Assembly: GCA_020722065.1 (NCBI GenBank)
Contig: DYLK01000004.1
Location: forward strand, 1 to 64,000
Length of the DNA: 64,000 nucleotides
From: Melioribacter roseus
GTDB lineage: Bacteria > Bacteroidota > Ignavibacteria > Ignavibacteriales > Melioribacteraceae
Direction of reading: 5' to 3'
Part shown: piece after piece, positions 1-64,000 of the stretch
Position numbering within the stretch: position 1 is the first letter of the stretch
Layout: each line of letters starts with the position of its first letter
The notes under the pieces: model-generated
What the model was told of the DNA's origin: nothing
The model's input: only the letters and a program-made list of their open reading frames with translations
Databases searched by the model: none
Translations under genes and position numbers: made by a program

Positions 1-1
1 C

Positions 2-274
2 CCAGAAAAATTTGCATTGTATCAAAACTACCCAAATCCATTTAACCCAAGTACTGAAATCAATTTTAGCATTCCACAAGATTCGCACGTAAAATTGGAA
101 CTATTCAACACACTTGGAGAAAGAGTAGCAACTTTGATAGATAAAGAAATGACCGCTGGCTCGCATAATTATCAATTATCAATTAGTAATTATCAATTAC
201 CAAGCGGTGTTTACTTCTATAAATTGCAAAGTGGTAGTTTTAGTGAAGTAAAGAAAATGATTTTGATGAAATAA
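2..274 (+). CDS. C-terminal end of a secreted protein with T9SS type A sorting domain (partial)
   Basis: The reading frame is open from the window edge, so the start lies upstream. The visible part begins PEKFALYQNYPNPFNPSTEI and ends KKMILMK, which is the type A C-terminal sorting domain of type IX secretion: a Pro/Asn-rich entry motif, a Ser/Thr start, a GERVATLIDKEM turn, then SGVYFYKLQSG and a Lys-rich end. The domain directs export across the outer membrane and is removed or anchored at the cell surface. The cargo part is outside the window, so the protein's function cannot be stated. A listed TTG at base 17 is only a Leu codon inside the domain, not a start. Confidence 0.9.
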   Translation, partial: PEKFALYQNYPNPFNPSTEINFSIPQDSHVKLELFNTLGERVATLIDKEMTAGSHNYQLSISNYQLPSGVYFYKLQSGSFSEVKKMILMK

Positions 275-528
275 ATTTTATAATAAATAAGTTAATGGTT
301 CTTTCTATTCATGTTTGCGTTCAATAATCTTTGTAATTCCGGTTTTTTTGTGCTTTTTACAAAAATACCGGAATGCCAAAGATTTATATTTCTCCTTTGA
401 TTTAGCAGAATTGAAATGCTTGTATTGTCAACAAAAAGCGTCTCGAAACCTGCATGACTATATTTGTTTTTGTTCATTAAAGTGAAAATCTATTTCCTTC
501 TTTTATGTTTTATTGCTAATATACAACT
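275..528. other. Intergenic region with an inverted repeat
   Basis: No convincing gene is present. Bases 336-374 form an inverted repeat with arms ATTCCGGT and ACCGGAAT separated by T- and A-rich sequence. It lies about 60 bases after the preceding stop codon and could be a terminator or a copy of a dispersed repeat. A 61-codon ORF on the minus strand spans the same hairpin and is not supported by a ribosome binding site or a recognisable protein. Confidence 0.4.
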
Positions 529-1521
529 ATGAATTTTCCCCCATCTTACATAAAACTTTATTCTTCTGGTAAACTTTTTGAGCGGACTCTCAAAGCCGAA
601 GAAATTTTGAATTCTTGCACAAGTTGTCCGCAAAACTGTAAGACAAACAGAACTCAAAACAAACTTGGTAAATGTTTAAGCGGCTATAAACCGATTGTTT
701 CTTCTTATACTCCACATTTTGGAGAAGAACCGGTTCTAAGTGGCTCAAATGGTGCTGGAAATATTTTTTTCGGAAATTGCAATTTGCGATGTATTTTTTG
801 TCAAAATTTTGAGATTAGTCAAAACTATAAAATCGAAAAAGAAAATGAAGTCTCTTTTGAACGTTTGGCTGAAATTATGCTCGAACTTCAAAACAAAAAT
901 TGTCATAATATTGGATTGGTTTCGCCTACGCATTTTTCGGCACAAATTCTAAAATCAATTTTCCTTGCAGCGAAAATGGGATTGAAAATTCCTATTATTT
1001 ATAACTCAAATGGCTATGATTCTGTCGAAATGTTGAAACTTTATAAAGATGTCGCTGATATTTTTCTCCCCGATTTTAAGTATGGAAATAGCGATTACGG
1101 AAAGCAATTTTCTAAAGTTGATAATTATTTTGAATATGCTAAACTTGCTATAAAAGAAATGTACGAGCAAGTTGGCGACGAGCTTATTTATAAGGATAAT
1201 ATTGTTGTTCGAGGCTTAATTATTCGCCACCTTGTGTTGCCAAATGGTCTTTCTGAAGCTGAAAACGTTTTCGCTTTTATTGCTAATGAATTAAGTCCCA
1301 AAATTCATATTTCTGTTATGTCTCAATACTTCCCAACAAATAAAGCGGAAAAAGAAATTTTAATCAATCGAACAATTCGTGCTTCGGAATATGAACATGT
1401 TTTAGATTTGCTTGATAAATACCATTTAAAAAATGGCTGGATGCAAGATTTTGAAAGCGAAAATTTTTACCGTCCCGAATTCACAAAGGACAGAAATAAT
1501 CCTTTTCATTTTAGTATTTAA
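529..1521 (+). CDS. Radical SAM protein, PflX / pyruvate formate-lyase activase-like
   Basis: This 330-residue protein carries the radical SAM cluster motif CNLRCIFC (CxxxCxxC) near residues 83-90, which binds a [4Fe-4S] cluster and cleaves S-adenosylmethionine. In front of it is a second Cys-rich stretch (CTSCPQNCKTNRTQ, later KC) typical of the COG1313 PflX group rather than of genuine PflA. No pyruvate formate-lyase gene is adjacent, so an activase role for a glycyl radical enzyme is only a family-level guess; the true substrate of this group is not established. The ATG lies on a short leader and the gene is monocistronic by context. Confidence 0.85.
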   Translation: MNFPPSYIKLYSSGKLFERTLKAEEILNSCTSCPQNCKTNRTQNKLGKCLSGYKPIVSSYTPHFGEEPVLSGSNGAGNIFFGNCNLRCIFCQNFEISQNYKIEKENEVSFERLAEIMLELQNKNCHNIGLVSPTHFSAQILKSIFLAAKMGLKIPIIYNSNGYDSVEMLKLYKDVADIFLPDFKYGNSDYGKQFSKVDNYFEYAKLAIKEMYEQVGDELIYKDNIVVRGLIIRHLVLPNGLSEAENVFAFIANELSPKIHISVMSQYFPTNKAEKEILINRTIRASEYEHVLDLLDKYHLKNGWMQDFESENFYRPEFTKDRNNPFHFSI

Positions 1522-1892
1522 TTATATCCATTTTTTTGCAGGCTTGTCATACTGAGCGGAAGCGAAGTATCTTGAGAAAATTACGAATTATTGATTAATG
1601 TAACTCAGATTGCTTGCAATCTGAAAAACTGATTACTGCTTTTCTGACTTTGGGAATCTCTTGAATTTGTCAATTGTTGTCAGACGGGGACGTCTGACCT
1701 ACCGAAGTCAACCAATCTGTTCACTGATTACTCGTTACTGATTACTGATTAAAGATTCTTCACTTCGTTCAGAATGACATTTGGGGACTTTAGAAAAAGT
1801 ATGAATTATTATTTCTCTGATTACTGATTACTATTTCAGAATGATCTATAAATTGATTTTAGAGATAATTTTAACAAGAAGTAACTATAAAT
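1522..1892. repeat. Non-coding region with nested dispersed repeats
   Basis: There is no gene here. Bases 1545-1573 (TGTCATACTGAGCGGAAGCG and following) and bases 1752-1781 (ending CTTCGTTCAGAATGACATT) are imperfect inverted copies of one roughly 30-base sequence, about 180 bases apart. Between them are a palindrome CAGATTGCTTGCAATCTG (about 1607-1624), the inverted pair CAGACGGGGACGTCTG near 1681, and several copies of GATTACTGATT. G+C is higher than in flanking coding sequence. The mixture looks like accumulated small repeat elements; no transposase is present. Confidence 0.6.
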
Positions 1893-1930
1893 AAAAAAAC
1901 CTTGCAAGTTTTTACTTACAAGGTTTTTTT
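1893..1930 (-). terminator. Hairpin terminator downstream of tRNA-Lys
   Basis: An A-tract plus CCTTGCAAG, a short T-rich loop and CTTACAAGG plus a T-tract form a strong stem with runs of A and T at both ends. It lies directly at the 3' end of the tRNA-Lys gene on the minus strand and could act in both directions. Confidence 0.75.
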
Positions 1931-1931
1931 G

Positions 1932-2003
1932 TGAGCGCGGGTGGTCTCGAACCACCGACCCTCTCCTTAAAAGGGAGATGCTCTACCACTGAGCTACGCA
2001 CCC
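1932..2003 (-). tRNA. tRNA-Lys (anticodon TTT)
   Basis: Read on the minus strand, all four arms can be drawn: acceptor GGGTGCG with CGCGCTC (two G-U pairs), D-arm GCTC/GAGC, anticodon stem TCTCC/GGAGA around the loop CTTTTAA, and T-arm GGTGG-TTCGAGA-CCACC, followed by discriminator A. The anticodon is TTT, so it reads lysine codons. The length is 72 bases and CCA is not encoded. Confidence 0.95.
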
Positions 2004-2120
2004 AACAACTTTCATAAAAAAGAGAAGCAAAAATAAAAAGTTTCTTTTTATTTTCAAATATTTTTGAAAAATTGTTTATTAAAAAAAATATTTTATTAAT
2101 TATTAAATTCTAAGGATAAC

Positions 2121-2531
2121 ATGAAAGTAGCAATAGTTACAAACGACAAAACTTTAGTTAGCAAACATTTTGGTAGATCTCAATTCTATAAAATCTATAA
2201 TATTGAAAATGGCAAAGTTATTAGTGAAGAAATTCGGGATAGATTTTCTCCTCACGAACATTCATCGCACTCACATAATCATAACCATAATGAAGAAAAC
2301 CAACAATTCCACGGACAAAGTCAAGAAGCACAAGACAAACATGCCAAAATGGCTGCTCAAATTTCTGATTGTGATATTCTTATTGCTGGAGGAATGGGAC
2401 GTGGAGCATACTTCCATTTTACTGAAGCTGGAATAAAAGTCATTATGACCGAAATTGAGAATACTGACGAAGTAATTGATAAGTTATTAAATGGAACTTT
2501 AATTAATCGATTTGAAGAGTTAACTCACTAA
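2121..2531 (+). CDS. NifX/NifB-type dinitrogenase cofactor-like protein with His-rich insert
   Basis: The 136-residue protein matches the small NifX / NifB C-terminal fold: MKVAIVTNDKTLVSKHFGRS at the start and DCDILIAGGMGRGAYFHF in the second half. Members bind or carry iron-molybdenum cofactor precursors, but many non-nitrogen-fixing anaerobes have stand-alone copies of unknown role. Between the two halves is a hydrophilic stretch with six histidines in twelve residues (HEHSSHSHNHNH) plus two more, which suggests metal binding. No nif gene is nearby, so nitrogen fixation is not implied. The start follows AAGGATAAC. Confidence 0.8.
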   Translation: MKVAIVTNDKTLVSKHFGRSQFYKIYNIENGKVISEEIRDRFSPHEHSSHSHNHNHNEENQQFHGQSQEAQDKHAKMAAQISDCDILIAGGMGRGAYFHFTEAGIKVIMTEIENTDEVIDKLLNGTLINRFEELTH

Positions 2532-2611
2532 TATTAACATTCAATTAATATAAACTTTACAATCTATTAAGATTCGTAACTTAGTTTGTTGTTCAAGATT
2601 GTGAGGTTTAT

Positions 2612-4423
2612 ATGCGTTATTCTATTAAGGATAACTTTTTTAGATTATTAAAGATAAAAGGTGTTGTACGTAACACAATAGGCGAATTTTTTTCGGCGCT
2701 AATTGGAATTAATTATTTAGATAAAAAGTATAGCGAAATAGTTTCTGCGTCTAATGATAATTTTGTAGAACAAGCTTTACAAACTCTTAATGTTTCTGTA
2801 ATTCTTTCGGAATCAGATCTTGCAAGAATTCCTAAAAATGGTGGTGCGATAATTGTAGCTAATCATCCATTTGGTGGAATAGAAGGCTTGTTTGTTAGTT
2901 CTATATTACAAAAAGTACGGAAAGACTATAAAATTCTGGCAAATAGCTTTTTGAAGATATTTCCTGAATTGGAAAATGAATTCATTTTTGTAGATATTTT
3001 TGAAGGAAAAGATTCTCTGAAAGAGAATGTAAAATCACTAAAAAGAGCAATTGAATATGTACAAAATGGCGGATTACTTGTAATTTTTCCTGCTGGGGTT
3101 GTTTCTCATTATCAAATCCATAAAAATAAAATTACCGACCCAATGTGGAAGCCAAATATTGGGAAATTAATAAACAAACTAAATGTTCCTGTATTTCCAA
3201 TGTATTTTGATGGAGAGAATTCTTTAGCATTTCAAATTATGGGCATTATTCATCCAGTTTTACGAACATTACGTTTGCCATTTGAATTAATTAATAAGCA
3301 AAATAAACGCTTTAATGTATTTGTGGGAAATGAAATTTTGCCATCAACTTTAGCCAAATATAATTCTATTGAAGAAAAATTAGACTATTTACGCCGAAGA
3401 ACGTATAACTTGAAATATCGTGGTGTTTCAATTTCCCAAAATCCAAACGATAATCCGCAAATTCCAAACGAAGAAATTCAAAAAGATATCCCAACAGATT
3501 TACTTTGCGCCGAGATTGAGAAAATCCCTCAAAATCAAATTCTATTAGAACAAAAAGATGCACTTGTATTTTATTCATACTCGTTTCAAATTCCAGATTT
3601 ACTAACACAAATCGGAATTGAGAGAGAAAAAACATTTCGATCAGTTAATGAAGGGACGGGGACTTCAATCGATTTAGATAAATTTGACGAACATTACATT
3701 CATTTAGTGGCTTGGGATTCTGCAAACAAAGCAATTATTGGAGCTTATAGACTCGGACTTTCGGAAATAATCATAAAAAAATTTGGAATTAGTGGATTTT
3801 ATACAACTACATTATTCAAGATAAAAAGTAAGTTTTTTGATAAAATATCACCTTCAATTGAAATGGGACGATCATTTATTTCGGCTGATTATCAAAAAAA
3901 ATATAATTCTCTATTCCTTTTGTGGCGTGGAATTGGAGAATTTATCGTTCAACATCCAAATTACAGATATCTTTTCGGACCTGTTTCAATAAGCAATTCA
4001 TATAATCCATTTTCACAAAAATTTATGATTGAATATCTAAAAACTCATCATGATGATAACGAATTAAAATCATTTGTAAAACCCAGACGAGGCGACACAC
4101 TCAAGTTAAAATTGAACGAAGTTACTGGGAAAAGTGTTGATGAAATTCACGAATTAGAAGAATTAATTACCGACATTGATCTTGTACATGATAAAATTCC
4201 AATTTTAATTAAACAATACTTAAAACTTGGTGCTAAATTTTTAAGTTTCAACCGCGATGAACATTTTAATTCATCTTTAGATGGAATGATTGTGGTAGAT
4301 TTACTTAAAACTGAACCCAAAATTCTTGCTAAATATTTTACAAACGAAGGAATTAAACTTTATCACGATTATCATAATGCTTTAGATAAAAAAATCAAAC
4401 TTTCTCACGCAGAAATTATATAA
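2612..4423 (+). CDS. olsF: Bifunctional ornithine-lipid synthase-like acyltransferase (OlsF type)
   Basis: The 603-residue protein joins two acyltransferase modules. The N-terminal part (about residues 40-270) is a glycerolipid-type acyltransferase with NHPFGG at residues 84-89 and FPAG at 159-162. The C-terminal part (about 300-500) is a GNAT/hemolysin-type N-acyltransferase with EMGRSFI, LLWRGIGEF and LFGPVSIS. This order and length match OlsF, which first N-acylates ornithine and then O-acylates the lyso-lipid to give phosphorus-free ornithine lipid at the inner membrane. The substrate here is inferred from the domain pair. It stands at the head of a lipid-related cluster but has its own terminator. 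Confidence 0.72.
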   Translation: MRYSIKDNFFRLLKIKGVVRNTIGEFFSALIGINYLDKKYSEIVSASNDNFVEQALQTLNVSVILSESDLARIPKNGGAIIVANHPFGGIEGLFVSSILQKVRKDYKILANSFLKIFPELENEFIFVDIFEGKDSLKENVKSLKRAIEYVQNGGLLVIFPAGVVSHYQIHKNKITDPMWKPNIGKLINKLNVPVFPMYFDGENSLAFQIMGIIHPVLRTLRLPFELINKQNKRFNVFVGNEILPSTLAKYNSIEEKLDYLRRRTYNLKYRGVSISQNPNDNPQIPNEEIQKDIPTDLLCAEIEKIPQNQILLEQKDALVFYSYSFQIPDLLTQIGIEREKTFRSVNEGTGTSIDLDKFDEHYIHLVAWDSANKAIIGAYRLGLSEIIIKKFGISGFYTTTLFKIKSKFFDKISPSIEMGRSFISADYQKKYNSLFLLWRGIGEFIVQHPNYRYLFGPVSISNSYNPFSQKFMIEYLKTHHDDNELKSFVKPRRGDTLKLKLNEVTGKSVDEIHELEELITDIDLVHDKIPILIKQYLKLGAKFLSFNRDEHFNSSLDGMIVVDLLKTEPKILAKYFTNEGIKLYHDYHNALDKKIKLSHAEII

Positions 4424-4445
4424 ACCCCACAATCTCACTCCAGCT

Positions 4446-4480
4446 AAACCCGTGGTTTTCACATTCACGGGTTTGCTTTT
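4446..4480 (+). terminator. Intrinsic terminator after the olsF-like gene
   Basis: AAACCCGTG, an eleven-base loop and CACGGGTTT form a nine-pair stem followed by a T-rich tract (GCTTTTCAT), 23 bases after the stop codon of the acyltransferase gene. Confidence 0.75.
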
Positions 4481-4560
4481 CATATTAATTGTTTATTAAA
4501 AGTCTGTTAATATATAGTTAATAAGATTTTAATAAACTTACAATGTAAAATGGACAAAAT

Positions 4561-5100
4561 ATGTTAAATAACTTAAAAATAATAGGTAACAATATCTTCG
4601 CAGTCGATTTAAGATTTTTGCTCTTTCTTGTAAAAATTGAAGAAAAAATCAGTCTGAGTGCATTTTTTAAGTTATTAACAAAAGTCGGCGATGGTTATCT
4701 TTATGGAGTAATAGGAATAATTGAAATCTTCTTATTAGGTTCAGAAGGGATTGATTACACAATTGCATTACTTGCCGCATTTGCAATTGAACTGCCAATC
4801 TATAAAATCGTTAAAAATTCATTTAGAAGAATGAGACCTTTTGATAAGGTAGAAAACTTAAATTATTTGATTCAACCACCCGATAAATATAGTTTCCCTT
4901 CTGGGCATACAGCAGCAGCATTTATTATAGCCGCAATTCTTTCTCATCAATTTTCTGAGTTCACTTCAGTTTTGTACATTTGGGCATTTTTAACTGGAAT
5001 CTCAAGAATTTATTTACGTGTTCATTTTCCAACTGATGTTTTATTTGGGATTATTTTAGGTCTTTATTCAGCACAATTTGGGTTGTGGTTAGTTTTTTAG
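4561..5100 (+). CDS. PAP2-family phosphatase (membrane)
   Basis: The 179-residue integral membrane protein has all three PAP2 motifs: KNSFRRMRP (Lys85 to Pro93, KX6RP), PSGHTA (residues 113-118) and SRIYLRVHFPTD (Ser148-Arg149, His155, Asp159), with four to five hydrophobic segments around them. PAP2 enzymes remove phosphate from phosphatidic acid, undecaprenyl pyrophosphate, lipid A or phosphatidylglycerophosphate. Neighbours that make or modify lipids favour a lipid phosphate substrate, but which one cannot be read from the sequence. The next gene begins on the base after its stop codon, so the two are co-transcribed. Confidence 0.88.
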   Translation: MLNNLKIIGNNIFAVDLRFLLFLVKIEEKISLSAFFKLLTKVGDGYLYGVIGIIEIFLLGSEGIDYTIALLAAFAIELPIYKIVKNSFRRMRPFDKVENLNYLIQPPDKYSFPSGHTAAAFIIAAILSHQFSEFTSVLYIWAFLTGISRIYLRVHFPTDVLFGIILGLYSAQFGLWLVF

Positions 5101-6360
5101 ATGAGTTTTCCGAATGATTTCCTTTGGGGAGTTTCTACATCTGCGTTTCAGATTGAAGGTGATATTCAAAACGATTTTACAGAATGGGAAAGATTAGGAT
5201 TATTCAAAAAATCAGACAAAGAAATACTTTATAATAATGGAATTGAACATTGGAAAAATTGGAAAACTGATTTTGAATTTATCAATCAGATTGGGGCAAA
5301 TTCTTATAGATTTTCAATAGAGTGGGCAAGAATTTTTCCAGGACCAGACAAAATTGATTATTCCGCAATTCTACAATATGAAAAAATGATTGATTTCTTG
5401 TTGGAAAATAATATTGAACCAATGTTAACACTTCATCATTTTTCAAATCCAATTTGGTTGCACGAAATATCGCCGTGGGATGAAAGTTCTGTAATTCAAT
5501 CATTTTGCAAATTTTCCAGATTAATTGTTGATAAATTTATTGACAAAATCAATTTATGGGCAACATTTAACGAACCAGTCGTTTGGGCATTGGCGGCTTA
5601 TGCTGCTGGGAAATTCCCTCCCGCTAAAGCGAAACTTTCGCAAACAATGGATGTTCTCTATAATATGATGCAAGCACATGTTTGCATTTATGATTACATC
5701 AAAGCAAAACGCCCTGAAGCACAAGTTGGAATAGCCAAACATTTTATAGTTTTTAAAGAAAGCAATACTTTTTCTCTTTTTGATAAAGGTTTAGTAAATA
5801 GAGTGAACACTTATTTTAATAAAATATTTCTTGATGCTTTCAAAAAAAACGAACTAAGTTTTCATTTTCCCCCTCTGATTAGTTATAAAAAGAAAATAGA
5901 ATTAAACGATAAAATCGATTTTTGGGGAATAAATTATTATTACAGATTACACGTAAAATTCAGATTTAGTATCAAAGCACCTATCTATATTTATTTCAAA
6001 AAACAGCAAACTGATATGGGCTGGGAAATTTATCCAAAAGGATTGAAAGAAATTATCAGACTTGTAAAACCAACTGGAAAAGATATTTATATAACTGAAA
6101 ATGGAATTGCAACGCAGGACGATATTTTAAGAACTAAATATATTTATGATCATGTTAAAGTGGTGAAAAAAGAATTATCGAAAGGGGCAAAAATTAAAGG
6201 ATATTTTTATTGGAGTTTATTCGACAACTACGAATGGTTAGAAGGAAAAGAAAAGCGTTTCGGACTTGTTTTTGTCGATTATCAAAATGGGAATTTGCGA
6301 AAATTAAAATCAAGCGGAAAAGATTACAAACGGATAATTGATGTTGTAACAAAAATGTAA
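5101..6360 (+). CDS. Glycoside hydrolase family 1 (beta-glucosidase-like)
   Basis: The 419-residue TIM-barrel enzyme starts FPNDFLWGVSTSAFQIEG, the family 1 opening with the glycone-binding Gln. The acid/base is Glu158 in TFNEP and the nucleophile is Glu333 in YITENG; GYFYWSLFDNYEW near the C-terminus completes the active site. It has no signal peptide, so it should act in the cytoplasm, retaining beta-anomeric configuration. Its position between a PAP2 phosphatase and a GT21 glucosyltransferase suggests that it trims a glycolipid or its headgroup rather than dietary sugar; that role is inference. It abuts the upstream gene without a gap. Confidence 0.9.
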   Translation: MSFPNDFLWGVSTSAFQIEGDIQNDFTEWERLGLFKKSDKEILYNNGIEHWKNWKTDFEFINQIGANSYRFSIEWARIFPGPDKIDYSAILQYEKMIDFLLENNIEPMLTLHHFSNPIWLHEISPWDESSVIQSFCKFSRLIVDKFIDKINLWATFNEPVVWALAAYAAGKFPPAKAKLSQTMDVLYNMMQAHVCIYDYIKAKRPEAQVGIAKHFIVFKESNTFSLFDKGLVNRVNTYFNKIFLDAFKKNELSFHFPPLISYKKKIELNDKIDFWGINYYYRLHVKFRFSIKAPIYIYFKKQQTDMGWEIYPKGLKEIIRLVKPTGKDIYITENGIATQDDILRTKYIYDHVKVVKKELSKGAKIKGYFYWSLFDNYEWLEGKEKRFGLVFVDYQNGNLRKLKSSGKDYKRIIDVVTKM

Positions 6361-6415
6361 CTCTTAATAAACTTAAAATTCACACTTTATACACATCAAA
6401 GCCACTTACGACGTA

Positions 6416-6423
6416 TAATTTTG
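6416..6423 (+). promoter_or_regulatory. Possible Bacteroidota-type -7 element before the GT21 gene
   Basis: TAATTTTG matches TAnnTTTG and lies 16 bases before the start codon in the 79-base gap after the glycosidase gene. No clear -33 TTTG is seen, so an internal promoter here is only a possibility. Confidence 0.35.
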
Positions 6424-6439
6424 CACAAAAAAAATAAAT

Positions 6440-7585
6440 ATGCAATCAGTTTTTGAAATACTATTAATAACAATGATTTCCGCTGGAATTCTTCATCTAT
6501 TGGGAGCGTATTTTATCTTCAGAAATAAGATGAAAAATCAAATTCAGCACCTCAATTATTCCCCAAAAGTTACAATTTTAAAACCATTAAAAGGAATTGA
6601 TGATAATATCGAAGAAAATCTTAACTCATTTTTTGAATTAGATTATCCAAATTACGATATCATTTTTGGTGTTCAGTCTCAATCTGATGATGTTATTTCC
6701 ATAGTAAAAAAAGTTCAATCTAATTACACAAAAATTAAAAGCAAATTAGTAATAGATTCCTTCGCGATTGGCTTAAATCCAAAAGTAAATAACATGTACA
6801 ATATGTACGATCAAGTTAACGGAGAAATGATACTTATTAGTGATAGCAATACAAAAGTTGATAAAGATTTCCTAACAAAATTAGTCTCCGATTTTTATTC
6901 TGAAGAAAATGTCGGAGCAATTACTGCAACAATTCGAGGCACTTCGGCTAAAAACACAGCTTCAATTTGGGAAAATCTTCATTTAAACAATTTTATTGCA
7001 CCAAATATCTTTTTTTCATCCACAATGGCAGATATTCAAATTGTAGTTGGAAAGGCAATTTTGATGCCGACAAAAGTTCTTGATGAAATAGGCGGTTTAT
7101 TTGGTTTAAGAAATTATTTGGCTGAAGATTTTATGATTGGGAAATTGGTAAAAGAAGCTGGTTACATTGTAAAAAATTCAATTACAATTGTTGATAATCC
7201 AAACGAAAATATTTCATTTGAAAAGTTTTTCAATCGCCACACACGTTGGGCTAAAATGCGTAAAAACATAGATTTTCCTCATTATATAATGGAAATTCTT
7301 GCCAATCCGATTTTTAATAGCTTTATTTTAATGATAATTATGTGGAATATCTTAGGTATTGAACAATTCTTTTTAGTTACATTATTTAAAATTGGGATTG
7401 ATTTTGCAACATCAAGAATTTTACAAAGCGATATTAAATGGTTTCAATTTCTTCAGATAATTCCAAAAGATTTGTCTATGGTTGCCGTTTGGATAACTCC
7501 ATTTGTAAGCGGAAAAGTTAAATGGCGAGAAAATAAAGTGAAAATTGGTAAAATGTCGATATTACAACCTGCATTAGGAGAATAA
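6440..7585 (+). CDS. Ceramide glucosyltransferase-like GT21 / HpnI-type glycosyltransferase
   Basis: The 381-residue membrane glycosyltransferase begins with one hydrophobic segment and ends with at least two (around residues 290-350). The cytoplasmic GT-A domain has KPLKGIDDNIEENL, the paired acidic motifs GVQSQSDD and SDSNTKVD, AEDFMIG and RHTRWAK (the Q/RXXRW-like acceptor motif). These are the D1, D2, D3 and RW signatures of GT21 ceramide glucosyltransferases and of hopanoid HpnI. It probably adds a sugar from a nucleotide sugar to a lipid acceptor; no sphingolipid or hopanoid synthesis gene is in the window, so the acceptor is open. Confidence 0.82.
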   Translation: MQSVFEILLITMISAGILHLLGAYFIFRNKMKNQIQHLNYSPKVTILKPLKGIDDNIEENLNSFFELDYPNYDIIFGVQSQSDDVISIVKKVQSNYTKIKSKLVIDSFAIGLNPKVNNMYNMYDQVNGEMILISDSNTKVDKDFLTKLVSDFYSEENVGAITATIRGTSAKNTASIWENLHLNNFIAPNIFFSSTMADIQIVVGKAILMPTKVLDEIGGLFGLRNYLAEDFMIGKLVKEAGYIVKNSITIVDNPNENISFEKFFNRHTRWAKMRKNIDFPHYIMEILANPIFNSFILMIIMWNILGIEQFFLVTLFKIGIDFATSRILQSDIKWFQFLQIIPKDLSMVAVWITPFVSGKVKWRENKVKIGKMSILQPALGE

Positions 7586-7586
7586 A

Positions 7587-7730
7587 ATGTTACAACAAAC
7601 AGTAAATTTCGCTCTAAATTTACAACAAAGTGATTTATTCACTGGAAAAAAATCATTTCTAAAATTCATCATTTCATTGGTAAAATTTGGGTTAGTTAGA
7701 ATTTTTATTAAAATAAAAGGAATAATTTAA
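7587..7730 (+). CDS. Small 47-residue hydrophobic/basic protein, unknown function
   Basis: An ATG one base after the stop of the glycosyltransferase gene opens a 47-codon frame (MLQQTVNFALNLQQ at the start), and its TAA overlaps the ATG of the next gene by one base (TAATG). A GGAG sits just upstream inside the end of the previous gene. The second half is hydrophobic and basic (FLKFIISLVKF, then RIFIKIKGII), resembling a short amphipathic or membrane-attached helix. The tight, overlapping fit on both sides argues for translational coupling. I recognise no family; it could also be a chance frame bridging two genes. Confidence 0.5.
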   Translation: MLQQTVNFALNLQQSDLFTGKKSFLKFIISLVKFGLVRIFIKIKGII

Positions 7731-8569
7731 TGTTCGAAGGAAATCTTAAAGTATTTAATAATGTTTATGAATCTGGCTATTTAGTTCAAGAAGAAAAAAG
7801 CGACAAGTTTATAGAAGATTTCATCAAAGAAAAGAAAGTACCAACTTGGGAAAAATACTTTGGTGAACCAGTAAAACATTTCAATACAATAGTAATTAGC
7901 GATATTCACCTTGGAAGCAATGTTACAAGAACAGATTTATTACTTGATTTTCTAAACAATATAAGTTTTGATAGATTAATAATAAATGGCGATGTGTTTG
8001 ATTCAATTAACATGCAAAGGTTAAACAGATCGCATTGGAAAATTTTAGGGAAATTGAGAAAATTAACAGACAGAGAAAATCATACAGAAGTAATTTGGAT
8101 TAGAGGGAATCATGATGGTTTTTCCGATTTGCTAACTCAACTACTTGGAATAAAGGTATTTAACGAATATACATTCGAATGGAACGGGAAAAAAGTTCTT
8201 ACTTTGCACGGTGATGTTTTTGATGTTTTTACAAGCAAACACCCAATTATTTCTGATGTTGCCGATTACCTTTACCGACTTAGCATTCACGTTGATCCTG
8301 TAAGAATGAGATTAAGTTCATGGTTGAAAAGAAACTCGAAAGCATTTTTAAGAAATATTGAAGTTGTAAGAAACCGCGCAATTTTATATGCAAAAAAACA
8401 AAAAGCTGATGTTGTAATTTGTGGACATACTCACCACGCCGAAACAGTTGAAAGAGACGGAATTACATACTTTAATTCTGGTAGTTGGACTCTTAATCCA
8501 GCGACTTTCATCGGTTTTACCGATAAAATGGCAAAAGAAGTATCGGTACACATCGGAGATTTCAAATAG
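7730..8569 (+). CDS. Metallophosphoesterase, UDP-2,3-diacylglucosamine hydrolase (LpxH)-like
   Basis: The 279-residue calcineurin-type phosphoesterase has the full metal-binding set: VISDIHLGSN (Asp58, His60), NGDVFD (Gly87-Asp88), RGNHD (126-130), LHGDVFD and CGHTHHAE. The LHGD and GHTHHAE arrangement is that of the LpxH-like group, which removes UMP from UDP-2,3-diacylglucosamine in lipid A synthesis. Close relatives of unknown substrate exist, and the companion genes act on other lipids, so a distinct lipid-linked pyrophosphate is possible. It is the last gene of the cluster and is followed by a terminator. No signal peptide is seen. Confidence 0.8.
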   Translation: MFEGNLKVFNNVYESGYLVQEEKSDKFIEDFIKEKKVPTWEKYFGEPVKHFNTIVISDIHLGSNVTRTDLLLDFLNNISFDRLIINGDVFDSINMQRLNRSHWKILGKLRKLTDRENHTEVIWIRGNHDGFSDLLTQLLGIKVFNEYTFEWNGKKVLTLHGDVFDVFTSKHPIISDVADYLYRLSIHVDPVRMRLSSWLKRNSKAFLRNIEVVRNRAILYAKKQKADVVICGHTHHAETVERDGITYFNSGSWTLNPATFIGFTDKMAKEVSVHIGDFK

Positions 8570-8608
8570 ATTTTCGTAACTCACTCACTCCTATTACTTG
8601 CTTTAGAA

Positions 8609-8637
8609 TAGCCCCAATCAAATGGGGTTATTTTTAT
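8609..8637 (+). terminator. Terminator closing the lipid cluster
   Basis: AGCCCCAATCAAATGGGGTT forms a short G-C stem (CCCCA/TGGGG) followed by ATTTTTATTTT, 40 bases after the phosphoesterase stop codon. The rest of the gap to base 8784 is AT-rich and shows nothing recognisable. Confidence 0.65.
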
Positions 8638-8784
8638 TTTAAAGAAGTTTTACCAAAAAGCTAAATCAAAGAATAATTACCGATTTTCAGATAAAACAAT
8701 TTTGTCTCATAAAAGGCGGGATAAATGAAAAACCATTACCGCAATATTATGGATATTTAATCTCGATTATGTTTTATCAACAAC

Positions 8785-11700
8785 TTAAAATAATTTTGAG
8801 GAAACATTAGTGAATTTATAAATGAGTGTTGGCAATACAATTAACAACAAAGGCAATCCAATAATAAAACCTCCGATAACAGCAATAGCAAGTGGTTGAT
8901 GCATTTGTGCCCCAGTTCCAATTCCCAATGCCAAGGGAGTTAAAGCAACAATGGCACTAATTGCAGTCATTAATTTAGGGCGTAATCGTGCTGAAATAGA
9001 ATGAATAATCGCCTCTTTGTAGGGCATTCTTTTTACATCATCTAAAAACAGATAAATAGTAAAAATAGAGGCTTCACCAATAATCCCGATAATCATTATT
9101 ATGCCTGTATAGCTGCCAACATTTAGCGGCGTTTGTGTTAGATATAAAGCCAATATACTGCCTGAAACACCTAATACTCCAATTAAAAGTACTATTACAG
9201 AAAGCAGTAAATTTCGAAACATAAATAGTACAACAGCAAACACAAGCAAGCCTCCAAGTATCAATATCATCAATAATTCGTTAAACGACTGCTGTTGTTC
9301 TGCATACGAACCACCATATTCAATATGATACGATTGAGGCAAATTTATTTTAGTTAATTCTGTCTTAATGTCTTTCATCACACTGCCTAAATCTCGGTTA
9401 TTTAAACGGGCAGTTACAACGCCCATAGTTTGCAAATTTTCTCTTTCTATTTCAGAAACTCCTTGCTGCGTTGTAAAATCGGCAAAAGCAGTCAGTGGAA
9501 AGAAATCGCCTGACGGGGTGCTGATTTTAAGACCTTTAATTTTTTCGATAGGGGTTTTATAATTTTCTGGAAACATTAAATTGATGTCTGTCAATTGTTC
9601 TTTTTCAAGAATACCACCAACGACAGTTCCTTGCAAATAGGTTTGAATTTGAGTTTGTAAATCAGTATCCGTTAAACCGTATTGTTTTAAAACGGCTTCT
9701 TTTGGATGGATGCTAAACATTGGTCCTGCAATTACAATTCCATCGAACACATCGGCAGTTCCTTGTATTTGCTCGACTTTTGCAGCTACTTCCTTTGATA
9801 ATTCTTTTAATTTATTGTGGTCGGTGCCAAATATTTTTATTTCGATAGGTTGCACGCTGCTCATTAAATCGCCCAGCATATCTCCAATTACCTGTCCAAA
9901 ATCTACCGTCAAAGCAGGAACTGTAGCTTCTACTTTTTTTCTGATAATATCGGCTACCTGTTCAGTGCTAAGGTTTCGGGTATTTTTTAGTTCAATCAAA
10001 TAATCTCCACGGTTGGGTTCGGTAATAAAAAATCCCATTTGGGTGCCTGTTCGCCGTGAATAGGTTTTTACTTCAGGAATCCGCTCCAAAATTTTGTCCA
10101 CCTCGTTTAACATTCGGTCTGTTTCTTCCAAAGAAGTCCCAGAAGGGCTGTTGTAATCCAATACGATTGAGCCTTCGTCCATTTGTGGTAAAAATCCTGT
10201 TTGCAATTTTGGTAGGATAAAGTAGCTGCTAAATCCAAGAAGTATTATAAAAACGTAGCTGATGTAAGGTTTTTCGATAAAGTAACGCACCCATTTTCGT
10301 TCTTTGATGGTGTGGGCTTGAGCTACTTTATTTTTTTTGCTTGAAAAAAGTAAATAAATTACAGGTAAGCCGAGCCAAGTTACAAAAAATGAAACAACTA
10401 AAGTGATAATCATTGTTTCGGTTAATATCTTAAAATAAGCTCCGGCAACACCTGTCATCAGAACAAAGGGAAGGAATATTACAATGGTACTCAGCGATGA
10501 ACTTATCATAGCAGGAAATAGAAACTGAATAGCTTTCCCTACTAATTTATTTGGTGATTCTTCGGGATATTCTTCGTGGGTACGATGAATTTGTTCTATT
10601 ATAATAACGGCATCATCAATAATTAATCCAATTGCTGCTGCAATGGCGCCGATGGTCATAATATTCAAATCGTAGCCCAATGCTTTTATCAGAATAAAAG
10701 TAAGTGCCAGCGTTACAGGAATAGTGGCAAACAAAACGCTACTGGCTTTAAACGATTTCAAAAAAAGGACAATCACAATTATGGCAAGCAAAAGTCCAAC
10801 CCAAAGCACATCAATAATGCTTTTTAAACTTTTCCCAACAAATTCCGACTGATTGTAATATGGTTTTAAAACAACTCCTTTGGGCAGTGTTTTGTTGAGT
10901 TCGGTAACTTGTTGCAAAACCTCGTCGGCTACTTTAATTAAATTGCTGTTGGGCTGTTTTAGAACGGCAATCAGCGGAACATTTTTCCCGTCTGCTTTAA
11001 TTTTAATAAATTCAATTTTTTCGGAAATTTGAACTTGTGCAATATCCCGAATAGTGATTTGTCTTTTCGCATCGTTAAAAATAACGAGATTTTCGAGTTC
11101 TTCTTTATTGGCAATTGCTGCATCGGTAATCGTTAAATAGAGCCTCCGATAATCCACTACATATCCATTTGATTTGATAAAATCGGTTTGTTGAATAGCA
11201 TTTATAACTTGTTGCGGATTGATTTTGAGCAGACTCAGTTTCTTTTGGTCTAACAAAATTTGGTATTCTTTGGTTTTACCGCCAATTACTTCAATTGCGG
11301 CAACTCCGTCAATCCTCGACAAATAGGGTTTTACAATGTATTCCCCTATCATTTTCAGTTCCACTTGATTTTTAGTATCCGATTGCAATGAATATCCCAT
11401 AACGGGAAGAATAGATGGGTTCATTTTTTCTACTGTGATATTGACATCGGGAGGCAGCGTGTTTTTTATTTGTGCAATCCTTGATTCTATTTGTTGCTGG
11501 TCAACATCAATATTGCTGCCCCAATCCATAAATGCCGAAATTTCGCAACTTCCCATACTGGTAATGCTTCGAATTAACTTAATGTTTTCCACACGTTTAA
11601 TGGCATTTTCTAAAGGTTTGGTAACCGTAACCATCATTTTATCAACAGGTTGTTGTCCATTTTCGGCAATGATTTTTATTTTAGGAAAGGTTACGTTTGG

Positions 11701-11808
11701 AAACAGCGATGTGCTGAGATTTTTGTAGGTATATGCCCCTACAATTAGTATGAGCAATAAAATAACTGCTATCGGACTCTTATATTTTAAAAAGAAATTA
11801 TTCATCAT
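8785..11808 (-). CDS. RND-family efflux pump (inner-membrane transporter)
   Basis: The 1007-residue protein has the RND layout: TM1 at about residues 12-30, a large periplasmic loop, TM2-6, a second large loop and TM8-12. In TM4 the proton-relay acidic pair is seen in IGLIIDDAVIIIEQ. The variant is closer to the HAE/unclassified RND group than to metal pumps, whose TM4 reads DGAVV. The substrate is therefore most likely an organic compound, but this is inference. Its start overlaps the stop of the adaptor gene by four bases (ATGA), and with the outer-membrane factor it forms a complete tripartite pump. Codon use is less AT-rich than in the flanking genome. Confidence 0.92.
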   Translation of the reverse strand: MMNNFFLKYKSPIAVILLLILIVGAYTYKNLSTSLFPNVTFPKIKIIAENGQQPVDKMMVTVTKPLENAIKRVENIKLIRSITSMGSCEISAFMDWGSNIDVDQQQIESRIAQIKNTLPPDVNITVEKMNPSILPVMGYSLQSDTKNQVELKMIGEYIVKPYLSRIDGVAAIEVIGGKTKEYQILLDQKKLSLLKINPQQVINAIQQTDFIKSNGYVVDYRRLYLTITDAAIANKEELENLVIFNDAKRQITIRDIAQVQISEKIEFIKIKADGKNVPLIAVLKQPNSNLIKVADEVLQQVTELNKTLPKGVVLKPYYNQSEFVGKSLKSIIDVLWVGLLLAIIVIVLFLKSFKASSVLFATIPVTLALTFILIKALGYDLNIMTIGAIAAAIGLIIDDAVIIIEQIHRTHEEYPEESPNKLVGKAIQFLFPAMISSSLSTIVIFLPFVLMTGVAGAYFKILTETMIITLVVSFFVTWLGLPVIYLLFSSKKNKVAQAHTIKERKWVRYFIEKPYISYVFIILLGFSSYFILPKLQTGFLPQMDEGSIVLDYNSPSGTSLEETDRMLNEVDKILERIPEVKTYSRRTGTQMGFFITEPNRGDYLIELKNTRNLSTEQVADIIRKKVEATVPALTVDFGQVIGDMLGDLMSSVQPIEIKIFGTDHNKLKELSKEVAAKVEQIQGTADVFDGIVIAGPMFSIHPKEAVLKQYGLTDTDLQTQIQTYLQGTVVGGILEKEQLTDINLMFPENYKTPIEKIKGLKISTPSGDFFPLTAFADFTTQQGVSEIERENLQTMGVVTARLNNRDLGSVMKDIKTELTKINLPQSYHIEYGGSYAEQQQSFNELLMILILGGLLVFAVVLFMFRNLLLSVIVLLIGVLGVSGSILALYLTQTPLNVGSYTGIIMIIGIIGEASIFTIYLFLDDVKRMPYKEAIIHSISARLRPKLMTAISAIVALTPLALGIGTGAQMHQPLAIAVIGGFIIGLPLLLIVLPTLIYKFTNVSSKLF

Positions 11809-12719
11809 TTGTTTATTTTAACCTTTGTACTGTCGGGAAGTTCGTAGCCGCCTGTCAAGATAATCTCGTCTGAAAGGTTTAACGAGGGTTTTAGTATTTC
11901 AATTTTACCGTTACTTTCCAAGCCTTTTTCAATAGGTACTTTAACGGCAACAGAATCTTTTGTAACTTTCATTATCCAGAAATTGTCCTGCGTTTCGTTT
12001 GTTAATACAGCTTCTTTGGGTAGCAGCAGGCTTTCCTTTTTATCGTTTACTACCAAAGAAACAAGCAGATTAAGATTTTCTGGCAATATGGTGTTTTGTT
12101 GTAATTTGAAAATAACCTGTTGTGTTTGCGAAATAGGGTCAACCACGGGAAAGGCTTTATAAAAATTGGCTTTATACATTTCGTTGTTCGTAAGTTCAAT
12201 ATCAATATTTTTCTTTTCATGTAAAAGATTCACATACTCAAAAGGTGCATCAACCTGAATGGCTAAATCTGCGTTATTTACGATAACCGCCATTGTATTT
12301 CCTTCGGTTATAAACACATTGGGGTCGGTTATGTTGAGCATATTTACAAAGCCTGAAACACTTGCAAAAACGGGAATAACACCAAACTGATTTGATTTTG
12401 AAAAATTATTATTTTGCAGTGCATTGCTTTCTTTGGTTTGAATTTTAAACAAAAGTTTATTCTTTTTTACAAAATCGCCGATGCGTATATTTACTTCGGT
12501 AACATAACCCGAAACAGGTGCGGTGATGGTTGTTTTATTCAGATAAATTACTTTTCCGTTTAATTGAACTTTTTGATGAATCTGTCCATTAACAGGGTGT
12601 GTAATACTGACAACCGGCTGCGGAACATTCTCGGTTGTTTTATCTTTCGAACTGCACGAGGCAAAAGCTATCAAAACAAAAAACAATGAGTAGCATTTTA
12701 GTATTTTCTTCATTTCCAT
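11805..12719 (-). CDS. RND periplasmic adaptor lipoprotein (membrane fusion protein)
   Basis: The 304-residue protein starts with a lipoprotein signal (FVLIAFASCSS, lipobox Cys near residue 22). It has the adaptor order of beta-barrel, lipoyl and barrel domains: NGKVIYLNKTTITAPVSGYVTEVNIRIGDFVKKNKLLFKI is the lipoyl half, and SVSGFVNMLNITDPNVFITEGNTMAVIV the second half. The alpha-hairpin between them is very short, as in compact CusB/CzcB-like adaptors. It bridges the RND pump with the TolC-like channel. The gene lies four bases downstream of the channel gene and overlaps the pump gene. Confidence 0.88.
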   Translation of the reverse strand: MEMKKILKCYSLFFVLIAFASCSSKDKTTENVPQPVVSITHPVNGQIHQKVQLNGKVIYLNKTTITAPVSGYVTEVNIRIGDFVKKNKLLFKIQTKESNALQNNNFSKSNQFGVIPVFASVSGFVNMLNITDPNVFITEGNTMAVIVNNADLAIQVDAPFEYVNLLHEKKNIDIELTNNEMYKANFYKAFPVVDPISQTQQVIFKLQQNTILPENLNLLVSLVVNDKKESLLLPKEAVLTNETQDNFWIMKVTKDSVAVKVPIEKGLESNGKIEILKPSLNLSDEIILTGGYELPDSTKVKINK

Positions 12720-12723
12720 ATTT

Positions 12724-14007
12724 TTATAGATTCCAATAATTGTAGGCGTTTATTAGTATTTCTTTCGACATCAAAGTGTTGGTTTTTATTTGTTGTTTAG
12801 CAGAAATTTCCATTATGAGAGTTTTCAGTTCTAATACAGAAATTAGACTTTCTTTGATTTCGATTTTATATAATTCAAGCAGATTTTCATATTCTGAAAG
12901 CTGCTTGTCGATTAAGATGAGTTGCTTGTCAAGATTATCAATTTGGCTTAATAAGTTTCTTTTTCTGATATCATTTTGGCTTTTGAAATATTTTAAGTCT
13001 GTGTTGATATTGGATAATTGAATGTTTGTTTTTTCATCATTTATTTCTTGTTGATGCCCGTCAAACAAATTCCATGTTAACGACAAACCTACACTAAATC
13101 CCAAGCGGTTGAATCCCGGCAGGTAAGTGGCATTGAGTCCGGCATCACCAAAAGCATTTATTTGAGGTAAATATTTTAAATTATAGTTTTCTTGTGCCGC
13201 TTTTACGGATAAACTATCTAACCTGAATTGAGAAATAAATAGAGAATTGGTTTGAGATGGTGTATTTAAGCTCAGATTTATTTCTTCCAAAGCATTTACC
13301 GATGAATCATTGATGCCACAAAGTAGTTTAAGGGAGTTAAAATTATCTCGGTAATTGCCGTTCAATTGCTCTTCTTCAATCCGATTGTTTTGTAATTCAA
13401 TTTCTAGCAATTTTAAGTCAATCAGTTTGTAAACACCTGCTTTAACAAGGGCTTGCATCTGTTGAATTTGCTCTTCTAATACTTGAATAGTTTGTTGAAT
13501 ATTTTCCTTTTGTTTTTGTGATAATAAACAGAGAATGTACTGATGCGTTACGGTTTGTTTTAATTCGGCTTTGGTGAGTTGAGCAGTATTTTCAATTTGT
13601 TCATTTAACAGGTTTGCATTGTTTTGTTGTGCTTCCAAATACTTGTGCGTAAACAAAGGCTGACTTATCGAAACCATTGCCTGATACTGCCCACCGTTTG
13701 TGGCTCCTAAATCATACCCATAATAATCAGTACTTCCGGCAGATATCCATTCTAATTTTTTGGTATTTCCGTTCACCGATACAATTGGTGAAAACAGAAC
13801 GTTGCCATTTAAATTCACGTTTGGCGATTCGTAAAGAGCATTGAATTGTTTTAAATCCAACTCAATTAAATTTTTATTGTTTTCCTGTTTTTGTAATAAG
13901 GGACTGTTCAGTTCAGCCTGATGAATGTAAAAATCTAAATTATTTTGAGCAGGAACATTAACGGCAAGGAATAAACATATAAGTAAAATCAATATTAATA
14001 TTCTCAT
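12724..14007 (-). CDS. TolC-like outer-membrane efflux protein
   Basis: The 427-residue protein has a cleavable signal peptide (LILILLICLFLAVNVPAQ) and two outer-membrane-factor repeats of long heptad-rich helices with beta strands (for example GGQYQAMVSISQPLFTHKY and GFSVGLSLTWNLFDGHQQE). It forms the trimeric channel for the pump encoded downstream. It is first in the three-gene operon, and its leader holds a TAnnTTTG element. Length is typical for the family. Confidence 0.9.
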   Translation of the reverse strand: MRILILILLICLFLAVNVPAQNNLDFYIHQAELNSPLLQKQENNKNLIELDLKQFNALYESPNVNLNGNVLFSPIVSVNGNTKKLEWISAGSTDYYGYDLGATNGGQYQAMVSISQPLFTHKYLEAQQNNANLLNEQIENTAQLTKAELKQTVTHQYILCLLSQKQKENIQQTIQVLEEQIQQMQALVKAGVYKLIDLKLLEIELQNNRIEEEQLNGNYRDNFNSLKLLCGINDSSVNALEEINLSLNTPSQTNSLFISQFRLDSLSVKAAQENYNLKYLPQINAFGDAGLNATYLPGFNRLGFSVGLSLTWNLFDGHQQEINDEKTNIQLSNINTDLKYFKSQNDIRKRNLLSQIDNLDKQLILIDKQLSEYENLLELYKIEIKESLISVLELKTLIMEISAKQQIKTNTLMSKEILINAYNYWNL

Positions 14008-14026
14008 TATTCGAAATTAAGTTTAA

Positions 14027-14034
14027 TCAAAAGT
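14027..14034 (-). promoter_or_regulatory. Candidate -7 element of the RND operon
   Basis: Read on the minus strand the sequence TACTTTTG fits TAnnTTTG, 19 bases before the ATG of the channel gene and right after the T-tract of the terminator of the upstream PepSY gene. The direct repeat found at the other three promoters of this block is absent, so this operon appears to be controlled differently. Confidence 0.45.
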
Positions 14035-14072
14035 AAAAAAAGCCACACTATAAAACTTTCGTGTGGCTTTTA
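14035..14072 (-). terminator. Intrinsic terminator after the PepSY-like gene
   Basis: On the minus strand, AAAGCCACAC, a loop and GTGTGGCTTT followed by a T-run form a ten-pair stem, placed 18 bases after the stop codon of the PepSY-like gene. It separates that gene from the RND operon. Confidence 0.85.
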
Positions 14073-14089
14073 CGTTCTAAATTTTTCAG

Positions 14090-14557
14090 TTAATCTTTAT
14101 CTTTTTCGTCTTCATCCTTTTCTGTTTTCACCTCTTTTTTCACAACTTTTCCGTCAGGTGAAATAGCAACTCCCATTTCAGTCTCACCTTTTTCTAATTT
14201 AAATTCATAAACAGTTCCTTTGGCGGTTTCTGAAATTTCGGCTTCTTCAATTTTGTAGCCAGCAAATTCACCGTCTAAAGTTTGTTTTACGTTGGAAGGA
14301 ATAGCCGATGTTTCAATTTTGTGTTCGGTTTCTTTCCAAGTGCCTTCTGTTGAAAAGTTTGCCGAATACTCTACGCCTTTGAGTTTAAACTCGGCTTCCC
14401 ATTCGGTTTCATTTTCTTTGTCCCATTTTACCGATTTAGCGTCTGAAAATTTTTGTGTAAATGCTTTTACAACGCTTTTGGGGGCGGTTGTATTTTGGGC
14501 GAATGCGGGAAAACTAATTACTGCAAATGCTACTGCAATTAAATTTAATGTTTTCAT
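14090..14557 (-). CDS. Periplasmic PepSY-like (DUF2874-type) protein
   Basis: The start chosen is the ATG at 14557, preceded by AAAGGAT, because it gives a clean signal peptide (MKTLNLIAVAFAVISFPAFAQ); a frame extended 16 codons upstream has neither. The mature 135 residues fit the PepSY-like beta-lactamase-inhibitor fold: VVKAFTQKFSDAKSVKWDKE, WEAEFKLKGVEYSANFSTEG, GYKIEEAEISETAKGTVYEF. It ends in an acidic/lysine tail. Such proteins are common near two-component systems in Bacteroidota, and their function is not established. Its promoter carries the same direct repeat as the response-regulator and P-loop cassette promoters. Confidence 0.85.
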   Translation of the reverse strand: MKTLNLIAVAFAVISFPAFAQNTTAPKSVVKAFTQKFSDAKSVKWDKENETEWEAEFKLKGVEYSANFSTEGTWKETEHKIETSAIPSNVKQTLDGEFAGYKIEEAEISETAKGTVYEFKLEKGETEMGVAISPDGKVVKKEVKTEKDEDEKDKD

Positions 14558-14602
14558 GTTTTTATCCTTTAATTTATTTAAGTGAATGAAAAGTTTACAA
14601 CA

Positions 14603-14636
14603 CAAAACTATAACCCGATTTTGAAGAAATTTTGAA
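14603..14636 (-). promoter_or_regulatory. Response-regulator-type promoter of the PepSY gene
   Basis: On the minus strand two TTCAAAAT half-sites (14636-14629 and 14625-14618) lie 11 bases apart, followed after 7 bases by TAGTTTTG (14610-14603), a TAnnTTTG -7 element. Tandem half-sites with one-helical-turn spacing next to the promoter core are the usual binding pattern of OmpR-family regulators. The surrounding 45 bases (14594-14638) match 20956-21000 at 44 positions. Confidence 0.75.
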
Positions 14637-14820
14637 TTATTGGAAAAATATGGAAAAAATATTTTTGGATATCTATTTCAATAGTTCGTTAATTTTTCAA
14701 TTTGAAAACTTAGCGAAGCGATTTCACGCAAATAATTTGAAAATTTCTGATTTTCAATAAATTAATTTAATTTATAGATGCTTTTATAAATTCCTTAAAA
14801 TCAGATATTTATAAAAAAAT

Positions 14821-17253
14821 TTAACGTTCTATTGATTTAAAAGGAACGTTAATTATTCCCAAACTTTCTTCAATATTCATGAATTTTCCTGCTTCAGCCG
14901 ATAGTTGTTTTAACATGTTAAGATATTTAATGGCAGTTTCGCCGTTTATAACTTTGGGTTGAAAGTAAATTCGTTTGTCTCTATTTTTGACATAAGCAGG
15001 AAAAACAGTTACACGTGTGAAAGAATCTTGAAAATCGACACCGAGAATGATAGCTTCGGCTCTGCTGTTTCCCGAACCAAACGCAAAATTTCCAATACTG
15101 TAAAAAATAGGGCGATTTTTGTAAATCTCAAAAGGCTGTATAATATGTGGGTGATGACCAATCACTATATCGGCTCCACAATCAATGGCATAGAAAGCTT
15201 TTTTCCTATCCTCATCAAGTGGAAATTTTTCGTATGGTATTCCCCAATGTACCGTTACCACAATGCGATCAACTTCTTTTCTCAAATTACGAATATCAAT
15301 TTCCATTTTTTCGGGAGTATCCATAGCGCTTCCCGGTTTATCTTTACCGGCAGCAGTGCGTGTGTTCCAATAATATCCTAATAATCCGATTTTGAATTTA
15401 CCTGCCTGAATCATTGCTGGTTCATGGGCTTTTGACTCATCTTCTCCGGCTCCAATGGGGCAAATTCCCTGTTTTCTTAAAACGGACAGGGTTTCGTTTA
15501 CTCCTTCTCTTCCGCAATCCAAAAGATGGTTGTTTGCCAAAGTCATAACATTAAATCCCACTCTTCGGAGTATTCTCGCATTTTTGGGGTCAACCTTATA
15601 CGTAAAATTTCGTTTTTGCTTTTCTGCATGTTTGGCAAAAGGGCCTTCCAGATTTCCCAATACAATATTTGACCTCCTGAAAATAGGCAAAACAGCATAA
15701 AAAGGATATTCAGGGCCATATAAACGGATGGGGCGGTTCATCCTTTCTCCCGGCATAATATCCCCAACGGCAACTAATGAGAACGGTCCAATTTTATTTG
15801 TAAATAAAAAGTTTTCGAGGTTTTCTTGTCCCATTAGCTCGTTGTCATAAGGTATGCAGGCTTCCTTATCTTTTTTCAAGATATGTTGAATTGACTTCCT
15901 GAACTTTTGCTCTGAAAAAAGATTTGGAGAAGGATATTCTGATAAAAATCCGTTTCCACATTGGAAAGTAACTGATATTTGTCGCTTAATTCCTCTTTTT
16001 TCAAAATTCTGTTGAATAATATTTTGATGTTTGCCATCGAACATAATTTTATCGGCATACAATAAAGCTTCAAGAGAAAGGCTAAACCCTGAGCGACATT
16101 TTACGGTACCATTTTTTGTTGGTCTGTAATTTGAGTCATAAAGTCCGCCTATTAGAATTAATGATTTCAATACTAATAAATCCATTATTCTAATGTCATT
16201 TTCGTCTTTTGCATTAATATCCTGTCTTATATCCCATAAAGTGGCGGCCAGTATTGTCCCATTTAAATGAGGATCTGTATTTTTTCCTGGAAGATAGTCA
16301 GACATGTTTTTGGGGGAAGCAAGACTTCGATAATGTATTTCCTTGTTAATATGTTTTCGGTGAAAAGCCCAAATGTTAGGGCAATCGAGCATGGTTGCAG
16401 CCCAGTAATCGGCAAAACCTTCATCGAGTTCTGTTTTCCTGTTAATTTGTTTATGGGGTGCAGACAGGCGATTTGCCATAAAATCGGCAGTATGCCTGTT
16501 AATGTGGTGTCCGTATTCGTGATAGATGATGCCGGCATTGTGCGAAGCATTGTCGCGGTATTTACATTTTGCAAACTCCGGCAGTGCTCCATCTTCGGTA
16601 AGCTTCCACCCCGGTCCAAGATGTATTTCGCCTTTCGGTGAAATTAATTTGTATTCTTTTATAAGTGTAAGCCCAACTTGAGATAAGCGATAGTGACCCC
16701 CTTGAAAAGGAAGCCATTTACCGCTTTTTTTACCTCTTACTCCATCACAGTCTTCATTTTCGGAATAAATAGATTGATGTGCATTAACGATTACTTTTAC
16801 TTGTGGCAATGAAGGTTCGCCAAGAATGGAAAGAAGTTTGTCAACATAAGTTGCAATAAGGCTGATGTGGTAAAATGAATTCACCTCTCCAAAATGCGAT
16901 GCCTGGATGTTTTTCTCACGTCTGTATTCTTCAACATAAGGTTGTTTATCCATTCGCCCACCGCCATTGTAAGGCTCAAAAATAAAATTTACGTTTTCAT
17001 CGGGCATAGCATTTCCCATTGGAACTGAAAGAAATCCATTATTCTCTGTCGGGACATTTACCTTTCCGGCATTTTCAACAGAAACAAACCTGTTTACGAG
17101 GAATGTTGAATGTGTCGGGTTTTCATCAATATCAGTCAGATGTACTATTTTTTTTGTTATAAAACCACCTAAGGGGATTGATGTATCGGGTGTCCAAAGG
17201 TACACCTGTCCCATTGAAATATTTTTTTTATTTTTCCCTATTGTTTTTACCAT
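14821..17253 (-). CDS. Fusion of an HExxH metallopeptidase-like domain with a CapA domain
   Basis: The 810-residue protein has two clear parts. Residues about 120-380 contain HEYGH (245-249), a downstream Glu in LDEGFADYWA (Glu278) and PHLNGTILAATLWDIRQ, the arrangement of fungalysin/M36-like zinc peptidases. Residues about 491-790 are a CapA metallophosphoesterase-like domain: VGDIMPGERMN, NLEGPF, TLANNHLLDCG, VHWGIPYE, GHHPHIIQPFEIY and YSIGNFAFG. CapA proteins take part in poly-gamma-glutamate capsule formation. No signal peptide is visible, which is odd for both domains. It is the last gene of a four-gene operon after an outer-membrane barrel, an ABC exporter and a P-loop protein. The function is unknown; a role in making or releasing an exported peptide-type polymer is a guess. 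Confidence 0.85.
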   Translation of the reverse strand: MVKTIGKNKKNISMGQVYLWTPDTSIPLGGFITKKIVHLTDIDENPTHSTFLVNRFVSVENAGKVNVPTENNGFLSVPMGNAMPDENVNFIFEPYNGGGRMDKQPYVEEYRREKNIQASHFGEVNSFYHISLIATYVDKLLSILGEPSLPQVKVIVNAHQSIYSENEDCDGVRGKKSGKWLPFQGGHYRLSQVGLTLIKEYKLISPKGEIHLGPGWKLTEDGALPEFAKCKYRDNASHNAGIIYHEYGHHINRHTADFMANRLSAPHKQINRKTELDEGFADYWAATMLDCPNIWAFHRKHINKEIHYRSLASPKNMSDYLPGKNTDPHLNGTILAATLWDIRQDINAKDENDIRIMDLLVLKSLILIGGLYDSNYRPTKNGTVKCRSGFSLSLEALLYADKIMFDGKHQNIIQQNFEKRGIKRQISVTFQCGNGFLSEYPSPNLFSEQKFRKSIQHILKKDKEACIPYDNELMGQENLENFLFTNKIGPFSLVAVGDIMPGERMNRPIRLYGPEYPFYAVLPIFRRSNIVLGNLEGPFAKHAEKQKRNFTYKVDPKNARILRRVGFNVMTLANNHLLDCGREGVNETLSVLRKQGICPIGAGEDESKAHEPAMIQAGKFKIGLLGYYWNTRTAAGKDKPGSAMDTPEKMEIDIRNLRKEVDRIVVTVHWGIPYEKFPLDEDRKKAFYAIDCGADIVIGHHPHIIQPFEIYKNRPIFYSIGNFAFGSGNSRAEAIILGVDFQDSFTRVTVFPAYVKNRDKRIYFQPKVINGETAIKYLNMLKQLSAEAGKFMNIEESLGIINVPFKSIER

Positions 17254-17262
17254 ACTGTTTTT

Positions 17263-18045
17263 TTATAAACTACTTTCTTGTTGTTTCTTTTTGTGAATTG
17301 TTGGTATAGAATAGCTTAAATCAAACGAAACCCGATTTTCCACCAATCCGTTTCCCGGTTTTATTTTAAAAAGATTACCGACAGAGAGTCCCCAGTTGTT
17401 GTATTTCATAAAAACGGCAACTTTTGTACGGTTCTGACTAAATCCATTCTCTCCCAAAAAGAATTCATTATAGATGTAGGGTGTAACAGAAAAATGATTC
17501 ATACGAAATCTTCTTTTTATAAGAATCCTGGGGCGGTAACGCAATGAAGCCCCCGAATTAACGCCTGTAACAATACTGTATTCCACCCTGGTCCGAACCT
17601 GAAATGTAAAATTATTTTTTCTGTAATCAACCGTAAAATATAACTTGGGACGATACGCACTTACTTTATACGAACTATCCAGAGTTATAAGGTATCCTGC
17701 TGTTGTTGAAAAATACAGTTTATTAACATTGCCGAGATTGTACCTTGCCCCAAAACTCAGTTCTTCAAAATTTTTAGCCGGATTGCTTTGATTAAAATAT
17801 TGACGGAAATCCTGATATAATCTGATTTTTTTATTTACAGAATATCTCAATCCGATACCCGGTTGTAAAACCAGAGCTGTACTTGTCGGTATTGAAGTAC
17901 TATCGTCATTATCTTGTGCATACAGTGGAGTTGCAGCAAATACAAACCAAAAGCATATAAATAAAATTATTATTGATTTTGCCGATTTATTAACAGTAAA
18001 ATCCATTCGATTTTTTAACCAATCAGGTTTTTTATAATTTTTCAT
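17263..18045 (-). CDS. DUF2490-like outer-membrane beta-barrel protein
   Basis: The 260-residue protein has a signal peptide after a basic N-terminus, ending near FAATPLYAQ (about residue 44). The remainder consists of alternating beta strands such as ISLRYSVNKKIRLYQDF-like and LRYRPRILIKRRF segments, with PYIYNEFFLGENGFSQNRTKVAVFMKY, a pattern typical of DUF2490 barrels. It should sit in the outer membrane. It follows the ABC exporter gene by 34 bases and precedes the CapA fusion gene by 9. Proteins of this type have no known activity; here it may be the outer-membrane exit for whatever the exporter moves, which is inference. Confidence 0.72.
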   Translation of the reverse strand: MKNYKKPDWLKNRMDFTVNKSAKSIIILFICFWFVFAATPLYAQDNDDSTSIPTSTALVLQPGIGLRYSVNKKIRLYQDFRQYFNQSNPAKNFEELSFGARYNLGNVNKLYFSTTAGYLITLDSSYKVSAYRPKLYFTVDYRKNNFTFQVRTRVEYSIVTGVNSGASLRYRPRILIKRRFRMNHFSVTPYIYNEFFLGENGFSQNRTKVAVFMKYNNWGLSVGNLFKIKPGNGLVENRVSFDLSYSIPTIHKKKQQESSL

Positions 18046-18079
18046 ATTATAATATTTAATTATACATTGTTGTGTTTAT

Positions 18080-19894
18080 TTATATTTTATCAGGCACAAT
18101 AAGTCCTGTGTTAACATATTTTTGAAAAAAAGTGCCATCGGCACTAAGATTCTCAGGGCTTCCTAACTCTACAATCCGTCCGTCTTCAAAAATAATGATG
18201 GTGTCTGACATTTTTGCAGCGTCTAATGAGTGTGTTATCATAATTAAAGTCGGTCGATACGAGATGTTATTTAAGGTTTCGAGAACCGACTTTTCGAACA
18301 CTTTATCGAGGTTGCTGGTGGGTTCATCGAGCAGAAGGATAGGAACCTTACGAACAATAGCTCTGGCAATGGCAATTCGCTGGCGTTGTCCTCCCGATAA
18401 ATTAGCACCTCCTTCAAACACATGACTGTTATACCCATCAGGCAATGCCATAATAAAATCATGGGCATGTGCTGACTTTGCAGCTTCTATTATTTCTTCG
18501 AAAGAAAGGTTTGAGGTACTCCCAAAAATTATGTTTTCACGAATTGTACCTGAGAAGAGGTAGGTCTCTTGTAAAATCAAACCAATTTGCTGACGCAGCG
18601 ATTCAAGCGAGTATTGTTTAATATCGTTTCCATCAATAAAAACAGAACCTTTCAATGGTTCATAAAACCGCAGCAGTATTCCTGCCAGAGTGCTTTTTCC
18701 AGCCCCCGTAGCACCGATAATTGCCACTTTCTCACCTGAACGAATGGTGAAGGAGACATCTTTCAATACTTCCTGTTCGGGGTCATAACCGAATGAGATA
18801 TTTCTAAATTCAACTTCTCCTTTAAATGGCGGGGCTTTTACCCCCTTATCGGGTTGTTCAACCATTACATTGTTTGATAAAATTTCTGCTACCCTTTCGG
18901 CTCCTGTAATTCCATTTGAGAAATTTCCAAATTGTCGAGACATTGCACGAAGCGGACTGTAAAAGTTAGAAACATAAAAAAAGAAAACAATCATATCTCC
19001 AATAGTCATCTCCCTTGACATTACACCTTTAGCGCCGTAATACATAACCAAAGACAGACCTAAAGCAGCTAAAATATCGATTATTGGAGCCATTCTTGCC
19101 TGAATGATATTCCTTTTCAAATATTCGCTTAAACTTTTTTGAGCCTGTTTATCAAATAACCGGAACTGCCTGTCTTCCTGTGCAAGTCCTTTTACGATTC
19201 GGATAGAACCCAGTGTTTCCTGTGCAATGGAGGCAACTTCCCCGTCGCTGATACGTGCGGTTCTCGATATAGATTTTATTTTTGCTGTATGCCACCAAAT
19301 TGAAAAAAACAAGAACGGTAATACGGAACATGCAATCAGCGAATATTGCCAGTTCAGCCAGAACATAATTACGAGATTCGAAACAATTAGAAAGAAATTG
19401 GAAAGAAATAATATTGCGCTCCTTGATGTCAATAACTGTATTGAATTTATATCTGAAGTTAACCGGGACATAGTGTCTCCCATTCGCTTTTTTGTGTGAA
19501 ATTGCAGTGATAGTCTTTGGATGTGGTTGAAAGTTGTATTTTTTAATGTAAAAATAAACCGTTGTGAGAAATTGCCAATGAGTAATGTAAACAGATAAGA
19601 AAATAAACCTGTCCCGACAGCAATAAGTATTATTGCTATACATGATGCGTAAAGAATAGTGAGATTGCTCAATGTACCAATATTGATAAATTCACTCAAT
19701 AGAGGAATTTTTATATTTTGCCCGTTTAATACTTTATCAATAATTATTTTAAGAGGCCACGGTCTGAGCGAAGTAAGTAATGAATCGGCAATCATAAAGA
19801 TAACAGCCAGTATGATAGTCCCATAATAAGGTTTTACATAAGGCATCAGAATTGCCAACCACCTTACACTTTGTTTTTTATTTGTTTTCTCCAT
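18080..19894 (-). CDS. ABC exporter, fused membrane and ATPase domains
   Basis: The 604-residue half-transporter has a six-helix ABC exporter membrane domain (about residues 15-330) and an ATPase domain with Walker A GATGAGKST, Q-loop QETYLF, signature LSGGQRQR, Walker B ILLLDEPTS and the H-loop in MITHS. The fold is that of MsbA/lipid or peptide exporters; no peptidase C39 domain is present. Homodimers export lipids, glycolipids or peptides from the cytoplasm. The gene is 9 bases downstream of the P-loop gene and upstream of an outer-membrane barrel, suggesting one export route for a product made by this cassette. Confidence 0.92.
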   Translation of the reverse strand: MEKTNKKQSVRWLAILMPYVKPYYGTIILAVIFMIADSLLTSLRPWPLKIIIDKVLNGQNIKIPLLSEFINIGTLSNLTILYASCIAIILIAVGTGLFSYLFTLLIGNFSQRFIFTLKNTTFNHIQRLSLQFHTKKRMGDTMSRLTSDINSIQLLTSRSAILFLSNFFLIVSNLVIMFWLNWQYSLIACSVLPFLFFSIWWHTAKIKSISRTARISDGEVASIAQETLGSIRIVKGLAQEDRQFRLFDKQAQKSLSEYLKRNIIQARMAPIIDILAALGLSLVMYYGAKGVMSREMTIGDMIVFFFYVSNFYSPLRAMSRQFGNFSNGITGAERVAEILSNNVMVEQPDKGVKAPPFKGEVEFRNISFGYDPEQEVLKDVSFTIRSGEKVAIIGATGAGKSTLAGILLRFYEPLKGSVFIDGNDIKQYSLESLRQQIGLILQETYLFSGTIRENIIFGSTSNLSFEEIIEAAKSAHAHDFIMALPDGYNSHVFEGGANLSGGQRQRIAIARAIVRKVPILLLDEPTSNLDKVFEKSVLETLNNISYRPTLIMITHSLDAAKMSDTIIIFEDGRIVELGSPENLSADGTFFQKYVNTGLIVPDKI

Positions 19895-19903
19895 ACCCGG
19901 ACA

Positions 19904-20938
19904 CTAAACAGTAACCTTTACTTTCATTCTTTCTAAAATTGTTTCAACAAACTTTGACTTTCCCGACTTGGTGTCGATAACAGGAGTTGCATCATATTGG
20001 ATGAATTCTTGCATAAATAAAGGCGAGTTGGTAATAATTCCTGTAACTGCTATAGGTGAATGCCCTATTTGTTTGGTTTTTTCGGTCAATGCAAGGGCAG
20101 AACAGGCACACGGAGCAGTCAGGATAACTCCGATACTACTTTTCATTGCAATTTCATTTTGCAGTAATATTTGAGTTTCCCTTTGCAATATTCCATCGGC
20201 AATTTCAACCAATACGACATCGGGGTGTGAAGAGGTAGCATCTTTAAGCATCTTCATAAAAAGAGCTTCTAATTCATCCGGACTGCACAAGTAGGTAGAA
20301 GGAAACCCGTAATCACTGAAATCAGCCGTATAGTTTACGCCGGTTGATTCAAACTCAAAAATATCCCGTTGGGAAACACTGCCGGTAACTTTCAGTAAGG
20401 CAACTCTCATTCCTCTTTCAAATAAAGCCCTGCCGACTCTGGCGGTGGTGGTTGTTTTTCCACTGTTCATTCCGCTTCCGACCACAAAAATTACCGGAGG
20501 ATAATTAAAATCGGAATTACCCGGCTGAAATAAAGCCGTTTTTAGATTTAATATCTCATCTTCCGTTTTGTTGATTAATACCCCTTCAAATTTTAAACTT
20601 GTGGGCTCAGAAATGTTTGCATTTTTCTCTTTAACTGTGCCAATAAGCCCGGCATTCGTTAATAAATGCAGGTTTTCCATATCAATAGTATCCGCATGAA
20701 AAGCATCGGAAGCATACCGATATCCGAGCACTCCGTAAATTACATCTCGTTTAAACAATGATAAATATTTATTTTCAGAGGAATATACACGAGTATGGTT
20801 GTTTACTTTTAGAACACTTGTTACAACTACATCGCCAACTTTGGGGATATAGTTTTTGGGCGGTGAAACTAATTGGTAATTCTGAGGCTGAATGTCTCTC
20901 AATGACCACGTGATTTTTACATTAACTGATACTTTCAT
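19904..20938 (-). CDS. P-loop NTPase, DUF1611/MobB-like, with a separate N-terminal domain
   Basis: The 344-residue protein has an N-terminal domain of about 120 residues rich in short strands (VGDVVVTSVLKVNNHTRVYSS) and a C-terminal P-loop domain starting VIFVVGSGMNSGKTTTT (Walker A residues 154-162). Further on are VALLKVTGS, DVVLVEIADGILQRE (Walker B-like) and a Cys pair CACSAL. The P-loop part resembles the DUF1611/DgcN and MobB group, in which some members acylate D-glutamate; that comparison is tentative. It is the first gene of the four-gene cassette and has its own two-component-type promoter. I do not know its reaction. Confidence 0.7.
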   Translation of the reverse strand: MKVSVNVKITWSLRDIQPQNYQLVSPPKNYIPKVGDVVVTSVLKVNNHTRVYSSENKYLSLFKRDVIYGVLGYRYASDAFHADTIDMENLHLLTNAGLIGTVKEKNANISEPTSLKFEGVLINKTEDEILNLKTALFQPGNSDFNYPPVIFVVGSGMNSGKTTTTARVGRALFERGMRVALLKVTGSVSQRDIFEFESTGVNYTADFSDYGFPSTYLCSPDELEALFMKMLKDATSSHPDVVLVEIADGILQRETQILLQNEIAMKSSIGVILTAPCACSALALTEKTKQIGHSPIAVTGIITNSPLFMQEFIQYDATPVIDTKSGKSKFVETILERMKVKVTV

Positions 20939-20964
20939 CTTTAAGAAATTTAGAATTTACAACA

Positions 20965-20998
20965 CAAAACTATAACCCAATTTTGAAGAAATTTTGAA
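20965..20998 (-). promoter_or_regulatory. Response-regulator-type promoter of the P-loop/ABC/CapA cassette
   Basis: On the minus strand TTCAAAAT occurs at 20998-20991 and 20987-20980, 11 bases apart, and after 7 bases is TAGTTTTG (20972-20965). The layout is identical to the PepSY promoter. Transcription would begin some 20 bases before the ATG of the P-loop gene. Confidence 0.75.
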
Positions 20999-21017
20999 TT
21001 TTCAGAAATGAAGAATT

Positions 21018-21758
21018 TTAAAAATTATAGAAAAAATAAACTCCATAATTATCACTACCAATTTGTGGCACAAGCGTAATATTTTTCGTTTTCAAAAACG
21101 GGTTGAAATTTTTAAACGGCTCAAAGTAATAGACCAGCTCAGCAGAAAGAATCCCGATTCCTGCAGCAGTAAGCACATCCGATAACCAGTGTTTGTTGTT
21201 AATCATTCTAAAAGAACCTGTTGTGGCAGCAAATGTATATCCGCTAAAAGCCAGAACATGCGAGTTATCATTAAATTCATTATACAAAACACCGGCATTG
21301 GTAAAAGCAAAAGTGGTATGCCCCGATGGAAACGCATAAGCTGCACCATTAGGTCGTTTTTTTGCTGTCAATATTTTTAAACTATGGGTTAAAGTTGATG
21401 AAATAAGGTTGGCAATAAATAAATATTTGGTTTGGTCGAACCAATGGTTTTTTGCTTTTATTCCCAATAAATCAACCGAATAAAGCTCAACAATTGGAGC
21501 AAATTGCAGATAATCATCTATTCGTAACTCGTAATTATTTCCTACTTTGTTTCGCAAATTAGTTTGCAAATTTTTTTCAAACGAGCTGTTATTAACGATT
21601 ACTCCAAAACCAATCAACGAAACAGGAACGATACTTTTTTTGAACAAAATCTTTGATTGAACAGTATCGTTAGTTGACGTTTTAAACGTTTGTGCGTCAA
21701 GATTGCTTAGTGTAAGTAGAAAGGTAAAGATAATTAACAATTTGATAGTAAAGTTCAT
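21018..21758 (-). CDS. Periplasm-facing PAP2-family phosphatase
   Basis: The start at 21758 is preferred because it gives a signal peptide (MNFTIKLLIIFTFLLTLSNLDAQ); a longer frame reaches 36 codons upstream into the kinase gene without benefit. The mature 220 residues hold the PAP2 motifs KKRPNGAAYA, FPSGHTTFAF and FRMINNKHWLSD (Arg, His and Asp of motif 3). It is therefore a lipid or polyprenyl phosphate phosphatase acting outside the inner membrane. It lies 47 bases after the histidine kinase gene in the same direction, so regulation with the two-component system is likely. One half-site ATTTTGAA remains at 21798-21805. Confidence 0.85.
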   Translation of the reverse strand: MNFTIKLLIIFTFLLTLSNLDAQTFKTSTNDTVQSKILFKKSIVPVSLIGFGVIVNNSSFEKNLQTNLRNKVGNNYELRIDDYLQFAPIVELYSVDLLGIKAKNHWFDQTKYLFIANLISSTLTHSLKILTAKKRPNGAAYAFPSGHTTFAFTNAGVLYNEFNDNSHVLAFSGYTFAATTGSFRMINNKHWLSDVLTAAGIGILSAELVYYFEPFKNFNPFLKTKNITLVPQIGSDNYGVYFFYNF

Positions 21759-21805
21759 TGTGTGTTTTTTTATAGTTTTTGGCAAATGAATGACGCGATT
21801 TTGAA

Positions 21806-23074
21806 TTAGTGAAACAAAACAGAAAAAGTGTGTGTTTCTTCCGAAAAAGTATAATTGATTTGCCAATTATTTAAGTCGCATATCTTTTTCACAATTGCCA
21901 AACCCAAGCCGTTGCCTTTGCCAGACGGATTTATTTTTGAAAAGCGACTGAACAGTTTTTCCGTTGATAAAGCAATGTTTTTCCCTGAATTTGAAATGCT
22001 TAATTTTTTATCAGCCAATAATATATGAACAATTCCATTTCCCACATTGTGGCTTATGGCATTTAACAATAGATTATTGAGCATTATTTCAACAAGTGCT
22101 TTATTTGAATTGAGTATAAAATCATCATGAAAATCGCTGATAATGTCGATGGACTTACTCTTTGCCTGCTCAATAAAAAAGGATAAATTCTTCTCAATTA
22201 ATTCTTTCAAAGAAAAAGTTTCCGATTCGCTAAAAGCGTGTTTATCGAGCTTTGATAGTAACAGCAAATTTTTATTCAAACGGCTCATTCTCAATATGGT
22301 ATCATTCAAAGAATTCAGCACTTCAGCTTGCCCGTTTGTGATATCAGAACGCTGCATTAAGTCATCAAGTTTTGCTTTGAATACGGCAATGGGTGTTTGT
22401 AGCTCGTGCGCTGCATTCTCGACAAATTCCCGCTGATTGTTGTAAATAGCAGAACTTTTTTCGATTAAGTTTTCTATACTTTTATTTAATTGGTTAAACT
22501 CAATAATATCCGAATTGGGCAAATCGGTTTTGTGGTGTTTATCAATTTCAAACTTTTCGATTTGTTGCAAAGTTTGATAAAATGGCTTCCACATTCGTTC
22601 AGAAAGCAGTTTATTTATGAATAATATCACTAAAAATAATATCAGAAGTATGATAACAAAAAGAAGTATTACCCCAGTAATTAAATCGTCCGATTCTAAT
22701 AAACTTGTTTTAATTGAAAGTGTGTAAGGATTTCCTTCGATGAGTATAGGAGCGTTCAGTTCTCGAAAAGGTTCGTCTTCTTGCTCTAATTGACTGTAGT
22801 ATAATTTATTGAATAAAGTATCTTTGATTAGATTTTGGTTTGGTTGTATTTGAATACGACTGTTAAACTTATTCCAAACTGAAATATCATTTACAGTTAA
22901 TTCTGAAATAGATTTGTCTAAAAACTCTGATTTTGAAACTATTAATGTTTCATCAACTTCATTCAAATAAAGATTTTGAATAAAGAAATAAAATAAAGGT
23001 GCTGTAACCGCAAAAAGTACGATTAAAATATAAATGTATAACGTTTGGGTTTTATGTATAAGTTTTTTATTCAT
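21806..23074 (-). CDS. Sensor histidine kinase
   Basis: The 422-residue kinase has TM1 at about 11-32, a periplasmic sensor loop of about 100 residues without a recognised domain, TM2 at about 132-154, a HisKA domain with the phosphorylated His223 in AAHELQTPIAVFKAKL, and a HATPase domain with N-box NLLLNAISHNV and G-box GKGNGLGLAIVKK. It overlaps the response regulator gene by eight bases, so the two form a classic pair. The signal is unknown; the co-regulated PepSY protein and phosphatase suggest that it watches the envelope. Confidence 0.92.
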   Translation of the reverse strand: MNKKLIHKTQTLYIYILIVLFAVTAPLFYFFIQNLYLNEVDETLIVSKSEFLDKSISELTVNDISVWNKFNSRIQIQPNQNLIKDTLFNKLYYSQLEQEDEPFRELNAPILIEGNPYTLSIKTSLLESDDLITGVILLFVIILLILFLVILFINKLLSERMWKPFYQTLQQIEKFEIDKHHKTDLPNSDIIEFNQLNKSIENLIEKSSAIYNNQREFVENAAHELQTPIAVFKAKLDDLMQRSDITNGQAEVLNSLNDTILRMSRLNKNLLLLSKLDKHAFSESETFSLKELIEKNLSFFIEQAKSKSIDIISDFHDDFILNSNKALVEIMLNNLLLNAISHNVGNGIVHILLADKKLSISNSGKNIALSTEKLFSRFSKINPSGKGNGLGLAIVKKICDLNNWQINYTFSEETHTFSVLFH

Positions 23075-23744
23075 TTTCCCATTTGTAACCTAAGCCATAA
23101 ACAGTTTGAATGTAATTTACTGCTCCAGCATCTTTTAATTTCTTTTTCAGATTTTTGATATGAGCATACACAAAATCGTGGTTGTCGAGCATATCTGCCA
23201 TATCGCCCGAAAGATGTTCGGCAATGGCGGCTTTCGTTAGAACCCTATTTTTGTTTCCAATAAGAAATAGTAGTAAATCTATCTCTGTTTTGGTAATATC
23301 TAATGGCTGATTATTGACTTTTACCACTTTTGAGAGTGTGTCAATTTCTATTTCGTTAAATGTGATTTTATTATTCCCGTTAAATTCTTTCCGTCTGATA
23401 ATGGCTTGTATTCTCACCAACAGTTCCGACAAATGAAAAGGTTTTACAAGATAATCGTCGGCGCCGAGCGTTAATCCTTCAATTCTGGTTTCTAACAATT
23501 CCCGTGCGGAAATAATGATAACTCCTTCTGGTTTATTGTTATTTTTCAGTTCTTTCAGCAGTTCAAATCCATTGCCATCGGGTAACATCAGGTCGAGTAA
23601 AATGCAATCGTAATTGTAGTTCGCTATTTTATCTTTTGCTGATGAAAGATTTTTAACCCATTCGCACATAAAGTCGTTTTGGTTCAAAAACTGCTGTATG
23701 CTTTTGGCTAATTCTATTTCGTCTTCTATAAGTAATAATTTCAT
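23067..23744 (-). CDS. OmpR-family response regulator
   Basis: The 225-residue protein has a receiver domain (acidic pair at the N-terminus IEDE, phosphoacceptor Asp51 in CILLDLMLPDG, Lys101 in DDYLVKPF) and a winged-helix DNA-binding domain ending YIQTVYGLGYKWE. OmpR-family regulators bind tandem half-sites about 10-11 bases apart. Such a site lies in its own promoter and in front of the PepSY gene and the P-loop cassette, so these are probable targets. The TAnnTTTG element ends four bases before the ATG, which implies a nearly leaderless mRNA. Confidence 0.93.
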   Translation of the reverse strand: MKLLLIEDEIELAKSIQQFLNQNDFMCEWVKNLSSAKDKIANYNYDCILLDLMLPDGNGFELLKELKNNNKPEGVIIISARELLETRIEGLTLGADDYLVKPFHLSELLVRIQAIIRRKEFNGNNKITFNEIEIDTLSKVVKVNNQPLDITKTEIDLLLFLIGNKNRVLTKAAIAEHLSGDMADMLDNHDFVYAHIKNLKKKLKDAGAVNYIQTVYGLGYKWENE

Positions 23745-23748
23745 AATG

Positions 23749-23782
23749 CAAAATTACTTTTCAATTTTGAATTAATTTTGAA
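23749..23782 (-). promoter_or_regulatory. Autoregulatory promoter of the two-component operon
   Basis: On the minus strand TTCAAAAT is at 23782-23775 and 23771-23764 with an 11-base period, followed after 7 bases by TAATTTTG (23756-23749). The spacing equals that of the two other sites although the sequence between and around the half-sites differs, which supports selection on the half-sites themselves. Confidence 0.75.
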
Positions 23783-23903
23783 TATTATAAATAGGATTTT
23801 CATAAAGAAAATTTTCAAAATTTAACACATAACAAATTATTCATAACAAATTAAGATAAAACGTATTTTTACAATCTAAATTTGAAAATGAAAGAATTAA
23901 TAA

Positions 23904-25106
23904 ATGAAAAAACCTGAACTACTTGCTCCTGCTGGTGATTGGCGAATGCTTACTACTGCAATTCATTCTGGAGCAGATGCTGTATATTTTGGACTTGACA
24001 AACTTAGCATGCGAGCAAATGCTAAAAATTTTACTCTACAAGAATTGCCTGAAATTGTAAAATATTGCCATGATAATAATGTTGATGCTCATCTAACATT
24101 AAATACAATTGTTTATGATGATGAACTTTCGGACTTAGACGAAATAATCCCAATAGCTAAAAAATCTGGAATTGATATGATAATCTGTTGGGATATGTCT
24201 GTAATAGAAAAAGCAATTGAATACGATGTTCCATTTTGTGTGAGCACACAAGCATCAATTTCAAACACTTCTTCTGCAAAAATGTACAAAAGACTTGGAG
24301 CAAAAAGGATTGTACTTGCTCGAGAAGTTACTTTAGAAAAATTGAAAGAAATAAAATCGCAAGTTGATATAGAAATCGAAGCATTTGTACACGGAGCGAT
24401 GTGCGTTGCTGTCAGTGGTAGATGCTTTTTAAGTCATCATATTTTTGATAAAAGTGCAAATCGCGGGGAATGTTTGCAACCTTGCAGATACGAATATGAA
24501 ATAACAGCCGTTCAAGGAGGACACAAATTCATTTTAGGAGAAGATTATGTAATGTCGCCTGAAGATATGTGTACAATAGAATTTATTGATCAATTAATTG
24601 AAGCTGGAGTTTCATCTTTCAAGATTGAAGGAAGAAAAAGAAGTCCAGAATACATTTCTAAAGTTGTTTCAACGTACAGAAAAGCAATCGATATGTATTT
24701 TGAAGGGAATTTGACAAAAGAAATTCAATCTGAAATGTGGAATGAATTGAGAAAAGTATATAATCGTGGATTTTCACCAGGATTCTATTTTGGAAAGCCA
24801 AATGGAGAACATTTCACGGAATCTGCGGGAAGTCAAGCAACCACTAAAAAACAATACGTTGGGAAAGTTCTTAATTATTATAAAAAATCATCAATTGTAC
24901 ATATTCTTCTTGAAGCTGGAGATTTAAGAATTGGGGATGAAATTTATATAATTGGGGACACAACTGGAGTTGTTGAACATAAAATAGAATCGATGATGAA
25001 AGATGAATTATTTATTGATACAGCGACTAAAAAAGATGAAATTACATTCAAATTGGAAGCCGATATTCGACCCCGCGACCAAATTTATAGGATAATTTAT
25101 ATTTAA
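23904..25106 (+). CDS. Peptidase U32-family protein (tRNA/rRNA hydroxylation type)
   Basis: The 400-residue protein starts KKPELLAPAGDWRMLTTAIHSGADAVYFG, the U32 signature, and carries the conserved cysteine cluster in GAMCVAVSGRCFLSHH and RGECLQPCRYEY, which binds an iron-sulfur cluster. The end holds a small beta-barrel (about residues 310-400). Despite the name, studied members TrhP and RlhA hydroxylate RNA bases (tRNA U34 or 23S rRNA C2501) using prephenate-dependent chemistry. Which RNA is modified here cannot be told. It is transcribed away from the two-component operon and marks the return to very AT-rich sequence. Confidence 0.85.
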   Translation: MKKPELLAPAGDWRMLTTAIHSGADAVYFGLDKLSMRANAKNFTLQELPEIVKYCHDNNVDAHLTLNTIVYDDELSDLDEIIPIAKKSGIDMIICWDMSVIEKAIEYDVPFCVSTQASISNTSSAKMYKRLGAKRIVLAREVTLEKLKEIKSQVDIEIEAFVHGAMCVAVSGRCFLSHHIFDKSANRGECLQPCRYEYEITAVQGGHKFILGEDYVMSPEDMCTIEFIDQLIEAGVSSFKIEGRKRSPEYISKVVSTYRKAIDMYFEGNLTKEIQSEMWNELRKVYNRGFSPGFYFGKPNGEHFTESAGSQATTKKQYVGKVLNYYKKSSIVHILLEAGDLRIGDEIYIIGDTTGVVEHKIESMMKDELFIDTATKKDEITFKLEADIRPRDQIYRIIYI

Positions 25107-25183
25107 TTTTAACCATTAACAAAAGAAAATCTTGTATTTTAGAATGAATTGTTATATTTAGATAAAAAAAAAGCGAGTTAAAA

Positions 25184-25405
25184 ATGACTTCAGAAAACGA
25201 AAAACTAGATGTTGAAAAATTGCTTAAAAATAAGTTGAAAACTATCAGCGTTGCTGATTTGGAAAATAAAATTGCAGAAGTTGTTTCAGAATTTGTTGGC
25301 GAAGATTATAGCTGTATAGTTGAGGATATTAAATATAGTATGTTCAGTAGTGCGGAATTCAGAATAAAATTAGAACTATCCTTAAACTCAGATACCGAAA
25401 AGTAG
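25184..25405 (+). CDS. Small hypothetical protein, 73 residues
   Basis: The product is a soluble, charged 73-residue protein: an N-terminal acidic/lysine helix (ENEKLDVEKLLKNKLK), then LENKIAEVVSEFVGEDYSCIVEDIKYS and an amphipathic strand AEFRIKLELSL. No signal peptide, membrane segment or known motif is seen. It starts with ATG after an AAAAAGCGAG leader and ends before a bidirectional terminator. Codon use matches the neighbours, so it is probably a real gene of unknown function. Confidence 0.6.
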   Translation: MTSENEKLDVEKLLKNKLKTISVADLENKIAEVVSEFVGEDYSCIVEDIKYSMFSSAEFRIKLELSLNSDTEK

Positions 25406-25453
25406 TTGTTTTAGCAAAATTTGAAGAATGAGTAAAAAACTATTTTTTTTAAT

Positions 25454-25482
25454 AAAAAATCCGTTGATTTCAACGGATTTCT
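25454..25482. terminator. Bidirectional terminator
   Basis: AAATCCGTTGA, a TTT loop and CAACGGATTT form a ten-pair stem with flanking A and T tracts, between the convergent 73-codon gene and cheW. Confidence 0.8.
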
Positions 25483-25504
25483 ACTAGAATATAATTGTAC
25501 TAAA

Positions 25505-25996
25505 CTAAGCTTCCATTGTTTCAATTTCTTTTGTTTCTTCTTGAGAAAGAATTTTTTCCAAGTCCAACAAAATCAGTAATCTATCTTCCAATTTACCAAC
25601 AGCAGTTATGTAATCGGTATTAATTCCCGTAACCATTGATGGAGCTGGTTCTGTAATACTTTTGGGAATTCTCAACACTTCATTAACTTCATCAACAACA
25701 AACCCAACTGTGCTATCTGCTAATTCAACAACAATAATTCTTGTTTTGGAATTGTGTTTTAAGACTGGCATTTTTAGTCTTTTTCTCAGATTTATAACAG
25801 GAATAATTTTTCCACGCAAATTAACAACTCCATCCACAAATTCTGGTGAATTTGGAACTTGTGTTATTTGCATTATTCTATTGATTTCCTGAACTTTTAG
25901 AATATCAACACCAAATTCTTCATCTCCAATCTTAAAACTAACTAATTGTAAGATTTCATCTTGTTTAGATTCGGCTTTTGTTTCTATTGTACTCAT
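25505..25996 (-). CDS. cheW: CheW-type chemotaxis coupling protein
   Basis: The 163-residue protein is a single CheW domain: LVSFKIGDEEFGVDILKVQEINR, FVDGVVNLRGKIIPVINLRKRL and VGFVVDEVNEVLRIP. CheW links methyl-accepting receptors to the kinase CheA. No other chemotaxis gene is in the window, so the rest of the pathway must be elsewhere; the protein could also serve a non-motility array. It stands alone, on the same strand as the mutase genes downstream of them by about 80 bases. Confidence 0.9.
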   Translation of the reverse strand: MSTIETKAESKQDEILQLVSFKIGDEEFGVDILKVQEINRIMQITQVPNSPEFVDGVVNLRGKIIPVINLRKRLKMPVLKHNSKTRIIVVELADSTVGFVVDEVNEVLRIPKSITEPAPSMVTGINTDYITAVGKLEDRLLILLDLEKILSQEETKEIETMEA

Positions 25997-26078
25997 AATT
26001 TTCCTCTAAAGTTTTCAAAACTATATTGTAATAATCGTAAAATATTCTTTTTTGTTTAAGATTTTATTAAATATTTAT

Positions 26079-28262
26079 TTATGAAAATCTTTCTAAAAGT
26101 TTTGTCAGAATTTTTATGGATGCTTCAGTTATTTTTGTTCCTGGTCCAAATATTTCAAAAGCTCCATTTTGATAAAGAAATTCATAATCCTGAATTGGAA
26201 TTACACCGCCAACAATCACAAGAATATCATTTCTCTTGAATTTTGCCAATTCTTCAACTAATTGTGGAAGTAGAGTTTTATGTCCACCAGCGAGTGAACT
26301 AATTCCAACAACGTGAACATCATTTTCGATTGCTTGTTTTGCAGCTTCGTGGGGTGTTTGGAAAAGTGGACCAATATCAACATCAAAGCCAATATCCGCA
26401 TAAGCAGTTGCAACTACTTTCGCTCCGCGGTCGTGTCCATCTTGTCCTAATTTTACAATTAAAATTCGCGGTCTTCGTCCATCTAATTCTGCAAATTTAT
26501 CAGCTAAATTTCTTGCTTCAGAAAGCGAATTATCATTAGAATTTTTGAATTCGGAACTATAAATTCCCGAAATTGTTTTGTTCATTGCGTTAAATCTCCC
26601 ACAAACTTTTTCTATTGCATACGAAATTTCGCCAAGTGTGGCTCTTTCTTTTGCTGCTTGAATTGCTATTTCCAATAAATTTTGTGAATTGTCATTTACT
26701 GCTTCTGAAAGTTTTTTTAGCAATTTATCAACTTTTTGATTATTTCTTGTCTTTTTTATTCTATTTAATCTTTCAATTTGCAAATTTCTAACAAGCGAAT
26801 TGTCAACTTCGAGAATGTCAATTAATGTTTTGTCATTTGGAATATATTTATTCAATCCGACAATTATTTCTTGTCCAGAATCAATTCTTGCTTGACGTTT
26901 TGCAGCGGATTCTTCAATTTTTAGTTTCGGAATTCCCATTTCAATTGCTTTTGCCATTCCACCGATATTTTCAATCTCTTGAATGTGTTCCCAAGATTTT
27001 TCCATCAATTGATTTGTGAGCGTTTCAAGATAAAACGAACCTCCGAGTGGATCGATAACTTTTGTTAAAAATGTTTCTTCTTGAAGAAAAAGTTGAGTGT
27101 TGCGAGCAATTCGAGCCGAAAAATCAGTTGGAAGTGCAATTGCTTCATCAAGCGAATTTGTGTGAAGTGATTGCGTGTGTCCGATTGTTGCCGCCATTGC
27201 TTCGATGCAAGTTCGAATTACATTATTAAAAGGATCTTGTTCTGTCAAACTCCAACCTGAAGTTTGTGAATGTGTTCGAAGTGAAAGAGATTTCTCATTT
27301 TTTGGATTGAATTGTTTCATTAACTTTGCCCAAAGTACTCTTCCAGCACGCATTTTTGCAACTTCCATAAAAAAATTCATTCCCAAAGCCCAAAAGAAAG
27401 ATAATCTCGGAGCAAAATCATCAACATCCAAACCAGCTGAAATTCCAGTTCGAACATATTCTAATCCATCAAGTAAAGTATATGCTAATTCTAAATCAGC
27501 CGAAGCGCCAGCTTCTTGCATGTGATAACCAGAAATGCTGATGCTATTAAATTTTGGCATTTTTTGCGAAGTGAATTTGAAAATATCGGCAATAATTCGC
27601 ATCGATTCTTTTGGTGGATAAATGTAAGTGTTTCGCACCATATATTCTTTAAGGATATCATTTTGTATTGTGCCAGTAAGTTTTTCGGGTGAAACTCCAC
27701 TTTCTTCAGCTGCGGCAATAAAAAATGCTAAAATTGGCAAAACAGCACCATTCATTGTCATTGAAACAGACATTTGTTCGAGTGGAATTCTATCAAACAA
27801 AATTTTCATATCTTCAATGGAATCAATTGCTACTCCCGCTTTTCCAACATCGCCAACAACTCGTTCGTGGTCAGAATCGTAGCCGCGATGTGTAGCCAAA
27901 TCGAAAGCCACGGAAAGTCCTTTTTGTCCTTGTGCTAAATTTCTTCTGTAAAATGCGTTACTTTCTTCGGCAGTCGAAAATCCCGCATATTGTCTTATTG
28001 TCCAAGGTTTTTGTACATACATTGTTGAATAAGGTCCACGTAAAAATGGCGGAATTCCAGCGGAAAAATGCAAATGTTGAAGATTTTCTATATCTGAAAA
28101 TGTGTAAAGTGGTTTTACTTCAATTCCTTCTACTGTTTTGAATGATATTGAATCGAAGGATTTTGGTGATAATTTATCGAATTTGTCTTTCCAAGAACTA
28201 AAATCTTGTTTTGATGATGAATTTTGGTCGAAATTAATTTCAGAGAATTTTGGTCGAGGCAT
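26079..28262 (-). CDS. mutB: Methylmalonyl-CoA mutase, large (catalytic) subunit
   Basis: The 727-residue enzyme interconverts succinyl-CoA and methylmalonyl-CoA with adenosylcobalamin. The N-terminal barrel has [27 protein letters not shown] and the C-terminal cobalamin domain has [12 protein letters not shown] (DxHxxG with the cobalt-ligand His), GISSLAGGH and VGGVIP. Length equals that of classical MutB. It begins one base after the stop of the small-subunit gene. In this group the pair usually serves propionate formation or odd-chain and amino-acid breakdown. Neither epimerase nor MeaB chaperone genes are adjacent. Confidence 0.97.
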
Positions 28263-30137
28263 TTATTTTTCTCCAAAAAGATTGTTTGCAAGGTTTGATA
28301 AAAATGTAAAAGCATCCATTCCAGAGTAAATAAAATCAGAAATTCCGAGTTTTTTGTAAATCTCTATTTCATTTTTAGGCAAGCCTGCAAGAACGATAAT
28401 TTTATCTGATTGAATTTTGTTTTGTGGATTTTTTATTAATTCTTCATAAAATTTATCTTTTGAAGCCAAAACAACAACTTTTGATTTGGAATTATGGATT
28501 TCGTTGTGAAGTTGCTCGAATGTAAGGATTTTCGATTGTGGGGAATTTACCTCAAAAAAGGCTGTTTCGAACAAAGATTTTGCAAAATCCGAGCGTAACT
28601 TATAATCTGAAATTTCACCAATTCCCAAAATTTGAATTGATTTTTCGATTTGATTTTTGACAAAAATCTGAAGTTGTTCAAAATGAAAACCAGCGTGCGA
28701 AAAATTCAGTTTTTGGACATCTTTTGTTGGAAATTCAAATTTCTTGAAATACACAATCGGAAGTTCTGTAACTGAAAATTCTGAATTATTTTTCACATAA
28801 ACGTTTGTTCCAATCAAGGATAATTTACGGCGATTTATATCATTAATTTTTGCTTTTCGGGAATCGTCAATTTGCTGTTGAATAAAATTTTGTGAAAAAG
28901 CGTTGAAAAATCCACCAAAATTTTCAATTTCTTGGAATACTTTCCAACTTTGTTCAGCAAGCGAGATTGTGTGATTTTCCAGAAAAGATGAACCGCCAGC
29001 AGAATCTATCACTTTGTTTAGATGCGATTCGTGAGTGAGAATAATTTGCGAATTTCGTGCGATTCTGCGGGAAAAATCATTTGGAATTTGCGTTCTGAAA
29101 TTATGTGGATAAATGATAATTCTATCGCATTGTGATAAAATCCCCGCAAAAGATTCGGTGGTAGCACGCAAAATATTTGTAAATTCTTCCGAATTTGTTC
29201 GATAAAACAAGTTAGATTTTCCCCAAATTTGATAATCAAAATGTTGGATTTTATATTGTTCAAGAACTTTTGCCATCAGCATTCTAAAAGCACGAATTTT
29301 GGCAATATCATTCATAAAAAACGGCGAAAGAGAAAATTGAAAAATGATTTTGTTCGATAAATCCGCAACAGAGAAATCATTTTCAAGTAGTTCGAGAATT
29401 TCGACAAATTGTGAAATAGCAAGCGAAAGCTCGTTAATTGCATTTCCGCCAGAATCGGCAAATGTTGAAGAATCAATCAAAATTGTGTTTGAATTTGGGA
29501 AATATCGGCTGACTTTTTCTACGTGATTTGTAAGTAATTGCGATAAATTCATTTTGTTGAGTGGAAAATATCCATTGGCAATAAATTCTAAAAATGGAGA
29601 AACAAGCAAGTTGATTTTCAAAATGTTGGAATTTTTTGAATCAGAAAAGAATTGGAGAAATTCATCAACATAATTTTGGAAAGATAAATTGAAAAGGAGC
29701 GAAATTTCATTTTGAGAAAGATCGATATTCTCAAAAATATGATGAATTTCGTCTTTCGAATAAATTGAAACTGAACGCGTATTTGTGTTAATTTCAGCAA
29801 AAATTGAAGATAATCCCATTTGTAAATCTACTTGCAGATTTTGGTTAAATTGCTTGGGATTTTGTTCAAAGTTTGGTTGAGAAATTGGGAAATCTAAAAA
29901 ATTTGTAGAAAAATGATGGCTTCTTACAAAATTATTTTCAAAGGGTAAAGATAAATTAGCTAATAATTCCTTATTTTCGCTACCAAAGTAAATTGGTTCT
30001 AAAAAAAGATTGTCGTAGGTTTTGGTTTTTAAGGAGTTATAATCTAACCCTTTCAATTCTTCAACTACTTTTGATTTCCAAATTTTATAATTAGTTGGCT
30101 CGAATTCATCCAACTGAAAAGCCTTTCTATCAGACAT
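28263..30137 (-). CDS. mutA: Methylmalonyl-CoA mutase, small subunit
   Basis: The 624-residue protein is the non-catalytic partner of MutB. The barrel part (QLDEFEPTNYKIWKSKVVEEL, DSAGGSSFLENHTISLAEQSW) is recognisable, while the cobalamin-binding motif of the large subunit is missing and the C-terminal part is divergent, as expected for MutA. The ATG at 30137 is chosen because AAGGAAAA precedes it; an upstream GTG eight codons earlier has no such site. It is transcribed divergently from the C25 protease gene. Confidence 0.92.
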   Translation of the reverse strand: MSDRKAFQLDEFEPTNYKIWKSKVVEELKGLDYNSLKTKTYDNLFLEPIYFGSENKELLANLSLPFENNFVRSHHFSTNFLDFPISQPNFEQNPKQFNQNLQVDLQMGLSSIFAEINTNTRSVSIYSKDEIHHIFENIDLSQNEISLLFNLSFQNYVDEFLQFFSDSKNSNILKINLLVSPFLEFIANGYFPLNKMNLSQLLTNHVEKVSRYFPNSNTILIDSSTFADSGGNAINELSLAISQFVEILELLENDFSVADLSNKIIFQFSLSPFFMNDIAKIRAFRMLMAKVLEQYKIQHFDYQIWGKSNLFYRTNSEEFTNILRATTESFAGILSQCDRIIIYPHNFRTQIPNDFSRRIARNSQIILTHESHLNKVIDSAGGSSFLENHTISLAEQSWKVFQEIENFGGFFNAFSQNFIQQQIDDSRKAKINDINRRKLSLIGTNVYVKNNSEFSVTELPIVYFKKFEFPTKDVQKLNFSHAGFHFEQLQIFVKNQIEKSIQILGIGEISDYKLRSDFAKSLFETAFFEVNSPQSKILTFEQLHNEIHNSKSKVVVLASKDKFYEELIKNPQNKIQSDKIIVLAGLPKNEIEIYKKLGISDFIYSGMDAFTFLSNLANNLFGEK

Positions 30138-30260
30138 TGTTTTCCTTGTGATATTGTTCACAATTATTATACTTTGTTTAGAAATTTTAATTTTCTTATT
30201 GAAAATAACTTAATTGCAAACTATCTTTCTAAAAAAAAATAAAAAAATACGAGGTTTTTT

Positions 30261-33200
30261 ATGAAAAACAAATTAATTGTGATTTTGGCTTTTGCCTTTT
30301 TCACATTGAGTTTTGCAAATGAAAAATTAGTAAAACTCAGCAACCAAGCTAACGAATTAAAAGTTATCGGAAAAAGTTCAGTTTCTATGAATTTTTCGGT
30401 AAGTGTTGGCGAAATCAAACATTTTGATGTTGAAACAAAAAATGGGATTTTTTCGCAAATTGTAATTCCTTCATTCCAACGTTCGCATAATGTTGGCGAG
30501 CCTTCGCTTCCTAATATGAACAAAATTATTGAAATTCCATTTGGTGCTGAAATTGAAACTGAAATTGTCAGTTTTAAGGAAGAAATATTTTCGTTAACCG
30601 AACTTGGAATAAACCACAAATTAATGCCAACACAAGCATCACTTTCGAAAAGTGATAACCCAGAAAATGTTCCATTTTTGATGAATAACCAGATTTATAA
30701 TGAAAATAGATTTTATTCACTATCTGAAGTGAGTGTTAAAAATCTTGGAATTATGCGATATCGAAATCTTGCATTAGTTGAAATTTCACCAATTCAGTAT
30801 AATCCAGTTACAAATCAAATTAAAGTTTACACAGAAATGGAAATAAAAATCTCATTTAGAAATGGTGATTTGATTTCCACAATGCAAACAAAAAACAAGT
30901 ATTTTTCACCATTTTTTGAAACAGCATTTGGCAACATCGAAAAACTTGATGCAAAAGATGACCCACAAAGTTTAATAAGATTTCCTCAAAAATATGTTGT
31001 TGTTGTCCCAACTGAATTCCTTGAAACAATGCAACCATTTATTGATTGGAAAACTCAACAAGGTTTTGAAGTAATTATTTATGAATTTACTTCTCCAGCA
31101 AATAGAACAACAGTTCAAACATATTTGCATAGTTTGTATGAAAATGCAACTGAAGAAAATCCCGCACCTACATATATTTTAATGGTTGGTGATGACGATA
31201 AACTTCCCGCATTTGATGGAACAACTGGCGGACACGTAACCGATTTACCATTTGCAGATGTTACAGGCGATAAATTACCAGATATGTATATTGCTCGATT
31301 TTCTGCAAGAACAGTCGATGAATTAATCCCTTATGTTGAAAAAACTCTTTATTACGAAAAATATGAAATTGAAGACCCAACTTATTTGAATAACATCACG
31401 TTGATTGCTGGTTGGGATAGTGGGCATACACCAACTCACGGTATTCCAACAGTACGATATGGTGCGGATTATTATTATACTTCTGCTAACGGTTTTAATA
31501 CTACAGTTTATGAAACTACAGGTAGCGGACAATTTGAAAATGATATTATCAATGATGTAAATGATGGCGTTGCCTTGATTAATTATACAGCACACGGGAG
31601 TCAAACATCGTGGGCTGATCCTAATATGGGAATTTCAGATGTTGAAGGTTTTACAAATCTAAACAAATATACACTCGCAATAGGAAATGCTTGTTTAACT
31701 GCTTCCTTTGAAGTTGGTGAATGTTTCGGAGAGGCTTGGTTACGTCAACCAAACAAAGGCGGAATCGGTTATATTGGTGGAACAAACTCAACATATTGGG
31801 ATGAAGACGTTTTTTGGTCAACTGGATTTTTTGATCACGTTGGCGATGGTGTTACTCCAACTCCAGATGAAACGACACTTGGAGCTTATGAAACTGGTTT
31901 TGTTACTGATGATTTAACAACACAATCTGCAATGATTTATGTTGGAAATTTTGCAGTTATGACTTCAGGGTCAGATATTACAGATTACTATTGGGAAATT
32001 TACCAATTATTTGGTGATCCTTCATTAATGATTTATTGGGGACAACCAACAGAAATGGACGTTCAACATCTTCCAGTTTTATTAATTGGTAGCTCAAGTT
32101 TTGATGTAAATGTAACAGGAGTTTCAAAAGCGCTAATTGGACTTACAAAATCTGGTGTTTTAGTTGGTTCAGCAATGACAGACGAAAACGGAAATGCAAC
32201 AATCCAATTTGCTAATCCATTAACAGACCCTGGGGAATATAAATTAACAGTTACAGCTCAAAATAAAGTTCCTTATGTTGTGGATATTCAAGCAATTGTG
32301 CCTGCAAATGTAGAATTAAATCCAACTGAAATGGCAATTCTTACACAAGGGACATTAAATGTAACTGTAACCGATACAGCAAATGTTCCAATGCAAAATG
32401 TAAATGTTTGGATTTCTTCACCTGGTTATTTTGTTGATACTGTTCAAACAAACGAAAATGGAGTTGCTCAACTTCCAGTAAATTCACCAGTTGGCTCAAT
32501 TCTTGAAATCTTTGGAAAACGAAGTGAAGATTCGTATTTACTTTTTACAGATACTTTACAAATAACTGGCGGACAAGAATTTACAAACGTAGATTTAACA
32601 GTTAATACAGACTTCGGTTTGGTTGATACATTTTCAGTGAACCAAGCTGGGAATGTTTATGGCGGTGAAGTAGATGGAGATTACACAGTTTATGTTGGCG
32701 GAAATGGTGAATATTACACAGAAAATGGAGAATCTTTAACTTACACTCCAGTTGCCAAAAATGATGTTAGAGCTTATATAGTTAAATCTGGTTTCAATAC
32801 ATATTCTGAAACTTTCCCAGTAATTAATGCAATGGCAAATTTCACTGGAAATGTTTCTTCAAACGGTGAAATTATCGAAGGAGCAACTATCATCCTTTAT
32901 AGAGATGGAGAAGAAGAATTCCGAACCACAACAAACTATCAAGGAAATTTTGAAATGCCAAACCAAGTTGAAGTTGGGAATGTAGTCCTTGAAGTAAAAG
33001 CATTTGGTTTCGAAACACTCACACAAAATTACTTTGTTGTTTATCCCGAAAATAACTTGGTTCTCCAATTGAACCGAGCAGCAAGCAGCTATATATCTGG
33101 TTATGTAAAAAATGAAGAAGGTGAAAATCTTTCAGCAACTGTAAAAATTTATAGATTTGATACAGGCGAACTATACAAAACACTTTACACCGACAACACA

Positions 33201-34301
33201 AATATTGGCTTTTTTGCTGATACATTAGTTAATTTCGATTTTAATGTTAGAGTTAAATCAGCTGGATATAAACAACTCGATACATTAATTTCAGTAACAA
33301 CAGATACAACATGGAATTTTGAATTGGAATTGCCTAATGGAATTTTAATTCTTTCAGCAGATAGCAAAGGTTATTTTCAAGATAAAGAATGCACAATTCC
33401 AATCACAAATACTGAAAAAATTGCAAAATCTTCATCTGAAATTGCTGATTCATTAATTTCTTGGGGAATTCAAACAACAATTGAAGATCCAAGTTCAACA
33501 GATCTTGACACTTGGTCAAATTATTCAGCAATATTCTATGTACAAGGTTCAGCTTCGGGATTAATTCCTGATGAAATTCAATCAAAAATGGCTGAAATAG
33601 TTGAAAACGACGGTGTTGTTCTAGTCGAAGGTGGCGAACTTGGTTATAGCAACAGAAGTGAACCAATTGCTTCCGAAGTTTTGCATTTTTCATCTTGGAA
33701 TCACGATCAAAGTGGCTCAATTAACGTAAATCAACAAAGACATCCTTTGTGGAATTTGCCAAATACACTTCCAGCTACTTTTTCTATATCATATTCGGTT
33801 TATGGCGACCACGATGCTTTAACCGCAATTACTGAATCTGAACGAGTTAGTAAATGGAGCAATTATCCAACTGATGCTTCAATAATTGCTTACAACAATC
33901 AAGTAGTTTATTTTGCATTTAATTTTGCAAAGATCTCAACAAGTGGTGTGAAACACGACTTATTGGAAAATGCTTTGAAATATTTAGAATTGCTTCCTGA
34001 AGTTGGAACTGACGAACAATTTGTAAATCAAATTCCAACAAAATTCTCAATTTCTCAAAACTATCCAAACCCATTCAACCCAAGTACTAAAATTAATTTT
34101 GCGTTACCTTCCAATTCATTTGTAACACTAAAAGTATATGATATTCTTGGTTCAGAAGTTACAACTTTGGTAAATGGAGAAATTAACGCTGGTCGTTACG
34201 AAATAACATTCGATGCAACAAAACTTGCAAGTGGAATTTATTTTTACAGAATTCAAGCTGGTAATTTTGTCCAAACAAGAAAAATGATTTTGATGAAGTA
34301 G
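30261..34301 (+). CDS. Gingipain-like C25 cysteine protease with T9SS sorting domain
   Basis: The 1346-residue protein has a signal peptide (MKNKLIVILAFAFFTLSFA), a propeptide-like region to about residue 220, and a C25 peptidase domain at about 230-610. The catalytic His445 is in YTAHGSQTSW and Cys478 in GNACLTASF, 33 residues apart as in gingipain RgpB. After it come Ig-like and carboxypeptidase-regulatory-like repeats (about 610-1030), a further domain, and the type A sorting domain beginning SQNYPNPFNPSTKI. It should be secreted by type IX secretion and act at the surface, cleaving proteins for nutrition or processing other T9SS cargo. Its substrate preference is not visible. Confidence 0.93.
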   Translation: MKNKLIVILAFAFFTLSFANEKLVKLSNQANELKVIGKSSVSMNFSVSVGEIKHFDVETKNGIFSQIVIPSFQRSHNVGEPSLPNMNKIIEIPFGAEIETEIVSFKEEIFSLTELGINHKLMPTQASLSKSDNPENVPFLMNNQIYNENRFYSLSEVSVKNLGIMRYRNLALVEISPIQYNPVTNQIKVYTEMEIKISFRNGDLISTMQTKNKYFSPFFETAFGNIEKLDAKDDPQSLIRFPQKYVVVVPTEFLETMQPFIDWKTQQGFEVIIYEFTSPANRTTVQTYLHSLYENATEENPAPTYILMVGDDDKLPAFDGTTGGHVTDLPFADVTGDKLPDMYIARFSARTVDELIPYVEKTLYYEKYEIEDPTYLNNITLIAGWDSGHTPTHGIPTVRYGADYYYTSANGFNTTVYETTGSGQFENDIINDVNDGVALINYTAHGSQTSWADPNMGISDVEGFTNLNKYTLAIGNACLTASFEVGECFGEAWLRQPNKGGIGYIGGTNSTYWDEDVFWSTGFFDHVGDGVTPTPDETTLGAYETGFVTDDLTTQSAMIYVGNFAVMTSGSDITDYYWEIYQLFGDPSLMIYWGQPTEMDVQHLPVLLIGSSSFDVNVTGVSKALIGLTKSGVLVGSAMTDENGNATIQFANPLTDPGEYKLTVTAQNKVPYVVDIQAIVPANVELNPTEMAILTQGTLNVTVTDTANVPMQNVNVWISSPGYFVDTVQTNENGVAQLPVNSPVGSILEIFGKRSEDSYLLFTDTLQITGGQEFTNVDLTVNTDFGLVDTFSVNQAGNVYGGEVDGDYTVYVGGNGEYYTENGESLTYTPVAKNDVRAYIVKSGFNTYSETFPVINAMANFTGNVSSNGEIIEGATIILYRDGEEEFRTTTNYQGNFEMPNQVEVGNVVLEVKAFGFETLTQNYFVVYPENNLVLQLNRAASSYISGYVKNEEGENLSATVKIYRFDTGELYKTLYTDNTNIGFFADTLVNFDFNVRVKSAGYKQLDTLISVTTDTTWNFELELPNGILILSADSKGYFQDKECTIPITNTEKIAKSSSEIADSLISWGIQTTIEDPSSTDLDTWSNYSAIFYVQGSASGLIPDEIQSKMAEIVENDGVVLVEGGELGYSNRSEPIASEVLHFSSWNHDQSGSINVNQQRHPLWNLPNTLPATFSISYSVYGDHDALTAITESERVSKWSNYPTDASIIAYNNQVVYFAFNFAKISTSGVKHDLLENALKYLELLPEVGTDEQFVNQIPTKFSISQNYPNPFNPSTKINFALPSNSFVTLKVYDILGSEVTTLVNGEINAGRYEITFDATKLASGIYFYRIQAGNFVQTRKMILMK

Positions 34302-34331
34302 TAATCAGTTAAAAAATAAATTATTATTATT

Positions 34332-34366
34332 AAACCTTTGGAGAAATTCTTCAAAGGTTTTTTTAT
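34332..34366 (+). terminator. Terminator after the C25 protease gene
   Basis: AAACCTTTG, an eleven-base loop and CAAAGGTTT form a nine-pair stem followed by TTTTATT, 30 bases after the stop codon. Confidence 0.85.
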
Positions 34367-34386
34367 TAAAAATTCCCCTCTTTTTG

Positions 34387-34420
34387 AGCGGTAGCTCGAC
34401 GAAGTCGAGACGGGGTGTGG
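34387..34420. repeat. Palindromic element CTCGACGAAGTCGAG in a G+C-rich patch
   Basis: The perfect palindrome CTCGAC-GAA-GTCGAG at 34395-34409 sits in the patch GAGCGGTAG...ACGGGGTGTGG, far richer in G+C than its surroundings. It resembles the short palindromic extragenic repeats found scattered in related genomes; only one copy is seen here. Confidence 0.45.
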
Positions 34421-34658
34421 CTTTTTTAATATATAAACTCCAAATGATGCTAAAGCTAAATTATTTATCATCATTCAAAGCAGTCAGCTAAAGTTGATTG
34501 AAATAAAAAGAAGCTAAATATTCTTGAATAATTATTTCCTCCATACCACGTTTATGATATACTTTAGCTTAATTCTTCAAGATTTTCAAATAGAATTTTT
34601 GGTTTACTTATTTTTAATTCAATATTTTTTGAATATTATTTTTAATTAAAAGGAAATT

Positions 34659-36659
34659 ATGAGAAACATTGATTCATTTTCAACTTCAGTTATTCGCGGA
34701 CTAATTTTAGATACAACTCGAAAAGCCAATTCTGGCCACCCAGGTGGTGCAATGTCGTCAACTGATTTTGTTTATTTACTTCACAAGGAATTTCTAAACT
34801 ACAACCCTCATAATCCAAATTGGTTTAATCGCGATAGATTTATTCTTTCTGCTGGGCACGAGTCAACTTTGCTTTATTCTATGCTTGTACTTCAGGGATT
34901 TTTGCCAATTGATGAATTAAAAAATTTTCGCCAACTGCATAGTAAAACTCCAGGACATCCCGAATATGGATTGACTGATGGAGTTGAAGCAACCACGGGA
35001 CCGTTAGGACAAGGAATTTCTATGGCAGTTGGAATTGCTTTAGCTGAAGAACATCTCCGTGCAAAATTTGGAAGTGATGTTGTAAATCATTTTACTTATG
35101 TTGTTGTTGGCGATGGCGATTTACAAGAACCAATTGCTCTCGGTGCAGCTTCACTTGCTGGACATTGGGCGTTGAATAAATTAATCGTTTTTTATGATAA
35201 AAATAATATTCAAATTTCTGGTTCTACCTCGCGTTCTGATAGTTCAAATATTAAAAAAATATTTGAAGGGTTACTTTGGAATGTTATCGAAATAGATGGA
35301 CATAATCATTCTGAAATTCGAAACGCAATTAAATCGGCACAACTTAAAAGCACAAAACCAACGATAATAATTGGTTCAACTACAATGGCAAAAGGTTTGG
35401 CAAATCGTGAAGGCGACCCCGAAACACACGGTTCGCCATTACCTAATGAAGAAATAATTGCTACTAAAATAAAACTTAGTTTGCCTGAAGATAAAACATT
35501 TTATTTACCGAAAGAAGTTGTAGATAATTTTAGAGCAAGATGGAATGAATTAAACACAAAAGTTGAAAATTGGTATTCTATTGTAAATCAAAAATTAATA
35601 ACTGATATAAATTTTAAGACACTTTGGCAGGAAGTTAATTCAGATTTTATTGCTGAAAACCTTGAAGTGCCAGAATTTCCCGCCGATAAACCATTAGCAA
35701 CTCGAGCTGCCTTTGGCAAAACACTCGTAAAATTTGCTGAACAACTTCAAACAATTGTTGGTGGAAGTGCTGATTTGGAACCATCTAACAATACAAAAGA
35801 ATTTGCAAATCTTGTCGGTGAATTTACAATTGAAAATAGATTAGGAAGGAATTTGTCTTTTGGCGTAAGAGAATTTCCGATGGCGGCAATTGTAAATGGA
35901 CTTGCTCTTCATGGTGGAATTAAGCCTTTTGGTGCAACATTCCTTGTCTTTTCAGATTATGCACGCCACACAATTCGGCTTTCAGCAATGATGCATTTGC
36001 ACGTGATGTTTGTTTTTACACACGATTCATTTTACGTTGGAGAAGATGGACCAACTCATCAACCAATTGAACACATTGCTTCGTTGCGGTTAATCCCAAA
36101 TCTGTTGGTTTTCCGTCCAGCCGATGCAACTGAAACTTCTGCTTGTATGCGAGTTGCTGCTGATAAATTTAATTGCCCATCAATTTTGGCACTTACGCGA
36201 CAAAATCTTCCAATATTAAATACAAATTCAGACGAAGTTTATCAAAATGTTCAAAAAGGTGGTTATATTGTTTATGAAACAGAAAATCAAAAGCAAATTG
36301 ATATGATTTTTATTGCTACTGGTTCTGAAGTTCATCTTGCAATTTCGACTGCAAAAGCTTTACCAGATAAAAATATTCGAGTAATAAGCATGCCTTCAGT
36401 AGAATTATTTGAAAAACAAAGTGATGAATATAAGAATCAAATTCTTCCCAAATCGGTACGTTTTCGTGTTTCAATAGAAGCTGGCGTAACAAAAGGTTGG
36501 GAAAAATACGTGGGTTTAGATGGTTTTACTTTTGGATTAGATAATTATGGCGCTTCAGCTCCATACAAAGATTTAGAAAAGGAATTTGGTTTTACAACCG
36601 AATCGCTAAAAGAAGTAATTTTATCAAAATATCAAAAATTCTTGGCTGAAAATGAATAA
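34659..36659 (+). CDS. tkt: Transketolase
   Basis: The 666-residue thiamine-diphosphate enzyme moves two-carbon units between pentose, hexose and tetrose phosphates. Visible signatures are RKANSGHPGGAMSSTDFVY, SAGHESTLLYSML, EATTGPLGQG, the cofactor motif GDGDLQE and, in the pyrimidine domain, FVFTHDSFYVGEDGPTHQP. Full length and complete. It overlaps the next gene, the epimerase of the same pathway, by eight bases, so the two pentose-phosphate enzymes are made together. Confidence 0.97.
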   Translation: MRNIDSFSTSVIRGLILDTTRKANSGHPGGAMSSTDFVYLLHKEFLNYNPHNPNWFNRDRFILSAGHESTLLYSMLVLQGFLPIDELKNFRQLHSKTPGHPEYGLTDGVEATTGPLGQGISMAVGIALAEEHLRAKFGSDVVNHFTYVVVGDGDLQEPIALGAASLAGHWALNKLIVFYDKNNIQISGSTSRSDSSNIKKIFEGLLWNVIEIDGHNHSEIRNAIKSAQLKSTKPTIIIGSTTMAKGLANREGDPETHGSPLPNEEIIATKIKLSLPEDKTFYLPKEVVDNFRARWNELNTKVENWYSIVNQKLITDINFKTLWQEVNSDFIAENLEVPEFPADKPLATRAAFGKTLVKFAEQLQTIVGGSADLEPSNNTKEFANLVGEFTIENRLGRNLSFGVREFPMAAIVNGLALHGGIKPFGATFLVFSDYARHTIRLSAMMHLHVMFVFTHDSFYVGEDGPTHQPIEHIASLRLIPNLLVFRPADATETSACMRVAADKFNCPSILALTRQNLPILNTNSDEVYQNVQKGGYIVYETENQKQIDMIFIATGSEVHLAISTAKALPDKNIRVISMPSVELFEKQSDEYKNQILPKSVRFRVSIEAGVTKGWEKYVGLDGFTFGLDNYGASAPYKDLEKEFGFTTESLKEVILSKYQKFLAENE

Positions 36660-37311
36660 CCAAATCTATCTTGCTCCATCAATTCTATCTGCTGATTTAT
36701 TGAAATTAGAAGAGCAAGTAAATCTTGTAATTGAAAATGGAGCAGATTTTATTCACGTTGATGTTATGGACGGACATTTTGTGCCGAATTTAACATTTGG
36801 AACAAATATAGTGAAAGCGTTAAAACGATTTGTTAAAATTCCTATTGATGTTCACTTAATGATTACAAATCCCGACAAATATATTGCGGAATATGCAAAA
36901 GCTGGTGCTGATATTTTAACAGTTCACCAGGAAGTTTCGCCACATTTACACAGAACAATTCAATCAATTAAAGAAAATGGGATGAAAGCTGGAGTTTCAA
37001 TAAATCCTTCAACTTCTGTTTCTACTTTAGAATATATAATTGGCGATGTCGATTTGATTTTAATAATGTCTGTAAATCCTGGATTTGGCGGACAAACTTT
37101 TATTGAAAAATCAATCTACAAAATTCAAAAAGTTAGAGGAATGTTGGATAAAGCGAATTCAAAAGCTTTTCTTGAAGTTGATGGTGGAATTAATCTTGAA
37201 ACAGCAAAATTAGTTGTAAAAGCTGGAGCAAATGTTTTAGTTGCTGGAAATTCAATTTTCGGACAAAAAAATATTCCAGAAGCCACAAAAAATCTTAAAA
37301 ATATATTATGA
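36652..37311 (+). CDS. rpe: Ribulose-phosphate 3-epimerase
   Basis: The 219-residue TIM-barrel enzyme has APSILSADLLKLEEQV, the metal-binding HVDVMDGHFVPNLTFG and DVHLMITNP, the loop MSVNPGFGGQ and the phosphate site VDGGIN. It interconverts ribulose 5-phosphate and xylulose 5-phosphate, the substrate of transketolase encoded just upstream with an eight-base overlap. Length and motifs are standard. Confidence 0.97.
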   Translation: MNNQIYLAPSILSADLLKLEEQVNLVIENGADFIHVDVMDGHFVPNLTFGTNIVKALKRFVKIPIDVHLMITNPDKYIAEYAKAGADILTVHQEVSPHLHRTIQSIKENGMKAGVSINPSTSVSTLEYIIGDVDLILIMSVNPGFGGQTFIEKSIYKIQKVRGMLDKANSKAFLEVDGGINLETAKLVVKAGANVLVAGNSIFGQKNIPEATKNLKNIL

Positions 37312-37328
37312 ATCTGAAAGGTTAAAAA

Positions 37329-37616
37329 ATGAAAACGAAATTCAAATATCTGTTTTTAACGGTTTTTCTTCTTACTATTTCAGGCTGTATGCCTGGAGGT
37401 GGAAATAATTCTATTGAAAATCAAGCTGGATTTTTTATGGGAATTTGGCATGGTTGGATTGCTCCAATTTCACTTGTAATAGGATTTTTCAATCACAAAA
37501 TCTCAATTTATGAAATTTACAATGTTGGTTGGTGGTACGATTTAGGTTTTTATATTGCGATTATTAGTGGCTTTGGTGGAATTTCATTATTCAGAAAATC
37601 CTCAAAAGATAAATAA
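37329..37616 (+). CDS. Small conserved lipoprotein/membrane protein
   Basis: The 95-residue product has a lipoprotein signal (KYLFLTVFLLTISGCMPGG, lipobox Cys20) and two further hydrophobic stretches (GFFMGIWHGWIAPISLVIGFF and DLGFYIAIISGFGGISLF). The GIWHGWIAPISL region looks like a widespread family of small membrane proteins of unknown function. It lies 17 bases after rpe and 12 before the M24 peptidase gene, with AAAGG upstream, so it is part of the same operon. Confidence 0.7.
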   Translation: MKTKFKYLFLTVFLLTISGCMPGGGNNSIENQAGFFMGIWHGWIAPISLVIGFFNHKISIYEIYNVGWWYDLGFYIAIISGFGGISLFRKSSKDK

Positions 37617-37628
37617 AAAGGAGAAAAA

Positions 37629-38822
37629 ATGTCAAAAGAGATGATTTTAGAAAAACAACAACAAGCAATTCAAATATTAAATGAAAAAAATATCGATATG
37701 TGGATAACTTTTGTTCGCGAAACTGGAAATATTAAAGACCCAATGATGGATATGCTTGTTGGAACGAATGCAACTTGGCATTCCGCTTTCATAATTACAA
37801 AATCGGGGGAAACAATTGCAATAATTGGCTCGCTTGAAGAAGCAAATATGAAAACAGTTGGAACTTTTAAAACAATAATTCCTTATTTAAAATCTGTTCG
37901 CGATGATTTAAGACAAGTGTTAATTGATAGAAATCCAGAAAAAATAGCAATAAATTTTTCACAAAATTCAAGTTTGGCAGATGGTTTAACTCACGGGCTT
38001 TATCTTGATTTACTAAAATATTTAGAGGGAACACCATTTTCAGACAGATTTATTTCATCTGAAGAGATAATTTCAGCATTACGTGGAAGAAAATCGCAAA
38101 CTGAAATTGCAATTATGAAAGAAGCTATTGCTCATACTTTACAAATATTTGATGAAGTTGGGAAATTCCTTAAAGCTGGAATAACAGAAAAAGATGTAGC
38201 TGAATTTGTCTTCAAAAAAGTTGAAGAACGTGGTTTTGGTTTTGCATGGGAAAAAGAATATTGCCCATCAGTATTTTCTGGTCCAGATACAGCAGGAGCA
38301 CATTCTGGTCCAACAAATAGAATTATTAAACCTGGGCATGTTGTAAATATGGATTTTGGAATAAACTACAAAGGTTATTGTTCAGATTTGCAACGCACTT
38401 GGTATATTTTAAAAGAAGGCGAAACCGAAGCTCCAGCTGAAGTTTTACACGGGTTTAATGTAATAAAAAAGTCAATTGAACTTGCAGCAAAAGCAATAAA
38501 ACCAGGTGTAGTTGCACATGAAATAGATTCAATTGCAAGAAATTACATAGTAGAAAATGGTTATGAAGAATATCCACACGGACTCGGACATCAAGTAGGA
38601 AGAGCGGCACATGATGGCGGGGCATTACTTGCTCCAAAATGGGAACGTTATGGAAATTTGCCATATATGACTTTGGAAGAAAACCAAGTATTTACAATTG
38701 AACCAAGACTAACGATACCTGGTTTTGGCATTGCAACTGTTGAAGTTGAGGTTGTTGTTACAAAAGATGGTTGCGAATGGCTCGCTCCGAATCAAGAAGA
38801 AATTGTTTTAGTAAAAGCCTAA
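37629..38822 (+). CDS. M24-family metallopeptidase (Xaa-Pro aminopeptidase-like)
   Basis: The 397-residue protein has a creatinase-like N-terminal domain (about 1-150) and a pita-bread catalytic domain with the five metal ligands visible in NMDFGINYKGYCSDLQRTW (two Asp), GLGHQVGRAAHDGG (His), TIEPRL (Glu) and VEVEVVV (Glu). Such enzymes release N-terminal residues before proline; some relatives have other substrates. It has no signal peptide, so it should act in the cytoplasm. It closes the operon and is followed by a strong terminator. Confidence 0.9.
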   Translation: MSKEMILEKQQQAIQILNEKNIDMWITFVRETGNIKDPMMDMLVGTNATWHSAFIITKSGETIAIIGSLEEANMKTVGTFKTIIPYLKSVRDDLRQVLIDRNPEKIAINFSQNSSLADGLTHGLYLDLLKYLEGTPFSDRFISSEEIISALRGRKSQTEIAIMKEAIAHTLQIFDEVGKFLKAGITEKDVAEFVFKKVEERGFGFAWEKEYCPSVFSGPDTAGAHSGPTNRIIKPGHVVNMDFGINYKGYCSDLQRTWYILKEGETEAPAEVLHGFNVIKKSIELAAKAIKPGVVAHEIDSIARNYIVENGYEEYPHGLGHQVGRAAHDGGALLAPKWERYGNLPYMTLEENQVFTIEPRLTIPGFGIATVEVEVVVTKDGCEWLAPNQEEIVLVKA

Positions 38823-38860
38823 TTTGCCAATAAAATCCAAAGTGATTTTCTGAGTAAATA

Positions 38861-38886
38861 AAAAACCCCGAAAAATTCGGGGTTTC
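38861..38886. terminator. Bidirectional terminator
   Basis: AAACCCCGAA, a short loop and TTCGGGGTTT form a ten-pair stem between the convergent M24 peptidase and Spy-like genes. Confidence 0.9.
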
Positions 38887-38921
38887 TCAATTAACAAATT
38901 ATTTAACATTTGTAGGTTTTG

Positions 38922-39416
38922 CTAAAATCTTGGACCATATCCTTGACAATTTCCCATTCCACGTCCATTTCCTTTTGAGCCTTTTCTCCCCATTCCCATT
39001 GAACGATTATTTTTTGAGCCATTAAAATGGTCTTTCCAGATTTTTCTTTGGTTTTCGTCAAGAATATTATATACTTCAGAAAAATGGTCAAGTCGCTTTT
39101 CTTGCTGAACACTTCTTAAATCATTCATTTTCTTTGATAATTCTTTCATTTTGTTGATATCGAAGTTATCTGACATCATCATTTCGTGCATTTCTAATCG
39201 ATATTTTTCCATTTTTGCACGAAAATCGATTCGTTCTTCTTGATTTTTGAAATACATTTTGTCTAACTTTTGTTGCTGGGCCTCAGTTAGATTTAGCATT
39301 TCTTTCATTTTTTCTCTCATAAATTCAGGTTTATCATTGTCAAAACCACGTGGCTGTGCAAAACTGATTGCTATTGTTGCAAGCACCAATGTTAATATTG
39401 CTTTAATTTTGTTCAT
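38922..39416 (-). CDS. Spy/CpxP-like periplasmic protein
   Basis: The ATG at 39416, with GGAG nine bases upstream, gives a signal peptide ending SFAQP. The mature protein is helical, Met/Lys/Glu-rich, with LNLTEAQQQKLDKMYFKNQEER and VYNILDENQRKIWKDH, two variants of the LTxxQ motif of Spy/CpxP chaperones and metal-sensor relatives. The tail is Gly/Arg/Met-rich. It is divergent from the ECF sigma gene with a perfect palindrome between them, so it may be a target or partner of that stress module. Confidence 0.75.
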   Translation of the reverse strand: MNKIKAILTLVLATIAISFAQPRGFDNDKPEFMREKMKEMLNLTEAQQQKLDKMYFKNQEERIDFRAKMEKYRLEMHEMMMSDNFDINKMKELSKKMNDLRSVQQEKRLDHFSEVYNILDENQRKIWKDHFNGSKNNRSMGMGRKGSKGNGRGMGNCQGYGPRF

Positions 39417-39485
39417 TTTTAACTCCATTTAATTATTAATTTTATTTTGTTGAATTTGTGGTTTTGACAAAGGTTGAAATATCGA

Positions 39486-39501
39486 GGTTTAATATTAAAC
39501 C
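39486..39501. promoter_or_regulatory. Perfect 16-base palindrome in a divergent promoter region
   Basis: GGTTTAATATTAAACC is fully self-complementary and lies 69 bases before the Spy-like gene and 42 before the ECF sigma gene. Its place and symmetry suggest a dimeric regulator binding site controlling one or both transcripts. No regulator can be assigned from the window. Confidence 0.5.
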
Positions 39502-39543
39502 AAAAAAATTTTGTTTTGTCTAAGTATTGTAAAAAAGGATATT

Positions 39544-40083
39544 ATGACCGAAGACGATAACATTTTAATCAGAGAATTTCTTGATGGAAACGAAAGTTCT
39601 TTCAATAAATTGATACGGAAATACCAAAATCAAATTTATTGGCATGCAAGAAAAATGACTGGAAATCATGAAGATTCTGATGAAATTACTCAAGAAGTTT
39701 TAATTACTGTTTACAATAAATTAAGTTCTTTTAAGTTTGAATCTGCATTTTCAACTTGGCTTTATTCAATTGTTTCGACAAGGTCGTTAAATTTGCTGAA
39801 AAAGAGAAAAGTTCGTGAGTTCTTTTCGTTTGACGATTTGTTTGGGAAAAGTACAAATGAAGATATTATAAGAGATTACGAAAACAAAGAAAAGTTAGAA
39901 AAGGTAGAAAAAGCATTGCAAAAAATACCAGCAAAACAACGTGAAGTGTTCATTTTTAGAAATTTTGACCAACTTTCGTATGCTGAAATTTCTTCAATTA
40001 CTGGAACATCTGAAGGAGCATTAAAAGCAAACTATTTTCATGCACTCAAAAAAATTACGGAGATGATTAATGAAGAATTATGA
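39544..40083 (+). CDS. ECF RNA polymerase sigma factor
   Basis: The start at 39544 follows AAAAAAGGA; an upstream TTG frame is disfavoured. The 179-residue product has sigma region 2 (IREFLDGNESSFNKLIRKYQ, DSDEITQEVLITVYNKLSSF, FSTWLYSIVSTRSLNLLKKRK) and region 4 (LQKIPAKQREVFIFRNFDQLSYAEISSITGTSEGALKAN), as in RpoE-like extracytoplasmic-function factors. It overlaps the gene of a membrane protein that is probably its anti-sigma factor by 14 bases. Target promoters are unknown. Confidence 0.93.
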   Translation: MTEDDNILIREFLDGNESSFNKLIRKYQNQIYWHARKMTGNHEDSDEITQEVLITVYNKLSSFKFESAFSTWLYSIVSTRSLNLLKKRKVREFFSFDDLFGKSTNEDIIRDYENKEKLEKVEKALQKIPAKQREVFIFRNFDQLSYAEISSITGTSEGALKANYFHALKKITEMINEEL

Positions 40084-40660
40084 TAGAATAACAAAATATT
40101 TAAGTGATTTACTTTCAGAAGATGAAAAATTACAATTTGAAGCAGAATTAAAAACTAATTCAGAATTGAAACGAGATTTCGAGAAGATTCAATCACAAAT
40201 AAAGTTACTCGCCGATACAAATTTTGGTACAGATGAAACTTATTTTAACAATCTTACTGTAAATTTTAGAAAGAAAATGGACAAACGTAAAACAGCAAAA
40301 CAATTCCGTTTAGCTTCTGCATTTACATTTGTAACAGCCATATTTCTTTTTTATTTCATACCACAATTTGGGAACGAATCTTTTTCTGAGAAAATTTTAT
40401 TTGACAATAGTGAAATTAAAATGCTTTCTTCACTTAATGAATCAGAAAAGAGTATTATTCTTGAAAATTCAAACAATTTTTCAATTAATTTAAATAATGA
40501 AGATTTAATGAATGAATATCTCAGCGAACTTGATGAAAATTCAGCTTTGCAATTAGTTAATAATTACAAACTCGAAGATTCCTTTATTCATGAAACTAAA
40601 GATATTTCAGATAAAGATTTTGACGAACTTGTGTCACATTTAAATAATTTTAAGTTATAA
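40070..40660 (+). CDS. Probable membrane anti-sigma factor
   Basis: The 196-residue protein has a soluble N-terminal part (about 1-80, including ITKYLSDLLSEDEKLQFEAELKTN, typical of anti-sigma domains that hold the sigma factor), one membrane helix (about 84-104, LASAFTFVTAIFLFYFIPQF) and a periplasmic C-terminal part rich in Asn and Ser. The layout and its 14-base overlap with the sigma gene identify it as the likely inhibitor, releasing sigma on an envelope signal. No zinc-binding HxxxCxxC motif is present. Confidence 0.75.
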   Translation: MKNYDRITKYLSDLLSEDEKLQFEAELKTNSELKRDFEKIQSQIKLLADTNFGTDETYFNNLTVNFRKKMDKRKTAKQFRLASAFTFVTAIFLFYFIPQFGNESFSEKILFDNSEIKMLSSLNESEKSIILENSNNFSINLNNEDLMNEYLSELDENSALQLVNNYKLEDSFIHETKDISDKDFDELVSHLNNFKL

Positions 40661-40669
40661 GGAGAAAAA

Positions 40670-41137
40670 ATGAAAAAAATAATTATGGTTCTAATTTTAT
40701 TGGTGGGATTTTCACAAATCAATGCACAATACCAATTTAATAGATTTCAACACGGGAAAAACATCCAAAAATTAGAACAAGTTAAATTAGTGGAAGTATT
40801 AGATTTGGACGAAGAGACAGCAGTCAAATTTTTTGCACGCAAAAAGCATCATCAAGAAATACAAGAAAAACTAGCTGAAAAAGTTGATGCACTCTATGAA
40901 AAATTGATTAAAAAAATAGATAACAATGATAAAGTTGATTTTGATAAAACTAAGAAAGAAATTCTAAGTTTGGAAAAAGAAGCGTTTCAAAATAGAGAAA
41001 ATTTTATCAACTCTCTTTCTGATTTGCTATCTCAAGAACAAATTGTGAAAATGCTTGTTTTTGAAAAGCAATTCCGTGAAGAAATTGCAAAATATATGAT
41101 GAAAAACAGACGTGGACAAGGAAATCCTAGAGAATAA
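40670..41137 (+). CDS. Periplasmic helical protein, Spy/CpxP-like
   Basis: The 155-residue product has a signal peptide (MKKIIMVLILLVGFSQINAQ) and a highly charged helical body with LVEVLDLDEETAVKFFARKKHHQE and LSDLLSQEQIVKMLVFEKQF, resembling the two-repeat layout of Spy/CpxP-type proteins. It lies 9 bases after the anti-sigma gene with GGAG upstream. In such modules the third gene often encodes the periplasmic sensor or chaperone that modulates the anti-sigma factor; here that is inference. Confidence 0.7.
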   Translation: MKKIIMVLILLVGFSQINAQYQFNRFQHGKNIQKLEQVKLVEVLDLDEETAVKFFARKKHHQEIQEKLAEKVDALYEKLIKKIDNNDKVDFDKTKKEILSLEKEAFQNRENFINSLSDLLSQEQIVKMLVFEKQFREEIAKYMMKNRRGQGNPRE

Positions 41138-41194
41138 AGATTTTTACTTATTTGGAAATTCCACTTTGTAACGATATTTTTACATCTCAAAAAT

Positions 41195-41278
41195 GCGGAA
41201 GTGGTGAAATTGGTATACACGCTATCTTGAGGGGGTAGTGACTTTCGAGTCATACGGGTTCAAGTCCCGTCTTCCGCA
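41195..41278 (+). tRNA. tRNA-Leu (anticodon GAG)
   Basis: The acceptor GCGGAAG pairs with CTTCCGC, followed by discriminator A. The anticodon stem CTATC/GGTAG encloses TTGAGGG, giving GAG. The long variable arm TGACTTTCGAGTCA marks a class II tRNA, and the T-arm is ACGGG-TTCAAGT-CCCGT. Length is 84 bases; CCA is not encoded. Confidence 0.95.
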
Positions 41279-41296
41279 CAAAATTTTCAAACTTTT

Positions 41297-41322
41297 AAGC
41301 TGTCTTTGCACAGCTTTTTTTA
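41297..41322 (+). terminator. Terminator after tRNA-Leu
   Basis: AAGCTGT, a six-base loop and ACAGCTT followed by a T-run, 18 bases after the tRNA. It also argues against a TTG start at 41306 for the next gene. Confidence 0.75.
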
Positions 41323-41332
41323 TTTTAAATCA

Positions 41333-41839
41333 ATGAAATCAAAATTTTTGAAAACACTAATTTATCTACCAAACAATTTTTCATCTGAAGCGTTCAGAAA
41401 AGTTAGGAATTTCTTTAACATTAGAAAACTCAATTTCGTAATAATTACTGAAAATAATTCGCTTGTAAATGATGAAAAAAACGGGAAAGTACAATCCGAA
41501 ATCAATTCAAACAATGTTAATTCATTTAATTATAATGCTTTATTGATTATTGGTGGAAATTCGGATTTCACTAAAAAAGCTGTTTTATCTGAAATTATTC
41601 AAAAGTTTCGGAACTCAAATTCCAAAATTATTGCTATTCAAAATGGAATTTTTGAAATGGTGAATAATTTGAATATCAGCAAAATGCAAATTTCGGCAGA
41701 AATTTATGATTTTGACTATTTTTCCATAAGAAATTTTATACCAATTGATAAATGTATTGTTGAGTATGAAAAAATAGTAACAATTCGTAATTTGTCGGCG
41801 TTAAATGAATTTCTTGAAACACAATTCGAAAGAAAATAA
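41333..41839 (+). CDS. DJ-1/PfpI-like protein lacking the usual cysteine
   Basis: The 168-residue protein has the DJ-1/PfpI core: FNYNALLIIGGNSDFTKKAV (glycine-rich turn), a helix, and SKIIAIQNGIFEMVN at the nucleophile elbow, where the family normally has a Cys (AIChG) and this protein has Gln. It is thus probably not a classical cysteine hydrolase or glyoxalase. The ATG at 41333 is used; no good ribosome binding site is seen. ispG begins one base after its stop codon, so the pair is likely co-transcribed. Function unknown. Confidence 0.6.
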   Translation: MKSKFLKTLIYLPNNFSSEAFRKVRNFFNIRKLNFVIITENNSLVNDEKNGKVQSEINSNNVNSFNYNALLIIGGNSDFTKKAVLSEIIQKFRNSNSKIIAIQNGIFEMVNNLNISKMQISAEIYDFDYFSIRNFIPIDKCIVEYEKIVTIRNLSALNEFLETQFERK

Positions 41840-41840
41840 A

Positions 41841-43748
41841 ATGCGAAAAAAATATACTTTCAGCCAAGATACTTTAGTCAGATTTCCGACACGGGAAGTA
41901 AAAGTTGGTGAAGTTGGAATTGGTGGCAATAACGAAATTAGAATTCAGTCAATGACAACAACTGACACTATGAACACAACTGCAACTGTCGAGGAAGCAA
42001 TTAGAATAATAGAAGCTGGTGGCGAGCTTGTTCGAATTACAGCACCATCAATAAATGAAGCAAAAAATCTATTTGAAATAAAAACCGAACTCCACAAACG
42101 AGGCTTTACAAATCCGCTAATTGCAGACATTCACTTTACGCCAAATGCAGCTGAAGTTGCTGCTGGAATAATTGAAAAAGTTCGCATAAATCCTGGTAAT
42201 TATGTTGATAAAAAACAAATAAGAACAAATGAATACACTGCAGAAGAATATCAATTAGAAATAGAAAAAATTAGATTGAAATTTGAACCACTTGTAGAAA
42301 TTTGCAAAAAAAACAAAACTGCAATGCGAATTGGAACAAATCATGGTTCACTTTCGGATAGAATTATGAGCAAATTTGGCGATTCTCCCGAAGGAATGGT
42401 AGAATCTGCTTTGGAATTTGTAAATATTTGTCGCAGTCTTGATTTTCATAAAATTGTTCTTTCGATGAAAGCAAGTAATACACGAATTATGGTTGCTGCT
42501 TATCGGTTACTTTGTAAAAGAATGCTCGAAGAAAATATGAATTATCCTATTCATTTGGGAGTTACAGAAGCTGGTGATGGAATTGACGGCAGAATAAAAT
42601 CGGCAGTTGGAATTGGAGCTTTATTAGAAGAAGGCATTGGCGACACAATCCGCGTTTCTTTGACTGAACCGCCTGAAAATGAGATTCCTGTTGCAAAAGA
42701 TATTTTATCTAAATATCAATCTGATTATTACAAAACAGTAAAATTTGAAAAAAATGAAATTATTTCAACCCAAAATCCTTTTGATTATTCTAAACGAAGA
42801 ACGTTTTCTGTAGCAAACATCGGCGGTGAAAATCAAACAAAAGTTTTTGCTGATTTTAGAGAAATTGGCGAAATAACAATTAAGGATTTTGAAGAAATAG
42901 GATATTTTTATAATGAACAAGATGATAAATGGAAACTATCTGAACAAGCAGTCGATTTATTGATTTTGGATAAAATGCCAACTTTCAATTTGCCACAAAA
43001 TCTACAAATTATTTCAAATAAAGAAATTTCGGGAAGAATTCCGCTTGTAAAACTATCTGAAATTGATAATTATAAAATCACTACACCAATAATTGTAGAA
43101 TTTAACTTAAGTGAAGTAGATGACAATAATTTTGAAAAAATATGTAATGATACAAATGTCATTTTTAAAATAAACACTGAATTTGGCGAAGGAATATTAT
43201 CTCAAAAAAGATTTTTTGAATTCTTAGAAGAAAAAAAGATAATGAATCCCGTAATTGTTGCAAGAAATTACTTAAATCTTGATGAAGAAAAGCGGTTGAT
43301 TTATGCCTCAATTGATTTTGGAGCATTGTTGCTTGACGGTTATTTAGATGGAATAATCCTCGAAATGAACCCAAGAAATTTCAAAAAATACAAAATGAAC
43401 GAAATTATGTTTGGAATTTTACAAGCCTCGCGAGTTCGGATTACAAAAACTGAGTACATTGCTTGTCCATCATGCGGCAGAACTTTGTTCGATTTAGTAG
43501 AAGTTACCAATAAAATTAGAAAAGTTACAGGACACTTAAAAGGTTTAAAAATTGGAATTATGGGTTGTATTGTAAACGGTCCTGGTGAAATGGCAGATGC
43601 CGATTATGGCTATGTTGGTTCAGGTTTCGGGAAAATTACTCTTTATAGAAGTCGTGAAATAGTAAAGAAAAACATTCCATCATCAATTGCAGTTGAAGAA
43701 TTAGTTAATCTGATAAAAACTGACGGGAAATGGGTAGAATCTGATTAA
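41841..43748 (+). CDS. ispG: 4-hydroxy-3-methylbut-2-enyl-diphosphate synthase (large type)
   Basis: This enzyme of the MEP isoprenoid pathway turns methylerythritol cyclodiphosphate into HMBPP with a [4Fe-4S] cluster. The 635-residue product shows the N-terminal barrel (IRIQSMTTTDTMNTTATVEEA, RITAPS, KASNTRIMVAAYR) and the C-terminal cluster domain with CPSCGRTLFDL and GIMGCIVNGPGEMADADYGYVG. About 250 extra residues lie between them, as in Bacteroidota, Chlamydia and plant enzymes. The ATG at 41841 immediately follows the preceding stop; a start 12 codons earlier would overlap it. Confidence 0.96.
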   Translation: MRKKYTFSQDTLVRFPTREVKVGEVGIGGNNEIRIQSMTTTDTMNTTATVEEAIRIIEAGGELVRITAPSINEAKNLFEIKTELHKRGFTNPLIADIHFTPNAAEVAAGIIEKVRINPGNYVDKKQIRTNEYTAEEYQLEIEKIRLKFEPLVEICKKNKTAMRIGTNHGSLSDRIMSKFGDSPEGMVESALEFVNICRSLDFHKIVLSMKASNTRIMVAAYRLLCKRMLEENMNYPIHLGVTEAGDGIDGRIKSAVGIGALLEEGIGDTIRVSLTEPPENEIPVAKDILSKYQSDYYKTVKFEKNEIISTQNPFDYSKRRTFSVANIGGENQTKVFADFREIGEITIKDFEEIGYFYNEQDDKWKLSEQAVDLLILDKMPTFNLPQNLQIISNKEISGRIPLVKLSEIDNYKITTPIIVEFNLSEVDDNNFEKICNDTNVIFKINTEFGEGILSQKRFFEFLEEKKIMNPVIVARNYLNLDEEKRLIYASIDFGALLLDGYLDGIILEMNPRNFKKYKMNEIMFGILQASRVRITKTEYIACPSCGRTLFDLVEVTNKIRKVTGHLKGLKIGIMGCIVNGPGEMADADYGYVGSGFGKITLYRSREIVKKNIPSSIAVEELVNLIKTDGKWVESD

Positions 43749-43865
43749 CAAACAACAATTACAAATTGATGAATTTTATCATTTTATAAAGAAAATACTT
43801 GATTTATAAAATTTTTATAAATTAACTTTACGAATGAAATTTCAAATAAAGAAAGGAAAAATCTT

Positions 43866-45509
43866 ATGAAAAAAGGTGTCAAACAGTTTTTAATACTAAT
43901 TTCTCTTTCCATTTTTGTAACTGCATGTTTTGATTTACCAAAGGACGCTATAATGCCAAATTGGGACGTTGATGTAAATGTTCCATTAACAAGCGACAAA
44001 GTTACAATGATGGAATTATTAGACCCAGAAAGCAGTGATTTTCTCGGGATTTATGATTCAGTTGGAGTAGATGATAGTCTATATTTCTTGTTTGTTGACG
44101 ACATTGAAAATACTAGTCCAATCGCTCACTCGATAGTTATTAATCCTGCTCCATTTCCTTCGACACTTCATGCTGAAAGTGAAGCTACAGGGGATACAGT
44201 TTCTACGGGAATTGTCTTCAATCCAGATCAAGATTATCATTTAATTGCAGCAAATTTCAGTTCAGGTTCATTCAGAATAACAATTACAAATAATGAATCA
44301 ACTTCAACTTACTTCAAACTAATTATACCTGGTTTTAAGAAAAAAACAGATGGAACACAAATGATTCTAACAGACAACATACCTGGTAATACTACTCGAA
44401 CTTATTCCAAAGATATGAGTTTGTATAATTACCGAGAATTGCCTGTTTACGAAGGATTTCCACTTGTTGAACCATATAATTACCAAAATGCACAGGGATT
44501 TTTAGTAGTTTTGAAAGCATTTTCAAATAATGCAATAAACCTTTCAAGTACAATAAATAATGAGCCAAGTACTGTTGAACGTTTAGAAGGAAAATTAAAA
44601 AGATTATCACTCGGAAAAATAAGTCAAATGATTGAAACAGGATTGACAAGTGATATTGAAGATTTCCAATCGTCAATAGCGTTGCGTGATGCTTCACTCA
44701 AATTAACTGCACAAACAATCGGAGAAATATCGAACGTTGCAGTAATTTTTGAGGATATGCAGATTACAGGTTTTGAAAAAAATCAAGATGGAAATATTAT
44801 TGATTCAACTAAAATGCTTATTAATGGAAGCTATAGTTATAGTGATTCTATGATTACAGGGCAACCGTTTTTTGTCGAATTTAACCAAGATAATACAAAT
44901 GTTACTGATTTTCTACTCAATTTCCCAAGTTCAATACGAATTGACAATGAATTTACAGTAGCTCCAGTTGCAAATACAACACAAATAATTTCATCATCTG
45001 ATTCAATAAAAATAACCGCACAAATTTCCGCTCCGTTAATTCTTGCAGCAAAAGAAGCAAGTTATGATTCTGAAGCCGAAATTAATTTGTCTGATGATAA
45101 TAAAAATGCGTTGAATGATGTTCGTTCAGCTTATGTTCGTGCAGAAATTAAGAATAGAATGCCAATTGGCGTTGCAGTTCGAATTGCAATTGTTGATAGA
45201 AACGATAACGAACTATTTACTTTGCAAAACTCAAATGGAAGTGAGCTTTTTGAAATTGGGGCAGCACAAGTTGATGAAGAAACGGGAGCAGTTACAAATT
45301 CAACTTATTCAGATTTGATTTTCAGTATAAATGAAAATCAGATTAGTTTATTAACAAGTTCGGCAGCAAAAGCAAAATTAGCAATCTTCGCTAAAACTTC
45401 TGGTGGAACTTCATCTACATTTGGTCCTTTTGTAAGATTTAGAGCAAATGATTATTTGGAGTATAAAATCAGTGCTGGCATTGTATATCACGTTGATTTA
45501 GAAGAATAA
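43866..45509 (+). CDS. Large hypothetical lipoprotein
   Basis: The 547-residue protein has a lipoprotein signal (FLILISLSIFVTACFD, Cys about residue 20). The rest is beta-rich and Ser/Thr/Asn-rich (for example MPNWDVDVNVPLTSDKVTM, FRITITNNESTSTYFKLIIPGF, ALRDASLKLTAQTIGEIS). I know no family for it. It is followed after 14 bases by a gene for an outer-membrane protein, so the two probably form an envelope pair. AAAGGAAAAA precedes the start. Confidence 0.75.
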   Translation: MKKGVKQFLILISLSIFVTACFDLPKDAIMPNWDVDVNVPLTSDKVTMMELLDPESSDFLGIYDSVGVDDSLYFLFVDDIENTSPIAHSIVINPAPFPSTLHAESEATGDTVSTGIVFNPDQDYHLIAANFSSGSFRITITNNESTSTYFKLIIPGFKKKTDGTQMILTDNIPGNTTRTYSKDMSLYNYRELPVYEGFPLVEPYNYQNAQGFLVVLKAFSNNAINLSSTINNEPSTVERLEGKLKRLSLGKISQMIETGLTSDIEDFQSSIALRDASLKLTAQTIGEISNVAVIFEDMQITGFEKNQDGNIIDSTKMLINGSYSYSDSMITGQPFFVEFNQDNTNVTDFLLNFPSSIRIDNEFTVAPVANTTQIISSSDSIKITAQISAPLILAAKEASYDSEAEINLSDDNKNALNDVRSAYVRAEIKNRMPIGVAVRIAIVDRNDNELFTLQNSNGSELFEIGAAQVDEETGAVTNSTYSDLIFSINENQISLLTSSAAKAKLAIFAKTSGGTSSTFGPFVRFRANDYLEYKISAGIVYHVDLEE

Positions 45510-45523
45510 AAGGAGAAATAAAA

Positions 45524-46960
45524 ATGAAAAAAATATTAATAATTGCACTTTTAGTCTCCTCAATTTCATCTTTTGCACAAATTGGTGGAGCCACTTCAAT
45601 TAACGACCCAATTTCTTCTTCGATGGGAAATACATCTGTTGCCAACTCGCGAGGAGCTTATGCAATTTACAGAAATCCTGCAAATCTTGCATTTTCCGAT
45701 AGTGGTTCAGTTGAAGCAACTTTCTTTTTAGCATTGCCAAACATTGCCTTTTCTGCTGAAAATAGTATTATGACTCTCGAAAATTACAACTACTATTTTG
45801 GTGGTGTCGAAGTGAACGGTCAAACTCAAGGAAGATATTTAACAGAATCTGACAAAGCTAATTTAATTTCACTTTTTGAAGACGGTGGAAATGTTAGTAT
45901 GCAAACATCCTATAAATATTTAACTGCAGTTTATACACCAAACAAGAAAATTGGAACTTTCGGATTTAGCATAAGTGACCAAATTTCTGGTCTATTCAGT
46001 TTTCCAAAAGGAGCCGTTGATTTGGTCCTTAACGGAAACGTTGTTGGTAAATATTATGATTTTAACGATGCGAATGCAGATTTTAACTATTTAAGAGATT
46101 ATTCTTTTTCTTATGCTCGTGATTTTTCTGATGTGATTAAAACTCCACTTGAGCATATAAATGTTGGAATTAGCTTAAAATATGTCCAAGGTTTTGCAAC
46201 ATTTCAGACACAAAAAATTTCTACTTCAATAGTTACAAATGAAGATAATTCAATAGATATTGATGGGCATTTTATGGCACAATCAGCATTTTCTTCTGAT
46301 TTTGGAGTTACTTATGATTTTGATTCTACACAAACAAATTCTAAATTTTCTATAAATTCACCATTTTTAACACCCGCTGGTAGCGGTTTTGGACTGGATT
46401 TTGGTGCGTCTGCTCAATGGAAATATCTAACAGTTGGTTTTTCAATTACAAATATTGGTAGTGTAACTTGGACCAAAAATGCAGCTCAATATAATTCAGA
46501 TGTTGCTTTTGTTATTGAAGATATAACTGATGAAAAGGCACTTGATTCTTTGGCTGATATGGCAAAAGCTGATGGAAAATACATAAGTAGTTTTTCAACC
46601 GATTTACCAACTACTCTCAGATTTGGGGCTTCACTTCAAGTAGATGAATTAGTTGCTAATTTCCCTGGCAAGATGGTTATTGCTACAGATATTATTCAAG
46701 GATTTAATCGAAAATCAACCAATTCTGAATCTTTGGGAATGGGAATTGGTTTAGAATGGCGACCTTTCCAAGCTTGGCCAATAATGACTGGTTTAGCATT
46801 TGGTAACGAAAGACCTTCAGTTGCTTGGACTTTCGGGACTGGATTTGACACAGGTGTTTTTGAGATGATATTTGCATTAAATAATTTTAACGATATGTTA
46901 AATGGAAATCAAGCTCAAGTACTTAGTATTAATTTTGGTTCAAGGTGGAAATTCAATTGA
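45524..46960 (+). CDS. DUF5723-like outer-membrane protein (PorV-related fold)
   Basis: The 478-residue protein has a signal peptide (MKKILIIALLVSSISSFAQ) and starts the mature part with GGATSINDPISSSMGNTSVANSRGAYAIYRNPANLAF, the motif shared by FadL/PorV-like barrels and DUF5723 proteins of the Bacteroidota group. Many strands follow, and the end SINFGSRWKFN carries an aromatic C-terminus suitable for barrel assembly. PorV-like proteins assist type IX secretion, but this one is more divergent and its role is open. It is co-transcribed with the lipoprotein upstream. Confidence 0.75.
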   Translation: MKKILIIALLVSSISSFAQIGGATSINDPISSSMGNTSVANSRGAYAIYRNPANLAFSDSGSVEATFFLALPNIAFSAENSIMTLENYNYYFGGVEVNGQTQGRYLTESDKANLISLFEDGGNVSMQTSYKYLTAVYTPNKKIGTFGFSISDQISGLFSFPKGAVDLVLNGNVVGKYYDFNDANADFNYLRDYSFSYARDFSDVIKTPLEHINVGISLKYVQGFATFQTQKISTSIVTNEDNSIDIDGHFMAQSAFSSDFGVTYDFDSTQTNSKFSINSPFLTPAGSGFGLDFGASAQWKYLTVGFSITNIGSVTWTKNAAQYNSDVAFVIEDITDEKALDSLADMAKADGKYISSFSTDLPTTLRFGASLQVDELVANFPGKMVIATDIIQGFNRKSTNSESLGMGIGLEWRPFQAWPIMTGLAFGNERPSVAWTFGTGFDTGVFEMIFALNNFNDMLNGNQAQVLSINFGSRWKFN

Positions 46961-46970
46961 TAATTTTATT

Positions 46971-46998
46971 CAAAGGGCGGTAAAATTGCCGTCCTTTG
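46971..46998. terminator. Bidirectional terminator
   Basis: CAAAGGGCGGT, an AAAATT loop and GCCGTCCTTTG form a stem of about ten pairs between the convergent outer-membrane protein and uvrA genes. Confidence 0.75.
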
Positions 46999-47000
46999 TC

Positions 47001-49757
47001 TTATCCAAATAATATTGGTCTTAAAAATTTTCCTGTTACTGAATTTTCATTCAATGCTATTTGTTCAGGAGTTCCAACCGCAACAATTTTTCCTCCATTA
47101 ATTCCAGCCCCTGGTCCCATATCAATTATATAATCAGCGACTTTAATTATTTCAAGGTTGTGTTCAATAATTAAGATTGAATTATTCTTTTTAAGCAACA
47201 TTTCAAAACTATCAATTAATTTCTGAATGTCGTGAAAATGTAAGCCAGTAGTTGGTTCATCAAAAAGGAAGAGAGTGCGATTTTTTGAATTCTGATTAGC
47301 CAAATGGGATGCAAGTTTCACTCTTTGTGCTTCTCCGCCAGAAAGTGTATTTGAAGGTTGACCAAGTTTAATGTAACCCAAACCAACATCTTGCAATGCT
47401 GTTAAATATTTCATTATTTTGCTGTTTTCATAAAATAATTCGCATGCTTGGTCGGTTGTCATTTCTAAAACTTCTACAATATTTTTCCCTTTATAAGTAA
47501 CGTCTCTAATTTCCTTTTTAAAACGTGTTCCTCCACAATCTTCACATTCAAGATATAAATCTGCTAAAAATTGCATTTCAATTTTAACGAAACCTTCACC
47601 TTTGCAAGTATCACATCTTCCGCCATCGACGTTAAATGAGAAAGAACCAGGTTTGTAGCCGCGTGCTTTGGCAAGGTGAGTTGAGGAAAACAAATCGCGA
47701 ATTAAATCAAAACCTTTTACATAACTTATTGGATTAGAACGAGGCGATTTTCCTATCGGTGATTGATCGACAATTTCAATTGCGTCAATGTTTTTCCAGC
47801 CAATAATTTCATCACAATTTGAAATTGAAGAGAAATTTCCTGTAAAAAGATGTTCTAAGTTTTTTGCTAAAATTTCATTTACTAATGTACTTTTCCCCGA
47901 ACCGCTAATTCCTGAAACAACAACCATTTTATTTAATGGAATTTCAACATTAAGATTTCTGATATTATTCATTCGAGCGTTTTTTATCTCGAGTTGAACA
48001 GTTTTTTCTGTTCTTCGTTGTGTTGGAATTGGGATTTTTTCCTTTCCAGAAAGATATTTTCCTGTCAAGGAATTGTCATCAATCATCAATTCAGAATAAG
48101 TTCCACTGGCAATAATTTCGCCACCGTTTGTTCCAGCAAGCGGTCCCATATCAAAAATATAATCTGATGATTTCATTATTTCTGGGTCGTGTTCAACTAC
48201 TATTACCGTATTTCCCAAATCACGAAGCGATTTCATAATTTTTATCAATTTTTCATTATCCGAAGGATGAAGTCCAATACTTGGTTCATCCAAAACGTAT
48301 AATGTGCCAACAAGAGCAGAGCCAAGCGAAGTTGCTAAATTTATTCTTTGTGATTCACCACCGGAAAGTGTGGAACTTAATCTATCTAAAGTTAAATAGC
48401 CCAAACCAACTTCGCATAAAAATGTCAACCTTTTTCTTATTTCCTCAAGAATTTGCCCAGCAACTTTTTCTTCATACTCTGATAATTGAATTGAATCAAA
48501 AAAATTCTTCGCATTTTCTATTGTCATTGAAACAATTTTATCAATCGATAAATTCCCAACTTCCACTTGCAACGCTTCTCGTCTTAATCTTGAGCCTTTG
48601 CAAGCTGAACATTTATGATAACCACGATATTTACTAAGCATTATGCGAATGTGCATTTTGTAAGTATTTTCTTCTAAAATTTTAAAGAATTTATTTATAC
48701 CAATAAAATCATCAAATCCATTTTCAATCAAATTTATTTGCGAATCCGATAATTCACGCCAAGGAATATCTGTTGGAATTTTTCTGTTTTTTGCTTTTCG
48801 AATCAAATCACGTAGATGTATGCTAAATTTTTCGCCTCGCCAAGGTGCAATTGCTCCGTTTATAATCGAAAGTTCAGGATTTGGAACAATTAAATCCATA
48901 TCATAACCCATTGTTTTTCCAAAACCTTGACAAACGGGACAAGCACCAAACGGATTATTAAACGAAAAAAATCTCGGTTCTGGTTCTTCGTAAGTTATTC
49001 CACAACATTCAAATAGGTTAGAAAAATCTTTAATTTCTGAATTTTCGGCGTTAATTACGGTTATTCTTCCTTCGCCTTCTTTGAATGCAGCTTCTATTGA
49101 ATCGCTAAGTCGTTCTCGCAAATTTGTTTCAATTTTAAATCTATCTAATACAACAAAGAGTTTTTTTTCTTTAATTAAATTCGGTTTTTCGTTCAAATCC
49201 CAAATTTTTCCATCTTGCCAAACTCTAAAAAATCCTTTTCTGCGAAGTAATTCAAGTTCAAATTGAAAATCAAAATCTTTGTGAAGATGAAATGGAAATG
49301 CTAAATAATATTTATCGGATGAAACTTTGTTTTCCAACCAATTTATTACGGTTGTTACCGTATCTTTTTTCACTTCGTTTCCACAACTAAAACAAATAGT
49401 TTTGCCAATTCTTGCAAAAAGCAAGCGAATGTAATCATATATTTCTGTGGTTGTTGCAACTGTTGAACGCGGGTTACGCGAAGGTGTATTTTGCTCTATT
49501 GCTACTGATGGACAAATTCCTGTAATCGATTCAACATCAGCTTTGTTCATTCTATTTAAGAATTGGCGAGCATAAGAAGATAAACTTTCCATATATCTTC
49601 TTTGTCCTTCTGCATAAATTGTATCAAAAACAAGCGAAGATTTTCCACTTCCACTAACTCCTGTAAAAACTATCAATTTTTCACGCGGAATATCAAAAGT
49701 TAGATTTTTCAAGTTGTGGGTTTTAGCACCAATAATTTTGATTGATTTTTCTTGCAT
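47001..49757 (-). CDS. uvrA: Excinuclease ABC subunit A
   Basis: The 918-residue ATPase detects DNA damage with UvrB. Both ABC modules are present: Walker A TGVSGSGKSSLVFDT and SGISGSGKSTLVNE, signatures LSGGESQRI and LSGGEAQRV, and zinc fingers with CFSCG, CPVCQGFG, CSACKG and CDTCKGEGF...CEDCGG. The start at 49757 (MQEKSIKIIGAKTHNL) follows AAGG and is preferred to a frame 11 codons longer. Length is standard. Confidence 0.97.
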   Translation of the reverse strand: MQEKSIKIIGAKTHNLKNLTFDIPREKLIVFTGVSGSGKSSLVFDTIYAEGQRRYMESLSSYARQFLNRMNKADVESITGICPSVAIEQNTPSRNPRSTVATTTEIYDYIRLLFARIGKTICFSCGNEVKKDTVTTVINWLENKVSSDKYYLAFPFHLHKDFDFQFELELLRRKGFFRVWQDGKIWDLNEKPNLIKEKKLFVVLDRFKIETNLRERLSDSIEAAFKEGEGRITVINAENSEIKDFSNLFECCGITYEEPEPRFFSFNNPFGACPVCQGFGKTMGYDMDLIVPNPELSIINGAIAPWRGEKFSIHLRDLIRKAKNRKIPTDIPWRELSDSQINLIENGFDDFIGINKFFKILEENTYKMHIRIMLSKYRGYHKCSACKGSRLRREALQVEVGNLSIDKIVSMTIENAKNFFDSIQLSEYEEKVAGQILEEIRKRLTFLCEVGLGYLTLDRLSSTLSGGESQRINLATSLGSALVGTLYVLDEPSIGLHPSDNEKLIKIMKSLRDLGNTVIVVEHDPEIMKSSDYIFDMGPLAGTNGGEIIASGTYSELMIDDNSLTGKYLSGKEKIPIPTQRRTEKTVQLEIKNARMNNIRNLNVEIPLNKMVVVSGISGSGKSTLVNEILAKNLEHLFTGNFSSISNCDEIIGWKNIDAIEIVDQSPIGKSPRSNPISYVKGFDLIRDLFSSTHLAKARGYKPGSFSFNVDGGRCDTCKGEGFVKIEMQFLADLYLECEDCGGTRFKKEIRDVTYKGKNIVEVLEMTTDQACELFYENSKIMKYLTALQDVGLGYIKLGQPSNTLSGGEAQRVKLASHLANQNSKNRTLFLFDEPTTGLHFHDIQKLIDSFEMLLKKNNSILIIEHNLEIIKVADYIIDMGPGAGINGGKIVAVGTPEQIALNENSVTGKFLRPILFG

Positions 49758-49865
49758 TATTACCTTAAAAAATGAGTTGAAATTTATCAAATAAAAAGTT
49801 TGGGAAAATTGATTTCAATTAAAATTTTTCTTTTTTATTTATGAATAATTCACTACAATTAAATA

Positions 49866-50390
49866 ATGAAATTTGACACAATAAATATTAACCTTTCAAA
49901 TTCAACAGCAAAATCATTAAACTCAAGATTGTTGCCAATAGTTACAAAAAAAGGGAAAGAAACTCAATATTCTTCGTTATCTTCTAACTATTCGAAATAT
50001 TCAAACATTTCGTATTCATTAAATGGGAATAACCTTGTAGATACAGTTGAGATTTCGGAAACAGCTAAATTTTATGCTGAAAAAATTGAACAAACCCACT
50101 TCCAACAAAATTCACCTGCAATTTCAAAACAAAATATCGATAGTCCAATTTTCGAACGATTGAATAAGCAATTTGTTTATGAAAAAGTCAAAAATCGAAA
50201 GATTTCTGATAAGGAAGCGAAAAAATGGTCTGCTGCAAATTATGTTAAAAATTATAAATCTGGATTTAGTATTTCGGGAGTTGAATTTAACGCATCCAAA
50301 GTCGCTCAAACAGAAAATGATAGAATTAGAAACTACTACGAAAAAGAATTTGTTCGAGATCCTGGCACACTTGTAAATATTACTTTATGA
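49866..50390 (+). CDS. Hypothetical protein, 174 residues
   Basis: A soluble Ser/Asn/Lys-rich protein with a disordered-looking N-terminal half, a segment NLVDTVEISETAKFYAEKIEQ (about residues 56-76) and a charged helical half (FERLNKQFVYEKVKNRKISDKEAKKW). The D-x-V-x-I/L-S-x-x-A pattern recalls the short motif of FlgM-type anti-sigma factors and some flagellar-associated small proteins, but the rest does not. No signal peptide or membrane segment. It lies 49 bases before the first kinase gene and may belong to that locus. Function unknown. Confidence 0.6.
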   Translation: MKFDTININLSNSTAKSLNSRLLPIVTKKGKETQYSSLSSNYSKYSNISYSLNGNNLVDTVEISETAKFYAEKIEQTHFQQNSPAISKQNIDSPIFERLNKQFVYEKVKNRKISDKEAKKWSAANYVKNYKSGFSISGVEFNASKVAQTENDRIRNYYEKEFVRDPGTLVNITL

Positions 50391-50439
50391 TATTTACTTT
50401 TATTTGTTTGTATTATTTATAAAAAGGATTTTTGTAAAA

Positions 50440-53235
50440 ATGAGTAAAAGTGAACCGCTAAATAATATCGAAAAACTTATTGAAGAATTGAACAAAGAAA
50501 AAGTCCTAACAAAAAAAGATCTAATAACCGAATTATCCCAGATTAAAGAAAAAATAAGCAAAATCGAAGAAACTGCGGAAGCAAAATATTCAGATATTTT
50601 CAATTCTGTAATAGATGGAATTTTTTATTTTGATTCAAATGGAACAATCCAAGTTGTTAATTCAGCTTTTAGAGATTTAACTGGATTAAGTAATGGAGAA
50701 CTTGAGGGAAATAATCTATTTAGTATAATTTCAAAATATACGGAATTTACAGAGGCAGAAAAACTAAATCAATTTTTTAGAAAAGTACTAACAGAAAATA
50801 TAAATGAAGAAATCCAATTCACTTTTAATGGAAAAGTGTTAAAGGCAAAAGTTTCAAAATCGCAGTCATCAGAAAATTTTACAGCAATAGTTTTTGATAT
50901 TACAGAAAAACTTGCAGATAAAATAAAATTGCAAGAAAGCGAAGCTTACAACAAAATTTTGTTTGAGGATTCTAAAATTCCCTTAGTAGTAATTGATGCC
51001 TCAACTAACAAATTTGTAGATCTCAACGATTCCGCATTACATATTTACGGTTATTCAAACAAAACTGAAGTACTTGGGAAAACACCAGCAGATGTTTCAA
51101 CACCAACACAATATAATGGAGAAATATCAAGATTAGCTGCAGAAAAGCAAATTGAAAAAGCATTAAAATTTGGAGAAATTGTATTTGAATGGCGACATCA
51201 GAACCCAGATGGAAAAATTTGGGATGCTGAAGTAAATTTGATGAAATTTACATTTCGTGGGAAAGAATATCTTCAATTTTCCCTTTTGGATATTACCCAA
51301 AGAAAAATTGCTCATGATTTATTAATTACAAGCGAAGAAAATTACAGACAACTTGTAGAACTTGCACCAGATGCAATAGTTGTACATTCAAATGGGAAAT
51401 TTGTATATGTAAATAATTCGGCAGTTAAAATTATTGGTGCTAATTCAAAAGAAGATTTAATAGGCAAGTCAGTTCTTTCAATTGTGCACCCTGACTCAGT
51501 TCACTTAGCTCGCGAAAGAATAATGAAAATTATGCAAACAGGAGAAGCAGTTGAACTTGTCGAAGAAAAATTGATAAAATTTGACGGAACCAACATTTTT
51601 ACGGAAATTGTTGCAGCTCCATTAATTTATAATGGACAACATTCAATAATCACTATTGTTCGCGATATCACTGAACATAAAAATGCAATAAACAAACTTC
51701 AATCTAGCGAAAAAAAATATCGGGAACTCTCAAATTTAATGAGATTAATGACAGATAATATGCCCGATATGCTTTGGGCAAAAGACCTAAACAAAAACTA
51801 TATTTTTGTAAACAAAGCAGTTTGTGAAAACTTGCTAAATGCAACTGATGTGGAAGAACCAATTGGTAAAAACGATTTATTTTTCGCTCGTCGTGAAAGA
51901 GAATCTCATCCAGAAAATCCAAATTGGCACACATTTGGAGAATTGTGCCAAAATACTGACGATGAAACACTAATTGCTAAAAAGGCACTACAATTTGATG
52001 AATTTGGGAATGTTAAAGGTGAATTCCTATTTCTTGATGTTCACAAATCTCCATTAATTGATGAGAACGGAAATATTATTGGTGTTGTTGGTTCGGCAAG
52101 AGATATTACAGAAAAGCAAAGAATTTATGAAAAATTAACTGAAAATGAAAAACTTTTCCGCTCAATCTCAAATCTAACTTCCGATTATCTTTTCTATACA
52201 AAAGTAGATGAAAACAAAAAACCTCATCTATTTTGGGTTTCGGAGAATTTTAGCAAAATTTCAGGTTATACAATTGAAGAATTTATTCAAATTGGAGGAT
52301 GGCAAAAAACAATTCTTCCAGAAGATTTGCCAATTGATCAAAAAGCTTTTAATGATTTATTGGGAAATAAGTCGGTTGAAGTTGAATTAAGACTAATTCA
52401 CAAAAATGGAAATATAATTTGGGTGAAAAGTTACGGTTCTCCAATTTGGGACGAAAAAAATAGTCGTCTCGAAGGAATTGTTGGCGCTGTTCAAGATATT
52501 ACTGAAAAAAAACATTTCTTAAATCAAATAATAGAAGCCAAAGAAAAAGCAGAAGTGTCTGAGAAAATAAAGACAGAATTTCTGAGTCAAATGTCGCACG
52601 AAATCAGAAGCCCACTTAATGTTGTTTTAAGTTACATATCAATTCTTCAAGAAATATTTGGGGAAAATGCTGACGAAGATGTTCAAAAGGCATTTGCAAG
52701 TATCGATTCAGCAAGCAGAAGAATAATCAGAACAATTGATTTGATTTTGAATATGACAGATTTACAGCTTGGAACTTATGAACCAACTTTCACAAAATTT
52801 GATTATGTAAAAATTCTAAAAGCAATTTTAGGGGAATATCAGCAGAGTGCAAAAGTGAAAAAACTTGATTTAATTTTGGAAATAAATGGGAAAGAAACAG
52901 AAATATATTCTGACGATTATGCATTTCTTCATATAATTACGAATCTTGTAGATAATGCAGTAAAATACACAAAAGAAGGCAGTGTCAAAATCATATCAAC
53001 AAAATTAGAAGATAAATTAAAAATCGAAGTAGTTGACACTGGAATAGGAATGACTGAGGAATTTTTGCCGAGACTTTTCACGGCTTTCACGCAAGAGCAA
53101 CAAGGATATCACAGACATTATGAAGGGAATGGTTTGGGAATGGCTTTGATTAAAAAATATTGCGATTTAATACAAGCAGAAATAAAAGTAGAAAGTAAAA
53201 AAGGTAAAGGAACAAAGTTTACTATTATTTTTTAA
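50440..53235 (+). CDS. Multi-PAS sensor histidine kinase (soluble)
   Basis: The 931-residue kinase has no membrane segment. After a short coiled coil come about five PAS domains (roughly residues 40-150, 160-290, 290-410, 425-560, 560-685), several closing with the DIT(E/Q) signature. HisKA follows with the phospho-His in FLSQMSHEIRSPLNVVLS and a HATPase domain with NLVDNAVKYT, VDTGIGM and GNGLGMALIKK. It is the dimerising kinase of a cytoplasmic signal pathway. Its last 233 residues are identical to those of the second kinase 2.8 kb downstream. No response regulator gene is adjacent. The start is the ATG at 50440. Confidence 0.92.
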   Translation: MSKSEPLNNIEKLIEELNKEKVLTKKDLITELSQIKEKISKIEETAEAKYSDIFNSVIDGIFYFDSNGTIQVVNSAFRDLTGLSNGELEGNNLFSIISKYTEFTEAEKLNQFFRKVLTENINEEIQFTFNGKVLKAKVSKSQSSENFTAIVFDITEKLADKIKLQESEAYNKILFEDSKIPLVVIDASTNKFVDLNDSALHIYGYSNKTEVLGKTPADVSTPTQYNGEISRLAAEKQIEKALKFGEIVFEWRHQNPDGKIWDAEVNLMKFTFRGKEYLQFSLLDITQRKIAHDLLITSEENYRQLVELAPDAIVVHSNGKFVYVNNSAVKIIGANSKEDLIGKSVLSIVHPDSVHLARERIMKIMQTGEAVELVEEKLIKFDGTNIFTEIVAAPLIYNGQHSIITIVRDITEHKNAINKLQSSEKKYRELSNLMRLMTDNMPDMLWAKDLNKNYIFVNKAVCENLLNATDVEEPIGKNDLFFARRERESHPENPNWHTFGELCQNTDDETLIAKKALQFDEFGNVKGEFLFLDVHKSPLIDENGNIIGVVGSARDITEKQRIYEKLTENEKLFRSISNLTSDYLFYTKVDENKKPHLFWVSENFSKISGYTIEEFIQIGGWQKTILPEDLPIDQKAFNDLLGNKSVEVELRLIHKNGNIIWVKSYGSPIWDEKNSRLEGIVGAVQDITEKKHFLNQIIEAKEKAEVSEKIKTEFLSQMSHEIRSPLNVVLSYISILQEIFGENADEDVQKAFASIDSASRRIIRTIDLILNMTDLQLGTYEPTFTKFDYVKILKAILGEYQQSAKVKKLDLILEINGKETEIYSDDYAFLHIITNLVDNAVKYTKEGSVKIISTKLEDKLKIEVVDTGIGMTEEFLPRLFTAFTQEQQGYHRHYEGNGLGMALIKKYCDLIQAEIKVESKKGKGTKFTIIF
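52535..53232 (+). repeat. 698-bp direct repeat, copy 1 (kinase module)
   Basis: This stretch reads base for base like 55293-55990 in every line compared, with a constant offset of 2758. It begins in the linker before HisKA and stops at the last codon before the stop of the first kinase. Flanking bases differ on both sides. Confidence 0.9.
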
Positions 53236-53255
53236 GTTCAATTTGGAGAACTGCT

Positions 53256-54017
53256 ATGAGTAAGAAATTTCTAATTTGGAGTTTGTTTTTAATATTTTTA
53301 ACTTCTTGTAATAACGAAACAAATGTAAAAAAACAAGAAATATTAATTTATTGCGGAATAACAATGGTAAAACCAATAAGCCAAATTGCGCAAATAATAG
53401 AAAAACAAGAAAATTGTAAAGTTACTATTGCCCAAGGTGGTTCTGAAAATTTATACGAAAGTATTGTAAAATCACAAACTGGGGATTTGTATTTACCAGG
53501 TTCAAAATTGTTTTATGATAATCACTTAAAAGAAGGAATTTTACTTGATTATCAAATTGTCGGATTTAATCAATTGGCTTTGATGGTTCAAAAAGGAAAT
53601 CCTAAAAATATAAAATCAGATGTTATGGAATTACTCAATCCAAAATTAAAAACAATTATAGGAAATTATGAAATTGGAAGTGTTGGAAAAGAAACCAAAA
53701 AGCAGCTCAAAAAGATTGGAATTTATGAGAAAGCCTTCCAAAATGCTGTAAAAATTGCTGCAGATTCACGAGATATGAATAAATATCTAATCAAAAAAGA
53801 AGTTGATCTTATTCTAAATTGGAAAGCAACTGGATTTTTTGAAGATACAAGAAATTTTATTGATGTAATTACTCTTCCAGATTCACTTTTTCCGAAAAAG
53901 CCAATATTAATAACAAAAATTAAATATTCAAAAAATCCTAAACTTGCACAAAAATTTGTAGATTTTGCAGTTTCAGAAAAAGGAAAGGCAATTTTCAAAT
54001 ATTATGGATTTCTATAA
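53256..54017 (+). CDS. Solute-binding lipoprotein (ModA/PBP type II-like)
   Basis: The 253-residue protein has a lipoprotein signal (LFLIFLTSCNNE, Cys about 18) and a type II periplasmic-binding fold: ILIYCGITMVKPISQIAQI, VTIAQGGSENLYESI, TGDLYLPGSKLFYD and FNQLALMVQKGNPKNI, close to ModA-like molybdate/tungstate or phosphate-type oxyanion binding proteins. No transporter permease or ATPase is near. The next gene, a membrane kinase, starts two bases after its stop codon, so it is most likely the ligand-binding partner of that kinase rather than part of an uptake system. Confidence 0.85.
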   Translation: MSKKFLIWSLFLIFLTSCNNETNVKKQEILIYCGITMVKPISQIAQIIEKQENCKVTIAQGGSENLYESIVKSQTGDLYLPGSKLFYDNHLKEGILLDYQIVGFNQLALMVQKGNPKNIKSDVMELLNPKLKTIIGNYEIGSVGKETKKQLKKIGIYEKAFQNAVKIAADSRDMNKYLIKKEVDLILNWKATGFFEDTRNFIDVITLPDSLFPKKPILITKIKYSKNPKLAQKFVDFAVSEKGKAIFKYYGFL

Positions 54018-54019
54018 AA

Positions 54020-56017
54020 ATGAACTTTAAGAAATTATCGGTTAATAAATTACTCTTTGCAGTCGGGATATTGATTACGATTGGATTTTCGGCATTATTT
54101 CTTATTGCGATTTATTTTAATAGTAAAACCGAAGATTTATTGAAAAAAATTGAAAATGAACAAGCTCGAAGAAATCTTGGCAGAGTGATTATCGAAAATA
54201 TCGGAGTTATTGAAAAAGAATTTTACAGAATTACATCGAAACCGTATTTTATTAATGATGAAGCGGTTATTCTCGAGACAAAGAACCATTTTAACCAGAT
54301 TAGAAAAGCAGTAAAAATTCTAAAAGATGGTGGTACTTTTGTGCTAACAACTCAGCTAAATCTGGAAGAAACCTCAGAAGTAAAAGAAAATATTAAATAC
54401 GTCCCCCAAAAAGAAAATTTTATTTTAGAATATATAGAACTTAATCCTAAAATTGATGTTTTAGAAAGGAAATTTGTTGAATTAGTTGAACTACACAATA
54501 AATTGAGTAACGCTGAAATAGTACAAAATAAAACCGAAATTACTGAACTATCAAAAGCACTTTATACTTTCTCCAAAATACTTTATTCACATTTTACACG
54601 TTTCCAAGAAGACGCAAACCGAGCTTATTATAACGGAACAAAAAATCTACTAAAACTTGAAAAAGAAGTTTCATTTAGCAAAACACAATATTATCATATT
54701 GAAATGTTTTTGTCCTTTTCAATTGGATTGTTTGTCTTAGTTTTATTTTTACTAATCTCTTATCGAATTCATTTAATAAATAAAAATTTGCAATCCTTAC
54801 AAAATGAAACAAAAAATGCAAAAGATTATTTGTTTATCTTAAATGAAGAACTTAAAAAAGAAATAAATGAGAAAGAACTTGCCAAACAGCAAATTGTTGC
54901 AAATGAAATTAAATATAGAACAGTTGCAGATTGGACTTATAATTGGGAATATTGGGTGAATTTTGAAAATCAAGTTATTTATATGTCGCCATCGGTTGAA
55001 AGAATAACTGGTTTTGCAATTGATGATTTTCAAAATGATAGAGATTTAATTGAAAAAATTATTCATCCAGATGATATTAATAAATGGAATTCTCATAGAA
55101 AAGAATCTCATTTTACAAAAAATGATTGTGGGTTATCTGAAATAGAATTTAGGATATTTCACAAAGATGGAAGAATTATTACAATAAAGCACACTTGTAG
55201 AAATATTTTTGATGAAAAGGGGAATAATCTTGGTCTCCGAGTTTCAAATGTTGATATTACTGAAAACGCACATCTTTTAGAAGAAATTGTAAAAGCCAAA
55301 GAAAAAGCAGAAGTGTCTGAGAAAATAAAGACAGAATTTCTGAGTCAAATGTCGCACGAAATCAGAAGCCCACTTAATGTTGTTTTAAGTTACATATCAA
55401 TTCTTCAAGAAATATTTGGGGAAAATGCTGACGAAGATGTTCAAAAGGCATTTGCAAGTATCGATTCAGCAAGCAGAAGAATAATCAGAACAATTGATTT
55501 GATTTTGAATATGACAGATTTACAGCTTGGAACTTATGAACCAACTTTCACAAAATTTGATTATGTAAAAATTCTAAAAGCAATTTTAGGGGAATATCAG
55601 CAGAGTGCAAAAGTGAAAAAACTTGATTTAATTTTGGAAATAAATGGGAAAGAAACAGAAATATATTCTGACGATTATGCATTTCTTCATATAATTACGA
55701 ATCTTGTAGATAATGCAGTAAAATACACAAAAGAAGGCAGTGTCAAAATCATATCAACAAAATTAGAAGATAAATTAAAAATCGAAGTAGTTGACACTGG
55801 AATAGGAATGACTGAGGAATTTTTGCCGAGACTTTTCACGGCTTTCACGCAAGAGCAACAAGGATATCACAGACATTATGAAGGGAATGGTTTGGGAATG
55901 GCTTTGATTAAAAAATATTGCGATTTAATACAAGCAGAAATAAAAGTAGAAAGTAAAAAAGGTAAAGGAACAAAGTTTACTATTATTTTTAATTCAAAAA
56001 CTGACGTAAAAGCCTAA
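54020..56017 (+). CDS. Membrane sensor histidine kinase paired with a binding protein
   Basis: The 665-residue kinase has TM1 at about 11-32, a helical periplasmic domain (about 33-230), TM2 at about 230-250, a coiled coil, one PAS domain (about 290-415, SPSVERITGFAIDDF, FHKDGRIITIKH, NVDITE), then HisKA (SHEIRSP) and HATPase. The kinase part is identical to that of the upstream kinase down to DNA level, followed here by a short unique tail NSKTDVKA. The tight link to the solute-binding lipoprotein suggests that the loaded binding protein touches the periplasmic domain. Confidence 0.92.
   Translation: MNFKKLSVNKLLFAVGILITIGFSALFLIAIYFNSKTEDLLKKIENEQARRNLGRVIIENIGVIEKEFYRITSKPYFINDEAVILETKNHFNQIRKAVKILKDGGTFVLTTQLNLEETSEVKENIKYVPQKENFILEYIELNPKIDVLERKFVELVELHNKLSNAEIVQNKTEITELSKALYTFSKILYSHFTRFQEDANRAYYNGTKNLLKLEKEVSFSKTQYYHIEMFLSFSIGLFVLVLFLLISYRIHLINKNLQSLQNETKNAKDYLFILNEELKKEINEKELAKQQIVANEIKYRTVADWTYNWEYWVNFENQVIYMSPSVERITGFAIDDFQNDRDLIEKIIHPDDINKWNSHRKESHFTKNDCGLSEIEFRIFHKDGRIITIKHTCRNIFDEKGNNLGLRVSNVDITENAHLLEEIVKAKEKAEVSEKIKTEFLSQMSHEIRSPLNVVLSYISILQEIFGENADEDVQKAFASIDSASRRIIRTIDLILNMTDLQLGTYEPTFTKFDYVKILKAILGEYQQSAKVKKLDLILEINGKETEIYSDDYAFLHIITNLVDNAVKYTKEGSVKIISTKLEDKLKIEVVDTGIGMTEEFLPRLFTAFTQEQQGYHRHYEGNGLGMALIKKYCDLIQAEIKVESKKGKGTKFTIIFNSKTDVKA
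55293..55990 (+). repeat. 698-bp direct repeat, copy 2 (kinase module)
   Basis: Second copy of 52535-53232. Identity breaks at the base before AAGCCAAAG at the left and where the first copy reads its TAA stop and this copy reads AAT at the right. Confidence 0.9.
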
Positions 56018-56115
56018 AAAACTTCCCATTGTGGACAAAATCACAAACTCTCTTTAAACCTACAATTAATTCTCCTTGTCTGAGTAGAAACAAAAATTCT
56101 TAAAAGGAGAAAAAA

Positions 56116-56784
56116 ATGAAAAAAATAACCTCAATAACACTTGTAATCTTATTTGTAATGTTCACTGGTTTTTCGTGTTCTGAAGAAAACACGATTACAA
56201 CGCCGCAAACAACCGACAACTTTCTTGAACCAAACGAAGAATATGCGGATATTGTTGCAAAAACAAATATTCTTGAAGAAGATAGTTTATCTGCAGAAGA
56301 AATTGAAGACCTAATTTTTATGCGTGAAGAAGAAAAATTAGCTCGAGATGTTTATATCAAATTCTTTCAACTTTATTCAATCCGCCCATTTAGTAAAATT
56401 GCACGAAGTGAAGCTTCGCACATGCGAGCAATTTTATTTTTGTTAAATCGATATGGAATTGAAGATCCTGTTGGGGATAATGAAGTTGGAGAATTTACAA
56501 ATCCTGAATTAGCGGAACTTTATACACAATTAATTGCAACTGGCTCACAAAATGAAATAGAAGCGTTAAAAGTTGGCGCAGCAATCGAAGAAATTGATAT
56601 TCTCGATTTAATTGAAGCAATGGAAAATTCTGATAATCCAGATATTGATTTTGTTTATTCAAGATTATTGCGAGCATCGGGCTTTCATTTGAGATCTTTT
56701 GTTTGGAATTTACATGTTCGTGGCGTGGAATATGTTCCGCAATATTTAACAATTGAAGAATTTAATAGAATACTTGGTAGATAA
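56116..56784 (+). CDS. DUF2202 lipoprotein (ferritin-like helical domain)
   Basis: The 222-residue protein has a lipoprotein signal (VILFVMFTGFSCSEEN, Cys about 20) and the DUF2202 domain: EIEDLIFMREEEKLARDVYIKFF, ARSEASHMRAILFLLNRYG and RASGFHLRSFVWNLHVRG. The Glu and His residues spaced as E-E-xx-AxD and SEASHM fit a ferritin-like four-helix bundle that could bind metal, but no activity is known. GGAG precedes the ATG. It lies 98 bases after the second kinase gene. Confidence 0.85.
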   Translation: MKKITSITLVILFVMFTGFSCSEENTITTPQTTDNFLEPNEEYADIVAKTNILEEDSLSAEEIEDLIFMREEEKLARDVYIKFFQLYSIRPFSKIARSEASHMRAILFLLNRYGIEDPVGDNEVGEFTNPELAELYTQLIATGSQNEIEALKVGAAIEEIDILDLIEAMENSDNPDIDFVYSRLLRASGFHLRSFVWNLHVRGVEYVPQYLTIEEFNRILGR

Positions 56785-56812
56785 CCTTAGAAAATAATTC
56801 CCCTCTCTGATA

Positions 56813-56850
56813 AAAAAGCCCAACTTTATCAAATTGTTGGGCTTTTTTAT
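56813..56850. terminator. Bidirectional terminator
   Basis: An A-run plus GCCCAAC, an eleven-base loop and GTTGGGC plus a T-run form a strong stem between the DUF2202 and TerB-like genes, which converge. Confidence 0.9.
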
Positions 56851-56872
56851 TTCTTAAAAAATTTATTGTTTC

Positions 56873-57244
56873 TTATCTTCCTTTGGAGTCGAGAAATTTA
56901 TTAAAATCAATTCCCCAGATCTCACAAACAAAATTTAGTAAATCAAATTCTTCGTCCGTAACTTTCCCGTCTGCTTCGGATAAATCAAGGCAAAAATCTA
57001 AAATGCTCAATTTATTTTCCATTGTTGTCGTTTCATCAAAAAAAATGGCGGCTTCTTCAACTATTCGCAATAATCCTTTTTCGTTTAATGAAATTAAAAA
57101 TTGAAATTCATTTTTTATATCAAATTCACCCTCAAAGTTTGCTTGAAGATATTCTGTAATAATTCTGTCTTCTCGCTCATCTAAATGTCCGTCAGATATT
57201 GCAAATACACAAAGAATATCAAATCCAGCTTGAATTAAATTCAT
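56873..57244 (-). CDS. TerB-like protein
   Basis: The 123-residue helical protein carries two TerB-type acidic helix-turn motifs: FAISDGHLDEREDRIITEYL and DLSEADGKVTDEEFDLLNFV. TerB domains occur in tellurite-resistance and other membrane-stress complexes and in DnaJ-related proteins; they bind divalent metal through these acidic residues. No other ter gene is present, so a stress role is uncertain. It is transcribed divergently from the methyltransferase gene. Confidence 0.75.
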   Translation of the reverse strand: MNLIQAGFDILCVFAISDGHLDEREDRIITEYLQANFEGEFDIKNEFQFLISLNEKGLLRIVEEAAIFFDETTTMENKLSILDFCLDLSEADGKVTDEEFDLLNFVCEIWGIDFNKFLDSKGR

Positions 57245-57417
57245 TTAATCTCCTATTTTTTGATGAAAATTAGATAAAGAATCTTTTTATTTTACTACTT
57301 TTTAAAAGACAATTTACAAAACAAAATTTTTTGAATAATGTGATACAACTCACACATTAACATTTTAGCTAAATTATCGAAACATTTTATAATAATAAAT
57401 TATCAAGAAAATAAAAT

Positions 57418-58170
57418 TTGAGTAAAGCCAATATTTATAAAGAGTTAGCAGAAAAATTTGATGAAAGATATTTAAATCATGATTTTCAAAAAATTGCTGA
57501 TTATTTAATAAATCAAAATAGAATGAATTCTGTTTTGGAACTTGGGATCGGGACTGGATTTTGGTCAAATTTCATCAAAAATTCTGGGAAATATGTTGGA
57601 ATTGATATTTCCACTGAAATGTTGAAAAAGGCAAATAGAAATGCTATAAATCTAATTCGAGCCAATGTTGAAGAAATTCCAATAAAAAATTCATCATTTG
57701 AGTTTGTGTTTTTGGTAAATGTAATTCATCAAGTTGAAAAAAAATTGCAAACTTTGTCTGAAATTAATAGAATTTTACGTATAAATGGAAAATTATCAAT
57801 TATTTATAACGATATTTTTGATGAAAATAATTTGTGGTACATATATCAATTTTTCCCAAAAGTATTAAGAATTGACAAGGAGCGATATTCTTCTCAATTA
57901 AAAATGGAAGAAATGCTACAGAAAAATGGTTTTTCGGAGATAAAAACAATAAATTTGAGTGTGATTTCAAAAATTTACGTGGGAAAGAATGTTTTTGATG
58001 ATATTTTTCTCAAGAAATATAATTCCTCTCAATTGGCAAACTTAAGTGATGAAGATTATCAAATTGGAATTGAAAATATGAAATTGCAAATTGAAAAGGA
58101 AAATGAGTACAAGTTCAAATCAAATATAATTTTTAAGGTTACAGAAGCGGTAAAAAATGATAGAAATTAA
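57418..58170 (+). CDS. Class I SAM-dependent methyltransferase
   Basis: The 250-residue protein has motif I VLELGIGTGFW, the acidic end of strand 2 VGIDISTEML, and motif post-I NVEEIPIKNSSFEFVFLVNVIHQVE, as in methyltransferase type 11 enzymes. The start codon is TTG (MSKANIYKELAEKFDERY); no ATG gives the full domain. The substrate is unknown. It overlaps the gene for an MlaF-like ATPase by 14 bases, an unusual partnership that suggests a membrane-lipid substrate, but this is only context. Confidence 0.8.
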   Translation: MSKANIYKELAEKFDERYLNHDFQKIADYLINQNRMNSVLELGIGTGFWSNFIKNSGKYVGIDISTEMLKKANRNAINLIRANVEEIPIKNSSFEFVFLVNVIHQVEKKLQTLSEINRILRINGKLSIIYNDIFDENNLWYIYQFFPKVLRIDKERYSSQLKMEEMLQKNGFSEIKTINLSVISKIYVGKNVFDDIFLKKYNSSQLANLSDEDYQIGIENMKLQIEKENEYKFKSNIIFKVTEAVKNDRN

Positions 58171-58891
58171 AAATATTGTAAAATCTTTTGAAAATAAATT
58201 AGTTCTAAAAGGTGTAAATCTTACTATTCGCGAAGGTGAAACTCACGTAATTATTGGCAAAAGTGGCAATGGAAAAAGTGTTTTGTTAAAATTAATTTTA
58301 GGCTTATTGGAGCCAGATTCTGGACAAATTTTAATTGAATCTGAAAATATTTTTGATATGAATGAAAAACGTCTTTATCAAATTCGTACGAATTTCGGAT
58401 TTTTATTCCAAAATGCCGCATTATTTGATTCGCTAACTGTTTTTGAGAATGTTTCACTTCCGCTTGTGGAAAGTAAAAGAAACCTATCTCAATCTGAAAT
58501 TAAAAAAGCAGTTGCGGAAAAACTTGCTTTGGTTGGTTTGCCAAATACAGAAAATCTTAAACCAGCTGAACTTTCGGGTGGAATGCAAAAACGAGTTGGT
58601 TTAGCACGAGCTTTAATAACAAACCCAAAATATATTTTATACGATGAACCAACTACTGGTTTAGACCCAATAATGTCTGATTCGATAGATAAATTGATTT
58701 CTGATGTTAATGAGCAAACGCACGTAACATCAATAATTGTAACGCACGATATGTTTAGCGTTGAAAATGTTGCCGATAAAATATCAATGATACACGAAGG
58801 GAAAATCTATTTTACAGGTTCAAGGGACGAACTTCTTAATTCAGAAGATAAAATTATAAAGGATTTTATAAAACGTACATCAAAAAAATAA
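58157..58891 (+). CDS. MlaF-like ABC transporter ATPase
   Basis: The 244-residue ATPase has Walker A GKSGNGKSV, FGFLFQNAALFDSLTVFENV, signature LSGGMQKRVGLARA and Walker B ILYDEPTTGLDP, the exact style of MlaF/Mkl, the motor of MCE-type phospholipid transport between inner and outer membranes. Neither the permease (MlaE) nor the MCE protein (MlaD) is adjacent; radA follows instead. The partner genes must be elsewhere. It overlaps the methyltransferase gene by 14 bases. Confidence 0.88.
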   Translation: MIEIKNIVKSFENKLVLKGVNLTIREGETHVIIGKSGNGKSVLLKLILGLLEPDSGQILIESENIFDMNEKRLYQIRTNFGFLFQNAALFDSLTVFENVSLPLVESKRNLSQSEIKKAVAEKLALVGLPNTENLKPAELSGGMQKRVGLARALITNPKYILYDEPTTGLDPIMSDSIDKLISDVNEQTHVTSIIVTHDMFSVENVADKISMIHEGKIYFTGSRDELLNSEDKIIKDFIKRTSKK

Positions 58892-58929
58892 GTCGCTAAT
58901 TTTCAATAAAATAATAGAATTTCAAATAA

Positions 58930-60276
58930 ATGAGCAAAAATAAAACAGTTTTCTTTTGTACAAATTGCGGTTACGAAACGCCAAAGTGGCTTGGAAAATG
59001 TCCAGCTTGTAACTCTTGGAACACATTTACGGAAGAAGTTGTAAGTGTAAAATCAGGAAGTATTTCAAAATCGCGAAATGAATTGCAAATTGTGAAAATG
59101 AACGGAAAGCTTGCAAATGAATCAGCAAGAATTTCGACAAAAATCGATGAATTTGACCGAGTTTTAGGCGGCGGGTTAATGCCTGGAAGTTTGGTTTTAG
59201 TTGGTGGGGACCCTGGAATTGGAAAATCGACTTTATTGATGCAAGTAACTGTAAATATTGAAGAAGAAGTGCTTTACGTTACTGGTGAAGAATCAATTAA
59301 TCAAATCAACTTACGTGCAAATCGTTTGGGAATTAATTCCGAAAAGGTGAACTTGCTTTCTGAAATTAATCTTGAAACAATTTTTGATGCCGTAAAAAAA
59401 GTAAATCCGAAAGTGTTAATTATTGATTCTATTCAAACAATTTTTGACCCAGAAATTGATAATGCCGCTGGAACAATAGCGCAAGTACGCGAAACTACCG
59501 CAAAATTGATGCAACTTTCAAAATCTACTAATCTAATTACATTAATTATCGGACATATTACAAAAGAAGGTTTTATTGCTGGTCCCAAAATCCTTGAACA
59601 CATTGTAGATACCGTTTTGCAATTTGAAGGTGAAAAAAATCACACATTCAGAATTTTACGTGCGTTAAAAAATCGTTTCGGAAATACAAATGAAATCGGT
59701 GTTTTCGAAATGTTTGAAAAAGGACTTCGCCAGGTTGAAAATCCAAGTCAGATTTTCTTAAATCAAAAAGAAGAAAATGCTGTTGGTTCGGTTATTACTG
59801 CAAGTATCGAAGGAACACGACCAATTTTGCTTGAAGTACAGGCACTTACTACGCCAATGAATTACGGAAATCCACAGCGAGTTGCAACTGGAATTGATTA
59901 CAGCCGACTTTCGATTTTACTTGCAGTTCTCGAAAAACGAGCAAAATTTAGAATGGGAACTCAAAACGTTTTCATCAATATTGCTGGAGGTTTTAAAATT
60001 TTTGAACCTGCAATTGATTTAGCGGTAATAGTTGCATTAGCATCAAGTTTGCATAATATTGCAATAAATAATGATGATTTATTTATTGGCGAAGTTGGTT
60101 TAGGTGGCGAAATTAGAACGGTTTCGAATATTGAAAAAAGAATTTCGGAAGCTGAAAAAATGGGAATTCGTAGAATATTTCTACCAAAAGGAAATATGAA
60201 GTCAATTTCAGCAAAATCGGCGGAACTAATTCCCGTTGAAAATATCAACAAAGTTTTCGAAATTGTTCTAAACTAA
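58930..60276 (+). CDS. radA: DNA repair protein RadA
   Basis: The 448-residue protein has the N-terminal zinc finger (FFCTNCGYETPKWLGKCPACNSW), the RecA-like ATPase with GGDPGIGKSTL, the RadA-specific KNRFG motif (LKNRFGNTNEIGV) and the Lon-protease-like C-terminal domain. It is a DnaB-type branch-migration helicase in recombination. Full length. It precedes recQ by 15 bases, grouping two recombination genes. Confidence 0.96.
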   Translation: MSKNKTVFFCTNCGYETPKWLGKCPACNSWNTFTEEVVSVKSGSISKSRNELQIVKMNGKLANESARISTKIDEFDRVLGGGLMPGSLVLVGGDPGIGKSTLLMQVTVNIEEEVLYVTGEESINQINLRANRLGINSEKVNLLSEINLETIFDAVKKVNPKVLIIDSIQTIFDPEIDNAAGTIAQVRETTAKLMQLSKSTNLITLIIGHITKEGFIAGPKILEHIVDTVLQFEGEKNHTFRILRALKNRFGNTNEIGVFEMFEKGLRQVENPSQIFLNQKEENAVGSVITASIEGTRPILLEVQALTTPMNYGNPQRVATGIDYSRLSILLAVLEKRAKFRMGTQNVFINIAGGFKIFEPAIDLAVIVALASSLHNIAINNDDLFIGEVGLGGEIRTVSNIEKRISEAEKMGIRRIFLPKGNMKSISAKSAELIPVENINKVFEIVLN

Positions 60277-60291
60277 AAAACGTGGAATTGT

Positions 60292-61740
60292 ATGAAAACA
60301 CCTGAAGAAGTTTTACAGAATTATTATGGATTTTCTTCTTTTCGAGGTTTGCAAAAAGAAATCATTTCGACAATTGTAGATTTGAAACAGCATTCGTTAG
60401 TTTTAATGCCAACGGGAAGTGGAAAATCTATTACTTACCAAATTCCAGCATTAATTTTTGATGGAGGTACACTTGTAATTTCGCCATTAATTGCGTTAAT
60501 GCAAGATCAAGTTGATTCACTTAAAAAACGCGGAATAAAAGCAGATTTTATAAATTCTACAGTATCAAAAGAAAAAAAAGAAAACCGTTTGGCAAATTTT
60601 GTGAAAGGAAAAACCAAACTACTTTATGTTACGCCAGAACGTTTTCGCAAGCAAGATTTTGTAAATGAAATCAAAAAAGCAAATATTTCACTTTTGGCAA
60701 TTGATGAAGCTCATTGTATTTCAGAATGGGGACACGATTTTCGCCCAGATTATTCTCGTTTGGGAGAATTTCGCCAAATTATCGGAAATCCGCTCACACT
60801 TGCACTAACTGCAACTGCCACAAAAGAAGTTCAACTTGATATTCTCGAAAAATTAAATTTGAATAAAAAAGACGTGCGAATTTTTCATCAGGGAATTCAA
60901 CGTCCGAATTTACGATTGGAAGTAAAAGATGTTTGGGGAAATAGCGACAAATTAAAACATATTTTGTTCGCACTAAATGAATACAAGGGCAGTGCAATTA
61001 TCTATTTTTCGTTGATTAAAACGCTCGAAGAATTCTCTGAAATGTTGCGAACAAATAAAATCGAACACACTTCTTATCACGGTAAACTTGGCGCACAACA
61101 AAGGAAAGCAATTCAACGAAATTTTTTAGAAAATGAAAACAAACTGATTCTTGCTACAAATGCTTTTGGAATGGGAATTGATAAACCAAATATTCGACTA
61201 ATTATTCACGCCGAAATTCCATCTTCTGTTGAATCTTATTATCAAGAAATTGGGCGAGCTGGACGCGATGGAAATCCTTCACTTTGCCTTTTGCTTTACG
61301 ATCAACAAGATTTATATACTCAAATGGAATTTATAAAGTGGGCAAATCCAAGTTACGATTATTACGATAGAGTTTACGATATTTTACAAAATGATGCAGA
61401 TAAAGTTAACTCGATGGGAATTGAATATATTCGCGAACAAATGAGCAATAAAGATAGAAATGATTTTCGTGTGGAAACGGTTTTGGCAATGTTGGATAGA
61501 TATTCCGTAACTGAAGGGGAAATTGAACGAAGAAATCTTAAAGTTGTTGATAAATTACATCCGAATTTGCATAACAAGGAATTTTTATCATCAAAATTAT
61601 TAAACGATAACAAAAAACTACTTTCCATTGTTAATTATTGCAAAGAAGTTAAATGCCGAAGAGTATATATTTCCGAGTATTTTGGCTTTTTTGATGAAAA
61701 TCTGTGCGGAAATTGTGATGTTTGCAGTTCGCAAAAGTAG
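60292..61740 (+). CDS. RecQ-family DNA helicase, short form
   Basis: The 482-residue helicase has Walker A MPTGSGKS, DEAH (AIDEAHCISEWGHDFRPDY), TATAT, and motif VI IGRAGRDG, followed by the zinc-binding domain (YCKEVKCRRVYISEYFG...CGNCDVC). It ends right there: the winged-helix and HRDC domains of E. coli-type RecQ (about 600 residues) are absent. Many Bacteroidota have such short paralogues next to a full RecQ elsewhere. It unwinds DNA 3' to 5'. Located 15 bases after radA. Confidence 0.92.
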   Translation: MKTPEEVLQNYYGFSSFRGLQKEIISTIVDLKQHSLVLMPTGSGKSITYQIPALIFDGGTLVISPLIALMQDQVDSLKKRGIKADFINSTVSKEKKENRLANFVKGKTKLLYVTPERFRKQDFVNEIKKANISLLAIDEAHCISEWGHDFRPDYSRLGEFRQIIGNPLTLALTATATKEVQLDILEKLNLNKKDVRIFHQGIQRPNLRLEVKDVWGNSDKLKHILFALNEYKGSAIIYFSLIKTLEEFSEMLRTNKIEHTSYHGKLGAQQRKAIQRNFLENENKLILATNAFGMGIDKPNIRLIIHAEIPSSVESYYQEIGRAGRDGNPSLCLLLYDQQDLYTQMEFIKWANPSYDYYDRVYDILQNDADKVNSMGIEYIREQMSNKDRNDFRVETVLAMLDRYSVTEGEIERRNLKVVDKLHPNLHNKEFLSSKLLNDNKKLLSIVNYCKEVKCRRVYISEYFGFFDENLCGNCDVCSSQK

Positions 61741-61863
61741 CGAGTAAAAGAATAGTAACCTAAAAATCTATTTGGGAATTTATTGTTAAAGTATAGAATA
61801 TCAGTTAACAAAAAGTGCTATTTCAAATTTTTATTTTTGTCAAAAAAGAAATCTTCAATAATC

Positions 61864-61903
61864 AAAAAGACTTTCAAAAGATAGATTCTGAAAGTCTTTT
61901 TTA
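61864..61903. terminator. Bidirectional terminator
   Basis: AAAAGACTTTCA, a loop and TGAAAGTCTTTT with a T-run form a twelve-pair stem between the convergent recQ and pyrophosphatase genes. Confidence 0.85.
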
Positions 61904-61907
61904 ATTT

Positions 61908-62522
61908 TTAGCCACCAAAATATTCTTCGTAATCTTTCATAGAAGCAAGAATAACTTTTTTGGCATGTTCTGCTCCGTAAACATCAGAAATTACAAATTT
62001 TGGTTCTGTTTCACCAGGAATCATTTTGTAAGTTAAGAAATAATGTTTTAATCGTTCAATTAACACAGGAGGAAGTTCAGAAATCTCATGAATATTTCCC
62101 CAAATATTATCATTTTTAAGAACAGCTATAATTTTATCATCTGCTTCGCTGTGGTCAATTCCTTGTATTCCACCAACAACACGAGCTTGCAACATAACTT
62201 CTCCACGAGAAATTGGGCGTTCGCTAATTACGCAAATATCAAGTGGATCACCATCCCCTTTTTTTGCAGTTGGATTTAGTGAATTGACATTTACCCCACA
62301 ATAAGTGCGTGGAACAAATCCATACAAAACAGGTGGATGAGAAGAAGATCTTTGAGGTCTATCAACTTTCATATAACCTGTGTATTTATCAACTTCGTAC
62401 TTTACTGTATCAAAAGGTGTAATTTCGATGTAAGCATTTACAATATCTGGGGCTTCTGACCCAATTTCAATTCCATGCCAAGGATGAGGTCGCCATCGGT
62501 AAAATGTTTTTGGGAAAGGCAT
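61908..62522 (-). CDS. ppa: Inorganic pyrophosphatase (family I)
   Basis: The 204-residue enzyme splits pyrophosphate to drive biosynthesis. The family I active-site motif is [10 protein letters not shown], with KYEVDKYTG (Glu/Lys), [10 protein letters not shown] and [19 protein letters not shown] giving the remaining metal and phosphate ligands. It is slightly longer than the 175-residue bacterial form, with an N-terminal extension HPWHGIEIG. The start has AGGAG upstream (GGAGATAAA). Confidence 0.95.
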
Positions 62523-62819
62523 TTTATCTCCTATTATTTTGAATTAATAATTCAAAAATATGAAATATATCGGTAATTCTAACTTTATTCTAATTTAAGT
62601 TTACCATAAGTTTTTCCCAAAAAGAGTTAGATAAATAATTCTGTATAATCTGTGTTATCAAATGAATATATCAATAAAACAAAAATATTCTGTTTATATA
62701 GTAAGAATATTGCTAAAAAGAAGTAACAATTTCGTTTATAGAAATTAAAAAATTGCATTTCTTAATTCGCTTATCTATCTTAAACGTTCTAAATTTTAAA
62801 TTATTGGAGTACTTCTAAT
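62523..62819. other. Divergent intergenic region, no gene seen
   Basis: About 300 AT-rich bases separate the pyrophosphatase gene from the PpiD-like gene. It must hold both promoters, but no element is clear enough to place. GGAG at about 62805 serves the rightward gene. Confidence 0.4.
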
Positions 62820-64000
62820 ATGGGTATGATGACACGTATGAGAAACCTTGCACCTTGGTTTATTGTAACGGTTGGTGCAATCTTTGTTTTATTTATGGTT
62901 TTGTCCGATGCGAATATTTCGGAAATATTCAGAAATCAAAGTCGAATTATTGGCGAGATTGATGGGCAAGAAATCTATTATCAAGACTTTGTAAAAAGAG
63001 TTGAGTTTGAGAAAACTAACCTTGAAAAGCAAGGAAGAGTTATTGACGAAGCCCAAATGTCTGATTTTAGAGATCAAGTTTGGGATGCAATGGTAAATGA
63101 AGCCTTAATCGAAAAGAAAATTGAAGAATTTGGCATTGAAGTAACTGATCAGGAAGTTATTGATTTGATACTCGGACCAAATCCTCCTCAATTTGTAAAA
63201 CAATATTTTACTGATTCAACTGGTGTTTTTAATAGACAAGCCTATGATGCTGCAATGCGAAATCCAGAAAATAAGGAAGCAGTTTTACAAATTGAAGATA
63301 TGGTAAAACGTCAACTAACTCAACAAAAATTAACAGACCACCTTTTTGCAGCTGTCCAAGTTTCCGAAGATGAATTGAAAGAGGATTTTGCAAAACAACA
63401 TATCTATATGAATGCTGATTATGTTGCAGTTATGGCAAGTTCAATTCCAGATAAAGATGTTAAACTTACTGACGAATATCAGAAAGAATATTACAATAAA
63501 AATATTCTAAATTATAATCAAGAAGAAAAAAGAGTAATTGATTACGTTCTTTTTCCGTTACAACCATCCAAAGAAGATACTGCTACAATTATGAATAATC
63601 TTTCTTCAATTCTTGAAAAAACTAAAAACGATACACTTCCTTTTAAAAATTATATTGAAATTTATTCTGAAAAACCATATTCAGTTGATACTTTATCATT
63701 AACAAAAATGGATTTACCACTTCAAAAAGCATTAGCAAATGCCAAAGATGGGGAAATTATTGGTCCAGTAATTACACGGGAAGGTGTTATTTTAGCAAAA
63801 TTACTAGCCAAAACAGTCTCAAAAGAACCTTCTGTGCGTGCATCTCATATTTTAATAAAAATGGGAACTGACGAAAAAGCAGCATTACAAAAAGCAAATG
63901 ACATTTACACAAAACTTATTTCTGGTGGGAATTTCGCTCAAATTGCAAAAGAAGTTTCAGAAGATCCTGGTAGTGCTATAAAAGGCGGAGATTTAGGATG
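62820..64000 (+). CDS. PpiD/SurA-like peptidyl-prolyl isomerase, N-terminal part (runs off the window)
   Basis: An open frame starts with ATG at 62820 ([20 protein letters not shown]) and continues to the window end, 393 codons so far. It begins with a single membrane anchor (about residues 12-30), then a SurA_N-like helical chaperone region ([48 protein letters not shown]) and the beginning of a parvulin domain ([33 protein letters not shown]). It is a periplasmic, membrane-tethered folding factor for outer-membrane or secreted proteins. A start two or three codons later is also possible. Confidence 0.9.

Follow-up and report, generated by a model that had tools for sequence, protein, structure and literature searches.

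The 64,000-nucleotide stretch of Melioribacter roseus DNA analysed here (the window) carries, on its forward strand, two neighbouring histidine kinase genes with the gene for a substrate-binding protein between them. The first kinase, HK1 (50404-53235, 943 aa), is predicted to be cytoplasmic: hydropathy analysis detects no membrane segment in it, and Pfam assigns five PAS stretches (PAS_9) followed by HisKA and HATPase_c. Its open reading frame is listed with a TTG start, the ATG at 50440 being possible too. The second, HK2 (54020-56017, 665 aa), is a predicted membrane kinase with transmembrane segments at about residues 8-35 and 224-255, a periplasmic domain, PAS_3, HisKA and HATPase_c. The periplasmic domain is predicted to be mostly helical, a single-sequence structural model is entirely helical at low confidence (pLDDT 60), and the HK2 sensor domain matches no Pfam family. 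In both proteins HisKA and HATPase_c score above the Pfam cut-offs, and both translations contain SHEIRSP, NLVDNA, DTGIGM and GNGLGM; with a phospho-acceptor His plus N, G1 and G2 motifs, HK1 and HK2 are thus HisKA-type histidine kinases by sequence.

The intervening gene (53256-54017) encodes a predicted ModA-like lipoprotein of 253 aa (PF13531) with the lipobox LTSC, which we call SBP. Against the ModA model TIGR01256 it scores 58.7 bits, under the curated cut-off of 62.5, and the genome encodes no ModB above its own cut-off, so that a role in sensing rather than transport is plausible for SBP next to HK2. In the TorT-TorS and LuxP-LuxQ systems a periplasmic binding protein is likewise encoded beside a membrane kinase with a periplasmic domain. 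The arrangement of SBP and HK2 resembles these as far as sequence can tell, but SBP is a ModA-like lipoprotein and the HK2 sensor lacks a Pfam family. Directly upstream of HK1 lies a 174-aa open reading frame (p174, 49866-50390), which has no Pfam match and is kept in the sister species G003 (82%). The gaps between p174, HK1, SBP and HK2 are 13, 20 and 2 bp, and no terminator was found between these genes; the four are therefore probably co-transcribed. A promoter scan of the locus gave hits at chance level.

The two kinases share their C-terminal modules to the last base. An exact match of 52535-53232 and 55293-55990 had been claimed in a first-pass annotation of this DNA, and base-by-base comparison confirms it, with 698 of 698 bases equal at an offset of 2758. 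Each copy starts within the AKEKAE linker motif and spans the complete HisKA and HATPase_c core, in HK1 and HK2 respectively, and the repeat ends at the HK1 stop codon. Its boundaries are sharp: the flanking bases differ, exact identity extends no further on either side, only 31 of the 50 bp just upstream are identical between the copies, and upstream of the linker identity between HK1 and HK2 falls to background. At this length, chance identity is excluded. A repeat search returned this pair as the sole direct repeat of at least 100 bp within the window, and the pair is also the only one of its kind found in the 2.38-Mb genome. With no further copy in the genome, a mobile or repetitive element as the source of the repeat is ruled out. 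Among the 32 HisKA domains found in this genome we detected no other recent conversion of the module: the next-best DNA matches reach 72% over 220 bp and 70% over 198 bp, and the remaining matches over long stretches do not exceed 72%.

Because the assembly is a draft in 69 contigs, we considered whether the identity might be an artefact, produced either by merging differing copies into one consensus or by duplicating the repeat along a wrong graph path. Short-read assemblers are known to be prone to collapsing close paralogues or strain bubbles. Both copies, however, are flanked on each side by unique, coding-consistent sequence, and the order unique-repeat-middle-repeat-unique is the only path that uses all parts. 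Two in-frame genes, both intact and with unlike C termini, are not what a false duplication should yield, and a collapse would merely turn 'nearly identical' into 'identical'. We regard an assembly artefact as quite improbable.

The first-pass annotation had described the sensor parts of the two kinases as unrelated, which does not hold entirely: the last PAS domain of HK1 is homologous to the PAS domain of HK2 (about 29% aa identity), and the linker from DITE to AKEKAE measures 20 aa in both proteins. Together, the homologous PAS domains and the equal linker length indicate that the exchange joined diverged homologous genes at a homologous point, as gene conversion needs. Against 29% aa identity in the PAS domain, 0 differences in 698 bases with sharp tract ends exceed what the age of the paralogues would lead one to expect. 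As the likeness is restricted to the tail, a tandem duplication of the whole gene is ruled out. At the downstream border, a T run near the stop is one T shorter in HK2 than in the HK1 stop region (...ATTTTTTAAG vs ...ATTTTTAATT); one T fewer shifts the frame, and HK2 consequently extends eight residues past the HK1 stop (NSKTDVKA, 55991-56017, outside the repeat).

The copy is very recent. Its timing can be judged from G003, which is syntenic on both sides of the locus (about 92% over aligned segments) and for which 17 syntenic genes give a median dS of about 0.24 and a median nucleotide identity of about 93.5%, corresponding to a divergence of about 6.5% per base. Had the two copies been separate since the split from G003, about 45 differences would be expected between them; none is seen, including none at about 140 synonymous sites. 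If the 95% limit is set at three events that went unseen, the age of the copies is below about 7-9% of that of the G003 split. The proposal that silent-site identity reflects a recent copy or conversion is thereby borne out. In the same comparison, window 28263-30137 diverges from G003 faster than neighbouring genes (dS 0.57, dN 0.10).

None of the relatives preserves the locus as it was before the event; G003 itself cannot show it, since it lacks the counterpart of window 51419-57334 and its HK1 is a truncated, frameshifted remnant (L057 4861-5885, G003:C85). The missing segment takes with it SBP, HK2 and the DUF2202 and TerB-like genes. Comparison with relatives, suggested earlier as a means of finding a deletion, thus did reveal a loss of the region, but with a different junction (window 51419 joined to 57334), which rules out recombination between the copies as its cause. 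Such recombination, predicted to delete the binding protein and to join the first sensor to the second kinase tail in frame, is nevertheless a sound formal possibility in M. roseus: the 2758-bp deletion would remove SBP together with the HK2 sensor and leave an open frame of 951 codons.

To which of the two kinases the shared core originally belonged can be judged from its relatives. In the family, the nearest relatives of the tail (55-60% aa identity) sit on long PAS-rich kinases of G002, G004, G015, G022, G058, G059 and G060, and a further one, in G061, on a shorter protein. In a tail tree, the window tail falls into a clade of ten with the tails of G002, G004, G015, G022 and G058-G061 (support 94/95), its innermost placement being weakly supported (84/43). 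Most of these tail relatives are long multi-PAS proteins, and their PAS domains share 38-47% identity with the last PAS of HK1, against 27-32% or no match with the PAS of HK2. Across 164 genomes of the order, the HK2 sensor (aa 1-275) has a single relative over its full length, a kinase of G059 at 26% identity, and a search of 391 genomes of the class for HK2-type sensors gave weak partial matches only. The tail of the G059 kinase is 42% identical to the window tail and belongs to a different clade (98/93). Grouping it with the window tail was rejected by the AU test (p-AU 0.003), as was grouping it with the clade of that tail (0.004); tree and test rest on an alignment of 234 columns, and the clade for the test was picked once the HK2-type relative was known, a relative recognized from its sensor and not from its tail.

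Gene order points the same way. On contig C264 of G060, uvrA is followed by an SBP gene (45% identical) and by the opening stretch (about 40 residues) of a kinase similar to the G059 protein, the kinase start overlapping the SBP stop by about 4 bp, and in G059 the HK2-type kinase follows the same uvrA. The pairing of SBP with a membrane kinase (window 53256-56017 and G060 C264) is therefore a conserved neighbourhood. In the genus g19, the pair of binding protein and HK2-type kinase is present without HK1; within the genus of M. roseus itself, none of the four other genomes has HK2 or SBP. Judging from the uvrA neighbourhoods in G059 and G060, SBP and HK2 probably form an older unit of two genes that does not depend on HK1, and the HK1 core in HK2 is then the likely newcomer. 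With one complete HK2-type relative carrying a different core, replacement of an older HK2 core is probable; that this earlier core differed is judged from a single distant protein, that of G059 at 26%. The most likely direction is thus from HK1 to HK2, which would make HK1 the tail donor and HK2 the recipient. The opposite course, in which the HK2 core was copied over that of HK1, is compatible with the identity itself, which is directionless, and with the weak innermost branch of the tail tree, but most tail relatives are multi-PAS kinases, and in G059 the HK2-type kinase carries a core of a different type, which was rejected as sister. We hold it to be very improbable.

On the basis of these results, we consider it probable that the HK1 core recently recombined over a paralogous core in HK2, and that two inputs were probably merged onto one output. 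In the proposed history, the five-PAS kinase HK1 would be the long-standing owner of the core, and a two-gene cassette of SBP and HK2, the latter originally with a different, paralogous HisKA-HATPase core, would have come to lie directly downstream of it. Very recently, RecA-type recombination between the co-oriented neighbours, whether by gene conversion or through a double exchange of equal effect, would have overwritten HK2 from the conserved AKEKAE motif of the linker to the gene end; we infer that gene conversion was the mechanism. A different origin is conceivable for HK2, namely chimeric birth, in which an HK2-type sensor arriving with SBP was fused to a fresh duplicate of the HK1 core, for example where HK1 had been duplicated in tandem and the cassette recombined into the second of the two copies, so that no local HK2 core was ever overwritten. 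Such a fusion predicts the same identity, tract limits and recency, and the absence of HK2 and SBP from the four other genomes of the genus would allow the cassette to be a recent arrival in this species. It requires, however, that within a short time the cassette was imported and an in-frame exchange fell exactly at the same linker motif. Moreover, the 2-bp gap between SBP and HK2 is much like the overlap of the G060 pair, and this tightness indicates that HK2 was probably complete when the cassette arrived. Overall, chimeric birth seems unlikely to us.

Related events were sought at about 19 loci with neighbouring kinases, which were chosen from listed high-scoring matches, are not a random sample and yield no rate. 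Tails of neighbouring kinases were 48-72% identical there, with two exceptions. In G027, two multi-domain kinases (1275 and 2018 codons) whose sensors differ lie about 9 kb apart, and their likeness is confined to the same linker-to-stop segment as in HK1 and HK2 (L175 3734-4432 and 13421-14113, G027:C3). These tails share 86% nucleotide and 91% aa identity, with a dS of 0.71 and a longest exact run of 59 bp; third-position identity varies by segment, with 48% at the ends and 96% in the middle, a mosaic that fits a partial conversion. Like HK1 and HK2, the G027 proteins are neighbouring kinases with unlike sensors and similarity in the segment from the linker to the C terminus, but their 86% mosaic identity suggests an older or partial event. 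In the second exception, G034, an entire REC-HisKA-HATPase gene is duplicated in tandem at about 87-88% (L198 3359-4619 and 4859-6123, G034:C18), so that it is not a tail-only case. This duplicate adjoins a protein with near-identical repeated PAS-like units. L198 7922-10000 encodes a long protein whose near-identical units, each about 107 aa, stand in tandem. Pairs that scored equally in the searches, G077 among them, proved not to be near-identical. It is a doubtful generalization, offered tentatively, that neighbouring kinases of the Melioribacteraceae-like lineage repeatedly homogenise their cores from the AKEKAE linker to the stop by conversion; if true, repeated homogenisation would keep sensors of different origin on one output, a form of concerted evolution that builds many-to-one signalling.

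Joining a kinase core to a different input is a known mode of histidine kinase evolution, and a survey of domain shuffling and local duplication judged direct shuffling between proteins to be rare, favouring domain loss followed by gain (PMC4603909). The present locus likewise combines a kinase core with a new input, but its probable donor and recipient adjoin with zero divergence, so that the exchange would be caught directly. In Ehrlichia ruminantium, ntrX undergoes intragenomic gene conversion by a nearby partial duplicate (PMC9937504). Both there and here a nearby partial duplicate would convert a two-component gene; in the ntrX case, however, an inverted partial copy inactivates the regulator, whereas here a direct, co-oriented copy accompanies two intact kinases with different sensors. 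Apart from a remark and the ntrX case, our literature search found nothing on conversion between histidine kinase cores.

From what is established on two-component specificity, it follows that kinases with identical DHp and CA domains present the same docking surface to response regulators, and a shared output of HK1 and HK2 is a fair inference from their identical surfaces. The genome contains 36 receiver-domain matches, none of them encoded adjacent to HK1 or HK2. It is plausible, as anticipated in the first-pass annotation, that the two kinases share one response regulator, which would probably be unlinked, and that they form mixed dimers, depending on their differing PAS and sensor parts. 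HK1 would sense cues in the cytoplasm with its PAS domains, and HK2 would sense a periplasmic ligand by way of SBP. New kinase inputs are usually deduced from old, diverged paralogues, whereas here the probable donor and recipient stand side by side with no mutation since. Their junction marks the exact place of a natural cut, within the PAS-DHp linker and with the coiled-coil length kept. The pair is thus a natural sensor swap, suited to asking whether identical DHp domains pair across different sensors and whether two different sensors can both act through one identical core and a single regulator. For M. roseus, it would mean that two signals now probably feed one output pathway.
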